Shown in pieces: positions 1 to 64,000 of a DNA stretch of 64,000 nucleotides. Position numbers and translations under genes: made by a program. Position 1 is the stretch's first letter. Each line of letters starts with the position of its first letter. The notes beneath the pieces are model-generated. The model worked only from the letters and a program-made list of their open reading frames with translations. It was not told the DNA's origin and did not search any database. This DNA is from Leptospirales bacterium (GTDB lineage Bacteria; Spirochaetota; Leptospiria; Leptospirales; Leptonemataceae): positions 62,001 through 126,000 of the forward strand of contig JAIBBM010000005.1 of the NCBI GenBank assembly GCA_019694685.1, in the 5' to 3' direction.

Positions 1-177
1 AGAAACGGACGTTCTTGTGTTGCTTTCGATGCTGGTGTGAGTGCCGGAAAAACAGGATTCGCTTGAATCGAGGAGCAGTCTGTAGCTCTGGGAATCTGAG
101 TTATACAGATTGGCCGATGCCATCACTGCAGTGGAAAAGAGGCTGCTGATGGCCAGAGAGAGCACGTATTTTTTCAT
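1..177 (-). CDS. Exported protein of unknown function, N-terminal fragment
   Basis: This is the first 59 codons of a leftward gene that runs off the left edge of the window. The start is ATG at 177, with a GGAG Shine-Dalgarno in the stretch 184-190 just upstream. The product begins with a textbook signal peptide: basic MKK, a hydrophobic run, and cleavage after about AVMA-SA near residues 19-22. The visible mature part is rich in Ser, Thr and Asn with one Cys and has no recognised domain. Because only the N-terminus is present, the function cannot be given. It is divergent from the glycan operon starting at 435. Confidence 0.7.
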   Translation of the reverse strand, partial: MKKYVLSLAISSLFSTAVMASANLYNSDSQSYRLLLDSSESCFSGTHTSIESNTRTSVS

Positions 178-434
178 GAAGTTATCTCCTACCTTTGAGG
201 TTACCGAATCATACCCGGATCGCTTGTCGAACCGTATGCGTCATGTCGTGAGACTCATAGGCAATGAGCGATTCAATTGGCTCAAGTCATTTCTTCAAAG
301 TCTGATGTGCTTGAAGAGCCACCGGAAAGTCTGCATCCAAACTTGGTTTACTTTGAAGGTCGTGACCGGATGCTGGTCAAAGCCTGAGAAGGGCTTATTT
401 TTTCGAAGAAGCGCCACGCGTTAGCCCGGCTTGC
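178..434. promoter_or_regulatory. Divergent intergenic region with a possible leader attenuator
   Basis: This 257-base gap separates the leftward exported-protein gene from the rightward glycan operon. For the leftward gene there is a TATGAT -10-like hexamer (complement of 208-213) and a good Shine-Dalgarno, but no clear -35. On the plus strand, AAGCC (380-384) can pair with GGCTT (392-396), followed by ATTTTTT, which resembles a small intrinsic terminator about 30 bases before the ATG at 435. An upstream segment, CTTTGA at 351-356, could pair with TCAAAG at 377-382 and so compete with that stem. Whether this is real attenuation is speculative. No Shine-Dalgarno is evident before 435, whose ATG lies inside the palindrome TTGCATGCAA. 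Confidence 0.3.
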
Positions 435-2474
435 ATGCAAAAGTTGTTTTATCCACTACTCGGCCTCCTGTTTGTTTTGAGCACGCTCTTGTCTCTGGCT
501 TTTGGATCTCTCGACGTTTCTCTTTTGCGCGAAGGGGGTGCATTTCTGGTCATGGTGGTGTTGCCCTTCTGGGTTTACCATCGTCGCAGGTTCAAGACGC
601 TCGCAGACCACGTGTTCTTCTGGGCTTCTGTTTTGACAATCACTCATTCGTTTCTGAACGGCATTACCTATCTCGCGGACACTCCCGTTCCCAGGTTGAA
701 GCTTTATTTGAAAACTTTCTTTCTGGCTTCGATTCTATTGTGGGGCATCGCCTGGTTTCGCGGAGCGTCTCGAAGCTTGCTCGTTGCACTTTGTATTTTA
801 TTTTCTGCAAACGTACTTCTTTCCTGGTACTTCCTGGGTTTCACACTCCGCAGCACGGTTCTGGCTGCATATTTGATCGGTGGCCTGGTGTATGCATTGG
901 AAGAAGTTGAGACGGTGCGCCTGGATTACCGTGACGCCGCCATGGTGTTGCTGTTCGGCGCGGGCTTGCTTTCTACTATTTTTTCGTGGGATCGGAGCAG
1001 TGCGTTTTTTGGTTACACTCACCTGGGCCTCGCGCTGCCACTCTTCTTTCTCGGTCGGCATTTATCTAAAACGGCAGATGTCCCTGAATTCCTGCGCAAT
1101 TGCGTATTTGCGTTCAGTGGCGTGATGATCATGTTTGCCGTGTTCTTGCTTGTTACGCTGTACACCAGTGGCCAGCCTCTTACGGACAAGATGGAGAAAA
1201 TTGCCGGCTATCACGTCAATGGACTGGGCGCATCGATCGCGTTGTTCCTTCCCCTTTGTATCTATGTCGGCGTGAACGATTCGAATCCATGGGTTCGTAT
1301 CTGGAGTCGTAGCTGTGCGATCATATCGGCCGGGATGCTACTTATCATTTCCTCACGGGGATCGATGGTGGGAGTCATCATCTCTTTGCTTTTGCTGGTC
1401 ATTCAGGTTCGTAGAGTTCGGCTGTCAGGATGGTCTGCTCGAGCCATTGTAATTCTCTTGATCGGTGCTGGTGCTGTTGTTCTATATTTCGTCGAGCCGT
1501 TGCGCCAATATGTGCAAGCCCTCGGTAGCCCGGAGTCCATGAAGATTCGCCTCATGATCTGGCGTCTGCATATTGCGAATGTTTTGCACTACTCTCCGTG
1601 GATTGGTTTTGGACCTGACACATTCATCATCAATGCGGTGATCCCACCCGCTGACCCCGAATTGAGTGGAGCCTTGAAACCTTTCATGAGAGGGTTCGGT
1701 CCGATTGTGCACGCGCACAATGTATTCGTTCAACTTCTTCAGGATTTTGGTTTGCTGGGGATTCTGTTCTCTGTGATTCTTGGCGTCTCTGTTGCCGGTG
1801 TCGCATGGCGCTTCCTATTTGGCGCGGATGCGCCAGGCCTTCGCTCCTATCTGCCGTACGGATTTGCTGCTCTCACAGCTTTGTTTGTGCAGGGATTGTT
1901 CGATTACACTCTCAGTGATCCGATGACTTATTATCCTGCCGTCATGATTCTTGGAATGATTCTCCAGGTAGCTCCGGGCAAGCATGCTCTGGAAATGTCC
2001 CTTCATAAGATAACGTCTATTGTGTTTGGTGCTGGCATCGTGCTCTTTGTGGTCTTGTTCTGGATGGGATGGAATCGTACTCTATATATTTCCGAGACCA
2101 GCGTGTTTCGCGGACAAACGCTATCGGATCGATTTGGAAACGTGACTTTCCTGGGCATCAGCGTGTTCACGGACGAACAGATACGCGCTTTTCAATTTCG
2201 TGATCGTTTGCTTTTGCCTGGAAATACGGATCACAGAATCGAACAGCTGGCAGGCGAATTCTATTTTCAGCGGTTCAAGAGACAAGGTTACACGGATGGT
2301 CTGACCGTTGCGCGTTCTCGCTTTGAGCGATGCCTTGCCATTCATCCTTACTCTGCGCTTTGCGCATGGCGACTTTCCACGATTCACCATGAACTGGGAA
2401 GTAAAACGGAAGAGGAACGTTATCTGGATCTTGCAAGCATTCATGATCCTTACAAGCTTGTAATCGATCAGTAG
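435..2474 (+). CDS. O-antigen ligase / polymerase-like membrane protein (Wzy_C family)
   Basis: This 679-residue protein has about 12 membrane spans over residues 1-540 and then a soluble tail. The Wzy_C signature is visible: an S-R-G-S turn near residue 307 before a long hydrophobic segment, a large loop with GFGPDTF near 391, and the H-x-H-N element near 426, which in WaaL/Wzy enzymes contributes to catalysis. Family members transfer or polymerise lipid-linked glycans on the periplasmic face of the inner membrane. The C-terminal 110 residues look like one or two TPR helices, a common extension of such ligases. It heads an operon of glycan genes, 9 bases before the next gene. It could be a ligase or a polymerase; sequence alone does not decide. 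No clear Shine-Dalgarno precedes ATG 435. Confidence 0.82.
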   Translation: MQKLFYPLLGLLFVLSTLLSLAFGSLDVSLLREGGAFLVMVVLPFWVYHRRRFKTLADHVFFWASVLTITHSFLNGITYLADTPVPRLKLYLKTFFLASILLWGIAWFRGASRSLLVALCILFSANVLLSWYFLGFTLRSTVLAAYLIGGLVYALEEVETVRLDYRDAAMVLLFGAGLLSTIFSWDRSSAFFGYTHLGLALPLFFLGRHLSKTADVPEFLRNCVFAFSGVMIMFAVFLLVTLYTSGQPLTDKMEKIAGYHVNGLGASIALFLPLCIYVGVNDSNPWVRIWSRSCAIISAGMLLIISSRGSMVGVIISLLLLVIQVRRVRLSGWSARAIVILLIGAGAVVLYFVEPLRQYVQALGSPESMKIRLMIWRLHIANVLHYSPWIGFGPDTFIINAVIPPADPELSGALKPFMRGFGPIVHAHNVFVQLLQDFGLLGILFSVILGVSVAGVAWRFLFGADAPGLRSYLPYGFAALTALFVQGLFDYTLSDPMTYYPAVMILGMILQVAPGKHALEMSLHKITSIVFGAGIVLFVVLFWMGWNRTLYISETSVFRGQTLSDRFGNVTFLGISVFTDEQIRAFQFRDRLLLPGNTDHRIEQLAGEFYFQRFKRQGYTDGLTVARSRFERCLAIHPYSALCAWRLSTIHHELGSKTEEERYLDLASIHDPYKLVIDQ

Positions 2475-2483
2475 GCAGACGCG

Positions 2484-4580
2484 ATGAAGAAAATAGGACT
2501 GATCCTAATCGCGGTGTATCACGGTTTGCTTTTTGTTGTTTGTTCCATGAACCTCATGGCCAACAACTTCGTCCTCAAAGCCAGTCGATTTTACGACGAA
2601 CAGCTAGTCTCCAGTGATTTGATGTCGCGCTGGATTCTACTGGCGCCAATTGCACTTCCCCTCTGGATGCGTGCATTGCGATCGGCGGGGGTGACTGGCT
2701 TTCGAATCACGCCAGCTTTCTTAATTCTTGCCTTTTGTTCCATTTGCTTGAACTATCCATTTGCTCTTACCGGGGCCCAGGGCGTCGATTTCTGGGATAT
2801 ACTTCGCGCTGCTGTGCGAGATGGCCTGACGCAACCTTCCGCTTTTTGCATTTCAGTTCTTTCTCTGGTCGGGCTCATCGAATTCAGGAATGTGGAAGAA
2901 AAGCGTCTTCAGATTCTACTTCCTGCGATGGGCGTAGCTGCCGTATTGTTCAAGTTCATTCTGGCGGGGGCGGCTTTACCAAGACTCGAAGATGAAGTCG
3001 CGTATTTTATTCAATCGCTAATTTTCGAAAGCGGTTCAAGGCATGCACTTCTGATCCCTCCAACGGGAATGGCCCTCGAGTCTCTCAAGGACGCCGCGTT
3101 TCTTCCTTTCTTGATCCAAACTGGAAACGAATACTACAGTGCACACATGCACGGTTGGTCTATCGTGCTCAGTCTGTTTTCCATGGTTCACGCAAAGTCC
3201 ATCGCAACTCTTGTTTTTACACTTCTGAACATTGGCCTGTTTTATGCGCTCTCTCGTCATTTTCTCTCAGAAGCGGTTGCTTCTGCGCGAATCATTGCTC
3301 TGTCCCTTTTCGTTGCTTCACCGGTCTTGCTGTTTCTCTCCAACACATACATGTCGCACACTCTGGCTCTTGCTCTTTCGCAGTGTGTTGTGCTTGCGCA
3401 TGCGAAGCTAACTCGCTTAAGGCCCATCTGGATGGTGGTTTTTGTTTTGGCGTCTGTAGCTGCATTTTTTGTAAGACCGCAATCCATTGTCCCGCTCATG
3501 GCTGCCCTCGTAGTTTATGAAATGGTTCGCTTTGCATGTAGCGAGGCGAAGGCGGCGTCTGCTTTGCGCATTCTGTTCATTGTTTTGTCATGCGGTCTGG
3601 CATATGGCGCGTTGTCTCTTTATGCGGATTGGATGCGATTTGATTCCGTGATTCCGATGACAGCGTATGTGAAGCAATATCTAGTGGACGGTTGTCAATC
3701 TCTCGGATTTGGCCCCGGGCATGGATGCTTCCCAACGTACGGAACGTTTGGTCACTCATTTCGCAAAACAATCTGGAACATAGGTGATTTGGTGGCCAGG
3801 TGCAGCCAGGAGCTCGCGGTTGGTGGTGTTCCACTGGTGTTAGGCGTGATTGTACTGATCGTGCGCCACTTTCGCCAGATCCGCGTGGACGGACCCGAAA
3901 CATTGTTTCTGTTGATACTTGTCATTACGATCGGTGAGTTTGGACTTTACTTTCATAACGGCGGCGAAAGCTATCGCGGCAGATACCTGGCCGAAGTTGC
4001 TTTTGCACTAATGCTACTGGTTGGTCTCCTGATTCGCCATGAGACGATTCTCACTTCGCGCGCAGCGAGCGTCGCTGCAATGGGAATCGCCTTTGCATTG
4101 CCCGTGATTTCCTTATTCCAGATTCGAGGGGAGTATTTTCATCCAGTCCTGGGTTCTTTCTCATCGGTTGGGGATAGAAATCCCTCGATTCGCGACTCTC
4201 TGATTCGAGTTGAACCAGTGCAAGGAGGAGTGGAGACAGTTCGGTCTGAATTTGGCGGCCCGGATGAAACCATTGAACTTACTAGAAGGAAACGATACTT
4301 GAACCTGGGTTATGGAACACTGGCCGCTACTGCCGTTCGCGTGAATGCAAATGGGCTCCTGGAAGATGCCCGCGGCAATGTATTGCTCGGAGACATTTCA
4401 GATGAAGACGCACAGCGATTCGGAAGGCCGGTGTATCTGCTGCGATATTCTGCCTATGAACCTGTGACTAAAAGCAGCAAGATTGTGCGAATATGGAAAA
4501 GGTCGCCCGCAGTTGTGGAGCGCAGAGGAGATTCGCTTCTTAAGTCGGAGAATTCATTAAAGGATCGGAACGGGCAATGA
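2484..4580 (+). CDS. GT-C-like polytopic membrane protein, putative lipid-sugar-dependent glycosyltransferase
   Basis: This 698-residue protein has about a dozen hydrophobic segments. An acidic L-E-D-E motif at residues 168-171 lies in the first large extracytoplasmic loop, where GT-C enzymes (ArnT/PMT/GT39 type) carry their catalytic acidic pair. The family uses polyprenyl-phosphate sugars as donors and modifies lipids, glycans or proteins on the periplasmic side. The last 150 residues form a soluble domain with an E-Y-F-H segment after the final span. It lies between the ligase-like gene and the GtrA-type flippase fusion, whose ATG overlaps this stop by 4 bases (ATGA). This fits a donor made by the downstream GT2 enzyme. 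Assignment to GT-C is by topology and motif only; acceptor and sugar are unknown. Confidence 0.6.
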   Translation: MKKIGLILIAVYHGLLFVVCSMNLMANNFVLKASRFYDEQLVSSDLMSRWILLAPIALPLWMRALRSAGVTGFRITPAFLILAFCSICLNYPFALTGAQGVDFWDILRAAVRDGLTQPSAFCISVLSLVGLIEFRNVEEKRLQILLPAMGVAAVLFKFILAGAALPRLEDEVAYFIQSLIFESGSRHALLIPPTGMALESLKDAAFLPFLIQTGNEYYSAHMHGWSIVLSLFSMVHAKSIATLVFTLLNIGLFYALSRHFLSEAVASARIIALSLFVASPVLLFLSNTYMSHTLALALSQCVVLAHAKLTRLRPIWMVVFVLASVAAFFVRPQSIVPLMAALVVYEMVRFACSEAKAASALRILFIVLSCGLAYGALSLYADWMRFDSVIPMTAYVKQYLVDGCQSLGFGPGHGCFPTYGTFGHSFRKTIWNIGDLVARCSQELAVGGVPLVLGVIVLIVRHFRQIRVDGPETLFLLILVITIGEFGLYFHNGGESYRGRYLAEVAFALMLLVGLLIRHETILTSRAASVAAMGIAFALPVISLFQIRGEYFHPVLGSFSSVGDRNPSIRDSLIRVEPVQGGVETVRSEFGGPDETIELTRRKRYLNLGYGTLAATAVRVNANGLLEDARGNVLLGDISDEDAQRFGRPVYLLRYSAYEPVTKSSKIVRIWKRSPAVVERRGDSLLKSENSLKDRNGQ

Positions 4581-5737
4581 TTGCCAGTATTTCCGGTGCC
4601 TTGCGCTCTCATCGCTTTCAGGTGCTCCTTCGCTATGGCATGAGCGGTGCAGTGGTCTTTGCATTCAACATGGGCCTGGCCGCGTTTCTTTTTTCTTTTC
4701 AGTGGACGTCTGAATCGGATTTGCACACGAATGCGGCTAACGTTCTGGCCACAGAAGTATCTTTCATATTTTCATTCTTCTTCCATAACTTTTTGACCTG
4801 GAGGCAGCGAGGGCCTGGGATTGTTCGGCGCTTTGTTCATTTTCATCTGGTGGCTGCGGCGGGACTGGCCGTACGTTTCATTTTGTTCGCATTAATGATC
4901 GCATTTGATGCGTCCTGGTTGGTAAGTACGCTTCTTTCTATTGGCTGCCAGATGTTCTTGAATTTTGTTGGGTTTGATCGCCTTGTGTTTTCGCTTGCAA
5001 AACAACCTCTGGCCTCAGCCGCTGAGGCCTATGCGGCGGACGGAGCAGGCGTGCTGACTCTGGATACCCTCGAAGAAGCTGTAAATTACAATCGATATGT
5101 ACTGAGTAAGATCGCGCCTTCACTGGGTGCTTCCAATCTTGAGCTTGGTGCGGGCAGGGGAACCATATCGGCTCTAGTTGCAGAGACGCATACGGTTACT
5201 CTCTGTGAGCTTTCGCAGGACAATTTGCGCGCACTGCGCGAAAGGTTTCGCGGATCCTCGCGTGTTCGCGCGATTTCGGAAGATTTCTTTCGGTTCAAGC
5301 AGAGAGAATTTGATTGCATTTATTCTGCCAACGTACTGGAACACATTGAAGACGACGAGCGAGTGCTCGAACATGCCTGCGAGTTGCTCACTCCCGGAGG
5401 ACGGTTTGTTGCGTACGTCCCCGCGGGGATGTGGCTTTATTCTTCTTTTGATCGCAAGATTGGTCACTACCGCAGATACACGCGGCAGGACGTGCGACGC
5501 CTTCGCTCGTTCGTGAAAGAACGCGGTTTGCCGCTTCAATTGAAGTGGCGCTATATGAATTTACCCGGTGCTCTTGGCTGGTTTATCAGAATGCGTTTAT
5601 TGAAAGCTTCGCACATTGATCGGCGGAGTGCTCTTGTGGCTGACAGGCTTGTGGGACTCTTCGCGATTCTTGATCGACTACCTTTGCCGCTGGGGCAAAA
5701 TATGCTTCTGGAGTTTGAATATGGCCGCAAGCAATAG
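4577..5737 (+). CDS. GtrA-type flippase domain fused to SAM-dependent methyltransferase
   Basis: This is a 386-residue two-domain protein. Residues about 15-142 form a four-span GtrA/DPMS_synth-like domain with the usual R-Y-x-x-x-G start and a closing F-L-N-F-x-G-F-D-R-x-V-F. GtrA proteins are thought to flip polyprenyl-phosphate sugars across the inner membrane. Residues about 165-386 are a class I methyltransferase: motif I LELGAGRGT at 189-197, an acidic residue after strand 2 (CELS), and NVLEHIEDDE with LTPGGR further on. The closest look is Methyltransf_11/23-like. The start overlaps the preceding stop (ATGA), and the end overlaps the GT2 gene by 17 bases. Fusion of the two activities in one chain is unusual; it suggests methylation of a lipid-linked sugar at the flipping step, but that is inference. 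Confidence 0.8.
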   Translation: MIASISGALRSHRFQVLLRYGMSGAVVFAFNMGLAAFLFSFQWTSESDLHTNAANVLATEVSFIFSFFFHNFLTWRQRGPGIVRRFVHFHLVAAAGLAVRFILFALMIAFDASWLVSTLLSIGCQMFLNFVGFDRLVFSLAKQPLASAAEAYAADGAGVLTLDTLEEAVNYNRYVLSKIAPSLGASNLELGAGRGTISALVAETHTVTLCELSQDNLRALRERFRGSSRVRAISEDFFRFKQREFDCIYSANVLEHIEDDERVLEHACELLTPGGRFVAYVPAGMWLYSSFDRKIGHYRRYTRQDVRRLRSFVKERGLPLQLKWRYMNLPGALGWFIRMRLLKASHIDRRSALVADRLVGLFAILDRLPLPLGQNMLLEFEYGRKQ

Positions 5738-6497
5738 CAGGGCCCCGGTCAGTGTGCTGGTCCCGGCATTCAATGAGGAAGCAACGATTGGCCTCGTAAT
5801 AGACAAGCTTCTGAAGCTTCCTTTTGTAAAAGAAATCATTGTAGTAGATGATTGTTCGAAAGACAGAACAGCTGAAATTGTAGAGGAGAAGCGGAGGCGC
5901 AATCGTAAGATTCGTTTACTTCGACACTCAGAGAATCAGGGGAAGACCGCGGCTATCAAAACCGCAGTTCAAGACGCGCAAGGATCGATTGTCATCATTC
6001 AAGACGCGGATCTCGAGTACAGCCCTTCAGAAATGATCAATGTGGTCAGCCCAATCATCAATGGCGTTGCGGACGTCGTGTACGGAAGTCGGTTTCTTGT
6101 GCGAAGAGAAGCGCGTGTGCTTTATTATGGTCATTTTTTGGCAAATCGCTTTCTAACAACGCTCAGCAATATCTTTACGAATCTCAATATGACAGACATT
6201 GAAACGGGTTATAAGGCCCTGCGAACTCCTTTGCTCAAGTCCCTGGTTTTGACCAGTAGCGGATTTGGCATGGAAGCAGAAATCACGGCACACATTGCGC
6301 GTTTACCAATTCGTATTTACGAAACCCCGATCTCGTACTATGGCCGTACGTACGAAGAAGGAAAAAAGATTGGCATGAAGGATGGGATCATGGCAATTCT
6401 TTATATTTTTTATTATAATATTTTAGGAGTCAGACTCCCATCTGCGCGCAAATACAGGAACACTGTCCGCGATTTTCTTTCTGAGATCAAAAGATGA
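5721..6497 (+). CDS. Family 2 glycosyltransferase, dolichol-phosphate mannose synthase / GtrB-like
   Basis: This 258-residue GT-A enzyme has the N-terminal P-A-F-N-E-E motif, V-D-D-C-S at the nucleotide site and a Q-D-A-D-L-E-Y DXD-like metal motif near residue 97. The late GYKALR and GFGMEAEIT segments are typical of Dpm1/GtrB enzymes. It should transfer a sugar from UDP or GDP to polyprenyl phosphate at the cytoplasmic face. It has no C-terminal membrane pair, like short Dpm1 forms. The start is placed at ATG 5721 rather than an upstream in-frame codon at 5616: GGAG at 5710-5713 precedes it by 7 bases and the conserved domain begins right after. It is paired with the GtrA fusion, the usual partner that flips the product. 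Confidence 0.85.
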   Translation: MAASNSRAPVSVLVPAFNEEATIGLVIDKLLKLPFVKEIIVVDDCSKDRTAEIVEEKRRRNRKIRLLRHSENQGKTAAIKTAVQDAQGSIVIIQDADLEYSPSEMINVVSPIINGVADVVYGSRFLVRREARVLYYGHFLANRFLTTLSNIFTNLNMTDIETGYKALRTPLLKSLVLTSSGFGMEAEITAHIARLPIRIYETPISYYGRTYEEGKKIGMKDGIMAILYIFYYNILGVRLPSARKYRNTVRDFLSEIKR

Positions 6498-6874
6498 CCT
6501 CTGGCCGTGGGGTTTCCGTTTACCTGAGTCTTTGCCTGGCCTTTCTCCTTGGATTGACCTGGACTGCAGCCGGGACAATTCGAGCGGATAAGCATACACG
6601 CATTCTACAGACGGCGATCAATGAAATGCGGAGTCATCGCGGAATCAAAGCTGAACGAGTGGAATTGTGCAGATCTGCGCATCAAATTGCCACCGAGTTC
6701 TCAGTGGCCGCAACCTATGCGATGCCGGGCCTATCTTTTGTGGAAGTTGAAAAGTGTGCGGGTCCGGGTCATTCGATCCGTTTCTTTCTCACAGATGATT
6801 CACAGGTTTCGCCAGCCATGGAACATCAGATTCTTTTCAAAGGGAAGGGGCTGGTGATCGTGGAGGCCCTGTGA
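6494..6874 (+). CDS. Small membrane-anchored or exported protein, unknown
   Basis: This 126-residue protein has one hydrophobic N-terminal segment (about residues 8-27) that can act as an anchor or signal peptide, followed by a small soluble domain with two cysteines. No known family is recognised. Both ends overlap neighbours by 4 bases (ATGA at the start, GTGA at the end), so it is translationally coupled within the glycan operon. It probably acts in the periplasm next to the GT-C-like proteins on either side. It could be an accessory subunit, but nothing in the sequence shows a reaction. Confidence 0.65.
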   Translation: MTSGRGVSVYLSLCLAFLLGLTWTAAGTIRADKHTRILQTAINEMRSHRGIKAERVELCRSAHQIATEFSVAATYAMPGLSFVEVEKCAGPGHSIRFFLTDDSQVSPAMEHQILFKGKGLVIVEAL

Positions 6875-8070
6875 TTCAGTCATCGCTCAGGCTCTCTCTG
6901 TTCAATTTGGGGCTGTGGTTTTGTTTGAGTTATGCACTTCTGGCTCTGGTTCCTCCAGGGTCGGTGAATGTCTTTCGCGTTCTTTTCGCCGCTATTTTCT
7001 TGATCGCGAACTTCTTTGTGGCCAGGCGGCTTTCATGGAAAGAACCCGGCGCTCTTCGCGAACGATCGTGGCTTGTATTTCTTCTTTGTTTCCTGTCCGC
7101 ACTGATTCTCTTTTTTCTTAGAATGTCTGCACATCCGCACGGAATGTGGGACGCATGGGCAGCGTGGAATCCCAAAGCTGCTTTCTTCGCGGAGAATTTC
7201 CTTGGCGGAAATCCATTTACGGTTCAACTCCGGCTTGGATCGCAGCCTGGCTATCCTCTGGCGTTGCCAATGTCACTCGGCGCTCTCGGTAGCATGGCCG
7301 GTGGTTGGAGTCCCATTCTCCCTCAGCTTGCGCATGCTTCTTTTTTCCTGGTGCACTGGTTATTGTTCTTTTGCATTGCGCGTCGTGGTGTTCCTGCGCA
7401 ACCTGTGTGGGCCGGTTTGTGTGCTGCACTTCCAGCTTTGACTTTTCAGGCGTCTGATCAGTGCGCCGATTTCCCATTGAGTCTGGCACTCGCCGGTGGC
7501 ACGTACCTGGTGACTCGTCCCTGGGATTCTGAGACTCCGATTCTCGATTTGTGGATCGCAGGCATCTGCGCAGGGTTGCTGCCGAATCTAAAGAATGAAG
7601 GTTTGATTACGGGTCTGGCGTTCCTTGCTTTTGTGTTCTGGAGTGCGAGGAGTCAAAAATGGCCGATGCGTTGGGTTTTTGTCATCGTGGTTCCCGTACT
7701 GATTCTGTGGGCTTCGTATTTCTATCTTCGCGCTCAGTCTCCGGAAGCACCGCGATTTGTGGGGGACCTGGCCGCCTATCTTCGGGATCCGGCTCGGTAC
7801 ATCGCGGTGATCAAGTACGATTTGCTTCTTCTCACTGTAGTTACACTTTTGCTACCGGTTGCGCTGGCTATGCGGACGCGCAGTTACGCGGCATTGCTTC
7901 CCTGGGTCGGCCTCTGGGCTGTCTATTCTGCATTCTTTGTCATCACAACGTATCCTCAGGAATGGCATCTGGCAACGGCGCATTTTCGTCTTCACTTGCA
8001 GTTCCTGCCAGCGTTCTTCGTCGTCTTGCTTCTAGCACCTATCCGCGGCAAGGCGGCTGAGAACGAATAG
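6871..8070 (+). CDS. Polytopic membrane protein, GT-C-like, last gene of glycan operon
   Basis: This 399-residue protein has about ten membrane spans. The first big loop (about residues 88-125) carries W-D-A-W-A-A-W-N-P-K-A, with an Asp and many aromatics in the position where GT-C glycosyltransferases keep their catalytic acid. A PGYPLALP segment follows, as seen in ArnT/PMT-like membrane enzymes. It starts with GTG at 6871, overlapping the previous stop as GTGA. After its stop there are 110 non-coding bases before the antiporter. A second polyprenyl-sugar transferase is the best guess, at moderate confidence; no strict family motif was recognised. Confidence 0.55.
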   Translation: MIQSSLRLSLFNLGLWFCLSYALLALVPPGSVNVFRVLFAAIFLIANFFVARRLSWKEPGALRERSWLVFLLCFLSALILFFLRMSAHPHGMWDAWAAWNPKAAFFAENFLGGNPFTVQLRLGSQPGYPLALPMSLGALGSMAGGWSPILPQLAHASFFLVHWLLFFCIARRGVPAQPVWAGLCAALPALTFQASDQCADFPLSLALAGGTYLVTRPWDSETPILDLWIAGICAGLLPNLKNEGLITGLAFLAFVFWSARSQKWPMRWVFVIVVPVLILWASYFYLRAQSPEAPRFVGDLAAYLRDPARYIAVIKYDLLLLTVVTLLLPVALAMRTRSYAALLPWVGLWAVYSAFFVITTYPQEWHLATAHFRLHLQFLPAFFVVLLLAPIRGKAAENE

Positions 8071-8180
8071 ATGCGCGGGTGAGACATAAGATTGGTTATC
8101 GGAACCGGCATTTGTCCGGGACGCAAATCAAGCTTGTTGGGCCGCTGCGAGACAAAAACCATGCGCAAAGGTAGGCAAAC

Positions 8181-10304
8181 TTGAACTCTCGCCGGCGTGA
8201 CCTGACTGCATATGCCCTGATGCTTCTGATCGCAAGCGTTGTTCTGGTTTTCATCTTTATCACTGCCGCCCGGACATTTGGTGCAGACTGGGCGCGCGTT
8301 ACTTCTTTTGGCGATTTTGATCTGAGCGGGTTTCGGGCGCACCTGAAAGACTCAACGAGCATTCTTTTCTTTCAGATTCTGGCGATTCTCGGACTTTCCT
8401 TTCTGGTTGCACGCATCGTCAGACGTCTGGGCCAGCCTGAAGTGATCGGTGAAATGATCGCTGGCATTATGCTTGGTCCGTCTCTTCTGGGATTTCTGTG
8501 GCCGGATGCTTACACGGCCCTCTTTCCTCCGGCATCTCTTGGGAACCTGGCCAGTCTATCTCAACTCGGTTTGATGATCTTCCTTTTTCTCATCGGAATG
8601 GAAGTCGATTTGAGTCACATTCGCAATCATCTTCGCGCCGCTATTTTCATCAGTCATGCGGCCATTGTTATCCCCTTCACCTTAGGTGTGTTACTCGCTC
8701 TTTACATCTATAGACAGTATTCGCCAGCAGGTGTGGATTTCCTATCTTTCGGTTTGTTCATAGGGATTTCCGTGAGCATCACTGCTTTCCCGGTTCTGGC
8801 GCGCATTGTTCAAGAACGGGGCCTTCTTGGTTCGCCTACCGGCAGAATGGCTCTTACAGTGGCAGCCATCGACGACGCGACTGCCTGGTGCATTCTCGCG
8901 CTGGTGGTTGCGCTGGTCCAGGCGAAAGGAGTCGCATCTGCTTTTGTAACTGTAGTGCTGGCTCTTACCTACGTGCTCGTGATGTTGTTTGTTGTCAGGC
9001 CATTCCTGAATCGAATGGGAACCGTCTACTATACGCGCGAAATCATTGGGCGTGGAGTAATGGCATCCATCATTCTATTGATTCTGGGTTCTGCTGTTTT
9101 GACTCAATTGATTGGCATTCATGCGCTTTTTGGTGCATTTATGGCGGGCGTTGTGCTTCCTGCCGATTCCAGGTTTGGTCATCTGGTGGCAGAGAAACTG
9201 CGCGATTTCGCAAGCGTCATTCTACTTCCTTTGTTTTTCGCACTGACTGGTGTTCGCACTGATTTCGTTTTGATTTTTAAATCTGGCGCCTGGGACGTAA
9301 TGGGCCTTGTACTTCTGGTGGCGATTGGCGGAAAAGTGGGAGGCGGAATGCTTTCTGCATTGCTCGTCGGAATGAAGCCAAAGCCTGCGCTTGAGCTCGG
9401 TGTATTGATCAACACTCGCGGTCTCATCGAACTGATCATCCTGAACGTCGGCTATGACCTCGGAATTCTGACCAGAGAGCTTTTCGCAGTCCTGGTATTA
9501 ATGGCGTTCATCACTACCTTCATGACTGGTCCTATCCTCAGCATTATGCATCGCAAGCGATCCGAGGACGTGCCTGTTGCAGTTAAGCCACCCTCTGCGC
9601 GCGGAATTCTATTTTCCTTTGGTCCTGTCTTGACGGGCATTTCCCTTCTTCGCATAGCAAGCCTTCTGCGAAAGGAGGGTGAGCGCATAACGGCCGCTCA
9701 TTTTCATAGAAGTTCTGAACTATTAGGACGCGATCCTGTAGAGGGAAAGATCTTCCGAGCATTGCATGCAAGAGCAGCGGATTCCGGATTGCAGCTGGCC
9801 ACTGTGGAAGGTGTGGCCACGGATATTTCCGAAGACATACTTTCCACCATCCAGAAGGAGCGGCCGGAACTTTTGCTCCTGGGAGGAGCTCGCTCCATGT
9901 TCAGCAAGAACAGGATTGGCGGCAAAGTGGGAGAGGTTCTCAAAGACGCCTCGAGTGCAGTTGGAATTTACGTTGAGAAAGATCTCCCGGAAGAATTCAG
10001 GCAGGCAGGGATTTTGTTCTCACGCAGAAAAGACGGCTTTCTCATGGACTACGCGGAGCGGCTTCGTGGATCCGGAGTCGATGTGATTATCCTTCCGACT
10101 ACGGAAGATTTGATGGAACACCTGGTGGCCGCGCAGTGTCCCTTCCCGATGCGTTTGGACAACGATCTTTACGGTGAATTCGATTTGCTGGTGGTCAGCG
10201 TGCCGCACTGGCTGGAAAAAAGGTATCTGTATTCGGACTGGATGGACGATCCGCCCTGCTCTCTTTTGTTGATTCGCGAAAGCTCAGAGCCAGCCGGGGA
10301 ATAA
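8181..10304 (+). CDS. Cation:proton antiporter (CPA2 family) with C-terminal regulatory domain
   Basis: This 707-residue protein starts with an extra N-terminal anchor (residues 10-33). It is followed by a Na_H_Exchanger module of about 12 spans (residues 55-455) with the G-Q-P-x-V-I-G-E-M-x-A-G-I-x-L-G-P-S entry motif. The ion-binding pair A-I-D-D lies near residue 233; two adjacent aspartates are the NapA-like, electrogenic pattern. It exchanges Na+ or K+ for H+ across the inner membrane. Residues 470-707 are soluble and resemble universal-stress-protein-like domains found on this family, not TrkA-N. The start is TTG 8181 preceded by AAAGGTAGG; ATG 8220 (residue 14) is an alternative. Transcription ends at the hairpin 10305-10326. 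Confidence 0.85.
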   Translation: MNSRRRDLTAYALMLLIASVVLVFIFITAARTFGADWARVTSFGDFDLSGFRAHLKDSTSILFFQILAILGLSFLVARIVRRLGQPEVIGEMIAGIMLGPSLLGFLWPDAYTALFPPASLGNLASLSQLGLMIFLFLIGMEVDLSHIRNHLRAAIFISHAAIVIPFTLGVLLALYIYRQYSPAGVDFLSFGLFIGISVSITAFPVLARIVQERGLLGSPTGRMALTVAAIDDATAWCILALVVALVQAKGVASAFVTVVLALTYVLVMLFVVRPFLNRMGTVYYTREIIGRGVMASIILLILGSAVLTQLIGIHALFGAFMAGVVLPADSRFGHLVAEKLRDFASVILLPLFFALTGVRTDFVLIFKSGAWDVMGLVLLVAIGGKVGGGMLSALLVGMKPKPALELGVLINTRGLIELIILNVGYDLGILTRELFAVLVLMAFITTFMTGPILSIMHRKRSEDVPVAVKPPSARGILFSFGPVLTGISLLRIASLLRKEGERITAAHFHRSSELLGRDPVEGKIFRALHARAADSGLQLATVEGVATDISEDILSTIQKERPELLLLGGARSMFSKNRIGGKVGEVLKDASSAVGIYVEKDLPEEFRQAGILFSRRKDGFLMDYAERLRGSGVDVIILPTTEDLMEHLVAAQCPFPMRLDNDLYGEFDLLVVSVPHWLEKRYLYSDWMDDPPCSLLLIRESSEPAGE

Positions 10305-10326
10305 AAAACCCGCCGAAGCGGGTTTT
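10305..10326. terminator. Bidirectional intrinsic terminator between antiporter and Cys-rich lipoprotein
   Basis: A 9-base-pair stem (AAAACCCGC / GCGGGTTTT) closes a 4-base loop. Read leftward the loop is TTCG, the very stable UUCG tetraloop, and the stem is followed by TTTTTTAT, an excellent terminator for the lipoprotein gene ending at 10351. Read rightward the loop is CGAA with GAGTTTTCTT after it, which is adequate for the antiporter gene ending one base before. Confidence 0.9.
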
Positions 10327-10350
10327 GAGTTTTCTTATGAGTGAAGCGTA

Positions 10351-10692
10351 TTATTTGTTTGGAGCTGGCATCATTGGCATGATACCCTGAGCAGATGCTG
10401 CGAAGCATTTCATTGTATCCAGTTTAGCACATGGCGCTTTTTGGATGCAATCGATCACTTGAGGTGTAAAAGCAGCCGTCTGTGGGCTCTTGTCCAGGCC
10501 TGCGAACATCTTCTGGCAGGCTTCAGGCTGCATCAGAAGCATCTTCGATTGCGGATTCTGGTCGCATTTGGTTACAGTGGCGCAAATCTCATCGTATTTG
10601 GAGAGATCGGGGCCTTTCTTCTTGCAGTTTGCATTTACCAAAAGCAAGGCGGATAGCGTCAGAGTCACACTGATCAGAAGTGTTTTTTTCAT
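10351..10692 (-). CDS. Small Cys-rich lipoprotein
   Basis: This 113-residue protein begins MKKTLL, has a hydrophobic stretch, and a spirochaete-type lipobox V-N-A-N-C with Cys near residue 22, followed by charged KKKGPD. The mature part has five more cysteines, which suggests disulfides in the periplasm or at the surface. It resembles the small Cys-rich lipoproteins annotated across Leptospira (TIGR04454-like, from memory and not searched). Function is unknown. ATG 10692 is preferred over an upstream TTG at 10710 because it gives a canonical signal peptide. A possible promoter sits directly upstream and the UUCG terminator follows. Confidence 0.75.
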   Translation of the reverse strand: MKKTLLISVTLTLSALLLVNANCKKKGPDLSKYDEICATVTKCDQNPQSKMLLMQPEACQKMFAGLDKSPQTAAFTPQVIDCIQKAPCAKLDTMKCFAASAQGIMPMMPAPNK

Positions 10693-10698
10693 GCGGCA

Positions 10699-10726
10699 AT
10701 TTTGCAACAAAATGCCACATTGTCAA
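10699..10726 (-). promoter_or_regulatory. Candidate sigma-70-type promoter for the Cys-rich lipoprotein
   Basis: On the minus strand TTGACA (complement of 10721-10726) is a perfect -35. It is followed after 16 bases by AAAATT (complement of 10699-10704), a weak -10. The ATG at 10692 lies only 6 bases beyond the -10, so a transcript from here would begin at or near the start codon (leaderless), and no Shine-Dalgarno is visible. The -10 is poor, so this is tentative. Confidence 0.35.
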
Positions 10727-10768
10727 CCCATTCGAGCGTGCTGTTTTCGCCACCCGAATGCCGCAACA

Positions 10769-12886
10769 TCACTTTCGCAGAACCTCGATGGCGCCCGTCC
10801 AGTTTTCTGGCACAGGTCCCGACAGGAATTTGGTGCAGAGTTTGTAGTACACTTTCGCCACAGAGTCAGCCGGATACTCGAGGAGCACCTCGCGAAAGAG
10901 CTTTCTTGCTTCCGCAAATTCTTTTTCTCTGAAATGAGCGATTCCAACAGAAATGAATGCGCTGGTTCTGGACTTGAATTCAGCAATTTCTTCCGGGTCC
11001 GCGTCAAAGACTTCATATAGAGAGATCGGATGCGTTTTGCCTTTCACCAGAATGGAGCCGATTTCTCTGATTCGATATTTGTCAGGCGAGCTTAGATCCG
11101 TGCGAAGTGCCTCTGAAATGATGATGCCCGCCTTGTAGTAAGACGTCATCCCTTCAATACGAGAGGCAACGTTGACCGTGTTTCCGATTACAGTAGTATC
11201 GATTCGATTGGAGCTGCCTACCGCTCCAATGATCAGTGGACCAGTGTGCAGACCGATTCCAATGTCAATAGGCGGGTAGCCCGAGTTTTTTCTGCGATTG
11301 TTGTAATCAGGCATCGTGCGGCGCATGGCAATGGCCGCGTCGAGGCCGCGCTCAGATGGAGTCTTGGATTGAACTTCTCCTGCAGCCTGTGAGAACAAAG
11401 CCATGATGCCATCGCCCAGGAATTTGTCTACATAGCCACTTTCTGCCGCAATCAGAGGTTCCATTCGCGCCAGGTACGAATTCAAGAAGCGGAAGTTGTC
11501 ATCCGGATTCATGGTTTCGGACAGAGTCGTGAATCCGCGAATGTCAGAGAACAGCACGTTCATGAGCCGAAGAGCGTTGTCCCCGACCTTGAGGTCTGCG
11601 GCAGATGATTTCTCCATTTGTTCGAGCACCTGCGTCGGCACAAATCTATAAAACGCAAGGGAAAGCTCGCGAAGCTCATCATTGAGTGCTCTTTCGGATT
11701 TCTCCAGACGCCTGAGCCTGAGTGCGATGGTTCCAACAATCGATAGGATGAACAGAAAGAACGTGGCTTGAAACAGACGAACGTCAGAGACCACGAGAAA
11801 AGACGCAACAATGTCAAAGACTGCAGACAAGAGGGCGAGAAGAAAAGTGGCCCCCATTACGTATGCGTCTGGATCACGTGCGATCACGTAACGGATCATC
11901 AAAAACAAAAGGAACGGAAGCTGTACGAGCGCTGTCAATTGCCAGATCGGGAGTGCCACTCTTGCGTATTGAAATGGAAGAAACCCGGCCACAAGTGCCA
12001 GAGAGATATTCCACACTAGAGCTGGCCGGAGTGCCCATTTGAATCGCCCAGGTTCAAAATAGTCTACAATGAAATAGCTGATCCCAGGCATCAGACAGAA
12101 CAGAGAAACAAGTTCGGCCTTCTTTAGAATCGCCGTGTCCATGGTTGGGAAAATGGAAAAGACTGAATTTGAGATCAAGATACTGTAGAATGCGAGCATC
12201 ACGGAGAGCAGACCGAAGGAAAGGTTATATCTTTGCTGGCGATTGCTCAAGTACAGAATGATGTGATATAGACCAAAGAAAAAATAAACAGAATAGAGCA
12301 TGAAGGAGAAAAGTTCGTTGTTCTTCGCACGCAGGTTTTCCGCTGTGTCGATTTCGTAACCGTTTCGCATGTAGAATCCTGAATAATCGTTCAGGTAAAG
12401 AGAAGTGACGGCTGCAGTTCCCCTGATGTGAAAGACAAGTGTGTTGTCTTCGCGTAGCAATGCAGGCGGAAGATCTACATGTACTCCTTTGATTGTGCGA
12501 AATGTCTGGATTTCTCCTCGAGCAGATGAATGGATTTCGCGGCGAACAGATACGCCGTTTAAAAATATTTCCCAGTTTTCGCCGATCACAGGCAAATACA
12601 GTGCGACGCTTCTCTTGCCGGGTGATTCGAGTGAGAAGTGAGTTTCGAGAGTCCAGTCATGAGTCCCAGAACCTGTTGGAACGGGAAGAATGCGGTCCAG
12701 TAAGATTGGAAATGATTTTACGGGGATGCAGTTCGCATTCGCCGGAAGGCCCAGGGCGAAGTCCGATTGAAATCCGCTGCAGGCGCGCCATCTTGACTGC
12801 GTCAGATCGATTGGGAATCCTGACCGGTCCAAAGGCGCTGAACAGCCTGCGGCAAGCAGGAGTAGAAGGAATACGTTTCGAATCAT
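10769..12886 (-). CDS. 7TMR-DISM adenylyl cyclase (class IIIb), lipoprotein-type N-terminus
   Basis: This 705-residue membrane sensor-cyclase starts with MIRN, a hydrophobic run and A-A-G-C, a lipobox. A periplasmic 7TMR-DISMED2-like domain (about 30-165), seven membrane spans (about 175-385), a short coiled linker and a class III catalytic domain (about 430-610) follow. Both metal aspartates are present (FSDIRGF and DKFLGDGIM), with the substrate Lys in VDKFLGD, Thr in T-T-V-I-G-N, and the transition-state Asn/Arg pair in NTVNVASR. The Thr marks class IIIb, often bicarbonate-responsive. The tail (640-705) looks TPR-like and ends C-T-K-F-L-S-G-P-V-P-E-N-W-x-G. An upstream TTG at 12931 overlaps the FecR gene stop as TTGA; ATG 12886 is chosen for the cleaner lipoprotein signal. 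Confidence 0.85.
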   Translation of the reverse strand: MIRNVFLLLLLAAGCSAPLDRSGFPIDLTQSRWRACSGFQSDFALGLPANANCIPVKSFPILLDRILPVPTGSGTHDWTLETHFSLESPGKRSVALYLPVIGENWEIFLNGVSVRREIHSSARGEIQTFRTIKGVHVDLPPALLREDNTLVFHIRGTAAVTSLYLNDYSGFYMRNGYEIDTAENLRAKNNELFSFMLYSVYFFFGLYHIILYLSNRQQRYNLSFGLLSVMLAFYSILISNSVFSIFPTMDTAILKKAELVSLFCLMPGISYFIVDYFEPGRFKWALRPALVWNISLALVAGFLPFQYARVALPIWQLTALVQLPFLLFLMIRYVIARDPDAYVMGATFLLALLSAVFDIVASFLVVSDVRLFQATFFLFILSIVGTIALRLRRLEKSERALNDELRELSLAFYRFVPTQVLEQMEKSSAADLKVGDNALRLMNVLFSDIRGFTTLSETMNPDDNFRFLNSYLARMEPLIAAESGYVDKFLGDGIMALFSQAAGEVQSKTPSERGLDAAIAMRRTMPDYNNRRKNSGYPPIDIGIGLHTGPLIIGAVGSSNRIDTTVIGNTVNVASRIEGMTSYYKAGIIISEALRTDLSSPDKYRIREIGSILVKGKTHPISLYEVFDADPEEIAEFKSRTSAFISVGIAHFREKEFAEARKLFREVLLEYPADSVAKVYYKLCTKFLSGPVPENWTGAIEVLRK

Positions 12887-12927
12887 GGCCCTTTTGGATT
12901 GCTCTAACGTTATGCGGGATTGGTTGG

Positions 12928-14049
12928 TCAAAATTCAATGCCGCTGACTTCTGCATCGCTGAATGTTTTGCTTCCTTCCGCAGTTAGCACGAGATAGTCC
13001 GCACCGTTCTGGTAAATGACTCCGCGAATTCTGGTTCCATTTTTAAGCAGCAGGGTTTCCGAAGCTTTGCCCATGATCTGTTCAATGCGCGAGAGAAGCT
13101 GCGCCTGTATCGCGTCGTTTCTTGCCTTGACTGCGGGTCCAGCCGCAGTCTGGTCTTTTGCTTTTGCCTGTTCAATGGAAATAAGTTCTTCGTATTCTTT
13201 GAGCTTGCGATCCCATTCTTCTTTTGGAACAGACTCTACTGTGGGAGGTGCAGGCGGGCGGCTCAGGGAAGATTTCAGTTTTGTTTGTGACTCTGGACTC
13301 TGAAAGTGTTTCGCGCTGGCCGCCTGCGCGCTTGCGATTTGCTCCGGAGAAACGGTCTCTTTTCCGGCGAGAGCTTTGAATTCCGGAGAATTGAGAAGCG
13401 GCCCCAGGCCCGAGTCTTCTAGCCACTGGTCTTTTGCTTTTGGATCGAGCGTGGCGCTCTTGCCGCTTTCGATGATGGTTTCTGTTTTGTCCAGGGCTCC
13501 CGTCAGTTGTGCTAGTTCTGGGATTTGCGACGCGGCGGCCGAATCTTCCAGTTCTGTGATTCTGGTGCGGGCTGCGACTTTTCCGTCGAGTACAGTGACG
13601 CGCGCCATATTTCCTGGATCGATCGCTGTTTCGAATTTAGTGCCCCTTACAGATGCAAGAGCGGAAGGCATTCTCACGAGCATTCTTTCCTTTGCCCCGA
13701 GTTTTTCAACCTGAGTGAGGAGTGTGCCTTTCGATTGTTCAGGAGAAATATTCAGCTGGCCTTCCGGGTCCACAAACCCAGCCAGAGTGACTTCTGTATT
13801 TTCTCGCAGACGCATGGCGATGGATGCTTCTGTTTCGCGCACCTGGAGATCCAGAATGGACTGAGCTCCCACTGAAATGAGTTCATGATCCTGGATGATT
13901 TCCCCGGTTGTGATTTCGCGGCCCCCTGCCCGAACGGAGCCCACCTTGAAAAGAACAAGTGCAGTAACTTTCGCAGGTTTTCGGACTCTGGGCGCTTCCT
14001 TGCAAGAGAAGCTCACGATCAGAATGAAAATAGAAAGCCACAGACGCAT
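12928..14049 (-). CDS. FecR-domain lipoprotein with C-terminal SH3-like domain
   Basis: This 373-residue protein opens with MRLW, a hydrophobic run and S-F-S-C, a lipobox. Residues about 30-165 are a FecR-type domain, with the typical G-x-V-x-x-x-x-x-x-x-I-x-x-G-E-I-I-x-x-x-x-x-I-x-V-G start and A-S-V-R-G-T-K-F near residue 136. The middle is Ala/Glu/Lys-rich and probably helical. The last 45 residues (K-N-G-T-R-I-R-G-V-I) resemble a small SH3/LSM-like beta domain also seen at the N-terminus of the protein at 35235-36533. FecR domains act in the periplasm as sensors or scaffold binders. The gene is tightly upstream of the DISM cyclase (stop at 12928), which suggests it presents a signal to that sensor. 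ATG 14049 is chosen over TTG 14067 for the signal peptide. Confidence 0.78.
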   Translation of the reverse strand: MRLWLSIFILIVSFSCKEAPRVRKPAKVTALVLFKVGSVRAGGREITTGEIIQDHELISVGAQSILDLQVRETEASIAMRLRENTEVTLAGFVDPEGQLNISPEQSKGTLLTQVEKLGAKERMLVRMPSALASVRGTKFETAIDPGNMARVTVLDGKVAARTRITELEDSAAASQIPELAQLTGALDKTETIIESGKSATLDPKAKDQWLEDSGLGPLLNSPEFKALAGKETVSPEQIASAQAASAKHFQSPESQTKLKSSLSRPPAPPTVESVPKEEWDRKLKEYEELISIEQAKAKDQTAAGPAVKARNDAIQAQLLSRIEQIMGKASETLLLKNGTRIRGVIYQNGADYLVLTAEGSKTFSDAEVSGIEF

Positions 14050-14101
14050 GGGGGACTCTATTCTCAAACACTCTGGTTTACAATCTAAAAATCGTCAGGG
14101 C

Positions 14102-15940
14102 TCAGATGACAGATGCAAGAAGTTCATAGGTTTCTCCCGTGAATTTCCCGATTTCTTCTGGTTGAACCGCTCCCTGCGATAGGCGCGCCAGTCCGTAGAT
14201 CGCGCGAGCTACTCTCTCCTGTTTGGAAGGTCCTTCTCCCGCAAGAATTCCTGGGCGAGAGAGAGCCTGGATCAAGGGATGCTTGAGATTCAAAACAAGA
14301 GTATGTTCTTCTCCCATCTTCGCATCCTGCATCTTGTACACCGCTGCCATTTCAGACATTCGTCTCATGAACTCTGGAAGCAGGATCAAAGCAGGCACCT
14401 GATCGTTTTTAAGCGATTCGATTCGGATGGTTACTTTAGGATTGGCCAGTGCCTTTGTGAATAGTTCTCGCACTCTGTCTTCGCTGCTCTTTGCGTCCGG
14501 ATCCACGATTTTGGAAGAGGCGCCTGCATCTACGATGTGTTCGGCGAGCTCTGCATCCACGCGAGTGAAGTGTACGCCAATTCCTTTTGATTCTAGAAAT
14601 TGAATGAAATGAGTGTCGATCACCTGCGGGAGATACACCGCTTCAATGCCCTGCTCTTTCAGCATTTGCATAGGCCCGGCCTGCTGGATGAGATCGCTTG
14701 CGTAGTAGATCTTTTCCTGAGCTCGTTCTTTGTTCTGCAATTGATATTCTTCGATGGTGCAGAATTTGTTTTCCTGTCCGGCGATTTCAAAAAGAACAGA
14801 TGCCTTTGCCTGGTCGTAGAATTTCTCATCGCTGAGCATGGCATATTTTACAAACGGACCAATTTCTCTCCAGATCTGCTCATACTGAGTTCTATTTTTC
14901 GTGAATTCTTCGTTGAGTCTGTCCGCAACTTTCTTCGTGATGTGAGAGGCAATCTTGCGAATTTCTGGATCTGTTTGCACATAAGACCTGGACACGTTGA
15001 GTGGAAGGTCTGGCAAATCCACAACGCCCTGGAGCATGGTGAGATACTTTGGAAGAATTTCCTGCGCCTCATCCGATACGAAAATGTTTCTACAAAAAAT
15101 CCGAACGCCGTTCTTGTTTACATCGAGTTCATGCAGCATCCGCGGGAAGTATAGAATTCCTTGCAGCCGAAATGGATGGTCCACGTTCAGGTGGATGTGA
15201 AAGAGAGGATCACCCTGGTGAGGAAATAAATACTTATAAAATTCAACGTACTCTTCTTTCTGAACTTGATTGGGCTGCTTGCTCCAGAGTGCGTCTTTGC
15301 GGTTCACCTGGGAGCCATCTACTCTTACAGGCACCGCCAGAAAGTCGCAATATTTTCGGACCAGTTCTGTAACTTCCAGTTTGTCTAAATGCGATTTGGA
15401 TTCATCGTCCATGTGAAGGCGAATTTCAGTTCCACGTTTTGTTCGCGACCCTGGCCCGCTTTCGTACTCTTCGCCTCCTTCCGAAGTCCAGTATGCCGCC
15501 TCTGCGTCCGGCTTGTAACTGCGAGTATCGATCTCCACTCGTTTTGCAACCATGAATGCTGAGTAGAATCCAAGCCCGAAGTGCCCGATGATTCCGTGGC
15601 CGTCCTTTTGTTCGTATTTCTTTACGAATTCTTCCGCACCCGAGAACGCAATTTGCGAAATGTATTTTTGAATCTCTTCGGCTGTCATTCCGATCCCATT
15701 ATCTTCAATGGTCAGAATTCCCTTTTCGCGATCGATGTGAATGTCTATGGCGAAGTCCTGATCATCCGCGCCAAAGATATCTTCGTGAAGTGAGACTTTG
15801 CGAAGCTTGGTGATTGCATCAAACGCGTTGGAAACCAGTTCGCGCATGTAGATTTCTTTTTCAGAGTAGAGCCATTTCTTGATGACCGGAAGTATATTGC
15901 CGGTTTGTATAGAAAGTTTACCTTTTTGAAGTGTGGACAT
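14102..15940 (-). CDS. htpG: Molecular chaperone HtpG (bacterial Hsp90)
   Basis: This 612-residue protein is full length for HtpG. The GHKL ATPase domain shows Y-S-E-K-E-I-Y-M-R-E-L-V-S-N-A-F-D-A with the catalytic Glu and ADP-binding Asn. It also has the D-N-G-I-G-M-T lid base and G-H-F-G-L-G-F-Y-S-A-F-M. The middle domain carries N-V-S-R-S-Y-V-Q with the Arg that contacts the gamma-phosphate, and the C-terminal dimerisation region is present. It folds clients in the cytosol under stress. A strong Shine-Dalgarno (GGAGGA) lies 3 bases before ATG 15940. It is 40 bases downstream of the Kazal-like gene and 52 bases upstream of the FecR gene on the same strand. No CIRCE element was seen upstream, so HrcA control of this copy is not supported. 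Confidence 0.97.
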   Translation of the reverse strand: MSTLQKGKLSIQTGNILPVIKKWLYSEKEIYMRELVSNAFDAITKLRKVSLHEDIFGADDQDFAIDIHIDREKGILTIEDNGIGMTAEEIQKYISQIAFSGAEEFVKKYEQKDGHGIIGHFGLGFYSAFMVAKRVEIDTRSYKPDAEAAYWTSEGGEEYESGPGSRTKRGTEIRLHMDDESKSHLDKLEVTELVRKYCDFLAVPVRVDGSQVNRKDALWSKQPNQVQKEEYVEFYKYLFPHQGDPLFHIHLNVDHPFRLQGILYFPRMLHELDVNKNGVRIFCRNIFVSDEAQEILPKYLTMLQGVVDLPDLPLNVSRSYVQTDPEIRKIASHITKKVADRLNEEFTKNRTQYEQIWREIGPFVKYAMLSDEKFYDQAKASVLFEIAGQENKFCTIEEYQLQNKERAQEKIYYASDLIQQAGPMQMLKEQGIEAVYLPQVIDTHFIQFLESKGIGVHFTRVDAELAEHIVDAGASSKIVDPDAKSSEDRVRELFTKALANPKVTIRIESLKNDQVPALILLPEFMRRMSEMAAVYKMQDAKMGEEHTLVLNLKHPLIQALSRPGILAGEGPSKQERVARAIYGLARLSQGAVQPEEIGKFTGETYELLASVI

Positions 15941-15980
15941 AGTTCCTCCAATTAAGAGGGCCGTATGCCTTTATGCAGGA

Positions 15981-16214
15981 CTATTTCTGCGGAGGGCAAG
16001 GACACGCGCGGTTGCACTCGATCTTAACACCGCGGCAGATTGCCATGCAGTTGTTCTTGAGAGTGCCAGTCTCTGTACAGACTTCGCCCGTTGGCAGGTC
16101 GAGACATTGCCCGCATTGATCTGTTTTCTTTTCTGGTTCCTGTGGCGGAGACTTACAAAAAGCTCCGGCGGAAAGGGCCAGAAAGATCGCACACAATCCT
16201 GCAAGTTTTCTCAT
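15981..16214 (-). CDS. Kazal-like domain lipoprotein
   Basis: This 77-residue protein has the signal MRKLAGLCAIFLALSAGAFC with a probable lipobox G-A-F-C near residue 20. The mature part has a tight cysteine pattern: C-G-Q-C, E-V-C, N-N-C-M-A-I-C-R-G-V, E-C, A-C-P-C. The block E-V-C...N-N-C-x-x-x-C-x-G-V...C-x-C-P matches the second half of Kazal-type serine-protease-inhibitor domains. If it folds as such, it would inhibit a protease at the cell surface or in the periplasm. It precedes htpG by 40 bases and may share its transcript. An overlapping reading frame of the same length (15971-16204) is a shadow without a signal. Inhibitor activity is inferred from spacing only. Confidence 0.7.
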   Translation of the reverse strand: MRKLAGLCAIFLALSAGAFCKSPPQEPEKKTDQCGQCLDLPTGEVCTETGTLKNNCMAICRGVKIECNRACPCPPQK

Positions 16215-16306
16215 ACAGCCCGATTTTAGGAAATGAGCGGAAAGGTCCGGGTCAAGCCCTTTTTTTTGGCGAGGGAAGCACTCTGAGATCCGTTAATTGA
16301 AGCAGT

Positions 16307-18589
16307 ATGCTTTCGGCAACACTGCTCAAGACGACCCTCGAACTATTGCGCGATCATCTGGGAACCACCGGCATTTCGTATCGCGCTGGCGGACAGGTGA
16401 TTTATGAATCTGGCAGAATCGCCGGTGGCGGACCGGTTGCCTTCATGAACGGTGAGCTCTTCACCGGCCTGTTTGACAAGGAGTTGTCCGCAAATGAGCG
16501 CGGCGCGATTCGCACAGCAGCACGAATGCTCGAAGTCTTTCAAGGAGCCGCGATTCCCGCGCGCGGCCCCAATGCAATCTCTGCTTCTCTCATTGCTAAA
16601 AGTACGTTTGAGATTGCCGTTTCGCTTGAAGCGCGGTCCAGACAGCTCGCGCACTATGATAAAATTCTTCAACTAAACAAGTCCATCCTTCTTGCTCAGG
16701 ATCTGCAGGGAGTGCTTCAGATTCTGATGGATACTGCGCGCGAAGCGCTGACCGGAGTGGGATCTTCCCTTTTGCTTGTGGACCCGCGCACCGGAGAACT
16801 GTACTTCAATGTAGTATCCGGCGAGAAAGGTGGTGAACTCAAAGAGATTCGTATTCCGCCGGGCAAAGGGATTGCGGGTGATGTAGTCCAGAAGGCAAAA
16901 GCAGAATTGATCCGCGATGCAGTTACGGACCCGCGTATGTTCCAGGAAGTGGATCAGAAATTGGATCAGAGAACCAGGGACATGGTGGTCGCACCGCTTG
17001 TGGCCCGCGACCGCGTCATTGGCGTGGTAGAAGTGATCAACAGTCAGTCTCCAGAAGGTTTCACAAAGGAAGATCTTGAATTTCTCGTGAACATCGCATC
17101 GCATACATCCCTTCTGATTGACAATGCGAAAAACAGAGACGATCTGATTAAATCCAATCACGCCCTCGATCGTAAAATTTCTGAACTAAATGCATTCAGC
17201 GAAGTCAGTCGCGTACTGAACTCTACCCTCGATTCCATTGAAATGAGAAAAGGGCTCCTTCGCACCCTGCTCAAACTCATGCATATTGGCCAGGGCGCCA
17301 TTGTCATTCCGGATCCCACAGGAAGACGTGCTGTTTCTGAAGTTCGCATGAGGCTCAAAGACGGCAGACTCGAAGAATATGGTGAACTTACAGTCTATGA
17401 AGACACAGCGGATATACTGCTGTGGATGAAGCAAAATCGCGAGCCTTTGTTCTTTGCCAACAGCCAGGGTGGAGAAACAGAAGGACTCGTGCGGCGTTTC
17501 CTGTCCGCAAACGCCTCTCTCGAGGGAGAGCATTTGGATTTATGGTTTCCTGTTTTTCAGGATGATCAGCAAACCGTTTCTTTCATTGTATCTTTGTCTG
17601 ATGTAAGCTTTCGTCGCAAACATCCATCGGATGATCTCACTTTCTTCAAAGGAATCATGAGTCTATCGTATGCCGCAGTGCGAAATGTGGAATCCTATCA
17701 GAACGTAATCAAGGCTCAGGAACGCGAAGAAAGGATTCGCCGGGGATTCCAGCGATACGTACCGGAAAGAGTTGTGGAAGAGGTATTCGCGCAGGAAGAA
17801 TCACCCGCACCGCGCAGCCAGAAAGTAAGTGTTCTATTTGCGGACATTCGCAACTTTACCAGGCATGCGGAAAATCGTGATCCAGGAGAGCTCCTGGACC
17901 TGCTCAATGAGTTCTTTGAGGAAATGGTCGAAGCGGTCACTCATGCAGGTGGCACCGTGGACAAGTTCATGGGCGATTCGATCATGGTGCTGTTCGGTGT
18001 ACCTGATCCAACGGATGTAGATGCGAAAAGCGCACTCACCTGTGCCCGGGATATGATTGGCAGACTGGACGTGTTGAATAGAAGACGCGAAGAGTCCTCA
18101 AGACCAACTTTCCAGGTTGGGATTGGCGTTCATACAGGTTCAGCGATCATTGGAAACATGGGTGCGCGAAAGAGAATGGATTTCACAGCAGTGGGAGATA
18201 CAATCAATCTGGGCGCAAGACTCGAACAATTGACCAAGCTCTACCAGGTTCGCGCGCTTTTCTCTGAAGACACTCTGAAAGAAGCAGGCGATGTCACCTG
18301 TCGCGAAGTCGACCTGATCCAGGTTCGAGGCAGAATGGCAGTCACGCGCATCTATCAGCTTGCGACAAACCGCGAAGAAGACGAAATGATCCGGGCCTCT
18401 GCGGAGGTCTGGCCAGAAATGCTCAAGGCCTATCGCATGCGCAACTTCTGGGACTGCCTCCAGATCCTGATTTCATTGCCCAACGATCCGCTGGCAGGCG
18501 TATTCAGGGCCAGGTGCGAATCTTTCGTAAAGAATCCGCCGCCAGCCGATTGGAAAGGCTTCTACCACCTGGACGAAGCCTGGATCTGA
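16307..18589 (+). CDS. GAF-domain adenylyl cyclase (class IIIb), soluble
   Basis: This 760-residue protein has no membrane span. Residues 1-110 are an unrecognised N-terminal domain. A GAF domain follows (about 130-275, with G-S-S-L-L-L-V-D and G-K-G-I-A-G-D-V). A second GAF-like region (about 290-465) precedes a catalytic class III domain (about 505-690). Catalytic residues are complete: LFADIRNF and GDSIMVLFG (metal aspartates), Lys in VDKFMGD, Thr in D-F-T-A-V-G-D, and Asn/Arg in D-T-I-N-L-G-A-R. It makes cAMP in the cytosol in response to a small ligand or redox cue at the GAF domains. The tail A-R-C-E-S-F-V-K-N-P-P-P-A-D-W-K-G is shared with the DISM cyclase at 10769 and recurs in this cyclase subgroup. 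It is divergent from the Kazal-htpG cluster across a 92-base gap. Confidence 0.88.
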   Translation: MLSATLLKTTLELLRDHLGTTGISYRAGGQVIYESGRIAGGGPVAFMNGELFTGLFDKELSANERGAIRTAARMLEVFQGAAIPARGPNAISASLIAKSTFEIAVSLEARSRQLAHYDKILQLNKSILLAQDLQGVLQILMDTAREALTGVGSSLLLVDPRTGELYFNVVSGEKGGELKEIRIPPGKGIAGDVVQKAKAELIRDAVTDPRMFQEVDQKLDQRTRDMVVAPLVARDRVIGVVEVINSQSPEGFTKEDLEFLVNIASHTSLLIDNAKNRDDLIKSNHALDRKISELNAFSEVSRVLNSTLDSIEMRKGLLRTLLKLMHIGQGAIVIPDPTGRRAVSEVRMRLKDGRLEEYGELTVYEDTADILLWMKQNREPLFFANSQGGETEGLVRRFLSANASLEGEHLDLWFPVFQDDQQTVSFIVSLSDVSFRRKHPSDDLTFFKGIMSLSYAAVRNVESYQNVIKAQEREERIRRGFQRYVPERVVEEVFAQEESPAPRSQKVSVLFADIRNFTRHAENRDPGELLDLLNEFFEEMVEAVTHAGGTVDKFMGDSIMVLFGVPDPTDVDAKSALTCARDMIGRLDVLNRRREESSRPTFQVGIGVHTGSAIIGNMGARKRMDFTAVGDTINLGARLEQLTKLYQVRALFSEDTLKEAGDVTCREVDLIQVRGRMAVTRIYQLATNREEDEMIRASAEVWPEMLKAYRMRNFWDCLQILISLPNDPLAGVFRARCESFVKNPPPADWKGFYHLDEAWI

Positions 18590-18661
18590 TTAACCTGGAA
18601 TTCTTCTGAATTCAAGTTGATCTCTGGACGATTCCCCCACAATGGGGCGCAGGATTCCTCC

Positions 18662-19171
18662 ATGAAAAAGATCAACATTGAGCAAACATTCGATCATCCC
18701 CTGGACGTGCTTCTTTCGGCGCGTCAGGAGAGATACAAGCATCTTGATAAGTTCCCTGAATTGAAGAACGTCCAAATCGTAAGCGAGACAACAGAAGGAC
18801 ACATTCTTAAGCAGGTTCGTAACATTTCCCTTGCAGACGCAATGCCTGCCGTCCTTCAAACTGTTCTCCCTTCAGGCGCCAACATGCTTGTGGAAGAATC
18901 TGAATTTGATGATACCACAAACACACACACCTTCAAAGTAACTCCGGGTGGCGGACTCGATAACATCTTCATGGTAAAGGGAGTCTCCAGATACTTCGCC
19001 AGCGGAGATAACAAGTCTACACGTACTTACGACATCGAAGTTACAAGCAAAGTGCTCTTCGTTGGTGGAGTAGTAGAAACAGCAATCGGGGATGTGTATC
19101 GTCACAATCTAGAAAAAGACAAATCGTCCATTGAGCATTTCATCCAGATGCTCAAAGAGGGTAAAACCTGA
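18662..19171 (+). CDS. DUF2505-like (SRPBCC-fold) protein
   Basis: This 169-residue protein lacks signal and spans. The opening F-D-H-P-L-D-V-L-L-x-A-R-x-E-R-Y, the central beta pattern and the final helix D-K-S-S-I-E-H-F-I-Q-M-L fit the DUF2505/SRPBCC lipid-binding-like fold. The start is ATG 18662 with GCAGGA a few bases upstream; an in-frame start at 18617 would add residues in the intergenic region. Its stop (TGA 19169-19171) overlaps the CTG that appears to start argB, so the two are translationally coupled. No reaction is known for the family; a hydrophobic ligand is a guess. Confidence 0.7.
   Translation: MKKINIEQTFDHPLDVLLSARQERYKHLDKFPELKNVQIVSETTEGHILKQVRNISLADAMPAVLQTVLPSGANMLVEESEFDDTTNTHTFKVTPGGGLDNIFMVKGVSRYFASGDNKSTRTYDIEVTSKVLFVGGVVETAIGDVYRHNLEKDKSSIEHFIQMLKEGKT
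19157..19170 (+). promoter_or_regulatory. argB: Shine-Dalgarno and CTG start of argB, overlapping upstream stop
   Basis: GAGGG at 19157-19161 lies 6 bases before CTG at 19168-19170, ideal spacing. The CTG shares bases with the TGA of the preceding gene (CTGA). The reading frame is closed upstream by TAA at 19162 and contains no ATG, GTG or TTG until GTG 19354, which would delete the phosphate-binding K-Y-G-G motif. CTG is therefore the most likely initiator. Confidence 0.75.
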
Positions 19172-20022
19172 GCGGTGAGCTGGAGAAGGAGCTCAGGGCG
19201 CGCGTTCTTCTTGAAGCGCTCCCTTACATTCGCGAATTCTCCGGAAAAACTGTAGTCATCAAGTACGGCGGAGCCGCCCTGGATGACCAGGCAAGTCTTC
19301 GCGCTCAATTCGCAGAAGACATTGTTCTTCTACATTATGTAGGCATCAAGCCTGTGATCATTCACGGAGGCGGGCCTCGAATCAATTCTCTTCTGAAGAT
19401 GATGGGAATTCAATCTCAGTTTTCTGGTGGAGTGCGTGTTACAGACGACGCTACCATGGAAGCAGTCGAGATGGTTCTGTCCGCCAGCATCAATAAGGAA
19501 ATCGTTTCGTTGATCCAGAGCAAAGGAGGCCGCGCCGTTGGCATTTCCGGACGCGACGGCAACCTGGCTCACGCTAAAAAGACAAAACCTGAACTGGGGC
19601 GAGTGGGTGAAGTCACGCCTTCTGACATTGACCCCGCTGTCATTCGCACTCTTCTTCATGGCGGATACATTCCAGTCATCGCACCTGTTGCTTCAGATGA
19701 AAACCGCGATAGCCTCAACGTAAATGCAGATACAATGGCCGGAGCGATAGCGTCTGCCCTGGGGGCAGAAAAGTTTGTACTACTTACGGATACTCCGGGT
19801 GTTCTGAGCAAAGGGGAAACGGTCCCCAGGCTCAGTATGGATTCTGCTCGCGCCATGATTCAGTCTGGAGAAATTTCAGGCGGGATGATTCCAAAAGTTC
19901 AATGTTGTATGTCTGCCTTTGAGCAGGGAGTGAAGCAGATTCATATCGTAGACGGCAGAGTTCCGCACGCCATCATACTTGAAATTTTCACCCGCCAGGG
20001 CGTGGGCACGATGATTCAGTGA
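19168..20022 (+). CDS. argB: Acetylglutamate kinase
   Basis: ArgB phosphorylates N-acetylglutamate in the second step of arginine synthesis. The 284-residue product has the family opening L-L-E-A-L-P-Y-I-R-E-F-S-G-K, then V-I-K-Y-G-G-A-A-L with the catalytic Lys. G-G-G-P-R-I-N follows for the substrate, then F-S-G-G-V-R-V-T and V-N-A-D-T-M-A-G near the ATP site. The C-terminal V-D-G-R-V-P-H-A-I and G-T-M-I are typical. The start is placed at CTG 19168 because no standard start lies between the upstream in-frame stop at 19162 and codon 63. This gives 14 residues before L-L-E-A-L-P, matching the usual N-terminus. A start at GTG 19354 would lack the active-site Lys and cannot make an enzyme. It is coupled to the DUF2505-like gene upstream and followed by apt after 13 bases. 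Confidence 0.92.
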   Translation: MSGELEKELRARVLLEALPYIREFSGKTVVIKYGGAALDDQASLRAQFAEDIVLLHYVGIKPVIIHGGGPRINSLLKMMGIQSQFSGGVRVTDDATMEAVEMVLSASINKEIVSLIQSKGGRAVGISGRDGNLAHAKKTKPELGRVGEVTPSDIDPAVIRTLLHGGYIPVIAPVASDENRDSLNVNADTMAGAIASALGAEKFVLLTDTPGVLSKGETVPRLSMDSARAMIQSGEISGGMIPKVQCCMSAFEQGVKQIHIVDGRVPHAIILEIFTRQGVGTMIQ

Positions 20023-20035
20023 AATAGAGGACCCA

Positions 20036-20578
20036 ATGACAAAAGCCGAAAAACTCGTGAAAGAAGTAGTAAGAACCGTTCCAGATTGGCCGGAAAAAGG
20101 CGTGATGTTTCGCGATATCACTCCGATTTTCCAGCATCCTGAAGTGCTGCATGCGGTGTTTGAAGCGTTCATTGAACGCTACCGCGAAAAGCAGGTGGAT
20201 GTGATTGCTGGAATCGACGCGCGTGGTTTTCTCCTGGGTGTGACCATTTCTTACGAGCTCAAGATCCCTTTTGTGCCCGTGCGAAAGAGAGGAAAGCTGC
20301 CATGGAAGACCGTATGGGAAGAATACACTCTTGAGTACGGAACCGCTGCCATTGAAATGCATGAAGATGCATGCAAGAAGGGCGATCGTGTGGTGATCTT
20401 TGATGATCTCATTGCAACTGGCGGAACCATGCTTGCTGCTGCTAGCATTGTGAAACGTCTTGGTGGCGAAGTGGTGGAAGCGGCGGCTATCATTGATTTG
20501 CCAGACCTGGGTGGCTCCCAGAAAATATGGAAAACGGGCGTTCCAGTACACACTCTGTCAAAGTACGAAGGCCACTGA
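20036..20578 (+). CDS. apt: Adenine phosphoribosyltransferase
   Basis: Apt salvages adenine with PRPP to give AMP in the cytosol. The 180-residue protein has family-typical F-R-D-I-T-P near residue 24, G-I-D-A-R-G-F for the purine pocket, and K-R-G-K-L-P with E-Y-x-L-E-Y-G. The PRPP-binding motif is V-V-I-F-D-D-L-I-A-T-G-G-T with both acidic residues. Length is normal. AGAGGA stands 6 bases before ATG 20036. It sits between argB and a small exported protein, with its stop overlapping a possible CTG start (CTGA) of that next gene. Confidence 0.96.
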   Translation: MTKAEKLVKEVVRTVPDWPEKGVMFRDITPIFQHPEVLHAVFEAFIERYREKQVDVIAGIDARGFLLGVTISYELKIPFVPVRKRGKLPWKTVWEEYTLEYGTAAIEMHEDACKKGDRVVIFDDLIATGGTMLAAASIVKRLGGEVVEAAAIIDLPDLGGSQKIWKTGVPVHTLSKYEGH

Positions 20579-20952
20579 TCGTACGCGCCGTTTTCGCGAT
20601 GGCGCTGCTTCTGGCTGCGCCTGTTTCTATTTTCGCGCTGCCGTCGTACGCGGATGTGCAAAAGAAACTCCCGGATCTCTGGTCGGCCAGGTTTCCAGTT
20701 CCATTGCAATCGTCCGTAAGTGATCCCGGAAAAAGAGGAACGCTCTATTGCCTGATCGATGGACGTCCTGCGTATTATTTTAATTTTGCGGCTACTGTAG
20801 ATCGCCCCATTCGAGATGGGGAAGAATTGAAAACGAAAACGAAACGCACTATGGAGATCTGGGTGCAGTATCTACCCGGAGTGAATCGTTACGAAATCTA
20901 TCTGGAAAGGATTGATCGATTGCCGGGAACAGGCAAACGATGGATGAAGTGA
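20575..20952 (+). CDS. Small exported protein of unknown function
   Basis: The product (125 residues from this start) has a signal peptide, R-A-V-F-A-M-A-L-L-L-A-A-P-V-S-I-F-A, and a mature domain of about 100 residues rich in Arg and Tyr with one Cys. No family is recognised. Start choice is uncertain. CTG 20575 overlaps the apt stop as CTGA and gives a compact signal peptide, with GAAGG only 3 bases upstream. ATG 20527 would overlap apt by 52 bases and add a polar 16-residue head; ATG 20599 would remove the basic n-region. It is followed after 7 bases by the uridylyltransferase gene, preceded by GAGGAG. Confidence 0.6.
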   Translation: MIVRAVFAMALLLAAPVSIFALPSYADVQKKLPDLWSARFPVPLQSSVSDPGKRGTLYCLIDGRPAYYFNFAATVDRPIRDGEELKTKTKRTMEIWVQYLPGVNRYEIYLERIDRLPGTGKRWMK

Positions 20953-20959
20953 GGAGACT

Positions 20960-22354
20960 ATGAGCGACTTTTCTCTAATTGAAAGCGAAATCATGAAACG
21001 TATGATGTCCAGGTCCATGGGGCCGGAGATCACGAAGGAATTCATTCGCCGCGTGGATCTGGTATACAAAGGGGAAACGGGAAAAATTCCGTGGGCGGAG
21101 ATCCTGGATTTGCGTCCTGAAGATTCAGTGGCGCTCGGTGAATTGCCTCTCCCGGGGGATGCAGCCAGACTTTTGTCTTCTGTTGCGGTGATCAAACTCA
21201 ACGGCGGTCTGGGTACCTCTATGGGATTGACCCAGGCAAAATCGATCATTCCGGTTCATGACGGGAAGAACTTTTTGCAGATCATTCGCGAACAAACAGA
21301 TCTGATGCGCGCGCGATCTTCCGGATCCATTCCGCTAATCTTCATGAATTCATTCAACACACAGAGCGATTTTGACAGCGAGCCATCCATGCAGGGATTG
21401 AATGCGGATCTTCCTTCCTCCTTTCTGCAAAACATGGTGCCGCGCATCTACGAATCGGATCTGATGCCGGTTGGAAATGGCTCCAGCGAAGACCACTATT
21501 GTCCTCCAGGGCACGGAGACGTCTTTCTGGCACTGTCCACCAGCGGAATTCTGGACAAGCTGCTCGCCCAGGGGCGACGCATTGCTTTTATTTCAAACGG
21601 GGACAATCTGGGCGCAACCCTGGACGAACGCATTCTCGGATTCTTCGAAGAGGACAAACTGGAATTTGCAATGGAGATCACTCCCAAATCACCCGCGGAC
21701 TTGAAAGGTGGAGTATTGTTCCGTCGTCGGGCACACAGGAACATATCTTTGCTGGAGACAGCTCAGGTGGAGCCAGATCATCTCAAAGACTTCGAAGATA
21801 CAAAAAGGTTTCCATTCTTTTCGATTAACAACCTGTATGTGCACCTTGAGACTCTCAGGGATCGTTTGCGTGCAGGGACACTGAAGCTTAGTCTCATCGT
21901 CAATCCGAAGGACTGGCAGGGAAAGAAGATCCTTCAGCTTGAGGCGGCTATGGGTAGTGCCTGTGAAAACTTTGAAAACATGAAAGTGATTCAGGTGGAT
22001 CGAGATCGCTTTGCGCCTGTGAAGAATTGCTCGGATCTGCTTGTGCGCAGGAGTGATGCTTGTGTACTCCGCGAAAGCGATCGGGCGCTTGTGCTTGCGC
22101 CGCAAAGGAATCACGTAGAACCAGTGGTCAAACTCGATGATCACTATAAGAAACTTGCTGATTTTGACCGTTTGATCCCGACTCTACCTTCCCTCATAGG
22201 GGCAGCTTCCCTCACCGTGACGGGACCTGTGGTCTTTGATGTTCCAGTGCGCATAGAAGGCAATGTGAAGATAGAAAATCGCTCGGGAAACCCTGCACTT
22301 CTAAGCAAAATTGGACGAAGTTCATTAAAGGACGAAGAAGTAGCGGTGGGATGA
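20960..22354 (+). CDS. UTP--glucose-1-phosphate uridylyltransferase, UDPGP (eukaryotic-type) family
   Basis: This 464-residue enzyme has the UDPGP-family signature V-I-K-L-N-G-G-L-G-T-S-M-G near residue 76, then A-K-S-I-I-P-V, P-G-H-G-D-V-F and S-N-G-D-N-L-G-A for the nucleotide. A C-terminal left-handed beta-helix-like segment ends the protein. This family (PF01704) differs from bacterial GalU and includes eukaryotic UGPase and UDP-GlcNAc pyrophosphorylase. It makes a UDP-sugar, probably UDP-glucose, feeding glycan enzymes such as those at 435-8070. GAGGAG lies just before ATG 20960. Its stop overlaps the chemoreceptor ATG (ATGA). Substrate is inferred from family, not proven. Confidence 0.88.
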   Translation: MSDFSLIESEIMKRMMSRSMGPEITKEFIRRVDLVYKGETGKIPWAEILDLRPEDSVALGELPLPGDAARLLSSVAVIKLNGGLGTSMGLTQAKSIIPVHDGKNFLQIIREQTDLMRARSSGSIPLIFMNSFNTQSDFDSEPSMQGLNADLPSSFLQNMVPRIYESDLMPVGNGSSEDHYCPPGHGDVFLALSTSGILDKLLAQGRRIAFISNGDNLGATLDERILGFFEEDKLEFAMEITPKSPADLKGGVLFRRRAHRNISLLETAQVEPDHLKDFEDTKRFPFFSINNLYVHLETLRDRLRAGTLKLSLIVNPKDWQGKKILQLEAAMGSACENFENMKVIQVDRDRFAPVKNCSDLLVRRSDACVLRESDRALVLAPQRNHVEPVVKLDDHYKKLADFDRLIPTLPSLIGAASLTVTGPVVFDVPVRIEGNVKIENRSGNPALLSKIGRSSLKDEEVAVG

Positions 22355-23907
22355 AAGACAAAGGCGACATAAATCGTTATGCATCCAGGGTCATCAACCG
22401 GATCCGTTTGTTTCTTGTACTGCTCTACACGATCAGTGTTGCCACTACATATTCTACCACTCCGCCCGTGCAGGTCACAGCATACGCAATCGGCATATCT
22501 CTACAGACTTCCTATTGTCTTTTGACTTTCCTCCTCGACTGGCGAAAGAGTGTGCCTTCGTACTGGGATCGTCTGACCATTGTTCTCGATGTGCTCGTGC
22601 TGGCCATGGTGATGATCGTTGGTGTTATCTTTGATACAGTAAAGACGATTTCCCTCCTGCGCACTACTGTTCTCTACATGATTTATATGTTTTACATAGT
22701 ATGTGCCGGCCTTGCATTTTCTTCGACCGGGTTCGTGCTTGGAGTTGGGTTTCTCTGCTCTCTTGCGTGCTCCGTTGTGCTCTTTGTCGCAGTGCAGTTT
22801 GGTGGAGTGCAGCTTACGCTCAACGGTCAGCTGGCACAGCAGCCAGGCTATGTGGCCTGGGGCGCGGAAGTTTTGAAAATCATCTTCATCTTTGTTTTCG
22901 CCGTGATTCTGCGGAGCGTGTTTTTGATTCTGGATGGCCTGCGCAAAGATGCAGAAGAGCAACGAGCGCAGATGGCGGAATCGCATGATGCTCTCTCTCT
23001 TCAAACTCAAAAGATGATTGCTCATGCAGAAAACCTTCGTGCATCCGCCAGCGCGATTCGCTCTGTGATTACAGACTTCAATCAACGTCTCGAAGGCCAG
23101 GCAGCTGCGGTTCAACAAATTTCAGCGACCATGGAAGAGTTCACAGCTTCCATTGAACATTCCACTGAATCTGTTCGCACACAGTACCAGAAAATCGATC
23201 GTATGAACCAGGAAAGCGCGGCACTGGAAAAACTGGTGAGTTCTGTAGATGGCTCCAGTCAATCCCTCGACACACAAATGGAAACCGCACGCACAACAGG
23301 CGCGAGCGTTGCATCGGCGGTGGATCAGCTTTCTGATTCGCTGCGTGGGATCGAAGAATCATTTGGACGAGTCAGCGAAGTCAATCAGATCATGGCTGAA
23401 ATTGCAGATCGCACGAATCTGCTTGCACTCAATGCGTCGATTGAAGCTGCCAGGGCCGGAGAACTGGGGCGAGGCTTTGCAATTGTAGCGCAGGAAGTGG
23501 GCAAGCTTGCGGATACGAGTTCGCAGAACGCAGGAACGATTGAGCACATCATATCAGAGAGTGCGAGGCTCATTGAGACAGGTCGTCATTTCGCAGACCA
23601 GGCAAACGCAATGGTGAAGGATCAAGGACTCAGTCTGGTCAACATGTCAGGCGGTTTCAAGAATCTGTCCGGACAGATTGGTGAGCAGTCACGCATCATT
23701 AAGAGTCTCGTGGACGCTCTTCGAGAACTCAAAGATCTTTCTTCTGAAATTGAACGCATTTCCAGGGAACAAAGAGAAGGCAGCTCTGCGGCCGCTCAGG
23801 CACTCGCTTCTATTGAATCTCATCTTTCCACACAGGTGGAACGTGCTCGCGATCTAGAAGAAAGCATCGCGGGCATTGAAGCTGGCGCCCGCGAATTAGA
23901 AGGTTGA
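22351..23907 (+). CDS. Methyl-accepting chemotaxis protein with polytopic N-terminal domain
   Basis: This 518-residue protein has about six membrane spans in residues 18-190, with almost no periplasmic sensor, then a cytoplasmic coiled coil. The signalling tip is clear: I-A-D-R-T-N-L-L-A-L-N-A-S-I-E-A-A-R-A-G-E near residue 350, followed by G-R-G-F-A-I-V-A-Q-E-V-G-K-L-A. No HAMP domain is evident between membrane and coil. Such receptors usually sense membrane state or hydrophobic ligands and signal to CheA/CheW. The ATGA overlap links it to the pyrophosphorylase gene. cheD, whose product deamidates receptors, lies 1.3 kb downstream. Confidence 0.9.
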   Translation: MKDKGDINRYASRVINRIRLFLVLLYTISVATTYSTTPPVQVTAYAIGISLQTSYCLLTFLLDWRKSVPSYWDRLTIVLDVLVLAMVMIVGVIFDTVKTISLLRTTVLYMIYMFYIVCAGLAFSSTGFVLGVGFLCSLACSVVLFVAVQFGGVQLTLNGQLAQQPGYVAWGAEVLKIIFIFVFAVILRSVFLILDGLRKDAEEQRAQMAESHDALSLQTQKMIAHAENLRASASAIRSVITDFNQRLEGQAAAVQQISATMEEFTASIEHSTESVRTQYQKIDRMNQESAALEKLVSSVDGSSQSLDTQMETARTTGASVASAVDQLSDSLRGIEESFGRVSEVNQIMAEIADRTNLLALNASIEAARAGELGRGFAIVAQEVGKLADTSSQNAGTIEHIISESARLIETGRHFADQANAMVKDQGLSLVNMSGGFKNLSGQIGEQSRIIKSLVDALRELKDLSSEIERISREQREGSSAAAQALASIESHLSTQVERARDLEESIAGIEAGARELEG

Positions 23908-23914
23908 AATCGCC

Positions 23915-25129
23915 TTACAGGTGTTTGGCGAAGAAAGTAACAATATAGATATTCCCCGCCAGAAAACCCATCTGGATCAAGAAGATCACCCAGAACAAAT
24001 GGAGAACCCGGTTTTTGTAAAGTGCTTTGAATATGCCGCTTGCGGATTCTGATACAAGAGTCATGTCTTCAAAATCTTCTACGTGAGGTTTTCTGAGCCA
24101 GACTTCTGTAATCGAAGCAAACATCCATACGCGAGAGCCAGGCAGAAAGATTGTAAATGGTGCAACCAGTGCCGCAACAAGCACGGTCAAAGGATGTGCC
24201 AGAGATAGAATGGCTCCGAGCCCTGCCCCCAGACTCCTTCCCAGAATCCAGGCCGCCAGTGCTTCCTTGAAGACCTGCTCTGATTGGCCGGTCATTCTCC
24301 AGATTACAAAGCCAACTAGCGCAGAGAATACAAGCCAGGTGAAAGCGGTGGTCCATGGATTGGCGGGTGGGACTTCTTCCAGATCTTTGAGCACGACTGG
24401 CTGCATTGCTTCTAGAGCTGCGCGAATTCCTGGCAAATGCCCGGCTCCCACTACTGCCAGAATGGTTTCTCCAGGAGCTTCTTTTGCAGCGTGTTTGATT
24501 TTTTCTGCGAGGTACAGATCGCGTTCGCTGATGAACACATCTTTGATGGAACTGTATCTGGGCGGAAGAGTTTTGAATAAATCGGCGAGTGCGTCCTCTG
24601 CCTTCAATTGTTCGAGCTCTTCAGACGTTACTTTTTCGCGTACAAAAATGGAACTGATCAATTGCGAAACAATTGCGTATTTGCTGAAAAATCCAACCTT
24701 TCTCCAGGCACGAGTGAGAGTGATGCTGACGGGCCTGTCCGCCAGGACCAGTTTTCTACCGGATGATTCTGCAAGCTGCACCGCCGTAATCATTTCCTGG
24801 CCTGGTCGAATTCCTTTTTCAGAGCCAAGTTTCTTCTGGTAGGCAGAAAGAATCAAAGAAGAGAAGAGGAGGCCCATCTTCTTTTCACGGATCACGCGAA
24901 TGAGATTGAGTTTCCTCCAGCGATCCGGGTCGAGCATGGCATCGTATCTGGGGCGACACAGTTCAACACAAACAGTGTGGGGGTCGAGCTCCTTGATTGC
25001 TTTTTCCACGTCTGCGATGGACTCGGGCGAAACGTGTGCTGTGCCCAGGATGATGACTTTTGTTTTTCCATCTTCTAGAATTGCAACTGGACCGGAATAT
25101 TGATTTTTTTTAGGTTGAACTGATTTCAC
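23915..25129 (-). CDS. TraB/PrgY-family membrane protein
   Basis: This 404-residue protein has a soluble N-terminal TraB domain (about 15-245) with the GTAHVS motif near residue 30, V-E-L-C-x-x-R-Y near 55 and a late G-A-G-H-L-P-G-I. Together these are the conserved Glu, Arg and His of the family, related to TIKI/Erean proteases. Three or four membrane spans follow (about 262-404). The family includes Enterococcus PrgY, which restrains pheromone signalling; metal-dependent peptidase activity has been proposed. It is convergent with the chemoreceptor gene (7-base gap) and divergent from cheD. Confidence 0.85.
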   Translation of the reverse strand: MKSVQPKKNQYSGPVAILEDGKTKVIILGTAHVSPESIADVEKAIKELDPHTVCVELCRPRYDAMLDPDRWRKLNLIRVIREKKMGLLFSSLILSAYQKKLGSEKGIRPGQEMITAVQLAESSGRKLVLADRPVSITLTRAWRKVGFFSKYAIVSQLISSIFVREKVTSEELEQLKAEDALADLFKTLPPRYSSIKDVFISERDLYLAEKIKHAAKEAPGETILAVVGAGHLPGIRAALEAMQPVVLKDLEEVPPANPWTTAFTWLVFSALVGFVIWRMTGQSEQVFKEALAAWILGRSLGAGLGAILSLAHPLTVLVAALVAPFTIFLPGSRVWMFASITEVWLRKPHVEDFEDMTLVSESASGIFKALYKNRVLHLFWVIFLIQMGFLAGNIYIVTFFAKHL

Positions 25130-25187
25130 TGGAACAGATTTTCTTCCAGGGCTGGCCTGCTCCAGTGAAATTTGAGCTGAGGATCAG

Positions 25188-25694
25188 TTGTTGGACAATA
25201 TCAAAGGCAAGGTGATGCATGTAGGCGTCGCCGAATGGAAGACAGGCAAAGCGCCGGATGCTCTTCGCACCACTCTGGGAAGTTGTGTGGGAATCGTACT
25301 TTACTCAGCGGACAAAAAGATAGGTGGGGTGGCGCACATTCTACTGGGGGACGCTCCCGTAGGTAAGATTGTCCATCGCGGAAAGTACGCTCGCCCTGCT
25401 CTGGAATCTCTCCTGGCAGACCTCGCCAAACTAGATATCAAACCAGGAATGCTCACTGCTAGAATTTTTGGCGGCGGTTCCATGTTCGAAGCGGTCCATT
25501 CCAGGTTTCTTCAGAGCATTGGGCCGGATAATGTGAGAGCCGCAACAGAAGCAGTCAAGGCGCACAATATTCCGGTCGTGGCAGAAGATACGGGCGGAAC
25601 CACAGGCAGAACCATCACGCTCAATCTGGAAGATGGAAGCGTTCTGATGCGCGCAGGCACTAGAGAGAAGTATTTCTATAGAGTGGCGGTGTAA
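25188..25694 (+). CDS. cheD: Chemoreceptor glutamine deamidase CheD
   Basis: CheD converts specific receptor glutamines to glutamates and can bind CheC/CheX. The 168-residue product shows T-L-G-S-C-V-G-I-V-L with the catalytic Cys, then I-G-G-V-A-H-I-L-L with the catalytic His, and a Thr in the usual late position. Two adjacent TTG codons (25188, 25191) could start translation; TGAGGA lies 5 or 8 bases upstream. Two bases separate it from the HDOD gene. The pairing with the chemoreceptor at 22351 makes a chemotaxis neighbourhood. Confidence 0.92.
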   Translation: MLDNIKGKVMHVGVAEWKTGKAPDALRTTLGSCVGIVLYSADKKIGGVAHILLGDAPVGKIVHRGKYARPALESLLADLAKLDIKPGMLTARIFGGGSMFEAVHSRFLQSIGPDNVRAATEAVKAHNIPVVAEDTGGTTGRTITLNLEDGSVLMRAGTREKYFYRVAV

Positions 25695-25696
25695 CC

Positions 25697-26566
25697 ATGG
25701 CAGCAGAAGAAATCAAACGCCAGATCGATGAACAGCTCGCCGATATTTCTCGTCTTCCTGCTATGCCTTCCGTAGTTCAGAAGGTGGTGGTGCTTGCCTC
25801 AGATCCGGATGCGGATGTGCACAAGCTTGCAGATGAAATTTCGAAGGACGCCGGGATTACAGCAGGAGTGATTCGTCTTTCTAATTCTGCGTACTACAGA
25901 CCACAAAGGCCAGTGCGCTCCGTGCAGGAAGCGGTGGTCACTCTTGGTCTTCGCACGGTGAAGAACATTGTACTGGTCGCGGCATCTCACAGCATACTCT
26001 CACAACCTCTGGATGGATATCGATCTGAAGGAAAGGATATCTGGGATCACAGTCTTCTGGTTGCAGAACTCGCAGCACGCATTGCGCGATTGAAACGCAC
26101 GAAGGTACAGCCTGACGTTGCATTTACCGCGGGACTCCTTCATGACATCGGAAAGATCATCCTTTCCCAATACTTTAAGAAACTATACAGAATGGTAGCC
26201 GCGGAAGTGGAAAAGAATCCGGCGGAATCATTTGATTCAGTGGAAAGACGGATCGTCGGATATGATCATGCTGAGATTGGTGGTCGTTTGCTTTCTATCT
26301 GGAAGTTTCCAGCAGAACTTGCGGAAGCGGCGGCACTTCAATACAATCCAGAGAAGGCGGTGGCCAGTCCCGAGCTCACGAGTCTGGTTCATGTGGCCAA
26401 TCACATCGCTCTGGCTGCGGGTGTTGGTGTGGATTCCAGCGGCATGGCAGAGCCTCTCAAGAAACAGGCGCTGGAAATCTTGAGAATCACAGAAGCGGAT
26501 CTGGAGGCGCTCTACGGGGGGCTTCCAGAGCTACTCGGTGAGATGAACGATTTGAGGACAGTGTGA
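25697..26566 (+). CDS. HDOD-domain signalling protein
   Basis: This 289-residue, single-domain HDOD protein covers most of its length, with L-P-A-M-P-S-V-V-Q-K at the start and N-S-A-Y-Y near residue 62. An intact H-D pair lies in G-L-L-H-D-I-G-K-I near residue 152, with Y-D-H-A-E-I-G further on. Most HDOD proteins do not hydrolyse cyclic dinucleotides, but the retained HD-GK motif leaves hydrolase activity possible. It sits between cheD and a shikimate-kinase-like gene, with a TGATG overlap to the latter. This suggests a role in motility or stress signalling. Confidence 0.85.
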   Translation: MAAEEIKRQIDEQLADISRLPAMPSVVQKVVVLASDPDADVHKLADEISKDAGITAGVIRLSNSAYYRPQRPVRSVQEAVVTLGLRTVKNIVLVAASHSILSQPLDGYRSEGKDIWDHSLLVAELAARIARLKRTKVQPDVAFTAGLLHDIGKIILSQYFKKLYRMVAAEVEKNPAESFDSVERRIVGYDHAEIGGRLLSIWKFPAELAEAAALQYNPEKAVASPELTSLVHVANHIALAAGVGVDSSGMAEPLKKQALEILRITEADLEALYGGLPELLGEMNDLRTV

Positions 26567-27105
26567 TGCAGAAGTCGAACATCGCTTTCATTGGTGGAAG
26601 GGGAGCGGGCAAATCCAGGATCTCCAGAAAATTCGGGAAATTGTCGAGCAGGCTTTCTCTTTCTACGGATACACTGGTTTGCTACGAAGCGGGCGGCATT
26701 CCCATTACGAAGATTGTGGAGCGAGAAGGATGGCAGGGTTTCAGAGATCGCGAGTATGCACTCCTCGAGAAGCTCACGGCCATGCAAAATCTGGTTATTG
26801 ATTGCGGGGGCGGAATTCTTGTGGAGGCGCCTGTTTCCCCGGGAGAACCAGAGCAACTGTCAGCCAGAAAAATGAATCTTCTAAAGAATTGCAACGTGGT
26901 ATACGTGAAGCGCGACATGAGCTGGCTCCTCGATCGCGTCAGCGCGGATTTGAATCGTCCGGATCTTCCAGGTGGTTACAGGGAATTGTTAGAGAGAAGG
27001 CTGCCCTGGTATGAGAAAGCAGCCGACTTTGTACTGGATATGCGCGGGATTGAGTCAGATGACGCCATCGCACTTCTTTATAAGAAGTACGGCAAGATCG
27101 AATAA
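26566..27105 (+). CDS. aroK: Shikimate kinase family protein
   Basis: This 179-residue P-loop kinase has Walker A G-G-R-G-A-G-K-S near residue 11 and S-T-D at the Mg/shikimate site. G-W-Q-G-F-R-D-R-E carries the shikimate-binding Arg, and C-G-G-G is the glycine cluster. A lid Arg in N-R-P-D-L and a late R-L-P-W-Y-E complete the set. All key residues of AroK are present, so conversion of shikimate to shikimate-3-phosphate is likely, though the sequence is divergent. ATG 26566 is chosen: GAGGA is 7 bases upstream and it overlaps the HDOD stop (TGATG). A GTG directly before it is less likely. Its context among signalling genes is odd for an aromatic-pathway enzyme. Confidence 0.78.
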   Translation: MQKSNIAFIGGRGAGKSRISRKFGKLSSRLSLSTDTLVCYEAGGIPITKIVEREGWQGFRDREYALLEKLTAMQNLVIDCGGGILVEAPVSPGEPEQLSARKMNLLKNCNVVYVKRDMSWLLDRVSADLNRPDLPGGYRELLERRLPWYEKAADFVLDMRGIESDDAIALLYKKYGKIE

Positions 27106-27107
27106 CG

Positions 27108-27482
27108 TTAGGCCTCTTCGTCCAGGTCCTTTACCTCCACATCAATATGAGCGTGGAGGAATCCGCACAAGAGCAGAATTCTGGGGGAGAGGGTGATGGG
27201 CAGACTCATTTCCTGGGGTTTTTCAAGGAAGCAATAGAATTCTAGTCGGTGATCTTCTGCGAGTTTTCGCAGCGTTAATCTTTTTGGCAGCAGCCGCAGG
27301 AGTAGTTCGTGGAAGTGCTCCTCCGTTGTTTCCGTGGCACCCAGAGTGGAGTTGATTTGCCAGATTCTATCTCTGCCGTCGTCATAAACACGATCTGGTT
27401 CTATTCCCAGATCGCGCGTGATGAGTTCCGGCACGATGCTCCCACGGATCGTAAAGATCGCCCAGCTTCTGACTCGCGACAC
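27108..27482 (-). CDS. DUF4279-like protein
   Basis: This 124-residue cytosolic protein opens with W-A-I-F-T-I-R-G-S-I-V-P-E-L-I-T-R-D-L-G-I-E-P-D, the pattern of DUF4279 proteins (a beta strand then the L-x-I/L-x-P-x helix turn). The rest alternates helices and strands. DUF4279 is often linked to polymorphic-toxin immunity, but no toxin gene is adjacent here. It begins with GTG 27482; no good Shine-Dalgarno is seen. It is convergent with the shikimate-kinase gene (2-base gap) and divergent from the FGE-like lipoprotein across 44 bases, so promoters must overlap. Confidence 0.6.
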   Translation of the reverse strand: MSRVRSWAIFTIRGSIVPELITRDLGIEPDRVYDDGRDRIWQINSTLGATETTEEHFHELLLRLLPKRLTLRKLAEDHRLEFYCFLEKPQEMSLPITLSPRILLLCGFLHAHIDVEVKDLDEEA

Positions 27483-27526
27483 GGTTCGGTTATTTGTTTA
27501 CACTCAAACTTCACAAGCATTTTAGC

Positions 27527-28360
27527 ATGATGCGCCTTTTTACATGTATGATTTTGATTCTATTTGGCTGCACTCCTGCCGCGTTTAAACAGGATCCCTG
27601 CGCTGCTCTGCATCCTCCGGCGGGAATGGTCTGCATTCCGGGTGCGAAGTTCATACGCGGTTCGAATCTACCTTCCAAAGATGAAGACACAGGCAAGATG
27701 GTCACCGACGAAGCGCCTGAAGAAGTAGTGGAGGTGAGCACCATTTTCATGGACATCTATGAAGTCACTTTTTCCGATTTTCAGAAATGCATTGCGGCCG
27801 GTAAATGTCGTGCGGCCCATCCAAATTACACAGGCTATAGCAATCCCAGGATGCCCATGCTCGGAGTGAACTGGTTTGATTCGCGCGACTATTGCGCTTT
27901 TGTAGGAAAGCGTCTACCCACGGAAGCAGAGTGGGAACATGCAGCGCGAGGAGATGCTGGAGAAATTTTTCCATGGGGAAACGAGCCGGCAACATGCGCG
28001 CGAGCGATCATTCAAGAAAATGGAAAGAAAGGATGCGGGCCTGGCACCACGGTGGATGTGGGATCAAGACCCGCTTATCGCTACGGACTCTACGACATGG
28101 CCGGCAATTCGTGGGAATGGGTCAATGACTGGTATTCACCCGGTTATGCGAAGTGTGGAGACGATTGCCGTGGAAAAGATCCAAAAGGTCCGTGCAAGGG
28201 CGCAGACGTGTGTCCTGGATTTCCGGAGAAGATTGTGAAGGGAGGATCCTGGTGGTGGGATGCGGAATACGCGCGTAGCTCCAATCGGAGACCTCACTTT
28301 CCTGCTAACAAGCCGTTTCATCACTTTGGATTTCGATGCGCTGCCTCTGCAGAACGTTAG
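27527..28360 (+). CDS. FGE-sulfatase (SUMF1)-domain lipoprotein
   Basis: This 277-residue protein has a lipoprotein signal ending L-I-L-F-G-C. Residues about 30-277 are an FGE-sulfatase domain (PF03781): M-V-C-I-P-G-A near the start, V-N-W-F-D-S-R-D-Y-C with K-R-L-P-T-E-A-E-W-E, and M-A-G-N-S-W-E-W-V-N-D-W-Y. The end has K-G-G-S-W-W-W-D and F-G-F-R-C-A. True formylglycine-generating enzymes need a specific Cys pair; no sulfatase is nearby, so a C-type-lectin-like binding role is as likely. The 27527 start is chosen for the signal peptide; an upstream TTG at 27494 would add a polar head. It is convergent with the phosphatase gene. Confidence 0.82.
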   Translation: MMRLFTCMILILFGCTPAAFKQDPCAALHPPAGMVCIPGAKFIRGSNLPSKDEDTGKMVTDEAPEEVVEVSTIFMDIYEVTFSDFQKCIAAGKCRAAHPNYTGYSNPRMPMLGVNWFDSRDYCAFVGKRLPTEAEWEHAARGDAGEIFPWGNEPATCARAIIQENGKKGCGPGTTVDVGSRPAYRYGLYDMAGNSWEWVNDWYSPGYAKCGDDCRGKDPKGPCKGADVCPGFPEKIVKGGSWWWDAEYARSSNRRPHFPANKPFHHFGFRCAASAER

Positions 28361-28394
28361 ACGATCTTGAATAAGCTTGAAAATATTCTAGAAG

Positions 28395-30296
28395 TTAATC
28401 CGCACCGGGCGCATCGTCTTCGGTGTGCTGATTCATCGCTCGCAACTTGTCTCTGATTTTACCCAGAAGGAAATGGCCCGGGTTGGTATGCTCAAAGTAT
28501 TCAAATAGTTTGCGGGCTTCTTCCACCTGATTGAGCTTCAACAAAACCATGGTCTGATTGTACAAAACGGATGGGTTTTCCCATCGTAGACCCAGAGCCC
28601 GTTTGAATTGCTCGGACGCAGCTTCCAGGTTGCCCAGTCTGTAGTAGCAATATCCTTTGATCCTGTAAGAATCAGCGTTGTAGGGTTTAAGGCCGTTGTA
28701 TTGCCTGAGATACTCAAGAGCTTCTTCGTATTTGCCTTCAAGCGCCAGATACTTCCCGAGCAAGAAGAGAGCGGCTGTTTGTCTTGGGAAAATGGAAATT
28801 GCTTTTTTGAGAAGAGTGCAGGCGTGCGTAACGTCTCCTGAATGAAACGCTCTTCGCGCATGCATGACTGTTTCATCAAACTCGCTCAGCCTTTCGCTGA
28901 GCATGGCAGTGATGAGAGTCAGGTCATCTTTCTGGTCTGTACCGCGTATGAACCGATTGTACATTCCCATGATGTGTTCAGAACTTCTTTGCACATCCAT
29001 CCCTTCTGTTTCCAGAATTGTATCTATGAGTTTGTCTTCTCCCAGGCTCTCTCCCTGCACATTCGTTGCTTCAATGAGACCATCTGAAAAAATGAAAAGC
29101 TTATCTCCCGGTTCCAGGTACGTCTGGTAGTCCATGTAAGATCTGCCTGCATCCGGAAACATTCCAAGAAGAGTTCCGTGACCGGGTAATTGTTCAATGT
29201 GTCGCGTCTTCGCGCGAAATAGAATTGGGTTGGGGAAGGCGGCCACAGAATACGTGATCCCGTAGTTGTTGTCCACGATCATATAAAAACCAGTGAGATA
29301 GCCTTCCCCCCTTACGAAGTTTAGCATATCCATGTTCACGCTTTCTAGTACCTGTGCTGGCGAATCCAGGCGATTGTTTGAAAAAGAGAACTTTGCAATC
29401 GCGCTGATGAGAGCGGCCGGCACTCCATGTCCGGAAACATCTCCAGCCACCATTCCAAAGCGTGTGGACCCCAGGTAGAAATAGTCGTAGAAGTCGCCGG
29501 AAACTTCCGAAAAAGGAAAAAACTTAACCCAGAACTGAAGACCGTTCCAGTCAGGAACTCTCTGCGGAACAAAACCTTTCTGGATGCTTCGAGCCATGTC
29601 CAGTTCGCGCTTGTTGACCAGGATCTTTTTCTCCAGTTCCCGGTTGGCCATGTTTAGATATTCTACTGCAGTCTGTAAGTCACGATTGTCGCTGAGTACT
29701 CTGGCCGATTCTTTGAGTACCTGCTGTGCATACACGTCGTATGTGATCTTGACCCCTTCGCGCAACAGCTCATCGGGCAAAATCAGGCGAGTGAACCCCT
29801 CGCCGTCTGTGATCTGCGCATCCTGCACTGCAAGAGTTGTCATCAAACCCTGGATGAGCCCTTTTAAGAAATGGACGTCTGGTTTTTCTGCCGGGGGATC
29901 CGTTTTGATTTCAAAAGTATGAAACTCAGGCCGCTCAACGTAGACTCTGTATCTGGTCGTGAACACTGCCGCAAAGGACGGAATTCTGAATACTACATCT
30001 GTAATGCCACATTCTTTAGGAAGCGAGTTTACAGTCTGCGAGAGCGCGGTGACCACACAATCTCGCCCGGTTTGTTCTAGAAGCCCGAATTGCGCATAAC
30101 GTTCTAGAATTGGATCGAGCAGCCGCGATTCTTCTTTCGCACTTCTCCAGGGTTGCGTATCGTAGTTGACCGCAAGGTCACGAAGGTCTGCCGGGAGACT
30201 GGCGATGAAGTTGCTCAACTCTTCGTGACTGACTTTCTCTGCCAGGAGGTCCATGAAGCGCCGCAAGCGGATGGAATTTACAGTGCCGGTCTTCAA
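28395..30296 (-). CDS. SpoIIE-type PP2C phosphatase with C-terminal TPRs
   Basis: This 633-residue cytosolic protein has an N-terminal domain of about 200 residues without known motif, followed by a short coiled coil. A SpoIIE/PPM phosphatase domain (about 225-445) follows, with the metal motifs G-D-F-Y-D, V-A-G-D-V-S-G-H-G, F-S-D-G-L and K-D-D-L-T. Three TPRs (about 475-610) close the protein and likely bind a partner. SpoIIE phosphatases dephosphorylate anti-sigma-factor antagonists (STAS proteins), so this could control a partner-switching sigma factor; none is in the window. It is preceded on the same strand by the amidotransferase-like gene, 42 bases away. Confidence 0.88.
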   Translation of the reverse strand: MKTGTVNSIRLRRFMDLLAEKVSHEELSNFIASLPADLRDLAVNYDTQPWRSAKEESRLLDPILERYAQFGLLEQTGRDCVVTALSQTVNSLPKECGITDVVFRIPSFAAVFTTRYRVYVERPEFHTFEIKTDPPAEKPDVHFLKGLIQGLMTTLAVQDAQITDGEGFTRLILPDELLREGVKITYDVYAQQVLKESARVLSDNRDLQTAVEYLNMANRELEKKILVNKRELDMARSIQKGFVPQRVPDWNGLQFWVKFFPFSEVSGDFYDYFYLGSTRFGMVAGDVSGHGVPAALISAIAKFSFSNNRLDSPAQVLESVNMDMLNFVRGEGYLTGFYMIVDNNYGITYSVAAFPNPILFRAKTRHIEQLPGHGTLLGMFPDAGRSYMDYQTYLEPGDKLFIFSDGLIEATNVQGESLGEDKLIDTILETEGMDVQRSSEHIMGMYNRFIRGTDQKDDLTLITAMLSERLSEFDETVMHARRAFHSGDVTHACTLLKKAISIFPRQTAALFLLGKYLALEGKYEEALEYLRQYNGLKPYNADSYRIKGYCYYRLGNLEAASEQFKRALGLRWENPSVLYNQTMVLLKLNQVEEARKLFEYFEHTNPGHFLLGKIRDKLRAMNQHTEDDAPGAD

Positions 30297-30338
30297 CGCC
30301 CACAGGATGTATGGTGGTGGGTTTGAGGAAAGACTTTT

Positions 30339-31055
30339 TTAGGATCGACAGGCTTTCACGAAGCAGTCGAAGAGTCTTTGTTGAGTCGGGTCTGTTCCCG
30401 CGCTCATTTCCGGATGCCATTGCACTGCATTCATCCATGCATGTCCGGGAAGCTCCACGGCCTCAATGATACCGTCAGATGACTTCGCGGTGACGCGAAG
30501 AGGCCCGGGATCGCGAATTGCCTGGTGGTGCCAGGAGATTACGGTGCACGATGTGGCTTCGAGTGCAAGAGCGAGAATAGAATTCGGCGTTATGTCTACC
30601 TTGTGTGGTTTTCCTTCTTTCATGTCCGGATCACGATGCACAATGCTCTCGTCAGTTTCATCCGGAATATGCTCTATGAGAGTTCCGCCGAGGGCTACAC
30701 AGAGTACCTGGATTCCGCGGCAAATCGGCAGACAGGGACGTCTTCCTCTGGCTGCAACGCGCGCGAGTTCGATTTCGAATTCGTCTCTTTCTTTGCTTAC
30801 TCCGTAAATCGCAGAATGAGCCCGGCCGCCGTAGTAAGATGGATCTATGTCTCCTCCACCTGACAGGATCAGGCCGTCCAGGCGTTCGTAGATCTCCGCT
30901 GGATTTCCGACTGGCGGAACAAGAACAGGAATGCCTCCGGCCCGAATGATTGCATCTACATATTCAAAAGACTGTCCGTACTTTTCATCTGCAACGGGCT
31001 TCGTTGTAATTCCGATCAAAGGTCTCCACAATTTCGATTGATCCTCCGGGCCCAT
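30339..31055 (-). CDS. Gamma-glutamyl-gamma-aminobutyrate hydrolase family protein (class I GATase-like, peptidase C26)
   Basis: This 238-residue hydrolase of the PuuD/GGH type has R-P-L-I-G-I-T-T at the start and L-I-L-S-G-G-G-D-I-D-P. The nucleophile Cys is in P-I-C-R-G-I-Q near residue 114, and the His-Glu pair in V-Q-W-H-P-E. Members cleave gamma-glutamyl amides such as gamma-Glu-GABA, or folylpoly-gamma-glutamate. A second family member lies at 43325. Start: ATG 31055 has no Shine-Dalgarno; GGAGGA inside the frame lies 10 bases before TTG 31031, which would give MWRPLIGITT and may be the true start. The gene is divergent from the endonuclease-fold gene. Confidence 0.87.
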   Translation of the reverse strand: MGPEDQSKLWRPLIGITTKPVADEKYGQSFEYVDAIIRAGGIPVLVPPVGNPAEIYERLDGLILSGGGDIDPSYYGGRAHSAIYGVSKERDEFEIELARVAARGRRPCLPICRGIQVLCVALGGTLIEHIPDETDESIVHRDPDMKEGKPHKVDITPNSILALALEATSCTVISWHHQAIRDPGPLRVTAKSSDGIIEAVELPGHAWMNAVQWHPEMSAGTDPTQQRLFDCFVKACRS

Positions 31056-31070
31056 CCAGGATCATTTCGC

Positions 31071-32078
31071 GTGCGCCTTTGCATACTTGATTTCAACGTA
31101 TGGTCCGGTCTTACTTACCAGGGAATGTTTCATATGCAAACGTATGGAGACCTGGACTTCAGGCACAGGCGTCGCCATTCCATGATCGAACAAATTCGAA
31201 CATTGAATCCGGACGTTGTTTGCTTGCACGAACTCAATCCAGTTCCATCGGAAGCGGCCTTCATTGCGAAGGCTCTGGATATGGATGTATTCTGGCACAT
31301 TCACCTGGCAGGCATTCGTCTTGGTCCAATCGGGATGCCGTGGAATTTGTATGAAGGAGATGCGATCTTCGCACGCAAGTCACTCGGACTGAAAGCTCTG
31401 GGAAGACGGAAGCTGAGCGGTGGTCTGGTAACCCGTTATGCGAGCTTCAACGCGCAGGATGCAACTCAGATCCTGGCGGCCCAGATTCAGTGCGAGGATC
31501 GCGTGGTTCCGATCTTTACCACTCACTGGCACGCAGGAGTCACTCCGGGTCCTGATATAGAGGATCGCGCGAAGAGAATAGAGAAAGAGGAAGGAGTGGA
31601 GCCTGCGAAAATCCAGAAGGCCCTGGAAATGATGCGAGGTAATGCAGGAATTCGCCTCAAGGAAGCGGCGTGGACGGTTGATTTTGTGGATCGCACTCTG
31701 GAGCGTACCCAGGCGGAAAACCCATTTGCAATTCTATCCGGTGATTTCAATGCGAATCCAGGAACGCCGGAAATTCGGCACTTGCTGGACCATGGTTTTG
31801 CGGATGCGTATTCTGCGAAGCATGACGATCTGGGTCCGACGTGGGACTATGCTCAGAACGATCATCACAAGACCTTCTATTCGGACTATGACCCTGATCT
31901 ATATCTGCGTTTGAATTATACGAGGCTGAAGATTCCTCATCGTCTCGATTACATCTTCTATCGACCTTCGCCCACAACCACGTTACTGCGATGCGAAATC
32001 GCAATGAAGGACAGGATCGCTGGTGTCCAGGCCAGCGATCACTTTGGAGTACTTGCTGAGTTTTCTCTGGATGGATGA
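31071..32078 (+). CDS. Endonuclease/exonuclease/phosphatase-fold enzyme, sphingomyelinase-like
   Basis: This 335-residue protein of the EEP (DNase I-like) superfamily has L-D-F-N-V-W-S-G at the start and L-H-E-L-N with the metal Glu. It also has T-T-H-W-H, L-S-G-D-F-N-A-N-P, R-L-D-Y-I-F and a final A-S-D-H-F-G-V. It hydrolyses a phosphodiester; nucleic acid, inositol phosphate and sphingomyelin are all possible. No signal peptide is seen, which argues against a secreted sphingomyelinase. GTG 31071 is chosen because AGGA lies about 10 bases upstream and the domain starts there. A TTG at 31038 would overlap the divergent hydrolase gene. Confidence 0.82.
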   Translation: MRLCILDFNVWSGLTYQGMFHMQTYGDLDFRHRRRHSMIEQIRTLNPDVVCLHELNPVPSEAAFIAKALDMDVFWHIHLAGIRLGPIGMPWNLYEGDAIFARKSLGLKALGRRKLSGGLVTRYASFNAQDATQILAAQIQCEDRVVPIFTTHWHAGVTPGPDIEDRAKRIEKEEGVEPAKIQKALEMMRGNAGIRLKEAAWTVDFVDRTLERTQAENPFAILSGDFNANPGTPEIRHLLDHGFADAYSAKHDDLGPTWDYAQNDHHKTFYSDYDPDLYLRLNYTRLKIPHRLDYIFYRPSPTTTLLRCEIAMKDRIAGVQASDHFGVLAEFSLDG

Positions 32079-32081
32079 ACT

Positions 32082-33107
32082 TTAGAATTCTTTCACCACA
32101 TTGGCTTCGCAGGTGAACTTATCTTTGCCGGCGGATTTGCATCCAGAAAAGTCTTTGTCTGGAAGGTTCACCTGCAGCCTTGCGTCCGTAGATTTGTAAG
32201 TAACGGTAAAGGACTTGTTGTTGGACGGAACATTGAGGCTTTCAAAAATCAATTCCACCTGGCCGCTTGAATCCTGTTGATTGCCTGAAATCCATTTCGA
32301 ATCAATGAGGCCCATAGTCTGGATCTTCTCATACTCCAGAACCTGTACTTTGATTCTCTCTGCGAAATTCCTTCCGCCGATTTCGCGGCCCTCCAGAAGA
32401 CTTGCGATGGGTCCAAGAATAGGAACGGTGCACGTCACGTGGCGCGGGCGTTTGGGATCTCCTTCACACGAGTGTGCGTTGCTGGAAACTCTGTATGTCA
32501 TGGACGCATTCACCTCATACGAACATGTAACGCGTGCACGGTCAGGTGAAATGTCCATCGATCTGAATTTAGCATCACCACCGATTCCATTTGGCTGTTG
32601 TGATGTGCTGAAAGAGGAAGGGCAAAATCCTGTAAAAGTGGTATTGTCGAGCTGGAAATTACCGTTGTTGCAGCGCTGGATCTTTCCTTTGTCTCTGATG
32701 CGCGCACCATGAGGGATGTTTACGCCTGACTTGCTACAGTCTTTTCCTGTAGCAGGAAAGACGACCGCCTGAGGCAGCGCGCCGGCTTTAACGGTTCCCA
32801 CGGCCTTGCCTCTCCATTCGATGGTTGCTTCGCTTGCGTCTGCCGGCATTCCAGTGATTTCAAAAGTCAGGCCCGCATGCGCCGGTATAGTTTCTTCTTT
32901 TCTGAAGTTCATTGTACTGCCGTCTTTGGCTTTTACTCTTGCAGTTACTGTTTCTTTTGCCGGCTGGTTGCCTTCATTTGTGAACATCACATAGAGCGCC
33001 CTGACTCCGTACTGGTTGGCGTCAAATTCTGAGCGAACGTATTTTACTCCATCTGCGTACAAAGGCATGCTTAGAAGGCCGAGTGCGGACAGTAAAATGT
33101 GCTTCAT
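32082..33107 (-). CDS. Exported protein with conserved cysteines, unknown
   Basis: This 341-residue protein has a signal peptide (MKHILLSALGLLSMPLYA) and a first beta-rich domain (about 20-110) that reads like an Ig/CARDB-type fold. A Cys-containing middle and C-terminal region follows, with C-S-K-S-G, Q-R-C-N-N-G, F-C-P-S-S, C-S-Y-E, S-C-E-G-D and C-T-V; these probably form disulfides in the periplasm or outside. No family is recognised. AGGAGA lies 6 bases before ATG 33107. A longer frame to 33239 exists but lacks a signal and overlaps the terminator region. It is convergent with the EEP gene and has its own 5' region. Confidence 0.72.
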   Translation of the reverse strand: MKHILLSALGLLSMPLYADGVKYVRSEFDANQYGVRALYVMFTNEGNQPAKETVTARVKAKDGSTMNFRKEETIPAHAGLTFEITGMPADASEATIEWRGKAVGTVKAGALPQAVVFPATGKDCSKSGVNIPHGARIRDKGKIQRCNNGNFQLDNTTFTGFCPSSFSTSQQPNGIGGDAKFRSMDISPDRARVTCSYEVNASMTYRVSSNAHSCEGDPKRPRHVTCTVPILGPIASLLEGREIGGRNFAERIKVQVLEYEKIQTMGLIDSKWISGNQQDSSGQVELIFESLNVPSNNKSFTVTYKSTDARLQVNLPDKDFSGCKSAGKDKFTCEANVVKEF

Positions 33108-33264
33108 ATATTCTCCTACAATGTGGTTAGACGAACAGGTCGGGATGCTGGTAAAAATCTTTTCACCGGCAGAACGGAGATCAAGGATTTTCTGCGCGTT
33201 CTGAGGGTTGCCAGCGCAATATGAAAGGGTCAGTCCCATTTAGGAGGTGGTTCTCTGGCACAAA

Positions 33265-33290
33265 AAAACCACGGATTTCTCCGTGGTTTT
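33265..33290 (-). terminator. Intrinsic terminator of the thiolase gene
   Basis: A 10-base-pair stem (AAAACCACGG / CCGTGGTTTT) with a 6-base loop lies 23 bases beyond the thiolase stop at 33314. On the minus strand it is followed by TTT and GTG, after a run giving seven T residues in all. It isolates the thiolase from the exported protein gene downstream. Confidence 0.88.
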
Positions 33291-33313
33291 GCGTTTGTCT
33301 GATGAAAATCGAA

Positions 33314-34534
33314 TCAGCCGTTGATGCGCTCGATTACGGTTGCAATGCCCATTCCACCGCCGATGCAGAGAGTGGCCAGGCCGTAACGCAGGTTTCTGCG
33401 CTCGAGTTCATCTGTCAGAGTTCCCAGTAGAATCGCGCCAGTTCCTCCAAGTGGATGGCCCAGTGCGATGGCTCCGCCGTTTACGTTGATTTTCTCTTTC
33501 GGAATTCCAAGTTCTTTCTGAACAAAGAGAACAACCGCTGCAAATGCTTCATTGATTTCGTAGAGATCAATGTCTTTCGCAGTGAGTCCCGCTTTCTGCA
33601 GAGCCAGTTTGGATGCAGCCACCGGACCGGTCAGCATGATGGTTGGTTCAGATCCAATGGCAGCCATCGATACGATGCGAGCGCGAGGTCTCAGCCCGTA
33701 TTCTTTTTTTGCCTTTTCGCTTCCAAGAAGAACCACAGCCGCTCCATCTACAACGCCTGAAGAGTTGCCCAGAGTGTGCACGTGATTGATCTTTGAGATG
33801 TCAGGATACGTCTTCAGTGCGATTGCATCCGCACCGCTTTCGCCGTATGTTTTGAAAACGCCACCGAGTCCGGAAAGAAACTCGTAGTCACTTTCAATGC
33901 GAGGATGTTCGTCCAGGAGAACATCTTCTCCCTTCGGTCCTTTTACAGGAATGATACTATTCTTAAAGTATCCATTCTTGATTGCATGATCTGCTTTTTG
34001 TTGCGATTCTACTGCGAAACGGTCCACATCTTCGCGGCTGAATCCATATTTAGTGGCAATCAGGTCTGCTGAAATTCCCTGTGGAACCAGGTTGTAGTGC
34101 TCTGCGATGAACGGGTTTCCAATGCTCATGTCCAGATCGCCTACGTCATCGCCCATCTTTACGCGGCTCATGGATTCAACTCCACCTGCCACCACCAGAT
34201 CAGACATTCCCGATCCAACTGCGGCCACGCCGTTGTTGATTGCCTGGAGACCGGATCCACAGAAACGATTTACAGTGTAACCAGGAACGTTCTCTGGCCA
34301 TTCTGCCGCCATAACAGCGTAGCGCGCCACACAGGCTCCCTGCTCGTTTACCTGCGATACGCAGCCCATAATTACATCTTCTACTTTCTCTGCGTTCAGA
34401 GATGAGTTGCGCTTTGTAAGTGCGCGCAGTGTGTCCCCGGCCAGGTTCTGCGGATGAATATGCGCCAGCACTCCCCGTTTTTTCCCTTTGCCTCGCGGTG
34501 TTCGAACCGCATCGAATACATAAACTGGTTCCAT
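33314..34534 (-). CDS. Thiolase (acetyl-CoA C-acyltransferase / acetyltransferase)
   Basis: This 406-residue thiolase has the acylated Cys in N-R-F-C-G-S-G-L-Q near residue 92, G-G-V-E-S-M-S, and the His in [11 protein letters not shown]. The second Cys is in L-C-I-G-G-G-M-G, so the enzyme is complete. It cleaves 3-ketoacyl-CoA in beta-oxidation or condenses acetyl-CoA; the sequence does not separate these roles. GGAG lies 6 bases before ATG 34534; a longer frame to 34651 enters the operator region. It is divergent from a TetR-type regulator with a palindrome in between, so local control by that regulator is likely. Confidence 0.93.
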
Positions 34535-34560
34535 AAGCGCTCCTTTTTGCTTGCCTGCAT

Positions 34561-34572
34561 CACCCGCGGGTG
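34561..34572. promoter_or_regulatory. Second perfect palindrome in thiolase leader
   Basis: CACCCGCGGGTG is a perfect 12-base palindrome, 26 bases before the thiolase ATG and 8 bases from the larger TetR-type palindrome. It might be a second protein site or, in RNA, a small hairpin in the leader. Chance is possible at this length. Confidence 0.3.
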
Positions 34573-34580
34573 GTTTCTTG

Positions 34581-34600
34581 AACAGACAAGTCTGTCTGTT
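34581..34600. promoter_or_regulatory. Candidate TetR-family operator
   Basis: AACAGACA and TGTCTGTT form perfect 8-base arms around AGTC. The site lies 46 bases before the thiolase ATG (34534) and 41 bases before the TetR-family ATG (34642), the classical position for a regulator that controls itself and a divergent target. The architecture, inverted repeats of about 8 with a small centre, is that of TetR/NemR-type operators. Confidence 0.7.
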
Positions 34601-34641
34601 GGGTCCAGAAAACCGGCGCCAGGCTCCATCGTCGAGCAAAA

Positions 34642-35265
34642 ATGAAGACAAAGTCTCAAAAAAGCCAGCTTGGCCCCCGAGAGAAGATACTGCGGACCGC
34701 CGTGCGCCTGTTCTACAGGCAGGGCTTCCCGAACACGGGGATCAACCAGATTATAGAAGAATCCGGAGTGGCCAAGGCCAGTTTTTACCAGTGGTATCCC
34801 TCCAAAGATGATCTGGCGCGCGCGTATCTGGATTATTATGGAGATTTACTTACCTCGAGGCTGGAGAGGCTCCTGGACAGGAGTGCGGACATAGATGAAT
34901 TTGCGATGCGCTGGGCTGCCATTTTGAGGAGAGATGTGCGCAGTCAGGGGAGATACAACGGTTGTCCTTTCTTAAATTTCGCAGCACAAATCAGCGCAGG
35001 TCACGAAGGGCTCGATGAAATGCCAGGAGCCATCATTGAAAACTGGATCCACCTGGTGGACAGGCGTCTTACCAGGGCAGTGTCTACCGGCCAGCTACCG
35101 GCGAGTCTGGATACGAGGCTTCTTGCGCGCAGATTGATTCATGCGTTTTCAGGAGCGCACGCTATGTGGCGATTGACTCACGATCCTTCGTGCATCTACG
35201 ATCTCGAAAATGTATTTCGAAGCCTCGTGAGAGATCAGAGTCTGAATTCTACACCCACGCGATAA
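34642..35265 (+). CDS. TetR/AcrR-family transcriptional regulator
   Basis: This 207-residue protein has the N-terminal helix-turn-helix [12 protein letters not shown] then [17 protein letters not shown] (about residues 14-58). The ligand domain carries [12 protein letters not shown] near residue 110, a conserved G-C-x-x-x-N/F-x-A pattern of the NemR-like subgroup, whose Cys can sense electrophiles. It probably represses the divergent thiolase gene and itself through the palindrome at 34581-34600. Its last 31 bases overlap the tail of the convergent outer-membrane gene. Confidence 0.88.
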
Positions 35266-36533
35266 GCGCGACTTGTGTCGTTGAAACTTTTTCCAAAAAT
35301 ATATCTGTAAAGATCCCCGTTGGCTGTGGCTCCGGGTGCAAGTGCATTGTCCGGAAGGCGAAGAGTACCCAGATTGGACAATTTGTACTGAACTCGCGTC
35401 ATGCCCAGATCGACGAACACTCGGAACATGTCGCCTAACGGGAAGTAAAACGCAGCACCGTACTGAGTGAGAACTGTGCGAAGTTGTGCGCTCTGGATCA
35501 CCCAGGTCGGGTAGGCAGTGAGCGCCGCATAAGCGGTTGCATCCTGTAACGGCAGGCGAAACTCATCATAGTGGAGTCCACCCTTCATTTGACCGAAAGC
35601 ACCCTTGCCTCTCAGTTCCATTCCTCCAGAGATGAGCCAGCGAATTTCTGTGGCGGCTTCGAGACCCTGCGCGCTGGACTTGTATTGCAGAGATGGACTG
35701 TACACCGCGGCAGCCGCCAGAGTAGTTGGATTGGTGAGTACTTCTGTTTGATTTCCTTTGGATCTGCTTGCGAGAAATACAGGGCCCGCGAAGATCCAGG
35801 GTTGAACTGTCCACGATTCGCTTCCTGCAAGGATGCCCGCGCGAAGGCGGTAGATTTGATCTGTTGTCTTTGTAAAGGATCCGGCGCCTGCATAGAACCG
35901 ACCGCTATTCGTCAGTGACTCCATGAGCTGGTAGCTTGAACTGTGTGACCCGGTTTCGCCTTCTGCTCCTACTGCCCAGAATCCGGATTCATAATACATG
36001 TATGCCGCGTATGTTTTCAGTTTTGATTCACTGAACTCGTAAGGATAGGATACGGAACTGGTGAGTGCGATTCCCTGCTGGACATAATCCGCAGTTTTAT
36101 CGTCTACGAAGATTTCTTTATATACGGAGTCGTGCTTTGCCCCTCCTGCAGAGAGTCCGAAGAGAAAGTTCGCATGCTTTTCTTCTTTCTTCTCATCTCG
36201 TTTGCCCGGAGTTTCCGGGCGCTTGCCGGGGGATTCTGGCACTTTCGTTTCTTCGCGAATTTGATCGCGTACCTGGGTCTGGGGTGTGACCCTTGCTTCT
36301 TTTTCTGCTTCTGCTGCTTCCTGGGCCCGTAGCACCGCCGGATCGTCCAGGAGAATTCTATAAACCTGATCGCGATAAATTAGATAATCCCCATCCTGGG
36401 TGCGCAGTGATATGGTTTCTGTGTCCTGGGCCGTGATTCGGCCTCGCATGGTTCTACCATCCCGGAGCTGCACGATTTCTGCACTCAGAGGGCACAAGGA
36501 CAACAGTAGCAATAGGCCAATGCGGCGGGCCAT
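35235..36533 (-). CDS. Predicted outer-membrane beta-barrel protein with N-terminal SH3-like domain
   Basis: The 432-residue product has a signal peptide (to about residue 18, P-L-S-A-E) and a small beta domain (about 19-62: R-D-G-R-T-M-R-G-R-I) like that at the end of the FecR lipoprotein. A Glu/Lys/Pro-rich linker (about 65-125) and about 300 residues of alternating aromatic/polar strands follow, ending V-G-V-E-F-R-L, a typical outer-membrane barrel finish. No family is recognised; a porin-like or surface role is inferred. GAAGG stands upstream of ATG 36533. The gene overlaps the TetR gene tail-to-tail by 31 bases. Confidence 0.65.
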   Translation of the reverse strand: MARRIGLLLLLSLCPLSAEIVQLRDGRTMRGRITAQDTETISLRTQDGDYLIYRDQVYRILLDDPAVLRAQEAAEAEKEARVTPQTQVRDQIREETKVPESPGKRPETPGKRDEKKEEKHANFLFGLSAGGAKHDSVYKEIFVDDKTADYVQQGIALTSSVSYPYEFSESKLKTYAAYMYYESGFWAVGAEGETGSHSSSYQLMESLTNSGRFYAGAGSFTKTTDQIYRLRAGILAGSESWTVQPWIFAGPVFLASRSKGNQTEVLTNPTTLAAAAVYSPSLQYKSSAQGLEAATEIRWLISGGMELRGKGAFGQMKGGLHYDEFRLPLQDATAYAALTAYPTWVIQSAQLRTVLTQYGAAFYFPLGDMFRVFVDLGMTRVQYKLSNLGTLRLPDNALAPGATANGDLYRYIFGKSFNDTSRAYRVGVEFRL

Positions 36534-36673
36534 AGGGTACCTTCGGCATTCATTGGACGGAAATTTCGTGGACTCCCCTTTTATTTTAAGGGTTTTTAGG
36601 TCTTCGGCGGGTTATGCGATGGATTCTGGTTGTTTCCTGCGCGTAGTGCGTTTCTTTGTATGGGTTCCCCATC

Positions 36674-37681
36674 ATGAAAGGCTTAGCATCCATCTGGTTT
36701 CTGTTGGTTCTGGCCGGTTGTCATCGCGATGATTGTCTGGTCTATGATGGCGAATGCAATCCCTTCGTAACCGCCTTGTTATTTTCGCGTGTTCAGGCGG
36801 CCAGGTTCATCGCCGTCTCGAACAGTACGGGCGGAAGCGTTTCGATGTATCAAATGAACTACTCCACTGGAACGCTCTTGCCTGTCTCCGGATCTCCGTT
36901 TGCTGCAGGTGCGAGCCCTCATCATCTAGCGGCCCATCCTTCGGGCCGATTTTTGTATCTTGCAAACAATGGTTCCAATAACATATCCGGGTACGCTGTG
37001 AATTCGAACACGGGTGCTCTGACACAGGTTTCTGGTTCTCCTTTTGCTTCCGTGACTGCTCCCTATTCTGTTACGATTGATCCAACAGGAACCTACCTTT
37101 ATGCAGGATCGGAAACCACTGCGTTTATTTCCGCCTATCAGATTGATAGTTCTACTGGAGTCTTGACTCAGATTTCCGGATCTCCTTTTGGTGCCAGTCC
37201 CGTTGCCGGATCTGTGCGTGTTTCTCCATCCGGTCGTTTCCTTTACGTTGGAGTCAACAATGCAACAGGCCAGGTTCTGGCTTACGCAATAGCGTCTAAC
37301 GGTTCCCTGACCACGATTTCCGGATCCCCTTTTGCTTCTGGCAATGATACGATTTCGGTCACGGTAGATCCGTACGAAAGATTTGTTTTAGGAATTAACT
37401 ATTTTGGAGACGCCACAGGACTCGTGGCTTTGTCCGCGTATTTTATTGGTGCGAGCGGGGCCATGATTCCGCTGGGCGCTGGCCCCTATGCAGCTGGAGC
37501 AAGCCCGATTGGCTGTGCCGCCGAACCACTCGGTCGATACGTCTTTTCTGCAAACACCGGCTCAAACACTGTAACCATGCACACGATCAACCAGACGAGT
37601 GGAGTTCCCACCATTGTAGGGACTTACTCCACTGGAAACGGTCCATTCGGTGTCTCCTTTATTCCAACCCTGCAGTACTAG
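36674..37681 (+). CDS. Lactonase-type beta-propeller lipoprotein
   Basis: This 335-residue protein has a lipoprotein signal ending L-V-L-A-G-C. After a Cys-containing linker come about seven propeller repeats, each with S-G-S-P-F, a turn such as D-P-T-G or P-S-G-R, and F/Y-L-Y-V/A. The pattern matches the 6-phosphogluconolactonase/YVTN-like seven-bladed family. Enzyme activity is not implied; exported members are often binding or structural proteins. ATG 36674 is chosen for the signal peptide. It ends at TAG 37679-37681, sharing CTAG with the stop of the convergent glutamine-synthetase-like gene. Confidence 0.78.
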   Translation: MKGLASIWFLLVLAGCHRDDCLVYDGECNPFVTALLFSRVQAARFIAVSNSTGGSVSMYQMNYSTGTLLPVSGSPFAAGASPHHLAAHPSGRFLYLANNGSNNISGYAVNSNTGALTQVSGSPFASVTAPYSVTIDPTGTYLYAGSETTAFISAYQIDSSTGVLTQISGSPFGASPVAGSVRVSPSGRFLYVGVNNATGQVLAYAIASNGSLTTISGSPFASGNDTISVTVDPYERFVLGINYFGDATGLVALSAYFIGASGAMIPLGAGPYAAGASPIGCAAEPLGRYVFSANTGSNTVTMHTINQTSGVPTIVGTYSTGNGPFGVSFIPTLQY

Positions 37682-39054
37682 GCGCGCTCGAAGTATCTTC
37701 CTCGTTCCCAGGTGGTTACTTGCTGATCAAATTTCTCCTGTTCTACTTTGAAGAAATGAACGTAGTGTTCCACCACGTCTGCCCCGAATGCTTCCTTGAG
37801 CATTTCAGATTTCTCGAGGTGCGAAACTGCTTCCATTAAATTGGAAGGTACACGTGGGAGTTCTCGCGCTGAGTAAACATCTCCTTCAAAGATTTGCGGA
37901 GGTTCTATTTTGTTTTTGAGTCCATCCAGGCCTGCTGCGATGGATGCAGCAAACGCAAGATATGGATTTGCATCGGCACCTGGAAATCTTGCTTCTATTC
38001 TGAGAGAATTTCCTGATCCCACTACGCGAAAGCCTGCAGTGCGATTGTCGTGACTCCATGCAATGTAAACGGGTGCCCAGGACTGAGATAGATATCTTTT
38101 GTAAGAAGTTGGATAGGGCGCGTAGAAGGGCATGATGGCGCGGATATGCTGCATCCAACCGCCCAGAAACCAGCGAAATTCGTCAGAGCACATCACAGGT
38201 CCGAATTTCTTATCTCCCGCGAAAACGTTCTTCTTTATGTCTTTGTCCCACAGCGAAAAATGAAGGTGCATGCTGGACCCGGCATATTCCGTTTTCCATT
38301 TTGCCATGAAGGTTACTGCCAGGTTCTGCGCCCAGGCGATCTCTTTGATTCCCTGTTTGTAAATTGTGTGGCGATCGCACATGCCCAGTACGTCGCAATA
38401 TCTGAAGTTCAGTTCCTGCTGCCCGGGGCCCCATTCTCCCTTGCTGGATTCTACGGGCACGGCGCTGTCATCCATGTGCTTGCGAATGGCAGCATTCAAT
38501 CTCTCCGCTTTGGTTCCCTGGAAAATGTGGTAATCTTCTATGTAATTGCCAAATGTTTTGAGATTTTCGTAATTTTTTGCGGCCGCACTTTCATACGTTT
38601 CATCAAACATGAAGTATTCCAGTTCGCTTGCACCGAGGCCCGCATATCCAGCCGCGCGAAGTCTGTCTATTTGATGCTGCACCATGGCCCTGGGCGATGG
38701 ACCTACAAGCGCATGAGTCTTTTCATTCACCAGATCGCAAATCACAAGTGCTGTGCGATCCAGCCACGTAAGTTGGCGAAGAGTGCTCATATCTGGCTTG
38801 CAGTGGAAGTCTCCATACCCTTTTTCCCAGCTCGACAATTTGTATCCTGGGATTACGTCCATTTCCATGTCTACGGTCAGAATGTAATCGCAAGCATGCA
38901 TTCCATCACGAGCCACTGCATCCAGGAAGAACGATGCCGTATAACGTTTTCCCATGAAGCGACCGTACTGGTCAGGGAAAGCGACCAGAACCGTTTCGAT
39001 TTCGCCTTTTGCGTGTTTTTCTTTCAGCTGGTCTAGAGTGAGCAATCCCTTCAT
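37678..39054 (-). CDS. Glutamine-synthetase family ligase (PuuA / gamma-glutamylamide synthetase-like)
   Basis: This 458-residue glutamine-synthetase-fold enzyme has A-S-E-L-E-Y-F-M-F for metal and glutamate, the block G-P-G-Q-Q-E-L-N and S-S-M-H-L-H-F-S with the ATP-side His. It ends with N-S-L-R-I-E-A-R-F-P-G-A-D-A-N-P-Y. It lacks the adenylylation-loop Tyr of GlnA type I and fits the PuuA/GlnA3-like branch, which joins glutamate to amines such as putrescine or ethanolamine. GGAGG lies 7 bases before ATG 39054, after the DedA stop. Two gamma-glutamyl-hydrolase-like genes and an alcohol dehydrogenase in the same region fit amine catabolism. Confidence 0.82.
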   Translation of the reverse strand: MKGLLTLDQLKEKHAKGEIETVLVAFPDQYGRFMGKRYTASFFLDAVARDGMHACDYILTVDMEMDVIPGYKLSSWEKGYGDFHCKPDMSTLRQLTWLDRTALVICDLVNEKTHALVGPSPRAMVQHQIDRLRAAGYAGLGASELEYFMFDETYESAAAKNYENLKTFGNYIEDYHIFQGTKAERLNAAIRKHMDDSAVPVESSKGEWGPGQQELNFRYCDVLGMCDRHTIYKQGIKEIAWAQNLAVTFMAKWKTEYAGSSMHLHFSLWDKDIKKNVFAGDKKFGPVMCSDEFRWFLGGWMQHIRAIMPFYAPYPTSYKRYLSQSWAPVYIAWSHDNRTAGFRVVGSGNSLRIEARFPGADANPYLAFAASIAAGLDGLKNKIEPPQIFEGDVYSARELPRVPSNLMEAVSHLEKSEMLKEAFGADVVEHYVHFFKVEQEKFDQQVTTWERGRYFERA

Positions 39055-39056
39055 AG

Positions 39057-39713
39057 TTATGCCTCCGGCTTTTTCTCGAGCAAACGTCTCTTCGCAAACA
39101 CCATGATGCCGTACAGAATTGCAATCCCTGCAACTCCGGCAATGATCCAGTACATCTTCGCTTTGAGGACTTCTACCATTTCTATGGGTGATTCGAGGAG
39201 CTGTGGACTTTCCCCGAGAACCTGGCCACCGTACCAGCTCAGCACGATGCACCACAGGCCGGCACCCACAATGGTCCAGGTGGAGAACGCGGCGAAGTTC
39301 ATTTTGAATACGCCCGCCGGGATAGAAATCAAATGCCGAATAACGGGAAGCAAGCGTGCGAAGAAGATGCCAGCCGCTCCGTATGTATTGAACCATGCTT
39401 CCGCAAGTTTCAGTTTTTCAGGTGGCAGAAAGATAAATTTTCCAAAACGATAGAGAAGCGGACTTCCAATGGACCGGGCAACAAAGTAACTGATAACACT
39501 TCCCAGGTAGCTTCCGACTGTTCCGGCGAGCACAACGAACCAGAAATTCATCTTACCCTGTGCGGCCCAGAAGGCGGCGGGTGGCATAACGACCTCAGAA
39601 GGAATAGGCACGATAGAGCTTTCCAGGGCCATCAGGAAGACGATTCCTCCGTAGCCCCAGTCATGCACCAGACCGAACCAGACGATGACGAGATTGTGCA
39701 GAGTTTGCATCAT
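39057..39713 (-). CDS. DedA-family membrane protein
   Basis: This 218-residue protein has five or six spans and the DedA/SNARE-associated core: E-S-S-I-V-P-I-P-S-E near residue 33, G-S-Y-L-G-S-V-I-S-Y, and F-F-A-R-L-L-P-V-I-R-H-L-I-S-I-P-A-G with the essential Arg residues. DedA proteins move lipid carriers (undecaprenyl phosphate or phosphatidylethanolamine) across membranes. ATG 39713 and 39710 are adjacent; upstream in-frame codons to 39845 lack sense. The glutamine-synthetase-like gene begins 2 bases after its stop. Confidence 0.88.
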   Translation of the reverse strand: MMQTLHNLVIVWFGLVHDWGYGGIVFLMALESSIVPIPSEVVMPPAAFWAAQGKMNFWFVVLAGTVGSYLGSVISYFVARSIGSPLLYRFGKFIFLPPEKLKLAEAWFNTYGAAGIFFARLLPVIRHLISIPAGVFKMNFAAFSTWTIVGAGLWCIVLSWYGGQVLGESPQLLESPIEMVEVLKAKMYWIIAGVAGIAILYGIMVFAKRRLLEKKPEA

Positions 39714-39828
39714 AGAGTTCGTGCATTTCGCATTCTGCCGTAACCACTGGCTAGCGAATTTTTGCAGAGGAGCCCGGCCGCAGTCTGAATGATGTTGACT
39801 CTTTCCAGGGCCCGCAGACAATTCGGGC

Positions 39829-40641
39829 ATGGGGGGAAAGCTCAATACTTTGCGCGTCGTCCTTGTGGAGAGTCGCGCAACTTTCCTTCGTGCGTTTCGT
39901 CATACCCGCGAAGACTGGCGGACTCTCGTGCGCGCCACAGGAATTTTCAGTGCCTGCCTGGCCGTCGTCTATACCATCGGTGTGTTTGCTGTGATGCGAT
40001 TCACCTATTCTCTTGCCTTTACTGCTCCAGAGTACATCCGCGAATTGCAGAACATTTTGCTCAATGTCATCGCCATGCCTTTTCTTGCCTATTTTCTCGG
40101 AGGGCTACTGCAGTTCTTTCGTGAGCGAACCAGAGGCACCCAGGCGCCTTACATTTTACTCATCAAGGGTCACAGGCATTACTTTAGAATCCTATTGTAT
40201 TGCCTGGCGTACTATGCTGGATATCGCGCGTTCGTTCGCACGGTGGTTGGAATCGAGGATTACCCTGTGGATCTCAGGCTCAGGATGCTGTTTGGATTGC
40301 CTCTCTTCATCTGGGTCATCACTCGCGTGTGTTTCTCTTTTGCGTTCGTAACAGAACAGGATGCAGGTCCCAAGCTTGGAATTAAGTCTTCTTTTATTTT
40401 AACGGGGGGGCGGTTCTGGCGGACTCTCGTGATCTTGTTTCCTGTTCCTGTGAGTTTTGCCACCGCCGGCTTGTGCATTGGCCTCTTGCCTCATCCGGTA
40501 CTTGTGATTCTGGCTTTGATTCTGGTGTGCGCGGCCCTGCCCTTCGTGCTCTCTGTCGTATTTTTGTCCTATTTCTGGCTCTTTGATAGATACAGGCAGG
40601 AGCCAACGGTCGTGGAGATTGCCGCAGTCACAGGCCAGTAA
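39829..40641 (+). CDS. Polytopic membrane protein, unknown
   Basis: This 270-residue protein has about six hydrophobic segments after a basic N-terminus, with the G-I-K-S-S-F-I-L-T-G-G-R-F-W-R amphipathic stretch in the middle. This arrangement resembles DUF4013- or YciC-like membrane proteins, but no signature is certain. It is divergent from the DedA gene (115 bases between starts) and convergent with the transglycosylase gene (8-base gap). No function can be given. Confidence 0.6.
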   Translation: MGGKLNTLRVVLVESRATFLRAFRHTREDWRTLVRATGIFSACLAVVYTIGVFAVMRFTYSLAFTAPEYIRELQNILLNVIAMPFLAYFLGGLLQFFRERTRGTQAPYILLIKGHRHYFRILLYCLAYYAGYRAFVRTVVGIEDYPVDLRLRMLFGLPLFIWVITRVCFSFAFVTEQDAGPKLGIKSSFILTGGRFWRTLVILFPVPVSFATAGLCIGLLPHPVLVILALILVCAALPFVLSVVFLSYFWLFDRYRQEPTVVEIAAVTGQ

Positions 40642-40649
40642 TAGTTAAT

Positions 40650-42041
40650 TTATTTTACAAATTTCTTGTAGTGTTCGTATCTCTCCAATATTTCTCTCAC
40701 ATAGTGATACGGTTCTTCTCCTCTCAGATATCCATACTGCACCACCGGATCGTTGTAAAACTCGGGGCGTGAAAGATCCAGGATGAAGATCTCCACATGG
40801 TCAAACCACTTGTTTGGATCCTTTTTGTAGCGAGTGGCCAGTCTTCTGGCGTCTTCCACGTGAGCGGGGCCCGCATTGTACGAGGCCAATACAAATTTGA
40901 TGCGTTCGTCCGGATCTGTGATGGATTTCCATTGTTCATCGAGCCAGGCCAGGTATTTCGCGCCTGCTTTGATGTTTGCCTCTGCAACAAAAGCATTGGG
41001 AGCCCCAAATTGCACTGCTGTCGGCTGCATGAGCTGCATCACACCCTGTGCGCCTGCCCACGATCTTGCAGTCGGATCGAATCTGGATTCCTGGTAGGCA
41101 ATCGCGGCGAGGAGCCTCCAGTCCATTCCCATTGGCTTTGCGCTTTCTCTAAATGTCTGGTCCCACGGCGAAATGCGGCCGCCGCTTACTGTGAAAAATT
41201 GACTGGCCAGGCGATCTCTGTATTGCTTGGGATCTCTATAGTATCGATTGTATATAACACCATACGAATCTGTTGTTTTCATTCTTTTGATCCACGCATT
41301 CACAGTGGATAGAAGCTCCGGCGACTTGTTTCGAACCACCCACGCAATTCTTTGCGGAAAGCTGATAGGCGTTTCGACATCTATTCCTGGATAGTAAGCC
41401 TGGTTGATGAGTGCAGTGCTTTCGTCGGAGACAGTGTAATCAAATTCTCCCTCTGATACTTTCTTGATCAAATCTTCCGTAGTAACATCTCCCGGAACCG
41501 TGACGATGCTGATTTCTCCGCCAATTTCCTCAGAAAGACTTTTCAGTCGCGTAGCGTACGGAGAGCCTTCGCGCACGTGTACTTTCTGGCCAATCAAATC
41601 CACTGTGTTTCGAATCGGTCTCCCTTCCTTTAGATCTGGTCTTCCCGCCGGTTTATACCCCTGAGCACGTTGCACCAGAACCTGTCTGGTCAACGTTAGG
41701 TGCTCAGTGAACTGGATCGTCATTGCTTTCTTGCGCGTCACAGGAATATTCGCGGCGACAATATCTCCGGCACCGCTGTTGAGCATATACGGCATGGTTT
41801 CTACATCTTTGACGATCACCAGTTCCAGTTTGACTCCCAGATCATCTGCAAGACGCGAAAGGAGTTCATACTCATATCCGAGAGGCTGGCCTTTAAAAAG
41901 AAAATAGCTGTTGGGGCCATACGTGGTAAGTGCCAGAAGCTTGCCGCGTTTCTTGATATCAGAGATATCCACAGAAGAAACATTCTCATACACATCGATG
42001 CAGGACATAAGACAGAGGCAAAAAAAGATTACGGCGCGCAT
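40650..42041 (-). CDS. mltF: MltF-like membrane-bound lytic murein transglycosylase
   Basis: This 463-residue protein has a lipoprotein signal (L-C-L-M-S-C). An ABC-type solute-binding domain (about 28-270, with G-Y-E-Y-E-L-L and R-K-K-A-M-T-I) is followed by an SLT domain (about 285-430) with the catalytic Glu in Y-Q-E-S-R-F-D. The Q-G-V-M-Q-L-M-Q and A-S-Y-N-A-G-P-A-H motifs are also present. It cleaves the MurNAc-GlcNAc bond of peptidoglycan to 1,6-anhydro ends, and the front domain may regulate it. Domain order and residues match MltF, slightly shorter than the E. coli enzyme. Confidence 0.9.
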   Translation of the reverse strand: MRAVIFFCLCLMSCIDVYENVSSVDISDIKKRGKLLALTTYGPNSYFLFKGQPLGYEYELLSRLADDLGVKLELVIVKDVETMPYMLNSGAGDIVAANIPVTRKKAMTIQFTEHLTLTRQVLVQRAQGYKPAGRPDLKEGRPIRNTVDLIGQKVHVREGSPYATRLKSLSEEIGGEISIVTVPGDVTTEDLIKKVSEGEFDYTVSDESTALINQAYYPGIDVETPISFPQRIAWVVRNKSPELLSTVNAWIKRMKTTDSYGVIYNRYYRDPKQYRDRLASQFFTVSGGRISPWDQTFRESAKPMGMDWRLLAAIAYQESRFDPTARSWAGAQGVMQLMQPTAVQFGAPNAFVAEANIKAGAKYLAWLDEQWKSITDPDERIKFVLASYNAGPAHVEDARRLATRYKKDPNKWFDHVEIFILDLSRPEFYNDPVVQYGYLRGEEPYHYVREILERYEHYKKFVK

Positions 42042-42143
42042 GGAAGGTCCCCCTCATCATCCTGCCAGCCTGGCCTCAGAACATGCAAGCGATTTGACCG
42101 CAAAAAAGGATGACTTCCAAAGCTGAGGCTAGAATCCGAGATC

Positions 42144-43328
42144 ATGCAGTTCCCCATAGATCGAGTTGTTCAATACAATTTTCCAACACGCATTCGCTCC
42201 GGTTTTGGTGCGCGCCATGAAATCGGCCCGTATCTGCTCGCGGAGGGCCAGAAACGCCCGCTCATCGTAACGGATGCAGAGCTTGCGAAGCTGCCGATCC
42301 CAGGGGATCTGGAAAAAGAACTCAATGGCGCGGGGTTGTCTGCGAAGATCTTCGCAGGCGTCCAGGGCAATCCGGTGGAGTCTCAGGTAACGGCAGGAGT
42401 CGCGGTCTTTCGCGCGCACAACGCAGACTCCATTGTAGCTTTAGGCGGCGGAGCTGCCATGGATGTTGCCAAAGCAATCACACTCATGGCGCATCACCCG
42501 GGCAAACTCTTTGACTATGAAGATGTTCCTGGAACAAAGCCAGTGGATCAGACGATTCCTTTCTTCGTCACGGTTCCAACCACCGCTGGCACAGGAACAG
42601 AAGTGGGTCGCAGTACTGTGATCTCTGATGACACAACGCATGCGAAGAAGATCATGTTTTCGCCGCGACTGCTCGCTCGTTGTGTTTTCGCGGATCCGGA
42701 ACTGACGCTCGGTCTGCCTGCTCGTGTAACAGCCGCTACAGGGATGGATGCGCTCACTCATCTGGTAGAAGCGTATCTTGCCAATGATTATCATCCAATC
42801 TGCGACGGCATCGCTCTGGAAGGAGTGAGGCTGGTGGCGCAAAGTCTGGTGCAGTGTACGGAATATGCGAAAGCAAAAGACCCAGGCTCGGATGATCACA
42901 GACGCGTACGCGGCATGATGCTAAACGCCGCTATGATGGGTGGAATCGCTTTTCAAAAGGGGCTCGGTGCCGTTCATTCAACGGCTCATCCTCTTTCCAC
43001 GGTCTTTGATTTTCATCACGGTCTTGCAAACGGAATCATGATTCCTTACGTTATGCGCTTTAACGCGGAGGCAGTGCCAGAGCGATTTGTCACTCTGGCC
43101 CAGGCAGCGGGAATCGCCAATCCAGGCCCCGACTCTTTCATTCACTGGCTTGAAAATCTAAAAGAGCAACTTGGCATTCCACGTACCATTTCTGAGGCCG
43201 GTGCGAAGAAAGAAGGTCTCGAAGATCTGGTGCGATTTGCAGTTCTCGATGTCTGTCATGCAATGAATCCGAGGCCTGTGAGCGAAGGCGACTTTAGAAA
43301 CATATACACGAAGGCATTTGGATCGTGA
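42144..43328 (+). CDS. Iron-containing (group III) alcohol dehydrogenase
   Basis: This 394-residue enzyme has the nucleotide motif G-G-G-A-A-M-D-V-A-K near residue 103, P-T-T-A-G-T-G-T-E-V, and the metal ligands Asp and His in G-M-D-A-L-T-H. The later ligands lie in G-A-V-H-S-T-A-H-P-L and D-F-H-H-G-L-A-N-G. It interconverts an alcohol and aldehyde with NAD(P), in the cytosol. Its stop overlaps the next GTG start (GTGA), so it is co-translated with the C26-type hydrolase. The substrate is unknown; the pairing suggests an amino-alcohol or aldehyde step in gamma-glutamyl amine breakdown. Confidence 0.93.
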   Translation: MQFPIDRVVQYNFPTRIRSGFGARHEIGPYLLAEGQKRPLIVTDAELAKLPIPGDLEKELNGAGLSAKIFAGVQGNPVESQVTAGVAVFRAHNADSIVALGGGAAMDVAKAITLMAHHPGKLFDYEDVPGTKPVDQTIPFFVTVPTTAGTGTEVGRSTVISDDTTHAKKIMFSPRLLARCVFADPELTLGLPARVTAATGMDALTHLVEAYLANDYHPICDGIALEGVRLVAQSLVQCTEYAKAKDPGSDDHRRVRGMMLNAAMMGGIAFQKGLGAVHSTAHPLSTVFDFHHGLANGIMIPYVMRFNAEAVPERFVTLAQAAGIANPGPDSFIHWLENLKEQLGIPRTISEAGAKKEGLEDLVRFAVLDVCHAMNPRPVSEGDFRNIYTKAFGS

Positions 43329-44071
43329 GTTTGCGCATTGGTGTTTCCGCCTGCTTTTTTCACGCAGACCCGAAGAGACCTATCTTTAAGGGCAAAACAC
43401 TTGTATATGCGGAAGCATCCATGTTGCAGTGGGTCATGTCAGGTGGCGCCATTCCCGTAATGATCCCTCCACCTTACGCTGGTTTTGCGATTAAAGATTT
43501 TCTCGCGGAAGTAGACGGAGTTCTTCTTCAGGGCGGATCGGATGTGAGCCCTACGAGTTACGGCGAAACTCCTCTCAAGCCGGAATGGAACGGGGACCGC
43601 GTACGCGATGATTATGAGAAAAGTATCATTGAAACGGCCATTGAGATGGATCGCCCTGTACTTGGCATTTGTCGCGGGCTACAGATCATGAATGTAGCTC
43701 TGGGTGGTTCGCTTTACCAGGATATTCGAGAGCAAAATTCGGCTTCTATTGTTCATCGCGACTGGGATATTTATGACGATTTGCTCCACAGAGTCAGGAT
43801 CGATCCGTCTTCCAGGCTTGGGGCCATGTATGGCGAAGGTGGGATGATCAATTCAATTCACCATCAGGGGATCAAGGATCTCTCTCCCCAATTGTCTGCG
43901 GAAGCGTGGTGCGTGGAAGACGGCATCATTGAAGCAGTGCGATTAAAGTCGAACAAAGCATATTGCCTCGGGATTCAATGGCATCCTGAGTTCATTCGCA
44001 AAGACCAGAATTTACTCGATCCGGCCCCCATTCTGAAGGAGTTTCTGACGGAAGTGAGCAATCGAAAATGA
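43325..44071 (+). CDS. Gamma-glutamyl hydrolase-like protein (PuuD/C26 family), second copy
   Basis: This 248-residue class I amidotransferase-like hydrolase has G-V-L-L-Q-G-G-S-D-V-S-P, the nucleophile Cys in G-I-C-R-G-L-Q near residue 120, and Q-W-H-P-E-F at the end. It is similar in layout to the protein at 30339 but clearly diverged. It starts with GTG 43325 inside the alcohol dehydrogenase stop and ends overlapping the HDOD gene ATG (ATGA). Together with the glutamine-synthetase-like ligase at 37678 it could complete a gamma-glutamylation cycle that frees an amino acid product. Confidence 0.87.
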   Translation: MSLRIGVSACFFHADPKRPIFKGKTLVYAEASMLQWVMSGGAIPVMIPPPYAGFAIKDFLAEVDGVLLQGGSDVSPTSYGETPLKPEWNGDRVRDDYEKSIIETAIEMDRPVLGICRGLQIMNVALGGSLYQDIREQNSASIVHRDWDIYDDLLHRVRIDPSSRLGAMYGEGGMINSIHHQGIKDLSPQLSAEAWCVEDGIIEAVRLKSNKAYCLGIQWHPEFIRKDQNLLDPAPILKEFLTEVSNRK

Positions 44072-45534
44072 TCGATCTGGCCCGGGATTTCGCGCGGCTT
44101 ACTGAAAAACTCAAGAACTCAAAAGAAATCAGTATACCTTTGCAGTCTCTGGAAAGTGAAGAGGAAATCTTTGCAAACGGTCTGGTCACCAAAGCTCTTG
44201 CATACATTGGTCAGATTCGTCTGGAGGGTACGCTTCATCTGGCAGTGGCAGAACTACTGAGCAACGCCGAAAAAGCACTTCTGAAAAGAACATTCGCAGA
44301 ATTCTTCGCGAACACTGCGGACTACGACAATCCTGATTTCCTGAAATCCTTTCATCGCAAGCTGCGCGAAGATTTGCGTTCTCTGCGTGCCATTCTTAAA
44401 AAATCTAAACCTTCCATTGAAGTGAACATGAAGATCCAGGCGTCCGGTCTGTCTTTGAGCATTCTCACGGGTTCTATGCCTTCCCTGCAGGAAGATGAGT
44501 TCATTCATCGTGCCATGGAGGCTGGTCTGCGTGCGAAGTCTCTGGCAGATCTAGAAGCGTTGCCGGATACGATCGAAGCGGAAGGGCGCGGACTTGCCAT
44601 ATCTGTTTTCTCTCTTAAATCTGCCGGAATCCCCGGGATCGTCTACGCGCTGCAAGGCGATCGAGCCTGTTTTTCGATTTCCGTCCCCGCACACAGGCCA
44701 GATGAGAATTTTCTTTCGCGCATCGGCTCAGATTTGATTGGCGAAATCCAATCTCTCCCTGCATTCCCTGATACTACGCGAAAACTCCTTGAGATGTGCA
44801 ACTCGCCTGACACGGACTTGAAAAGCATTGCCCTGGAAATTGGAAGAGACGCGGCGATTGCCGGCGAACTCATCCGCGTGGCCAATTCAGGTGGATTCGC
44901 AGGAGGGCGTGTAGCGGACATTGCGGAGGCAGCAAAGATTCTGGGCATGTCCAACATTACGGGCTTACTCATGCGCTCTGCCGCCTACGCCATTCTGGAT
45001 GAACGCTACGGAGTCACAGAAGAGCTGCTTGCACATCCGGTTCGTGTGGCGGTGTATTCGCGCACACTCGCTCGCAAGTACAAACTGAGTGCGATCGCAG
45101 ACCAGGCGTACGTGGCCGGTCTCCTGCACGACATTGGGAAGATTGTGTTGGTCCATCATATGAAGCAGACCGGAAGCCTCTCCTCCGTAGAGAAAACCTC
45201 CAGGTTCAGAGATCGGCGAAGCCAGGTGAACCTGGAGGAAATCGCCTGCGGTGCGGATCACGCCTTGATCGGAAAGCTCCTGGGTGAAAAATGGAATTTC
45301 CCGGATGAATTATGCATGGCCATTGGAATGCATCACAGTCCACTCGGGGCGCCAAAAGAAACGCGTAAGCTTGCATTCGTGGTGTACATGGCCAACGCTC
45401 TGGCTGATTATGAAGAGGGACAGACAGAGTTTTATTCTGTGGAACCTGAAGTGCTCGCGTTTTTCAATATCGCAACAGTTCAGGCCTTCCAGATGCTTGC
45501 CGGTTCACTGAATTCAGAGTACAGCAGCACGTGA
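44068..45534 (+). CDS. HDOD-domain protein with unique N-terminal domain
   Basis: This 488-residue protein has residues 1-220 without known motif (charged, mixed helix and strand), then an HDOD domain (about 225-440). This carries L-P-A-F-P-D-T-T-R-K-L at the start, an intact H-D in L-L-H-D-I-G-K-I near residue 352, and C-G-A-D-H-A-L-I-G. It is longer than the HDOD protein at 25697 and may take a signal through its front domain. The ATG overlaps the hydrolase stop, an unusual partnership of a regulator with a catabolic operon. Confidence 0.82.
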   Translation: MIDLARDFARLTEKLKNSKEISIPLQSLESEEEIFANGLVTKALAYIGQIRLEGTLHLAVAELLSNAEKALLKRTFAEFFANTADYDNPDFLKSFHRKLREDLRSLRAILKKSKPSIEVNMKIQASGLSLSILTGSMPSLQEDEFIHRAMEAGLRAKSLADLEALPDTIEAEGRGLAISVFSLKSAGIPGIVYALQGDRACFSISVPAHRPDENFLSRIGSDLIGEIQSLPAFPDTTRKLLEMCNSPDTDLKSIALEIGRDAAIAGELIRVANSGGFAGGRVADIAEAAKILGMSNITGLLMRSAAYAILDERYGVTEELLAHPVRVAVYSRTLARKYKLSAIADQAYVAGLLHDIGKIVLVHHMKQTGSLSSVEKTSRFRDRRSQVNLEEIACGADHALIGKLLGEKWNFPDELCMAIGMHHSPLGAPKETRKLAFVVYMANALADYEEGQTEFYSVEPEVLAFFNIATVQAFQMLAGSLNSEYSST

Positions 45535-45576
45535 CCTCCGTGGGCGGCACGTGACCGGGCGCAACGTAATATTTCA

Positions 45577-46926
45577 CTAGCCGGCGTGTCGTGTAACAGG
45601 GCGAAGGTGGATTCTCTTCAGCGCGTGGATCATCATGAACAACAGAAATCCAGGCTCAGGCTTCAGAAACTGAACGAGCGCACCCGTCGGCAGTTGTCGA
45701 TTCACATTGTTCACCCACCGAACGGCGCACCGGACCCGAAGGGATGGTTTGTTGTTTCTTGAAATAGATAAATGAAGTCTGTCTCCCTGGGAAAGATCGT
45801 CCACCCCGGATAGAAAAGCTCCACCCGGCAGAATATCGAATATCATCGTATCCTGGGAAGTTCCTCGTTCGTGCTCGATATGCACCAGAGTACCGGAAGG
45901 CACTCGAAGCATTGTTTCTCGAAAATAGAGGTAGTTGATCTTGTCGCGAAGCAACAGTACAGCCGCCGCAAAGGCAGGGAGTACAACTGTTAAAGCAATC
46001 TGCGCGTGAGCATCAATTCCAGAACCAGAGAGCCACGATGGAAAGCGAAAACGGATTATAAAGAAAGCGGCTGCGATCAGAAAAAACAAAATGCCCAGAG
46101 CAGTGGGCGTGATTTCCCAGCGGTTGCGAAAGATTTCCACTGCTTCCCTGTCTTCGTCCTGATAGTCGCTCAACCATTTTTCATATTCTTGCTGCCTGCC
46201 AATGATTTCCATGTCATCTGCATCCAGTCCAAGCGCCCCCAGAATGTTTTTTCCAAAAATCTGCATGCCACGAGCTGCCATGTATTCTGTTACGATAAAT
46301 CCAGTGACCAGAATGGGAACGAGCATGTAGTTCCAGACATCTCCGCGAAACAACGCGTAGTCGAAAAAACCATGCAGCAAAAACGGAATCAGGAGGGCAA
46401 AGACTGCGAGCTCGAATCGTCTGAGCCCGTACCAGTTTAGTCTGCGCCAGACTTTCCTGTTTTCGCGACAGAGGCTTCTGTAAGAAAGAAAATATGCCAT
46501 GATCCCACCGCAAAACACATGAAGTGGAACAGAGCTAATGCATCGCAGCAATATCACATAACCGCTCGTAGTCGCGCTGTAGTGAAGATTTTCGGAAAAC
46601 GCAAATCCAAGGGCTACGAGAATACCGTCGAAGATTCCTTCGGTGACTGTAAATCCTTCCGAACTCTTTCGGATACGCAGATAGAGAACAGTGAACCGGA
46701 TTGCCTCTTCTACCAGGGCTGCGTGAAAAAAAGATCGAACCGCCGGGCTTGCGGTCTCGGGAAGAAGGGCCTGGATAACAATGGCGGCAATGCTCGAAAG
46801 CATTCCAAGAAAGAACGCTTTCGATTGCCAGAGAATAGATCTTTGAAATACGAAGTTACGGAAGTAGAGCGCGAAAAATAAACCAACCGGAATGGTGGAT
46901 AGTATGATTCGCGCTGCGTATTCCAC
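45577..46926 (-). CDS. PrsW-type intramembrane protease fused to a PilZ-like domain
   Basis: This 449-residue protein has residues 1-215 matching PrsW glutamic/metalloproteases of the CPBP-related group: the paired Glu in V-E-E-A-I-R (73-74), F-A-F-S-E-N near 110, P-L-H-V-F-C-G-G near 136 and L-L-H-G-F-F-D-Y near 184. A cytosolic segment and two more spans (about 270-330) follow. Residues 345-440 look like a PilZ domain with F-D-I-L-P-G-G-A-F-L, the D-x-S-x-x-G counterpart, but the R-x-x-x-R c-di-GMP motif is not obvious. PrsW cleaves anti-sigma factors. The fusion would couple site-1-type proteolysis to a second messenger, although ligand binding is doubtful. Confidence 0.8.
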   Translation of the reverse strand: MEYAARIILSTIPVGLFFALYFRNFVFQRSILWQSKAFFLGMLSSIAAIVIQALLPETASPAVRSFFHAALVEEAIRFTVLYLRIRKSSEGFTVTEGIFDGILVALGFAFSENLHYSATTSGYVILLRCISSVPLHVFCGGIMAYFLSYRSLCRENRKVWRRLNWYGLRRFELAVFALLIPFLLHGFFDYALFRGDVWNYMLVPILVTGFIVTEYMAARGMQIFGKNILGALGLDADDMEIIGRQQEYEKWLSDYQDEDREAVEIFRNRWEITPTALGILFFLIAAAFFIIRFRFPSWLSGSGIDAHAQIALTVVLPAFAAAVLLLRDKINYLYFRETMLRVPSGTLVHIEHERGTSQDTMIFDILPGGAFLSGVDDLSQGDRLHLSISRNNKPSLRVRCAVRWVNNVNRQLPTGALVQFLKPEPGFLLFMMIHALKRIHLRPVTRHAG

Positions 46927-46959
46927 TGGAAAAGAGCGCTCTCGCGCTCATCTCAAAAT

Positions 46960-48339
46960 TCAGGCCGCTCGCCGTCTCTGAATCATTGCGAGAGCAAGGC
47001 CAATCACTGCAATGGCAGCAATGAGTCCGAGAATCATCCAGCTTGCCGGAGACTTCAAGTAAGCAAACAGGCTGCTCGCGTTGAATACGTGAGAGCTGAC
47101 TGCACTCGAATACCAGTCCTTATTTGTCGTTCCAGAAGACAGATACCAGGGTCGGAATCCTGGATAACCGTTCTCGATGTTGTCTGATTCAAGAGGCCAC
47201 TTCCATGCTTCTGGAATCTGGAGCGCCCACGGGAATCCGTTTGTGTCCATGTATTGATCTTTGCCGTTCGCATCAAAATACATGCGAGGGAAATGAACGT
47301 CGAGGCCCGTGTTGTTCACGTGAATGTAGAGATCAAACGGAGCGCTGCCCAGAGTACTTTGCGAAACGGGAGTATCAAACGTGATTTCGATGTCTGCACG
47401 CTTGCCAGGAGTGAATGTCTGCCCCGAAGAAGTGTTGGACTGAGTGATTGTGTTGTTCGAATTTCCGAGAATCGCAAGCCCACTACCATTCGAGTAATGA
47501 TTGGTTGTGGTGGACTCAAGTGCACCTGCTGCGCTGTACTGTTTTACAGTATAGTTCAGTGCGCCTGCCGCTGCAGGTAGAGTGAGTTTCAATTGATGGG
47601 TGTAACCTGCACCGCGAGCAATGTGCGTATAACTACCGCGAAGGCGAACCACCTTCCCTGCCGCATTCAGGTCTTCTTCATTGGAAACCTTTACAACGTA
47701 GTCGTTGAAATCTGCATCACCCGGTGAAGGGTAGAGGTCTTCGTATGCAATGATAGACTGGCCGCTTCCAGGAATAGTTACCTTCGTGGCGCGAGTTGGA
47801 TCGGATGGATAGGCATCATTTGCATCTGTAATTCCGTCTCCGTCCTGGTCTCCGCCGGATGAAATGGTAACATCCCCTGGATAATCCACGTCTCGATCGC
47901 AGGTGACGAGATTGGTTGTATTCACGGGCTGCGTGACTACATTGCCGCCTGCATCTACGACGAGTGTAACTTCTGTTACAGTGTTATCCACCGTGAACGT
48001 TCCGCTCGCCTGGCCGGTTTCATTTGTGACTGCCTGAAAAATAACTGTGTTGGCCGCGGAAGGATCCTGCACCTGCACTACAGCGCCTTGCACCGGTCCG
48101 TTCGAATCGGCCACAGTCACGCTGACCGGAACTGTGGTTGTTGTCTGAAATGAAAATCCAGTTGTTCCGGTCTGGTCATTGTTCGTTGTAGTGACTGAAT
48201 CACCTGCAGAGGATGTCGTTTCCGCAGTCTGCGCGGTTTGATTGCCGAGCAGAGCCATCCACCACATGGCCGCTTTCTTTTTCCCGCCACCGCAATTCGC
48301 AGCAGCCAGGACGATCATAAGACTTGCTAAGTATTTCAC
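46960..48339 (-). CDS. LruC-domain lipoprotein with C-terminal membrane segment
   Basis: This 459-residue protein has a lipoprotein signal ending L-A-A-A-N-C. A Ser/Thr-rich stretch and a carboxypeptidase-like beta domain (about 65-145) are followed by a calcium-binding thrombospondin-type run (D-Q-D-G-D-G-I-T-D near 167). An LruC/DUF4842-like domain (about 190-400) has I-A-Y-E-D-L-Y-P-S-P-G-D-A-D-F-N-D-Y. The extreme C-terminus is a hydrophobic span (about 432-452) ending Q-R-R-R-A-A, which LruC of Leptospira is not known to have. Aggregated, it is likely a surface or periplasmic protein. Upstream there is a good promoter and AAAGGGG Shine-Dalgarno. Confidence 0.82.
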   Translation of the reverse strand: MKYLASLMIVLAAANCGGGKKKAAMWWMALLGNQTAQTAETTSSAGDSVTTTNNDQTGTTGFSFQTTTTVPVSVTVADSNGPVQGAVVQVQDPSAANTVIFQAVTNETGQASGTFTVDNTVTEVTLVVDAGGNVVTQPVNTTNLVTCDRDVDYPGDVTISSGGDQDGDGITDANDAYPSDPTRATKVTIPGSGQSIIAYEDLYPSPGDADFNDYVVKVSNEEDLNAAGKVVRLRGSYTHIARGAGYTHQLKLTLPAAAGALNYTVKQYSAAGALESTTTNHYSNGSGLAILGNSNNTITQSNTSSGQTFTPGKRADIEITFDTPVSQSTLGSAPFDLYIHVNNTGLDVHFPRMYFDANGKDQYMDTNGFPWALQIPEAWKWPLESDNIENGYPGFRPWYLSSGTTNKDWYSSAVSSHVFNASSLFAYLKSPASWMILGLIAAIAVIGLALAMIQRRRAA

Positions 48340-48360
48340 ATCTTGCCCCTTTGCATGAAC

Positions 48361-48389
48361 AACATAAAACAGGTAATGTACAACATCAA
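48361..48389 (-). promoter_or_regulatory. Promoter of the LruC-type lipoprotein gene
   Basis: On the minus strand TTGATG (complement of 48384-48389) and TATGTT (complement of 48361-48366) are separated by exactly 17 bases. Each matches four of six consensus positions. The start codon lies 21 bases beyond the -10, with a purine-rich Shine-Dalgarno between. This makes the gene independent of alr upstream. Confidence 0.6.
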
Positions 48390-48400
48390 TAATTTTTGAC

Positions 48401-48421
48401 TGATCCGTTCGTGATCCGTTC
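48401..48421. repeat. 11-base-period direct repeat upstream of LruC promoter
   Basis: TGATCCGTTC occurs at 48401-48410 and again at 48412-48421, i.e. one helical turn apart. It sits 11 bases upstream of the -35, where an activator would bind on one face of DNA. No regulator is identified. Confidence 0.45.
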
Positions 48422-48470
48422 CAGGCAGAAAGGACTAGACTGCGTCGAAGTCGATTTCAGGAAAAATGTC

Positions 48471-49610
48471 TCAGTCCACAAGGATGCGTGGGATTCCCGG
48501 TTCAATCTTAGTGGTTACTTCATAGTTGATAGTTCCCATCCAATCCGCCAGATCATCTGCAGTTACAGATTCTTTCTCGTCTGTGCCAATGAGAGTCGCC
48601 ACACTGCCGACTTTTGCATCTGCAATGTGCGTTATGTCTACCATGATCATGTTCATGCACACTCTGCCGATCACGGGAGCTCTTTTCCCGGAAATCAAAA
48701 CGTGAGCCTTGTTCGAAAGTCGCCTATCGTATCCTTCAAAGTACCCTACAGGTAGAACTGCAATATTTGAATCCTGAACTGGTCTGTATGTGCATCCGTA
48801 ACCCACTGCCGTTCCAGCGGTAATTGCGTTTATGTGAACGATCCTTGTTTTCCATTGAAGAGCGGGTTCCAGCTTAAACGAACTATCCAGGGTTCCCTGG
48901 GCAGTGAGAGCGGACGCAGAGATGCGCGTTTCTCGCGAAGGCCACATTCCGTAGAGGGAAATCCCGACTCGCACAAGATCTCGTCTGGATTCAGGCAAGA
49001 GAAGAGCGGCGCCACTGGCTGCCGTATGAAACGCAAGCTTTCGATTTCCTGCGGCAGACACCGCAAATGCGGACGCTTCATCGAATCGATTTAACTGTTC
49101 CTGCGCGTACGTCTGGTCTGTTACATCCTCGACGTTTGCAAAATGAGTCATCAATCCGCACCAGTTCAATTCAGGATGCGCGGACAGGTAAGAGAAGATC
49201 TTCTGAAGAGAAACGCCGTGGTGCCCCAGGCGAGACATGCCAGTGTCTACTTTCAAATGAAAAGGATGTCCAGGAAGGTGATCCTCTAGTTCGCGAATGG
49301 CGTCTATCGTTGAAAGAACCAGAACAGGTTTGCTCGCGTAGCTCGCAATTTCTTTGTAATCCGCCTTGTCGTTTGCGCCCATGACGAGAACGGGCGTTGA
49401 GTCATCCACCTTCCGAACGCGTATGGCTTCTTCTATTGAATTCACTCCAATCCAGTCTGCTTGGCCCCGGACAGCCCGTGTGCAGAGCTCCAGATCGTGA
49501 CCATATGCATTGGACTTCAAGACGGCCATGACTCCCGTCGATGTAGCGCGGCGAAAATGGATTAGATTTGATTTTAGCGCAGATGCGCGTATTTCTACGT
49601 ACGTATGCAT
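48471..49610 (-). CDS. alr: Alanine racemase
   Basis: Alr makes D-alanine for peptidoglycan from L-alanine with pyridoxal phosphate. The 379-residue protein has the PLP Lys in V-L-K-S-N-A-Y-G-H near residue 32, H-L-K-V-D-T-G-M-S-R-L-G, and the catalytic Tyr in A-V-G-Y-G-C-T-Y. R-V-C-M-N-M-I-M-V-D follows with the substrate Met/Cys region. Length is standard. It is divergent from the small basic protein gene (start 49682) and followed on the same strand by the LruC gene after its own promoter. Confidence 0.96.
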   Translation of the reverse strand: MHTYVEIRASALKSNLIHFRRATSTGVMAVLKSNAYGHDLELCTRAVRGQADWIGVNSIEEAIRVRKVDDSTPVLVMGANDKADYKEIASYASKPVLVLSTIDAIRELEDHLPGHPFHLKVDTGMSRLGHHGVSLQKIFSYLSAHPELNWCGLMTHFANVEDVTDQTYAQEQLNRFDEASAFAVSAAGNRKLAFHTAASGAALLLPESRRDLVRVGISLYGMWPSRETRISASALTAQGTLDSSFKLEPALQWKTRIVHINAITAGTAVGYGCTYRPVQDSNIAVLPVGYFEGYDRRLSNKAHVLISGKRAPVIGRVCMNMIMVDITHIADAKVGSVATLIGTDEKESVTADDLADWMGTINYEVTTKIEPGIPRILVD

Positions 49611-49681
49611 GAATTTAAATGCTTGTTCGCCTGGGTGCCCAATGGAATCTAGCCAGAAATTCCGCTCGTCGGCTAAATAAA

Positions 49682-49822
49682 ATGAAAAAGCTCAAAACTA
49701 CCCGGTCCGTTCGGATCAAAGTCGCTGAAAAGCGTACAAAGCGCGCCCTCCATAGCAAAGCTAAGAGAACCCACCGGATGAGCACCGGATTCAAGGAAAT
49801 CGAAGAAAAATCAGAATCCTGA
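49682..49822 (+). CDS. Very small basic protein, unknown
   Basis: This frame codes for 46 residues, nearly half Lys, Arg and His (M-K-K-L-K-T-T-R-S-V, K-R-T-K-R-A-L-H-S-K-A-K-R), with an acidic tail E-E-K-S-E-S. Composition suggests RNA or ribosome binding, as in small bacterial ribosome-associated proteins, but no family is recognised. A longer in-frame start at 49619 would overlap the alr promoter region. No strong Shine-Dalgarno is present before ATG 49682, so the gene is plausible rather than certain. Confidence 0.5.
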   Translation: MKKLKTTRSVRIKVAEKRTKRALHSKAKRTHRMSTGFKEIEEKSES

Positions 49823-49888
49823 TCGTTGGTCGTGAATTTTCGGCCGATGCAATGAAAAGGACGCGTTCCTTCGTCTCATAGGTGGCTC

Positions 49889-51811
49889 ATGAAACTCCCA
49901 TCGCGTATGCCTCGCAGGCTACTTCTGATCCCCCTGGATCTGATGATTGCGGCCTCCTCCATCTACCTGGCCAATGCTCTTCGATTCGACTCTCTCATTC
50001 CACAATCGTGGCCTACCTACCCTGGCGCCGCTGAAGCGCTGAATGTCCTGGCCCTGGTCGTGGCTACGCGGGGGGTCTGCTTTGTTCTGATGGGGCTGTA
50101 CAGGAGCCTCTGGGCATATGCTTCCATACCAGACCTTTTGCTCATCCTGAAGACCACGGCCGTGTCTTCTCTTTGCATCCTCGCCATCCTTCTCTTCTAC
50201 AATAGACTCGAAGGGATTCCGCGTACGGTGCTGATACTCGATTCTGTACTTGTTTTCCTGCTTCTTGGCTTCCGTAGCTTTAGCTGGAGACTGTTTCGCG
50301 ACATATACTTTGTTCGTCGCGCGCGCGGCGGCAGGCGCACCCTGCTCATCGGAGCCGGAGTGACGGCAAATCGACTGGTTACGGACCTGAGAACCAACGA
50401 GTCGCTGCAAATCATGCCGATTGGCTATCTAGACGATGACCCGGCCAAAGGCGGGGCGCATCTTCAGGGACTTCCAGTTCTCGGAAAGATTGAAGACCTC
50501 GATCACGTTCTCACTGAAAAACGGATCGCTGAAGTGATCATCAGCGCAAAACTTCCTGGATCCGTTATACGCCATATCTACCGTACGTGCGAAACAAGAC
50601 ACATTCCATGCAAAACTCTGCCACCTCTCTCTGAGCTTCTTGCAAGACCGGACATTGGGAAGTCCATTCGCAATGTAAGCCTGGAAGATCTGCTCGGCAG
50701 AGACGTAGTACGCCTCGAAACAGAAGGCATTCGCAAGGCAATCGAAAACAAAGTTGTTCTCATCACTGGCGCCGGTGGTTCGATTGGCAGCGAAGTCTGC
50801 CGACAGATCCTAACGTATTCTCCCGGTGTCATTGTGCTGTTTGAAAACGCGGAAACTCCGCTCTACGAAATCGACTACGAGCTTCGCAAGCTTTGCCTTG
50901 AAAACAATCTTCGCACACATATAGACGCGGTGATTGGAGACGTGCGCAACGTAGAAGACCTGGCACAGGTATTCAGACAGAACGAAATCAATACTGTATT
51001 CCATTGCGCAGCCTACAAGCATGTTCCCATGATGGAACTTCATCCAGAAGAAGCTGTGAAGAACAATGTACTGGGCACGATCAATGTCGCAAATGCTGCC
51101 CGCGATGCTGGCGTAGAAAGATTCGTCATGATTTCTACGGACAAGGCCGTAAACCCTGTCAATGTAATGGGTGCAACCAAGAGGATTGCTGAAATCTACA
51201 TTCAGAATCTTGCGCGCGTAACAGACACGCGTTACATAACGGTTCGATTCGGAAACGTACTTGGTTCGAATGGTTCAGTGATTCCGTTGTTTCAGAAACA
51301 AATCGAAGCGGGCGGCCCAGTTACAGTCACTCATCCGGACATCATTCGCTATTTCATGACCATCAAAGAAGCGGCGGGCCTTGTCATTCAGGCTGGCGTC
51401 ATGGGTCAGGGCGGAGAAATCTTTCTTCTGGATATGGGCGAGCCGGTGAAAATCAAAGACCTGGCAGAAGACTTGATTCGATTCGCGGGGCTTGTGCCGC
51501 ACCAGGACATTCAGATTCATTACATTGGTTTGCGGCCAGGTGAAAAACTATACGAAGAGCTTCTTCTCGCCGAAGAAGGAATTGAACCAACGCGGCACGA
51601 GAAAATCCATATCGCAAACTCCAGGATTTCGCACCTTCCTACTCTCCTTGAAAAAGTACATGAACTCGAAGAAGCAGCCAGACGCGGATCGCGTCCGGAT
51701 ATGGACGCGATCATGTCATCCATTGTTCCGGAATACAGACCCGTAAGTCCGATGATTCGCCCGGCGGACAGAGCGCAGGAAAAAGAAAACGCTCGATCGC
51801 GAAAGATCTAG
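49889..51811 (+). CDS. Membrane nucleotide-sugar 4,6-dehydratase (PglF/WbpM/CapD type)
   Basis: This 640-residue protein has four membrane spans (about 10-125), a CoA-binding-like Rossmann domain (about 140-260, L-L-I-G-A-G-V) and a C-terminal extended SDR domain (about 280-600). The latter shows I-T-G-A-G-G-S-I-G-S-E, A-A-Y-K-H-V-P-M-M-E and S-T-D-K-A-V-N-P-V-N-V-M-G-A-T-K-R. In this family the usual SDR Tyr is replaced (M-x-x-x-K), and the Thr-Asp-Lys set does the elimination. It converts UDP-GlcNAc to the 4-keto-6-deoxy sugar, the first step to bacillosamine- or QuiNAc-type sugars for glycans. Confidence 0.93.
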   Translation: MKLPSRMPRRLLLIPLDLMIAASSIYLANALRFDSLIPQSWPTYPGAAEALNVLALVVATRGVCFVLMGLYRSLWAYASIPDLLLILKTTAVSSLCILAILLFYNRLEGIPRTVLILDSVLVFLLLGFRSFSWRLFRDIYFVRRARGGRRTLLIGAGVTANRLVTDLRTNESLQIMPIGYLDDDPAKGGAHLQGLPVLGKIEDLDHVLTEKRIAEVIISAKLPGSVIRHIYRTCETRHIPCKTLPPLSELLARPDIGKSIRNVSLEDLLGRDVVRLETEGIRKAIENKVVLITGAGGSIGSEVCRQILTYSPGVIVLFENAETPLYEIDYELRKLCLENNLRTHIDAVIGDVRNVEDLAQVFRQNEINTVFHCAAYKHVPMMELHPEEAVKNNVLGTINVANAARDAGVERFVMISTDKAVNPVNVMGATKRIAEIYIQNLARVTDTRYITVRFGNVLGSNGSVIPLFQKQIEAGGPVTVTHPDIIRYFMTIKEAAGLVIQAGVMGQGGEIFLLDMGEPVKIKDLAEDLIRFAGLVPHQDIQIHYIGLRPGEKLYEELLLAEEGIEPTRHEKIHIANSRISHLPTLLEKVHELEEAARRGSRPDMDAIMSSIVPEYRPVSPMIRPADRAQEKENARSRKI

Positions 51812-51836
51812 CAATCCACTCATCTCAGACTGGAGT

Positions 51837-52928
51837 TTACCAGACTTCAATATCGTAGACGGACTTTGCTTCGCGAAATAGGAGGAGCAAAGAAAAGAAC
51901 AAGAACGTTCCCGAAACGATGCGTCCCTTCCACTGTCGCGCCGCCAGTAAAAGTCCAGCACATACGGGCAAGAACAGGCGCGCCACATTTGCGAAGTTAT
52001 CCCAGTACTCTGAAGATGCAGTCAGAGAAAGTAAAAAACCACAAGCAATCAAAGCCGCGCCTGCCAGGAATCGCTCCTGCTTTAGATCCAGGCGAAAGAG
52101 GACAATGCATCCAAGGATGTAGAATAAAAACAGCAAACTGCGGCCGGAAAGGAGTGCATCCGGATGCTGCACGTAATTCCATACACCGGGCCCGCCCGCA
52201 GTCCCTCTGGTAGCAGCAAAGAAAGGGGAAAAACCAGTCGCAAACCACCAGACAATCATAGGCAAACAGGCAACGACCAGAGCCACAAACACGGGTTTGC
52301 GAAATCGAAGGAATAGAAATAAAGCGGATAGAGCGCCGGCCGCCGCGGTTTCTTTGCAGAGCATGCTCAGCGCGGCTATGATCAAAACGACGAGCGAATG
52401 TTTTTCCTTGAATGCAAGCTCCAGAGCAAGAACCAATAGCGAAAGCGCCATGCCGTCTGCCAGAAACAACCCCGCTGACAAAACAGAGATCGGATTGAAC
52501 GCGAAGATACTGGCGCGAAGCGGATCGGATCTAAGAAAGAATACAACAAACAAATGAAGTGCAAGGGGAATAAAATACATGGAGTAAAGAAGGTAGCCTG
52601 GACCAGCCAGCGCCCCCATTCCTGCGAGCACTGGATAACCTATGCGAGCCAGGCGAAAAGGAGCAGAATCAAATTCAACCTGAACTCCGCGAAAAACGCG
52701 CATCGCAGAATAGAAATAAAACTGCCCGTCATAGCCGCCGCTCTTATAGACTACGGCATTCTCAGGAAGAATCGCCTTGTTCTTCATCGCATAACAGATA
52801 GTAGGTGAAAGGCAGCCAAATCGAACGGCAGCAGACAAATGCCCCGCCTTGAAAGCGGGAATGGCGAGAGCTGCCACATGAAGCGCGGCGGACGCCAGAA
52901 TCAGAAATACCAGGCTCGATCTGCTCAT
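51837..52928 (-). CDS. GT-C-like polytopic membrane protein (YDGQFY-containing)
   Basis: This 363-residue protein has about nine spans. After the first span comes S-G-G-Y-D-G-Q-F-Y-F-Y near residue 62; Y-D-G-Q-F-Y is characteristic of a group of bacterial membrane proteins near GPI- and polyprenyl-mannosyltransferases of GT-C type. The Asp would be the catalytic acid. The start is ATG 52928, overlapping the zinc-ribbon gene stop as ATGA; an upstream frame to 52979 is not needed. It is convergent with the nucleotide-sugar dehydratase. Glycosyl transfer is inferred from motif and neighbours. Confidence 0.6.
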   Translation of the reverse strand: MSRSSLVFLILASAALHVAALAIPAFKAGHLSAAVRFGCLSPTICYAMKNKAILPENAVVYKSGGYDGQFYFYSAMRVFRGVQVEFDSAPFRLARIGYPVLAGMGALAGPGYLLYSMYFIPLALHLFVVFFLRSDPLRASIFAFNPISVLSAGLFLADGMALSLLVLALELAFKEKHSLVVLIIAALSMLCKETAAAGALSALFLFLRFRKPVFVALVVACLPMIVWWFATGFSPFFAATRGTAGGPGVWNYVQHPDALLSGRSLLFLFYILGCIVLFRLDLKQERFLAGAALIACGFLLSLTASSEYWDNFANVARLFLPVCAGLLLAARQWKGRIVSGTFLFFSLLLLFREAKSVYDIEVW

Positions 52929-53305
52929 GCACTGATGGCGCCGTCTTCCACCATCAGCAGGTTCTGACAGGACGGACACTGATGTCTGCCTGCTTTTTCA
53001 AAACGAATTGCCGCACCGCAGAAAGGACACTGGCCGATCCCACGCGAAAGGCAATCAGGCTGAATGACCGCAGAGTCCTCCGTTACAGAAACACCGCACA
53101 GACTGAGTTGAAGCGCCAGATCAGGTGGAACACTGTAGAGGATCGTCTGGGACTTTTGCTTTTCTACAGACTTGAGAATTTCCCGAACGCCTTCGAAAAA
53201 CACGGGCTTCCATTGACTGCAATCCACTGCCGCAACTTCCACAGCAAACAGTTCTTTGACTGAGGCTGGATCAAGAGGGCATGCTGGTTTGCGGACATTC
53301 GCCAT
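52925..53305 (-). CDS. Zinc-ribbon protein, unknown
   Basis: This 126-residue cytosolic protein has an N-terminal region like a small alpha/beta domain (about 1-88, with V-D-C-S-Q-W-K-P-V-F-F-E-G-V). A C-terminal zinc ribbon follows, with C-P-F-C-G near residue 93 and C-P-S-C-Q near 110. It may bind another macromolecule through the ribbon. The front part resembles STAS-like segments only loosely. It is coupled to the downstream GT-C-like gene by ATGA. Function unknown. Confidence 0.65.
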   Translation of the reverse strand: MANVRKPACPLDPASVKELFAVEVAAVDCSQWKPVFFEGVREILKSVEKQKSQTILYSVPPDLALQLSLCGVSVTEDSAVIQPDCLSRGIGQCPFCGAAIRFEKAGRHQCPSCQNLLMVEDGAISA

Positions 53306-53359
53306 AGATCATTTGCAGAATGATTTGCGCTCCTGGCAACCATCTTCCACTCTGGATTC

Positions 53360-54172
53360 ATGGCAGGAGTGAACAAAGCTCGCCTGATCTGGACATGGAC
53401 CCAGGAGGCAGTGTGGCTGGCGTTGCTAGTGCTTCAGCTCCCGTTTGTCTTTGTCCAGAAATGGTCTTCGCATGGAAGACGCAAAGAGCCCGTTCTCTTG
53501 CTCACGGATCTGGGTTTGAGTGTTTTCGCTTACTTTCGCATTCGAATGGCTCTGGCCCGGGCCGGCTTCCCGGTGATTGTTCTTTCGATCGGAAGTGTTT
53601 CTTCTCTCTCCTCTCAGGCCAGGCAGCTGGCCAGAACACTTGAACAGCTCAACATTCAAAAAGGAATCCTGGTGGCTCACGGAAGGGGCGGTCTGACTGC
53701 GCTGGCTCTTCCGGATTCTGGAAGAAGACGTATCCAGCACCTCGTGACTCTGGGTACTCCGTTTCACGGTTCGAGGTTCTTCACTCCCTTCGCTTTTGTT
53801 CCGGCCTTCGGAGACATGAATGTTGGAAGTGACTTCTTGTTGCTTCATCGCATGAACGCGCTCCTGTTTCCCGGATTCTCTCCTTTCAGCGCCTACAAAG
53901 ATGAATTCATTTATCCAGGAAACCTCGGGCACTTTGGTCAGGGACGAGATCTGATACTCGATCGCAATGGTCATATGAATCTGATTCTCGACGGAGAGAA
54001 CATAGAGACGATTGTACAGCACATCGAATCTCTCCATCCAGAGCCTGCGGCAAATCCGGAAGTCCGTGCCGCCAAACCGCCCGAAGTCGCACCTCCGGCG
54101 GCAAAAAAGTCCGCGAAAAAGTCGTCAAAGAAAAAGCCATCCAGGCCAGGCCGTAAGAAAGGAAAGCGTTGA
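53360..54172 (+). CDS. Alpha/beta-hydrolase-like protein lacking the nucleophile, with basic tail
   Basis: This 270-residue protein has one N-terminal span (about 15-33) and an alpha/beta-hydrolase fold similar to lipases of the EstA/PGAP1 group. The strand-elbow is V-A-H-G-R-G-G (residues 105-111), where enzymes have H-S-x-G-G; Gly108 replaces the Ser. L-V-T-L-G-T-P-F-H-G and a late G-H-M-N-L-I, with the usual His, are retained. The tail (about 230-270) is Ala/Lys/Pro-rich and strongly basic, like histone H1 tails. It is therefore probably a binding protein or a dead lipase rather than an active one. The TTG of the MazG-like gene overlaps its stop (TTGA). Confidence 0.75.
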   Translation: MAGVNKARLIWTWTQEAVWLALLVLQLPFVFVQKWSSHGRRKEPVLLLTDLGLSVFAYFRIRMALARAGFPVIVLSIGSVSSLSSQARQLARTLEQLNIQKGILVAHGRGGLTALALPDSGRRRIQHLVTLGTPFHGSRFFTPFAFVPAFGDMNVGSDFLLLHRMNALLFPGFSPFSAYKDEFIYPGNLGHFGQGRDLILDRNGHMNLILDGENIETIVQHIESLHPEPAANPEVRAAKPPEVAPPAAKKSAKKSSKKKPSRPGRKKGKR

Positions 54173-54471
54173 ATCTAAAGGAGATTCAACGAGTCATCGA
54201 CGACTGGATTGGGAAAAACGGCGGGTATTATTCTGAGCTCACCAATCTTGCTCGTTTGACGGAAGAACTGGGAGAACTGGCTCGCCTCTATGCCAGGCGC
54301 GAAATTCCCGCGCGAGACCTGGAGGATGTTTCGAGGCACAAAATGCAGGAAGAGATGGGCGACATAGTATTTGCCCTGTGCGTACTTGCCAATCAGGCCG
54401 GAATTGATCTTGAGACTTCTGTGCAAGATGTGCTGAATAAAGTCAAGTTGCGCGACGCAGACCGGCATTAG
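54169..54471 (+). CDS. MazG-like nucleotide pyrophosphohydrolase
   Basis: This 100-residue all-alpha NTP pyrophosphatase has E-E-L-G-E-L near residue 30 and E-E-M-G-D-I-V-F near 63, the E-x-x-E ... E-x-x-D metal set of MazG. It hydrolyses (d)NTPs to NMP and pyrophosphate, for housecleaning or stress. The start is TTG 54169, overlapping the preceding TGA. It stands upstream of lipoprotein and receptor genes to which it has no clear link. Confidence 0.85.
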   Translation: MNLKEIQRVIDDWIGKNGGYYSELTNLARLTEELGELARLYARREIPARDLEDVSRHKMQEEMGDIVFALCVLANQAGIDLETSVQDVLNKVKLRDADRH

Positions 54472-54508
54472 AAGTTGCCACTCCCCTGTCGCCTTTGAAA
54501 TCTGCCAC

Positions 54509-54907
54509 ATGCGCGCAATCCTTGCTTCCATCGCATGTCTACTGCTGGTTCAGTGTGCCGGCGCAAACGCAGGCATCGCGGTGTCCAATGTTCCTACAGA
54601 AGGCCAGACTTACACGGTTCTGGGCACTGCCGAAACCACCAAAAGCTGGTGGAGTCTGGATCTGGCTGTGCTGGCGTTTCCCCTGGGTGAACCTCCGGTT
54701 GCGGAAGCTGTAGAAGATTTACTCAAGCAGAAAGAGGGAAATGCCCTCATCAATCTTCGATTCTGGACAGACAGAACCACCATCCTGTTCATGACCCGTC
54801 ATAGATTTCATCTTCAGGCAGACGTTATTCGCTTTGATCCAAAGGTTGATCCCGACAAGGACAAGAAGGACAAGGCAAAGGACGACAAAGACAAACTAAA
54901 GAAATGA
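54509..54907 (+). CDS. Small lipoprotein with Asp/Lys-rich tail (first)
   Basis: This 132-residue protein has the lipoprotein signal M-R-A-I-L-A-S-I-A-C-L-L-L-V-Q-C. A compact domain (about 25-108) follows, with G-T-A-E-T-T and a long strand pattern I-N-L-R-F-W-T-D-R-T. The last 22 residues are nearly pure Asp and Lys (D-K-D-K-K-D-K-A-K-D-D). The ATGA-type overlap (54904) connects it to the next lipoprotein. No known function; the layout resembles small periplasmic or surface partners of transporters. Confidence 0.72.
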   Translation: MRAILASIACLLLVQCAGANAGIAVSNVPTEGQTYTVLGTAETTKSWWSLDLAVLAFPLGEPPVAEAVEDLLKQKEGNALINLRFWTDRTTILFMTRHRFHLQADVIRFDPKVDPDKDKKDKAKDDKDKLKK

Positions 54908-55488
54908 AACGATTTCTTTTCATTGCAATTTTAGCTGCAGGAGCATGCACCCCGGGCGGCCTCATTGACAAAGGAGGCTACAGGGATCAGGGCGGAATTC
55001 AACCCCAGGCCAGTCGCACGCACGGTGTTGCTTACAAAATCCTTTGCTATGATTCGCAGGAAGCGCGAAGAAGAGAAGGTCTCCCCGAAGGTGCAGAAAA
55101 GCCGCCGGGACCTCCTGTTAGAATCGAAGACCCGGCCACTTACAAAGGCGGATGCGAAGAAGAAGGAGAAAGCTCTGTCTTCTTTCTCTTCAATATAGTG
55201 CCGGTCACTCCCCCTCTCAATCCCGAGTATGCGATTGGAACTGCGGTCCAAAAGCTAGAGGGAGACACGATGATTGGAATGAAGACCTGGCAGGAGACTC
55301 ACTACTATTCCATCCTGGGTCGCGTGTCCGTCTTCAAAGTGAAAGGTCTTGTCATCAAGTTTGATAACAAAGAACCAACAGATTCAAAATCTGATTCCAA
55401 AGACAAAGACAAGAAGGGAGACAAAGCCACAGACAAGAAAGACGACAAAACGGATAAGAAAGACCTCAAAGCAGATCAGAAGAAATGA
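54904..55488 (+). CDS. Small lipoprotein with Asp/Lys-rich tail (second)
   Basis: This 194-residue protein has a lipoprotein signal ending A-A-G-A-C and a mature domain with two or three Cys (I-L-C-Y-D and G-G-C-E-E). The beta-rich core I-V-P-V-T-P-P-L-N-P-E-Y-A-I-G precedes a 45-residue tail of Asp, Lys and Ser. The tail composition is shared with the protein just upstream although the cores differ, so they may work together. Start and stop overlap both neighbours (ATGA). Unknown family. Confidence 0.72.
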   Translation: MKRFLFIAILAAGACTPGGLIDKGGYRDQGGIQPQASRTHGVAYKILCYDSQEARRREGLPEGAEKPPGPPVRIEDPATYKGGCEEEGESSVFFLFNIVPVTPPLNPEYAIGTAVQKLEGDTMIGMKTWQETHYYSILGRVSVFKVKGLVIKFDNKEPTDSKSDSKDKDKKGDKATDKKDDKTDKKDLKADQKK

Positions 55489-55772
55489 AAGTCATCGCAT
55501 TTGCTGTACTGCTGCTCCTCTCAGGGTGCATTGTTGAAAATGACACTGTAGATACTGCAGACGCGTACTCCGAAATTTACGCTTCCATTCAATTCAAAGC
55601 AAGACAATGCGGCAATCAACCGGCCTATCCTCTTCTGGTGCCAGAAAATCCACCCAGTTACGGAACCAGACTCTGTTCTCTTTCCATCATTCGCCAGGAT
55701 TGTCCTTTTACAAATTACCCGCTTTTCTGCGTTGAAATGTTCGGCATCGATCTGCCAGGGATCGGTCCGTGA
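55485..55772 (+). CDS. Small Cys-containing lipoprotein
   Basis: This 95-residue protein has the lipoprotein signal M-K-V-I-A-F-A-V-L-L-L-L-S-G-C. The mature part has four Cys: A-R-Q-C, L-C-S, D-C-P and F-C-V. It may be disulfide-bonded. Coupled by ATGA to the lipoprotein before and by TGATG to the TonB-dependent receptor after. No family recognised. Confidence 0.72.
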   Translation: MKVIAFAVLLLLSGCIVENDTVDTADAYSEIYASIQFKARQCGNQPAYPLLVPENPPSYGTRLCSLSIIRQDCPFTNYPLFCVEMFGIDLPGIGP

Positions 55773-58261
55773 TGAAGTGGCGCGCGCTTCTTGTTTTCTT
55801 TCTGCTTTTTCCAGCGACTGTATTTGCTATCGACGTAAAGATCAAGATCGAAGACAAAAAGGCGGGCAAACCTGTTTCAGATGCGCAGGTAATCGTCATG
55901 GAAACAAAAGAAAAGTTTTTCTCTGACGAAACGGGAGAAGCAATCATTCGCATCCCCGCAAAAGGATTCTACACCATCCGGGTGATTTCACCGTCAGGCG
56001 AAATTGTGCAGCCTCGTGTGGAAGTCATCAGCCCCAATCAGACAGTGACGATCTTCCTTGGAATTGAAGAAGAAAAGCCAATACCTACAAATACCCCGCA
56101 GAAGGTAACTGCGGAAGAAGGAATCAGCGTTACAGGTAAAAGAGAAAGGCAGAAAGTTTCGCGTTACCAGGTGCGCATTGATGAAGTGAAACGAATTCCG
56201 GGCCAGTTCGGGGAAGCGCTGAGAGGTCTCGAAACACTGCCTGGCGTCAATGCTCCGCCTTTTGGGAACGGAGACATAGCAGTTAGAGGAGCAAACACAA
56301 ATTCGAATACATATCTGCTCGATGATTTGCCCATTGGATATGCGTTTCATTTTGCCGGCCTCAACAGCGTCATTCACAACGATCTTGTAAAGTCCATCGA
56401 CCTTTTCACGGGTGCCTATCCGGTCACATACGGAAATGCAACCGGAGGTGTGGTGGCCATCGACACAATCGACGAAGTAGAGCGATTCGGTGGGCATGCG
56501 ACGTTTTCCCTCTGGTCCGCGCAGGCACTGTTCAAGGGAAAAATCGGAGACGGGTACTGGATTGGATCAGGCCGTATGTCGTATCTGGACATCACTCTCC
56601 GTCCTTACATTCCGGAAGGTACTCAATTCATTCCGCGATACTGGGACGGACAATTCAAGGCAATGCAGAGACTGAGTCAGACTCAAAAACTGTACGTCTA
56701 CGCTCTTGGAGCGAAAGACACATTCATTGCGAAGATTGACAACAAACCGTCCTGGGACCCTACGGCAGAATTTGATCCCAGATTCGTAGGAGCGCAAATC
56801 GCATTGGATCAAGCCTTCCACACAGAAGCCATCAAACACGTCTGGAATCCAGGAACGCGCATCAACAACGAACTCACTCTCTACTATCACAATAACATCC
56901 AGTACATTGACGGACAGCTTGGTTTGCTCAGACCAAAGCAGAAAAGAGAGTCCGGCTGGGGTGCTTTCAAAAACGAATTCGACTGGGAAATATACAAAGA
57001 GCACCTGTTCCTGGACGTGGGCCTGGAAGCACGCAGATACGAGTACCAGAACAACGGACAGGCAACGTATCTGGTAAACCCTAACAATCCCAGTCCGGAT
57101 CCATACAAGAGCGTAAACCCTGACTTTGTGAATCTTCCCGTCCACGATAGCCAGATGACATCCTATAACACTGGTTATACGATGCTCACTCTCAAAGCCT
57201 GGGGCTTCGAAGCAAAGCCAGGCGTTCGAGTAGACTATTTTGGGCTTACAAAGCAAAGAGTGGCCGATCCGCGCGGCACTCTGTCCTATACAGCCCCGTG
57301 GAAAATGACCATCAGTGCGGGCGGTGGAGTGTATCATCGTTTGCCGGACGCGGAAACCTATTCACGCTCTTCGGGCAATCCGAATCTAAAAATGGAACGC
57401 GCAGAGCACTACGGCGGAGGAATCGAACAGATCATTGAATCCTGGACTCTAAAAGCGGAAGCGTATCGTCATTACTTCACAGACATAGTGGTGGCCGATC
57501 CTTACATCACAACACCTGTGAGACTCAACCAGGATCCATTCAATCGCTATACGACTCCGTACATCTTCAATGCACCTCTGAACTTCTCAAATGACGGCAC
57601 TGGCTTCTCGGAAGGCTGGGAACTTTATATAAAGAAAAGCAAACCAGACAACAAGAATGGTCTGTACGGTTGGATTTCCTACACCTGGTCCAGGACTCTT
57701 CGCAACAATCATCAGCACATCATCACAGACGATGAAAAACGTCAAATCTACAGCGCGGATGAAGCACGTATCATCCACGAATACGATAATACCAAAGATC
57801 ACTACGCTGATTTTGATAGAACACACATTGCAAATCTCGTGGTCGGTTGGAAGATGAGCCGCGAATGGCAGATTGGTGCGAGATGGAAGTACATGACTTC
57901 TGAAACATTCACCCCGATCATCGCAGACGATAAGGGCAGGCAAATTCAGAACGGAAGATATGTATTCAATCCTACCTATAGCCAGAACCTGAACTCAGGA
58001 AGACTCAAGCCTTACCACAGGCTCGACGTTCGCATTGATCATTTCATCAACTACTCGTGGGGCTTTGGCAATATCTTCGTGGAAATGCTCAACGTCTATT
58101 TGAGAGACAATCCAGTGAATATGTCCTGGAACCAGGCCAGACCGATATCAAGAACCAACCCCTCGATCCAGAATGACTTTGGAACTCTAGAATCCTCCAC
58201 AGGGGATGGCAAGAAGATCAAATTCCCGCTGATCAACTTTGGCCTTGAGGTGCAATTCTAA
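55772..58261 (+). CDS. TonB-dependent outer-membrane receptor
   Basis: This 829-residue protein has a signal peptide and a carboxypeptidase-regulatory-like N-terminal domain (about 20-95). A plug domain follows (about 115-215, with L-P-G-V, I-A-V-R-G, N-x-Y-L-L-D-D-L-P-I-G). The 22-strand barrel ends G-L-E-V-Q-F with terminal aromatic. The substrate is unknown: iron chelates, other metals, vitamins or glycans are all possible. The start is ATG 55772 within the upstream stop (TGATG). Its linkage to three small lipoproteins before and a fourth after is the notable feature. No extracytoplasmic sigma factor is seen nearby. Confidence 0.92.
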   Translation: MKWRALLVFFLLFPATVFAIDVKIKIEDKKAGKPVSDAQVIVMETKEKFFSDETGEAIIRIPAKGFYTIRVISPSGEIVQPRVEVISPNQTVTIFLGIEEEKPIPTNTPQKVTAEEGISVTGKRERQKVSRYQVRIDEVKRIPGQFGEALRGLETLPGVNAPPFGNGDIAVRGANTNSNTYLLDDLPIGYAFHFAGLNSVIHNDLVKSIDLFTGAYPVTYGNATGGVVAIDTIDEVERFGGHATFSLWSAQALFKGKIGDGYWIGSGRMSYLDITLRPYIPEGTQFIPRYWDGQFKAMQRLSQTQKLYVYALGAKDTFIAKIDNKPSWDPTAEFDPRFVGAQIALDQAFHTEAIKHVWNPGTRINNELTLYYHNNIQYIDGQLGLLRPKQKRESGWGAFKNEFDWEIYKEHLFLDVGLEARRYEYQNNGQATYLVNPNNPSPDPYKSVNPDFVNLPVHDSQMTSYNTGYTMLTLKAWGFEAKPGVRVDYFGLTKQRVADPRGTLSYTAPWKMTISAGGGVYHRLPDAETYSRSSGNPNLKMERAEHYGGGIEQIIESWTLKAEAYRHYFTDIVVADPYITTPVRLNQDPFNRYTTPYIFNAPLNFSNDGTGFSEGWELYIKKSKPDNKNGLYGWISYTWSRTLRNNHQHIITDDEKRQIYSADEARIIHEYDNTKDHYADFDRTHIANLVVGWKMSREWQIGARWKYMTSETFTPIIADDKGRQIQNGRYVFNPTYSQNLNSGRLKPYHRLDVRIDHFINYSWGFGNIFVEMLNVYLRDNPVNMSWNQARPISRTNPSIQNDFGTLESSTGDGKKIKFPLINFGLEVQF

Positions 58262-58806
58262 TGAATGCGCAGACTAAAAAGCTCCCTCTGGTGCTTGCCG
58301 CGCTTTCTCTGTGTGCTCTATTCGCCTGCTCTCTGGATTCCCGCGACGAAAAGAAGGAAAAGGACCTGGAACTCCAGCGCTGGATCTACCTGGCTCTCAC
58401 AACGTCGCGTGACGTTACGGGAAGCTGCATTGCAGCAGAAACACAAGGAATCGCCTGCGCCTCTGCAGCCGGGCAAACGGTGACTTACGGCATTACTATC
58501 AGCTCTGTGTACGGTACAAGCTCCTCGAGTGCAAACGCAGCCACTCTATGCAACGACATTCCGAATTCTGCTCTCTACACAAGTCCCAGTGCGAACTTCT
58601 CTGCAGCAGCAAAGATCTGCCATTTCGGCTGCTATCGCTCCTATTTTCAAAATCAGATCACACAAAACAGATGTGCGTCTCAATTCACATCCATCATGAC
58701 CACTTACACCAACTGCCTTCCTCTTGCATGGCTGGTCACTTGTACAGACACTACCCTTTACAACTGTCTGAATTCATGCTTCCGCACCGGAACTGTGCTA
58801 CCGTAA
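58261..58806 (+). CDS. Cys-rich lipoprotein after the receptor
   Basis: This 181-residue protein has a lipoprotein signal ending L-F-A-C-S. A Lys/Glu-rich linker (residues 28-38) leads to a mature domain with about ten Cys (S-C-I-A, I-A-C-A, T-L-C-N, K-I-C-H-F-G-C, N-R-C-A and others). Disulfides or metal binding are possible. The ATG overlaps the receptor stop as TAATG. This is the last gene before the terminator and its role is likely tied to the receptor. Unknown family. Confidence 0.72.
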   Translation: MNAQTKKLPLVLAALSLCALFACSLDSRDEKKEKDLELQRWIYLALTTSRDVTGSCIAAETQGIACASAAGQTVTYGITISSVYGTSSSSANAATLCNDIPNSALYTSPSANFSAAAKICHFGCYRSYFQNQITQNRCASQFTSIMTTYTNCLPLAWLVTCTDTTLYNCLNSCFRTGTVLP

Positions 58807-58816
58807 GGACATAAAA

Positions 58817-58839
58817 AAACCCGGCCATTGACCGGGTTT
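58817..58839. terminator. Intrinsic terminator between receptor operon and HEAT-repeat gene
   Basis: An 8-base-pair stem (AAACCCGG / CCGGGTTT) with a 7-base loop. Read leftward it is followed by TTTTTTT in total, excellent for the HEAT-repeat gene ending at 58885. Read rightward the T run is short, so it is a weaker end for the receptor operon. Confidence 0.85.
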
Positions 58840-58884
58840 CGCATCTTGAGTAGCTAGAATGCTACTGGCAAAGCAATTCGCGCA

Positions 58885-59550
58885 TCAGTCCCATTTAATA
58901 TTTTCAAGAGCTCGCTGAGCTTCGCGCTTGGTAGAAGTAGGGAACCTGGACTGAATCACTCTCATCAAAGGAACAAACGATCTACGATCGCGAAGGCTTC
59001 CCAGAGAACGAATGATCGCAGTGGCTACAGTGACGTTGTCTGCCTGGGGACCACGCTCCAGTTCGCTGTTGAGTGCAGCCACCAGTTCAGTAGTCGCACC
59101 CGCCGCATCTTTGTAGAAACGAGACAAGGCGCGCGCACATGCCAGGCGAACTTCTTCATGAGAATCTTCTTTGACCACTTTGCCCAGAGGCTGGATGAGT
59201 CTTTCGCTTTCAGGCAAATCTGAGAAACGAGCCAGCGCCTGGCAGGCTGCTTCCCTGAGAATGTGATGATCTGCAGTTTGCGTCTGCGGTGCCAGAGATC
59301 CTAAAATCGGATTGTAAATGCTGGAAGGAGCGACGTTCTTGTTGTTCACAAGTTCGCGGGAGAGCTCTCCCAGTCTAGAAACAGCGCAGCTCTTGTCTTC
59401 GAGGCGAACCTTTGGATCTGACAACTGCTTTGCAATTTCGTCCACTCCTGTTACCGGAATGCGGTTGAAAATGTAGCAAGTGGAGTCCTGCGCAAATGCA
59501 GGAGCTGTAAGCGCAAATAAAAGCGCCGCTGAAAGAATAAAACGAATCAT
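58885..59550 (-). CDS. Exported HEAT-repeat protein
   Basis: This 221-residue protein has a signal peptide cut near A-P-A-F-A-Q. The mature part has about four HEAT/PBS-lyase-like helical repeats (about 55-215; e.g. R-E-A-A-C-Q-A-L-A-R-F, V-R-L-A-C-A-R-A-L-S-R-F), forming a binding solenoid in the periplasm. ATG 59550 overlaps the stop of the HAMP protein (ATGA, 59547). It terminates at the hairpin at 58817-58839. Partner unknown. Confidence 0.78.
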   Translation of the reverse strand: MIRFILSAALLFALTAPAFAQDSTCYIFNRIPVTGVDEIAKQLSDPKVRLEDKSCAVSRLGELSRELVNNKNVAPSSIYNPILGSLAPQTQTADHHILREAACQALARFSDLPESERLIQPLGKVVKEDSHEEVRLACARALSRFYKDAAGATTELVAALNSELERGPQADNVTVATAIIRSLGSLRDRRSFVPLMRVIQSRFPTSTKREAQRALENIKWD

Positions 59551-60047
59551 TTGACCCTCTTCTCTATGACCTCGTTCAACAGTTCTGCAAGATCCTGGAA
59601 CTGGTCCGACTTACGAATGCGAATTGCTTTGGGCTTTCCGCCCTCCGCGAGATCTTTCAGGCTCACCTTGATGTTATGGATGGGGCCTGCCATACTGTGC
59701 GAATAGAACAGACTGAAGACTACGATGATGATCAGATTGAGGAGACTGATGAAAAGAATCGGTTTCCAGAAAAGCTCAAATGCATTGTACGTTTTGCCAG
59801 GTACCGGAGTTTCCACGAAGGTTCCGTCTGGCTGAGGAATGCGTTTGATTTCCATGCTATGAAGTACGCCCGCATCCGGGAGTAGATCGTATGGGTTTTC
59901 GAACAATACCGCAAGCACACCGAGAGTGGCAACGGTTACCAGGACAATCACGAGCGCGAAACGCGCCATGAATTGATTCTGGAATGATTTATCGATGTAA
60001 TAGCGCCAGCGCTTGCTGATGTTCTTCTGTTCTTCTTCCACGTGCAT
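59547..60047 (-). CDS. Two-span membrane protein with HAMP domain, no output domain
   Basis: This 166-residue protein has one span near residues 29-47, a small periplasmic loop of about 50 residues, a second span (about 92-112) and a HAMP domain (about 112-160: S-H-S-M-A-G-P-I-H-N-I, L-A-E-L-L-N-E). Nothing follows HAMP, so it lacks kinase, cyclase or receptor output. It may pass a signal to a separate protein or be structural. Start is uncertain: GGGGGAG directly precedes ATG 60047, and its best-spaced partner is GTG 60041; GTG 60056 is also possible. ATGA links it to the HEAT-repeat gene. Confidence 0.75.
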   Translation of the reverse strand: MHVEEEQKNISKRWRYYIDKSFQNQFMARFALVIVLVTVATLGVLAVLFENPYDLLPDAGVLHSMEIKRIPQPDGTFVETPVPGKTYNAFELFWKPILFISLLNLIIIVVFSLFYSHSMAGPIHNIKVSLKDLAEGGKPKAIRIRKSDQFQDLAELLNEVIEKRVK

Positions 60048-60151
60048 CTCCCCCACGAGATTCCGGTCTTTTCCAGGGTACTGTCAATCAATTTTCGGCA
60101 ACCAGCCTCCCGGAATCGAGAGGAGGCTGCGGCGAAAACCGAATGGGATCA

Positions 60152-63100
60152 TCAATAAAACAGAGAGTGAATCTTTTCCTGACCGAGGACAGAACTCCAC
60201 ACCTGCTTGCCCGCACTGTCCAGGATGCGGACTTCCTGACCGTCCACAAGAACGACACGTCCATCACCCAGAAGTGCAGCAGATTGAATGGCTTCTCCAT
60301 TTCGCTCCGCCTTCTTGTCACCATCGGGATCAAACTGAATTACTTTAGTGGAGGAGTATGCTAAAAACCCTGTGCTTGCGACAGAAAGGTGATCCACCCC
60401 ACGACCGACTGGAATGCTTTTCACTTTAGATAACGCAGCATCGTAAATGACCAGCTCTCCTGGAACCAGAACCAGAGTCAGTAGTCCGGATGCAGCTACA
60501 GTGATCACGCCACCTTTCACTGCGACGGATTTCTCTACTGCAAGTTTATCGTTCAAGCGCTCCAGATTGTTCCCGCGCAGACGATAGACGACTCCGCCCG
60601 CGAGAAAGAATCGAACCTGCTCCGGTGCCACCACCGCGATGCGATCTGTGAGAGAATAGAGAGACGCAGAACCTTTCGGGCCAACCGCAAGCAATCTATC
60701 TGAATCTGCCAGGAGCTTTGCGCCAGCTTCTGCACGCAGAGTTCCCAGATCACTTCCATTGTCTGGATCGAGAATGTGAATCGTCTCTCCCTCCAGAGAG
60801 AAGATCGCCTGCGATGCGGCCAGAGAAGTCACAGGCTTGTCAAAGAAACGGCGCCATACTACGCGACGGCTTCCGGATTCGTACGCCTGGATGCTCTTGT
60901 TTTCAGACGTAATGACCAGGTTCTGGTAGAGAACAGGAGTCAGAATCTTTGCAGTTCCACCGTACGGAACGAGAACAGGTACGCTCGATCCTTCCAGTTT
61001 AGCCAGGCGTTCGCGAGATACTTTCGCATTCGCAGACGCTGGATACTTGCGAAGGATAGTTTTGTGGATTTCTTTGATTCTGTTTGCGAGTTCAGGACTT
61101 CTGGACTGCTCATATTTCTTTTCTAGAATCTTTGCGTGCGCAGCGAGATCTGCAGGATCATCCCTTTCTTTGCGAGCCTGAAGAATTTCTTTTTCAGCTT
61201 TGTCCAGGTCACCGCGTGAATAGTGAATGTACGCCAGATGGTAGTGCGGTTCCGGATAATCCGGATTCTTTGTGGCCAGATCTTCAAATATCTTCTGCGC
61301 CTGATCGAGCATATTGTCATTGAACTGCATCATGCCCACATTGAGATGAGCAAGCTCAGATTTCTGGGCCATGGCTTCTTCGAAATCAGCGCGCGCAACG
61401 TCGCGTTCGCCTGACTGATAACGCGCAACACCACGAGCGATCTTTGCTTCTACAAAATCAGGTCTGTAGATGAGCGACCTGTTGAAGTATTCCACTGCGG
61501 GCTTGTACGATTTTGCGCGAAGATCAATGATCCCGAGTTTGTAAAGAGAGTAGTATGCTTCTTCATGCTGCTCCAGAATCTTTTCAAACCCCGCCTTCGC
61601 GCGATCTGTTTCGCCCAGAGTGAGGTAGTATGTGAACACTGCCTCTGTCAGCTCGAGATCTTCCGGGCGTTTTTCAGCCGCATCATTGAGCGCACGAATG
61701 GCCTCTTCCTTGCGACCCAGTTCCATCTTGCACGAAGCAATCTTCACTAGAATCAAGGACTTATTCCACCTGGAATACACCTGCTCGTAGAGAGGAAGCG
61801 CTTCATCGAACCTTCCACGATTGTAGAGATCTTCTGCTCTCTTGAGTCCTGGAAGAAGAGGTGCGTGTGCGATGTTATCTTCAACGATTGAAAGAGCCTC
61901 GTCCACGCCCTGCACTTCTGCCAGATCCTTTGACTTCTTAAATAGAGTGCGCGCCTGATCGTACTGTTCTCTCTTGTTTGCGTCTACACCTTGCTTATAG
62001 TAGAGAGAAGCAAGGCGGGTGCGCACAGCCGTATCATCGGGGCGTTCTTTGAGCAATTTGCTGTAATAGTCTTCCGCTTCTTTTGGGTTTTCCTCTTCCT
62101 TGAGACGACCGAGTTCCACGGCCCGGGCAGGATTGCTTTTTGCGATCGCAGCCACCTTCGCGCTGTAGGAGTCTGCATCCGCTTTCTTTCCCTGTGCGCG
62201 ATACACTTTTACAAGGCCAACCATGGCAGCTGTGTTCTCTGGATCGAGAGCCAGGCTTTTTTTGAATTGAGCTTCTGCTGCGGGGAATGCTCTCTTTTCA
62301 AATTCAGCGCGACCAATGGAGTTTGTGACTACAGGCAAATCGGTTCTGATTTTGAGCGCGGTATTGTAGTCCGCGATTGCTTTGTCGAACTTGCGTGCGC
62401 GAAAATTCTTATCTCCGAGATCCAGGGCGCGATACACTCCAACCAGTTGTTTCCCCTTTTGGAGATCCGCATTCTGTGGATCCTGTGCCAGAGCATTCTG
62501 GAATTCGCGCTCCGCGTCCGAATAACGTCCGTCGTCCAGGTAGGCAAACGCAAGGTTGATTCTGGCAGGAACATAGTTTGGCTGCAAAGTCAGTGAGCGA
62601 TGATACGCTTCAATTGCCTGCTTTTTCAGGCCCTGATCTGCATGAATGGAGCCCAGACGATTGTAGAGCTCTGCATTGCCCGGCGATTTTTTGATTTCAC
62701 CGCGAATGATCTTCTCTGCTTCCACATGTTTGCCCTGCTTTTGCAGCGCGCTCGAAAGAAGTAGTAGCCCGTCTGTATTTTCAGGCTGAAGCTTCAACAT
62801 TTGCTGAAGATCCTGTTGTGCCGCAGGATACTGAGAAAGCGCATAACGGCAAGATCCAGCCAGATACCACGGAGCCGTGGATGTGGGAGATTCCTTCTTT
62901 GCTTCATCGAACTTAGTCAAAGCATCCGCAAATCGTTTCTGACGAAAGAGAGCGTTGCCTTCTTCCAATAATTTTGCAGTCTTGCCCGCGGCAGATCCGA
63001 TCGACGCATCTCCGAGCTTCGGGTTTACTTCGCGTGCCTTTTTGAAATACATTTCGGCTTCATCGTATTTCTTGAGTTCAACGCAAACGTCTCCGAGCTG

Positions 63101-63649
63101 CAGATATGCCTGGTCACGATTTTTGAATGCAGGTTTGTCCGCTTCTTTTAAAGTGCTGTAAGCTCTGTTGTAATCTTTCATGAGCTTATAGCCAGTGCCG
63201 GCTTTGAATGCGTATAGAGGCTCTTCCGGATAGGAGTCCATCAATCGAACATAGCGAATTTGCGCCTGGTCGAGCTGACCACGCGAAGTGTAGAGCATGG
63301 CCAGAAACAGTCCCAGTTGTTCGTTCTTCGGATTCAGTTTCTCTGCTTTGAGGTAAGGTCTGAGAGCTTCTTCCTGATCTCCCAGCTTCATGAGATCATT
63401 TCCTTCCAGGAAATAACCATCAAAACTTTCTTCGAGTTGAAGACTCTTTCTCACGCTGGCGAGGGACTCTTCAAACTTTCCGTCCTGGAACTGACGATTT
63501 GCTTTGTTCAACCATTCTCTGGACTGGCGATGCGCTTCCGTATTGGCGCCAGCGTCTTCGCGAGCATTAGAAATGGTGGGTGGAGGTGCCGTGGCACAGG
63601 AAAGTGCAGTCAGTACAACTGCAGAGCCAAGGATGGATTTAAGATTCAT
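60152..63649 (-). CDS. Large TPR lipoprotein with C-terminal beta-propeller
   Basis: This 1165-residue protein has a lipoprotein signal ending L-T-A-L-S-C. About 20 tetratricopeptide repeats (residues 45-850) follow; many show the W/Y-L-G-Y-A-F-A-P pattern, such as A-L-Y-N-R-L-G-S and A-x-x-x-F-x-x-A-L. Residues about 880-1165 are beta-rich with PQQ-like propeller repeats (e.g. V-V-W-R-R-F-F, Q-V-W-S-S-V-L). TPR lipoproteins scaffold envelope complexes such as secretion or glycan machines. The ATG overlaps the stop of the partial gene upstream (ATGA). 95 bases separate it from the HAMP protein gene on the same strand. Confidence 0.85.
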   Translation of the reverse strand: MNLKSILGSAVVLTALSCATAPPPTISNAREDAGANTEAHRQSREWLNKANRQFQDGKFEESLASVRKSLQLEESFDGYFLEGNDLMKLGDQEEALRPYLKAEKLNPKNEQLGLFLAMLYTSRGQLDQAQIRYVRLMDSYPEEPLYAFKAGTGYKLMKDYNRAYSTLKEADKPAFKNRDQAYLQLGDVCVELKKYDEAEMYFKKAREVNPKLGDASIGSAAGKTAKLLEEGNALFRQKRFADALTKFDEAKKESPTSTAPWYLAGSCRYALSQYPAAQQDLQQMLKLQPENTDGLLLLSSALQKQGKHVEAEKIIRGEIKKSPGNAELYNRLGSIHADQGLKKQAIEAYHRSLTLQPNYVPARINLAFAYLDDGRYSDAEREFQNALAQDPQNADLQKGKQLVGVYRALDLGDKNFRARKFDKAIADYNTALKIRTDLPVVTNSIGRAEFEKRAFPAAEAQFKKSLALDPENTAAMVGLVKVYRAQGKKADADSYSAKVAAIAKSNPARAVELGRLKEEENPKEAEDYYSKLLKERPDDTAVRTRLASLYYKQGVDANKREQYDQARTLFKKSKDLAEVQGVDEALSIVEDNIAHAPLLPGLKRAEDLYNRGRFDEALPLYEQVYSRWNKSLILVKIASCKMELGRKEEAIRALNDAAEKRPEDLELTEAVFTYYLTLGETDRAKAGFEKILEQHEEAYYSLYKLGIIDLRAKSYKPAVEYFNRSLIYRPDFVEAKIARGVARYQSGERDVARADFEEAMAQKSELAHLNVGMMQFNDNMLDQAQKIFEDLATKNPDYPEPHYHLAYIHYSRGDLDKAEKEILQARKERDDPADLAAHAKILEKKYEQSRSPELANRIKEIHKTILRKYPASANAKVSRERLAKLEGSSVPVLVPYGGTAKILTPVLYQNLVITSENKSIQAYESGSRRVVWRRFFDKPVTSLAASQAIFSLEGETIHILDPDNGSDLGTLRAEAGAKLLADSDRLLAVGPKGSASLYSLTDRIAVVAPEQVRFFLAGGVVYRLRGNNLERLNDKLAVEKSVAVKGGVITVAASGLLTLVLVPGELVIYDAALSKVKSIPVGRGVDHLSVASTGFLAYSSTKVIQFDPDGDKKAERNGEAIQSAALLGDGRVVLVDGQEVRILDSAGKQVWSSVLGQEKIHSLFY

Positions 63650-64000
63650 TCTTCGTATACCCCTCGTCCGGTGCGGACATCGAGCTTCTTGATCGGCATC
63701 TGGTCTGGTCCCAGGATAACGATCTGGCCCGTAGCAGAAGGACGGAATGGTCCTTCGAAAATGGAAGTTCCATCCAGCTCAACTGTTACGATGGACTTCT
63801 TACTATTGTATTCTATAAGGATGGTTCTATCCGGCTTTTCTTTGATTGGCTGGAATGCTTTTTTGGGACCAGACATGGCAGAGCCTTTTCCGCCCTGCAC
63901 TGTGAATACATTTCCGATTCTTTCTACGAAGATAGAATCCTGATCCGAAACCCACGCAATGAACGCTGACCCTTCACTGAGTGGGAAAGAAACAGTGGTC
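63646..64000 (-). CDS. C-terminal part of a gene running in from the right edge
   Basis: The last 117 codons of a leftward gene are in the window; its start lies beyond 64000. No in-frame stop is present up to the edge. The visible piece is beta-rich, with S-F-P-L-S-E-G-S-A-F-I-A-W-V-S, T-V-E-L-D-G-T-S and I-V-I-L-G-P-D-Q-M-P-I-K-K-L-D-V-R-T-G. This looks like a jelly-roll/lectin-like module, but no family is certain. It is coupled to the TPR lipoprotein by ATGA at 63646-63649, so the two likely form one complex. Confidence 0.7.
   Translation of the reverse strand, partial: TTVSFPLSEGSAFIAWVSDQDSIFVERIGNVFTVQGGKGSAMSGPKKAFQPIKEKPDRTILIEYNSKKSIVTVELDGTSIFEGPFRPSATGQIVILGPDQMPIKKLDVRTGRGVYEE

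Follow-up and report, generated by a model that had tools for sequence, protein, structure and literature searches.

The acetylglutamate kinase gene argB lies in the window, by which the whole analysed stretch of 64,000 nucleotides is meant, without any ATG, GTG or TTG in its lead. The question raised by the locus is with which codon, and by what route, translation of this gene begins. The features needed to follow the argument are listed below in the numbering of the window.

18662..19171, + strand, upstream gene of the DUF2505 family, overlapping argB (PF10698, 50.1 bits).
19157..19161, + strand, GAGGG, Shine-Dalgarno-like sequence 6 nt ahead of the CTG, with predicted pairing to the 16S 3' end of the genus.
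19162..19164, + strand, TAA, stop codon that shuts the frame of argB two codons ahead of the CTG.
19168..19170, + strand, CTG, proposed initiation codon of argB; the sole near-cognate codon aligned in 3 of 3 genus species upstream of LLE[AS]LPYI, with no in-frame ATG, GTG or TTG.
19168..19171, + strand, CTGA, start/stop overlap of 4 nt (-4 nt spacing) between the DUF2505 gene and argB.
19168..20022, + strand, argB, acetylglutamate kinase, 284 codons plus the TGA stop at 20020-20022 (TIGR00761, Pfam AA_kinase).
19354..19356, + strand, GTG, the earliest usual start in frame with argB and apparently a false one; weak predicted Shine-Dalgarno pairing (-3.5 kcal/mol).
20036..20578, + strand, apt, adenine phosphoribosyltransferase, next downstream gene, with an ATG start (NF002634, 269.2 bits).

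The layout of the junction had been described in an earlier note and was confirmed on reading the sequence. The argB frame is closed by the TAA at 19162 and offers GTG 19354 as its next ATG, GTG or TTG, the GAGGG of 19157-19161 is located 6 nt ahead of CTG 19168, and this CTG shares 19169-19170 with the TGA of the DUF2505 gene to form CTGA. Positions 19157-19182 read GAGGG (19157-19161) TAA (19162-19164) AAC CTG (19168-19170) AGC GGT GAG CTG (19180-19182). The 3' end of the DUF2505 gene reads AAA GAG GGT AAA ACC TGA, with the argB frame one base behind. The CTG-started lead before LLEALPYI was likewise found as described, except for its length, which had been given as 14 residues; LLEALPYI starts at residue 14, and 13 residues precede it, initiator included. 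A start at GTG 19354 would cost argB residues 1-62, KYGG among them, and it follows from the sequence that gene callers accepting ATG, GTG and TTG alone would begin the gene there.

Read from the CTG, the product scores 245.6 bits against TIGR00761 (cut-off 151.3) and covers positions 1-231 of the 231 in the profile. The nearest solved structures are 2jj4/2v5h, with an alignment from residue 10. The best sequence matches, 2jj4/2v5h, 2bty and 2buf, are acetylglutamate kinases that carry an N-terminal extension, and their alignment with the CTG-started protein begins at its residues 10-12; the present gene differs from them solely in its start codon, and the enzyme looks ordinary.

The genus, which is uncultured and probably allied to Leptospira, was represented by three genomes, one per species and all draft assemblies, namely G000 (the source of the window), G001 and G002. 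A scan of contigs for additional members of the genus gave none beyond these three. argB is single-copy in the genome, and argC and argH were found in the genus, the argC of G001 as fragments on two contigs. The comparison of argB starts with those of close relatives, proposed in the earlier note, was run on this sample and favours the CTG. In 3 of 3 species the argB lead is devoid of ATG, GTG and TTG, and a CTG at the aligned site overlaps the DUF2505 stop as CTGA. The frame of G002 (77% protein identity) is open further upstream, still without a usual start, and the CTG within GGGGGAGAATCCGTCCTGA, which overlaps the DUF2505 stop, is the sole near-cognate codon found at the aligned site. The argB of G001 is cut by a contig end; its 5' part was located via the DUF2505 gene on another contig and reads GGGGGAACCCTCCTGA, where the CTG recurs and no ATG, GTG or TTG is present. 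The break in the G001 assembly (ends of G001:C57 and G001:C83) falls approximately 18-26 codons past the CTG.

With the CTG, and the lack of a usual start, shared by G001 and G002, the absence of an ATG cannot be put down to a sequencing error in the window. An error of this kind had been named beforehand as an objection to the CTG, and with the two other species standing at about 67% nucleotide and about 77% protein identity it is excluded for practical purposes. The broader suspicion of a sequencing or assembly error, or of a decaying pseudogene, can draw on the draft state of the genomes and on the G001 contig that ends within argB. It is nevertheless extremely unlikely: three separate genomes agree, and argB is intact across 284 codons with a predominance of synonymous change.

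The CTG-started protein comprises 284 codons in both G000 and G002, and the alignment of the two runs from the first residue. Codon changes in argB amount to 128 synonymous and 65 non-synonymous from G000 to G002, and to 126 synonymous and 12 non-synonymous from G001 to G002, the latter two being mutually closer than either is to G000. Within the first 18 codons from the CTG, G001 and G002 differ at three sites, every one of them synonymous. As judged from sequence comparison, the N-terminus read from the CTG is demonstrably under coding constraint. Conservation of the CTG itself is partly forced, because the TGA is part of the upstream gene, which leaves the C alone free.

Two other near-cognate codons were considered as starts of argB. 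The second CTG, at 19180, is preceded by a purine-rich sequence, but is replaced by ACG in the aligned G001 and G002. The ATT of PYIR at 19231 is conserved in the genus, and a start there would shorten the enzyme to resemble its E. coli counterpart (1gs5), which aligns from residue 29 only; however, no Shine-Dalgarno-like sequence precedes this ATT, and LLE[AS]LPYI, a motif conserved throughout the class as well as in the longer enzymes, would lie outside the translated region. Initiation at either codon is regarded as unlikely. Production of ArgB fused to the end of the DUF2505 protein, through a -1 ribosomal frameshift close to the stop, would suit the position of argB in the -1 frame relative to the DUF2505 gene and the GGGGG run close to the junction in G002 and G001. 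The G run is absent from the window, though, where TAA 19162 shuts the argB frame and leaves 19162-19171 alone for the shift; no slippery heptamer occurs there (GGT AAA ACC TGA), and relatives have separate ATG or GTG starts for argB, which makes frameshifting barely credible. argB very probably begins at CTG 19168.

Outside the genus, in other genera and phyla, all 107 argB loci have a usual start 14 or more codons ahead of K[YF]GG, whereas 3 of 3 species within it have none. A CTG start of argB was sought in other genera and none was found, all loci that were read having ATG, GTG or TTG. The DUF2505 gene is present in 19 of the 22 genomes of the family and adjoins argB wherever the junction was read. 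The pair is kept across most of the family, and outside the genus a usual start is present in all family genomes whose junction could be read. The argB gene of G020 and G004, which belong to another genus of the same family, starts at an ATG and overlaps the DUF2505 stop by the same 4 nt, as ATGA. These ATG codons are located at -42 and -45 nt, respectively, from LEALPYI, and the CTG of G000 and G002 at -42. The ATGA thus either aligns with the CTGA or is displaced from it by one codon, and the CTG therefore occupies the place of another genus's ATG, with the same -4 nt overlap. The best explanation appears to be a CTG start that became fixed in the genus, replacing the ATG or GTG of related genera.

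Shine-Dalgarno pairing energies were computed against the 16S 3' end of the genus, GGATCACCTCCTTA, taken from G002. The predicted value for argB of the window is -6.3 kcal/mol (median of neighbouring genes -6.1; matched or bettered by 18% of random 20-mers). In G001 and G002 the Shine-Dalgarno-like sequence is GGGGGA(G), with -8.4 and -9.3 kcal/mol, so that the three values are average to good. RNA folding around the junction was unremarkable (z -1.6, 0.7 and -1.1). CUG initiation is inefficient in E. coli systems, and an M1-type change of the initiator tRNA weakens discrimination against CUG (PMC11497404). An altered initiator tRNA was considered for the genus and rejected: the tRNA is ordinary in sequence, with a normal GGG/CCC anticodon stem and the C1xU72 mismatch, and there is no sign of an M1-type change.

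For argB we infer initiation at the CUG, coupling by termination-reinitiation and decoding as Met. Ribosomes would finish the DUF2505 gene at TGA 19169-19171 and reinitiate on the overlapping CUG, assisted by the GAGGG just upstream, and fMet would be placed at this codon by the ordinary initiator tRNA. A start at CTG 19168 reached in this manner is considered highly probable.

CUG starts and NTGA coupling are each already known. Neighbouring or overlapping genes are most often spaced as NTGA (-4 nt) (PMC12548453), and -4 nt pairs can couple via termination-reinitiation (PMC12548453, PMC6728339). The DUF2505-argB pair resembles those pairs in its identical stop/start geometry and in the Shine-Dalgarno-like sequence within the upstream gene, and its order is conserved in the family. 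It differs in that ATGA/TGATG or NTGA are described for the published pairs, whereas argB starts at CUG; in a term search CUG was absent from both papers. A CTG start was proven by N-terminal analysis and mutation for the F-type FIB rep gene, which has a good ribosome-binding site, and many FIB rep records wrongly annotate a GTG 14 codons downstream of the CTG (PMC11983097). FIB rep is a plasmid replication gene held at low expression, whereas argB is a chromosomal biosynthetic gene that overlaps an upstream stop and whose CTG is a candidate on sequence grounds. A search of the literature on argB starts and on leptospiral N-terminal proteomics yielded nothing relevant.

Further unusual starts in the genus were sought by a homology scan, which was swamped by antisense and overlap conservation. 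A six-frame coding-potential scan for genes extending upstream of their first ATG, GTG or TTG was used instead, on sampled stretches of 888 kb from G000, 510 kb from G002 and 95 kb from G001 (about 1.5 Mb). In this unbiased scan argB was top-ranked in G000 and in G002. Candidates lacking homology support, e.g. G002:C5:39334- and G002:C67:8752-, were left uncounted. The other candidates for a CTG start, all backed by homology, are as follows.

G002:C68:3581 (- strand in G002), G001:C129 and G000:C45, murB, no ATG, GTG or TTG before YTT..GG.
G002:C54:9423 (- strand in G002) and G001:C15, response regulator, putative CTG start, CTG AA[AG] CAG ATT CG[CT] GTT directly after an in-frame stop.
G000:C66:57045-57093, + strand, trigger factor, candidate CTG at G000:C66:57057, CTG GAA TAC AAG ACA AAA CGC ahead of GTG as the first usual codon, with GAGG 7 nt upstream of the CTG.
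G000:C42:54016-53884, - strand, truA, likely CTG at about G000:C42:53992, no ATG, GTG or TTG ahead of the conserved ALIVSYDGTKYAGFQ.
G000:C31, about 34629-35088, + strand, outside the window, lipoprotein with the signal ILVLFFCIFAC near 34660, no usual start, CTGA junction.

In murB, all three species are without a usual start before the N-terminal YTT..GG, and CTG GCA GAA ATC comes after GAGGAAAAGGAA, the CTG overlapping the end of a MazG-like gene. A usual start of murB is present in 14 of 14 other readable genomes of the family. In the response regulator (2 of 2 species, G002 and G001) the CTG forms a CTGA overlap with a different upstream ORF. Initiation at the first usual start of the G002 gene would delete the IDDE acidic pair, and the Pfam receiver domain is matched from residue 6. 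The trigger factor, truA and lipoprotein are weaker, single-genome cases. truA may start at an upstream ACG or ATA instead of the CTG and the lipoprotein at an upstream ATT, and the G001 orthologue of the lipoprotein has TTGA at the junction.

Applied to 350 kb of E. coli K-12 with 315 gene-like ORFs, the same scan picked out 1 of them, a repeat region, and gave 0 CTG starts. Relatives, covered over 800 kb, yielded two likely CTG starts, one in an MbnB/TglH-type gene of G032 and the other in a gene of G006 which, from our own reading of its sequence, we take to be of the MBOAT type. With so few cases an excess of CTG starts over E. coli cannot be proven, and the lineage-wide idea is a lead. 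It is possible, if doubtful, that start-codon choice is relaxed in the genus and perhaps in the whole class, with argB, murB, trigger factor and truA on CUG, often overlapping or adjoining an upstream stop, where a terminating ribosome already on the spot would offset the weak codon.

In 36 groups of close genomes, 4 switches to CUG were reconstructed among approximately 69,000 ancestral starts (PMC5622118), and CTG is the annotated start of 20 genes out of nearly 85,000, as quoted in PMC11983097. Published rates of this kind may differ from the true one, because they hinge on callers most of which, being restricted to ATG, GTG and TTG, cannot report CUG starts. What appears to be new here is a CUG start common to the three known species of a genus, at the place and with the overlap where another genus has ATG, and, probably, at least one further genus-wide case, murB. 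A genus-fixed CUG start in argB, and probably in murB, would provide conserved natural cases for studying efficient CUG use and would allow asking whether overlap with an upstream stop makes CUG tolerable. An annotation error is likely at both genes, which such callers would truncate past conserved residues.

One other position picked up as an unusual start, G000:C57:40163, was rejected, since it resembles a frameshift, located at a T run, and not a start. The gene concerned, an MBOAT-like membrane gene at G000:C57:40010-40400 (+ strand), has its N-terminal part in another frame with the T run at the switch, reflecting either a sequencing error or a true frameshift.
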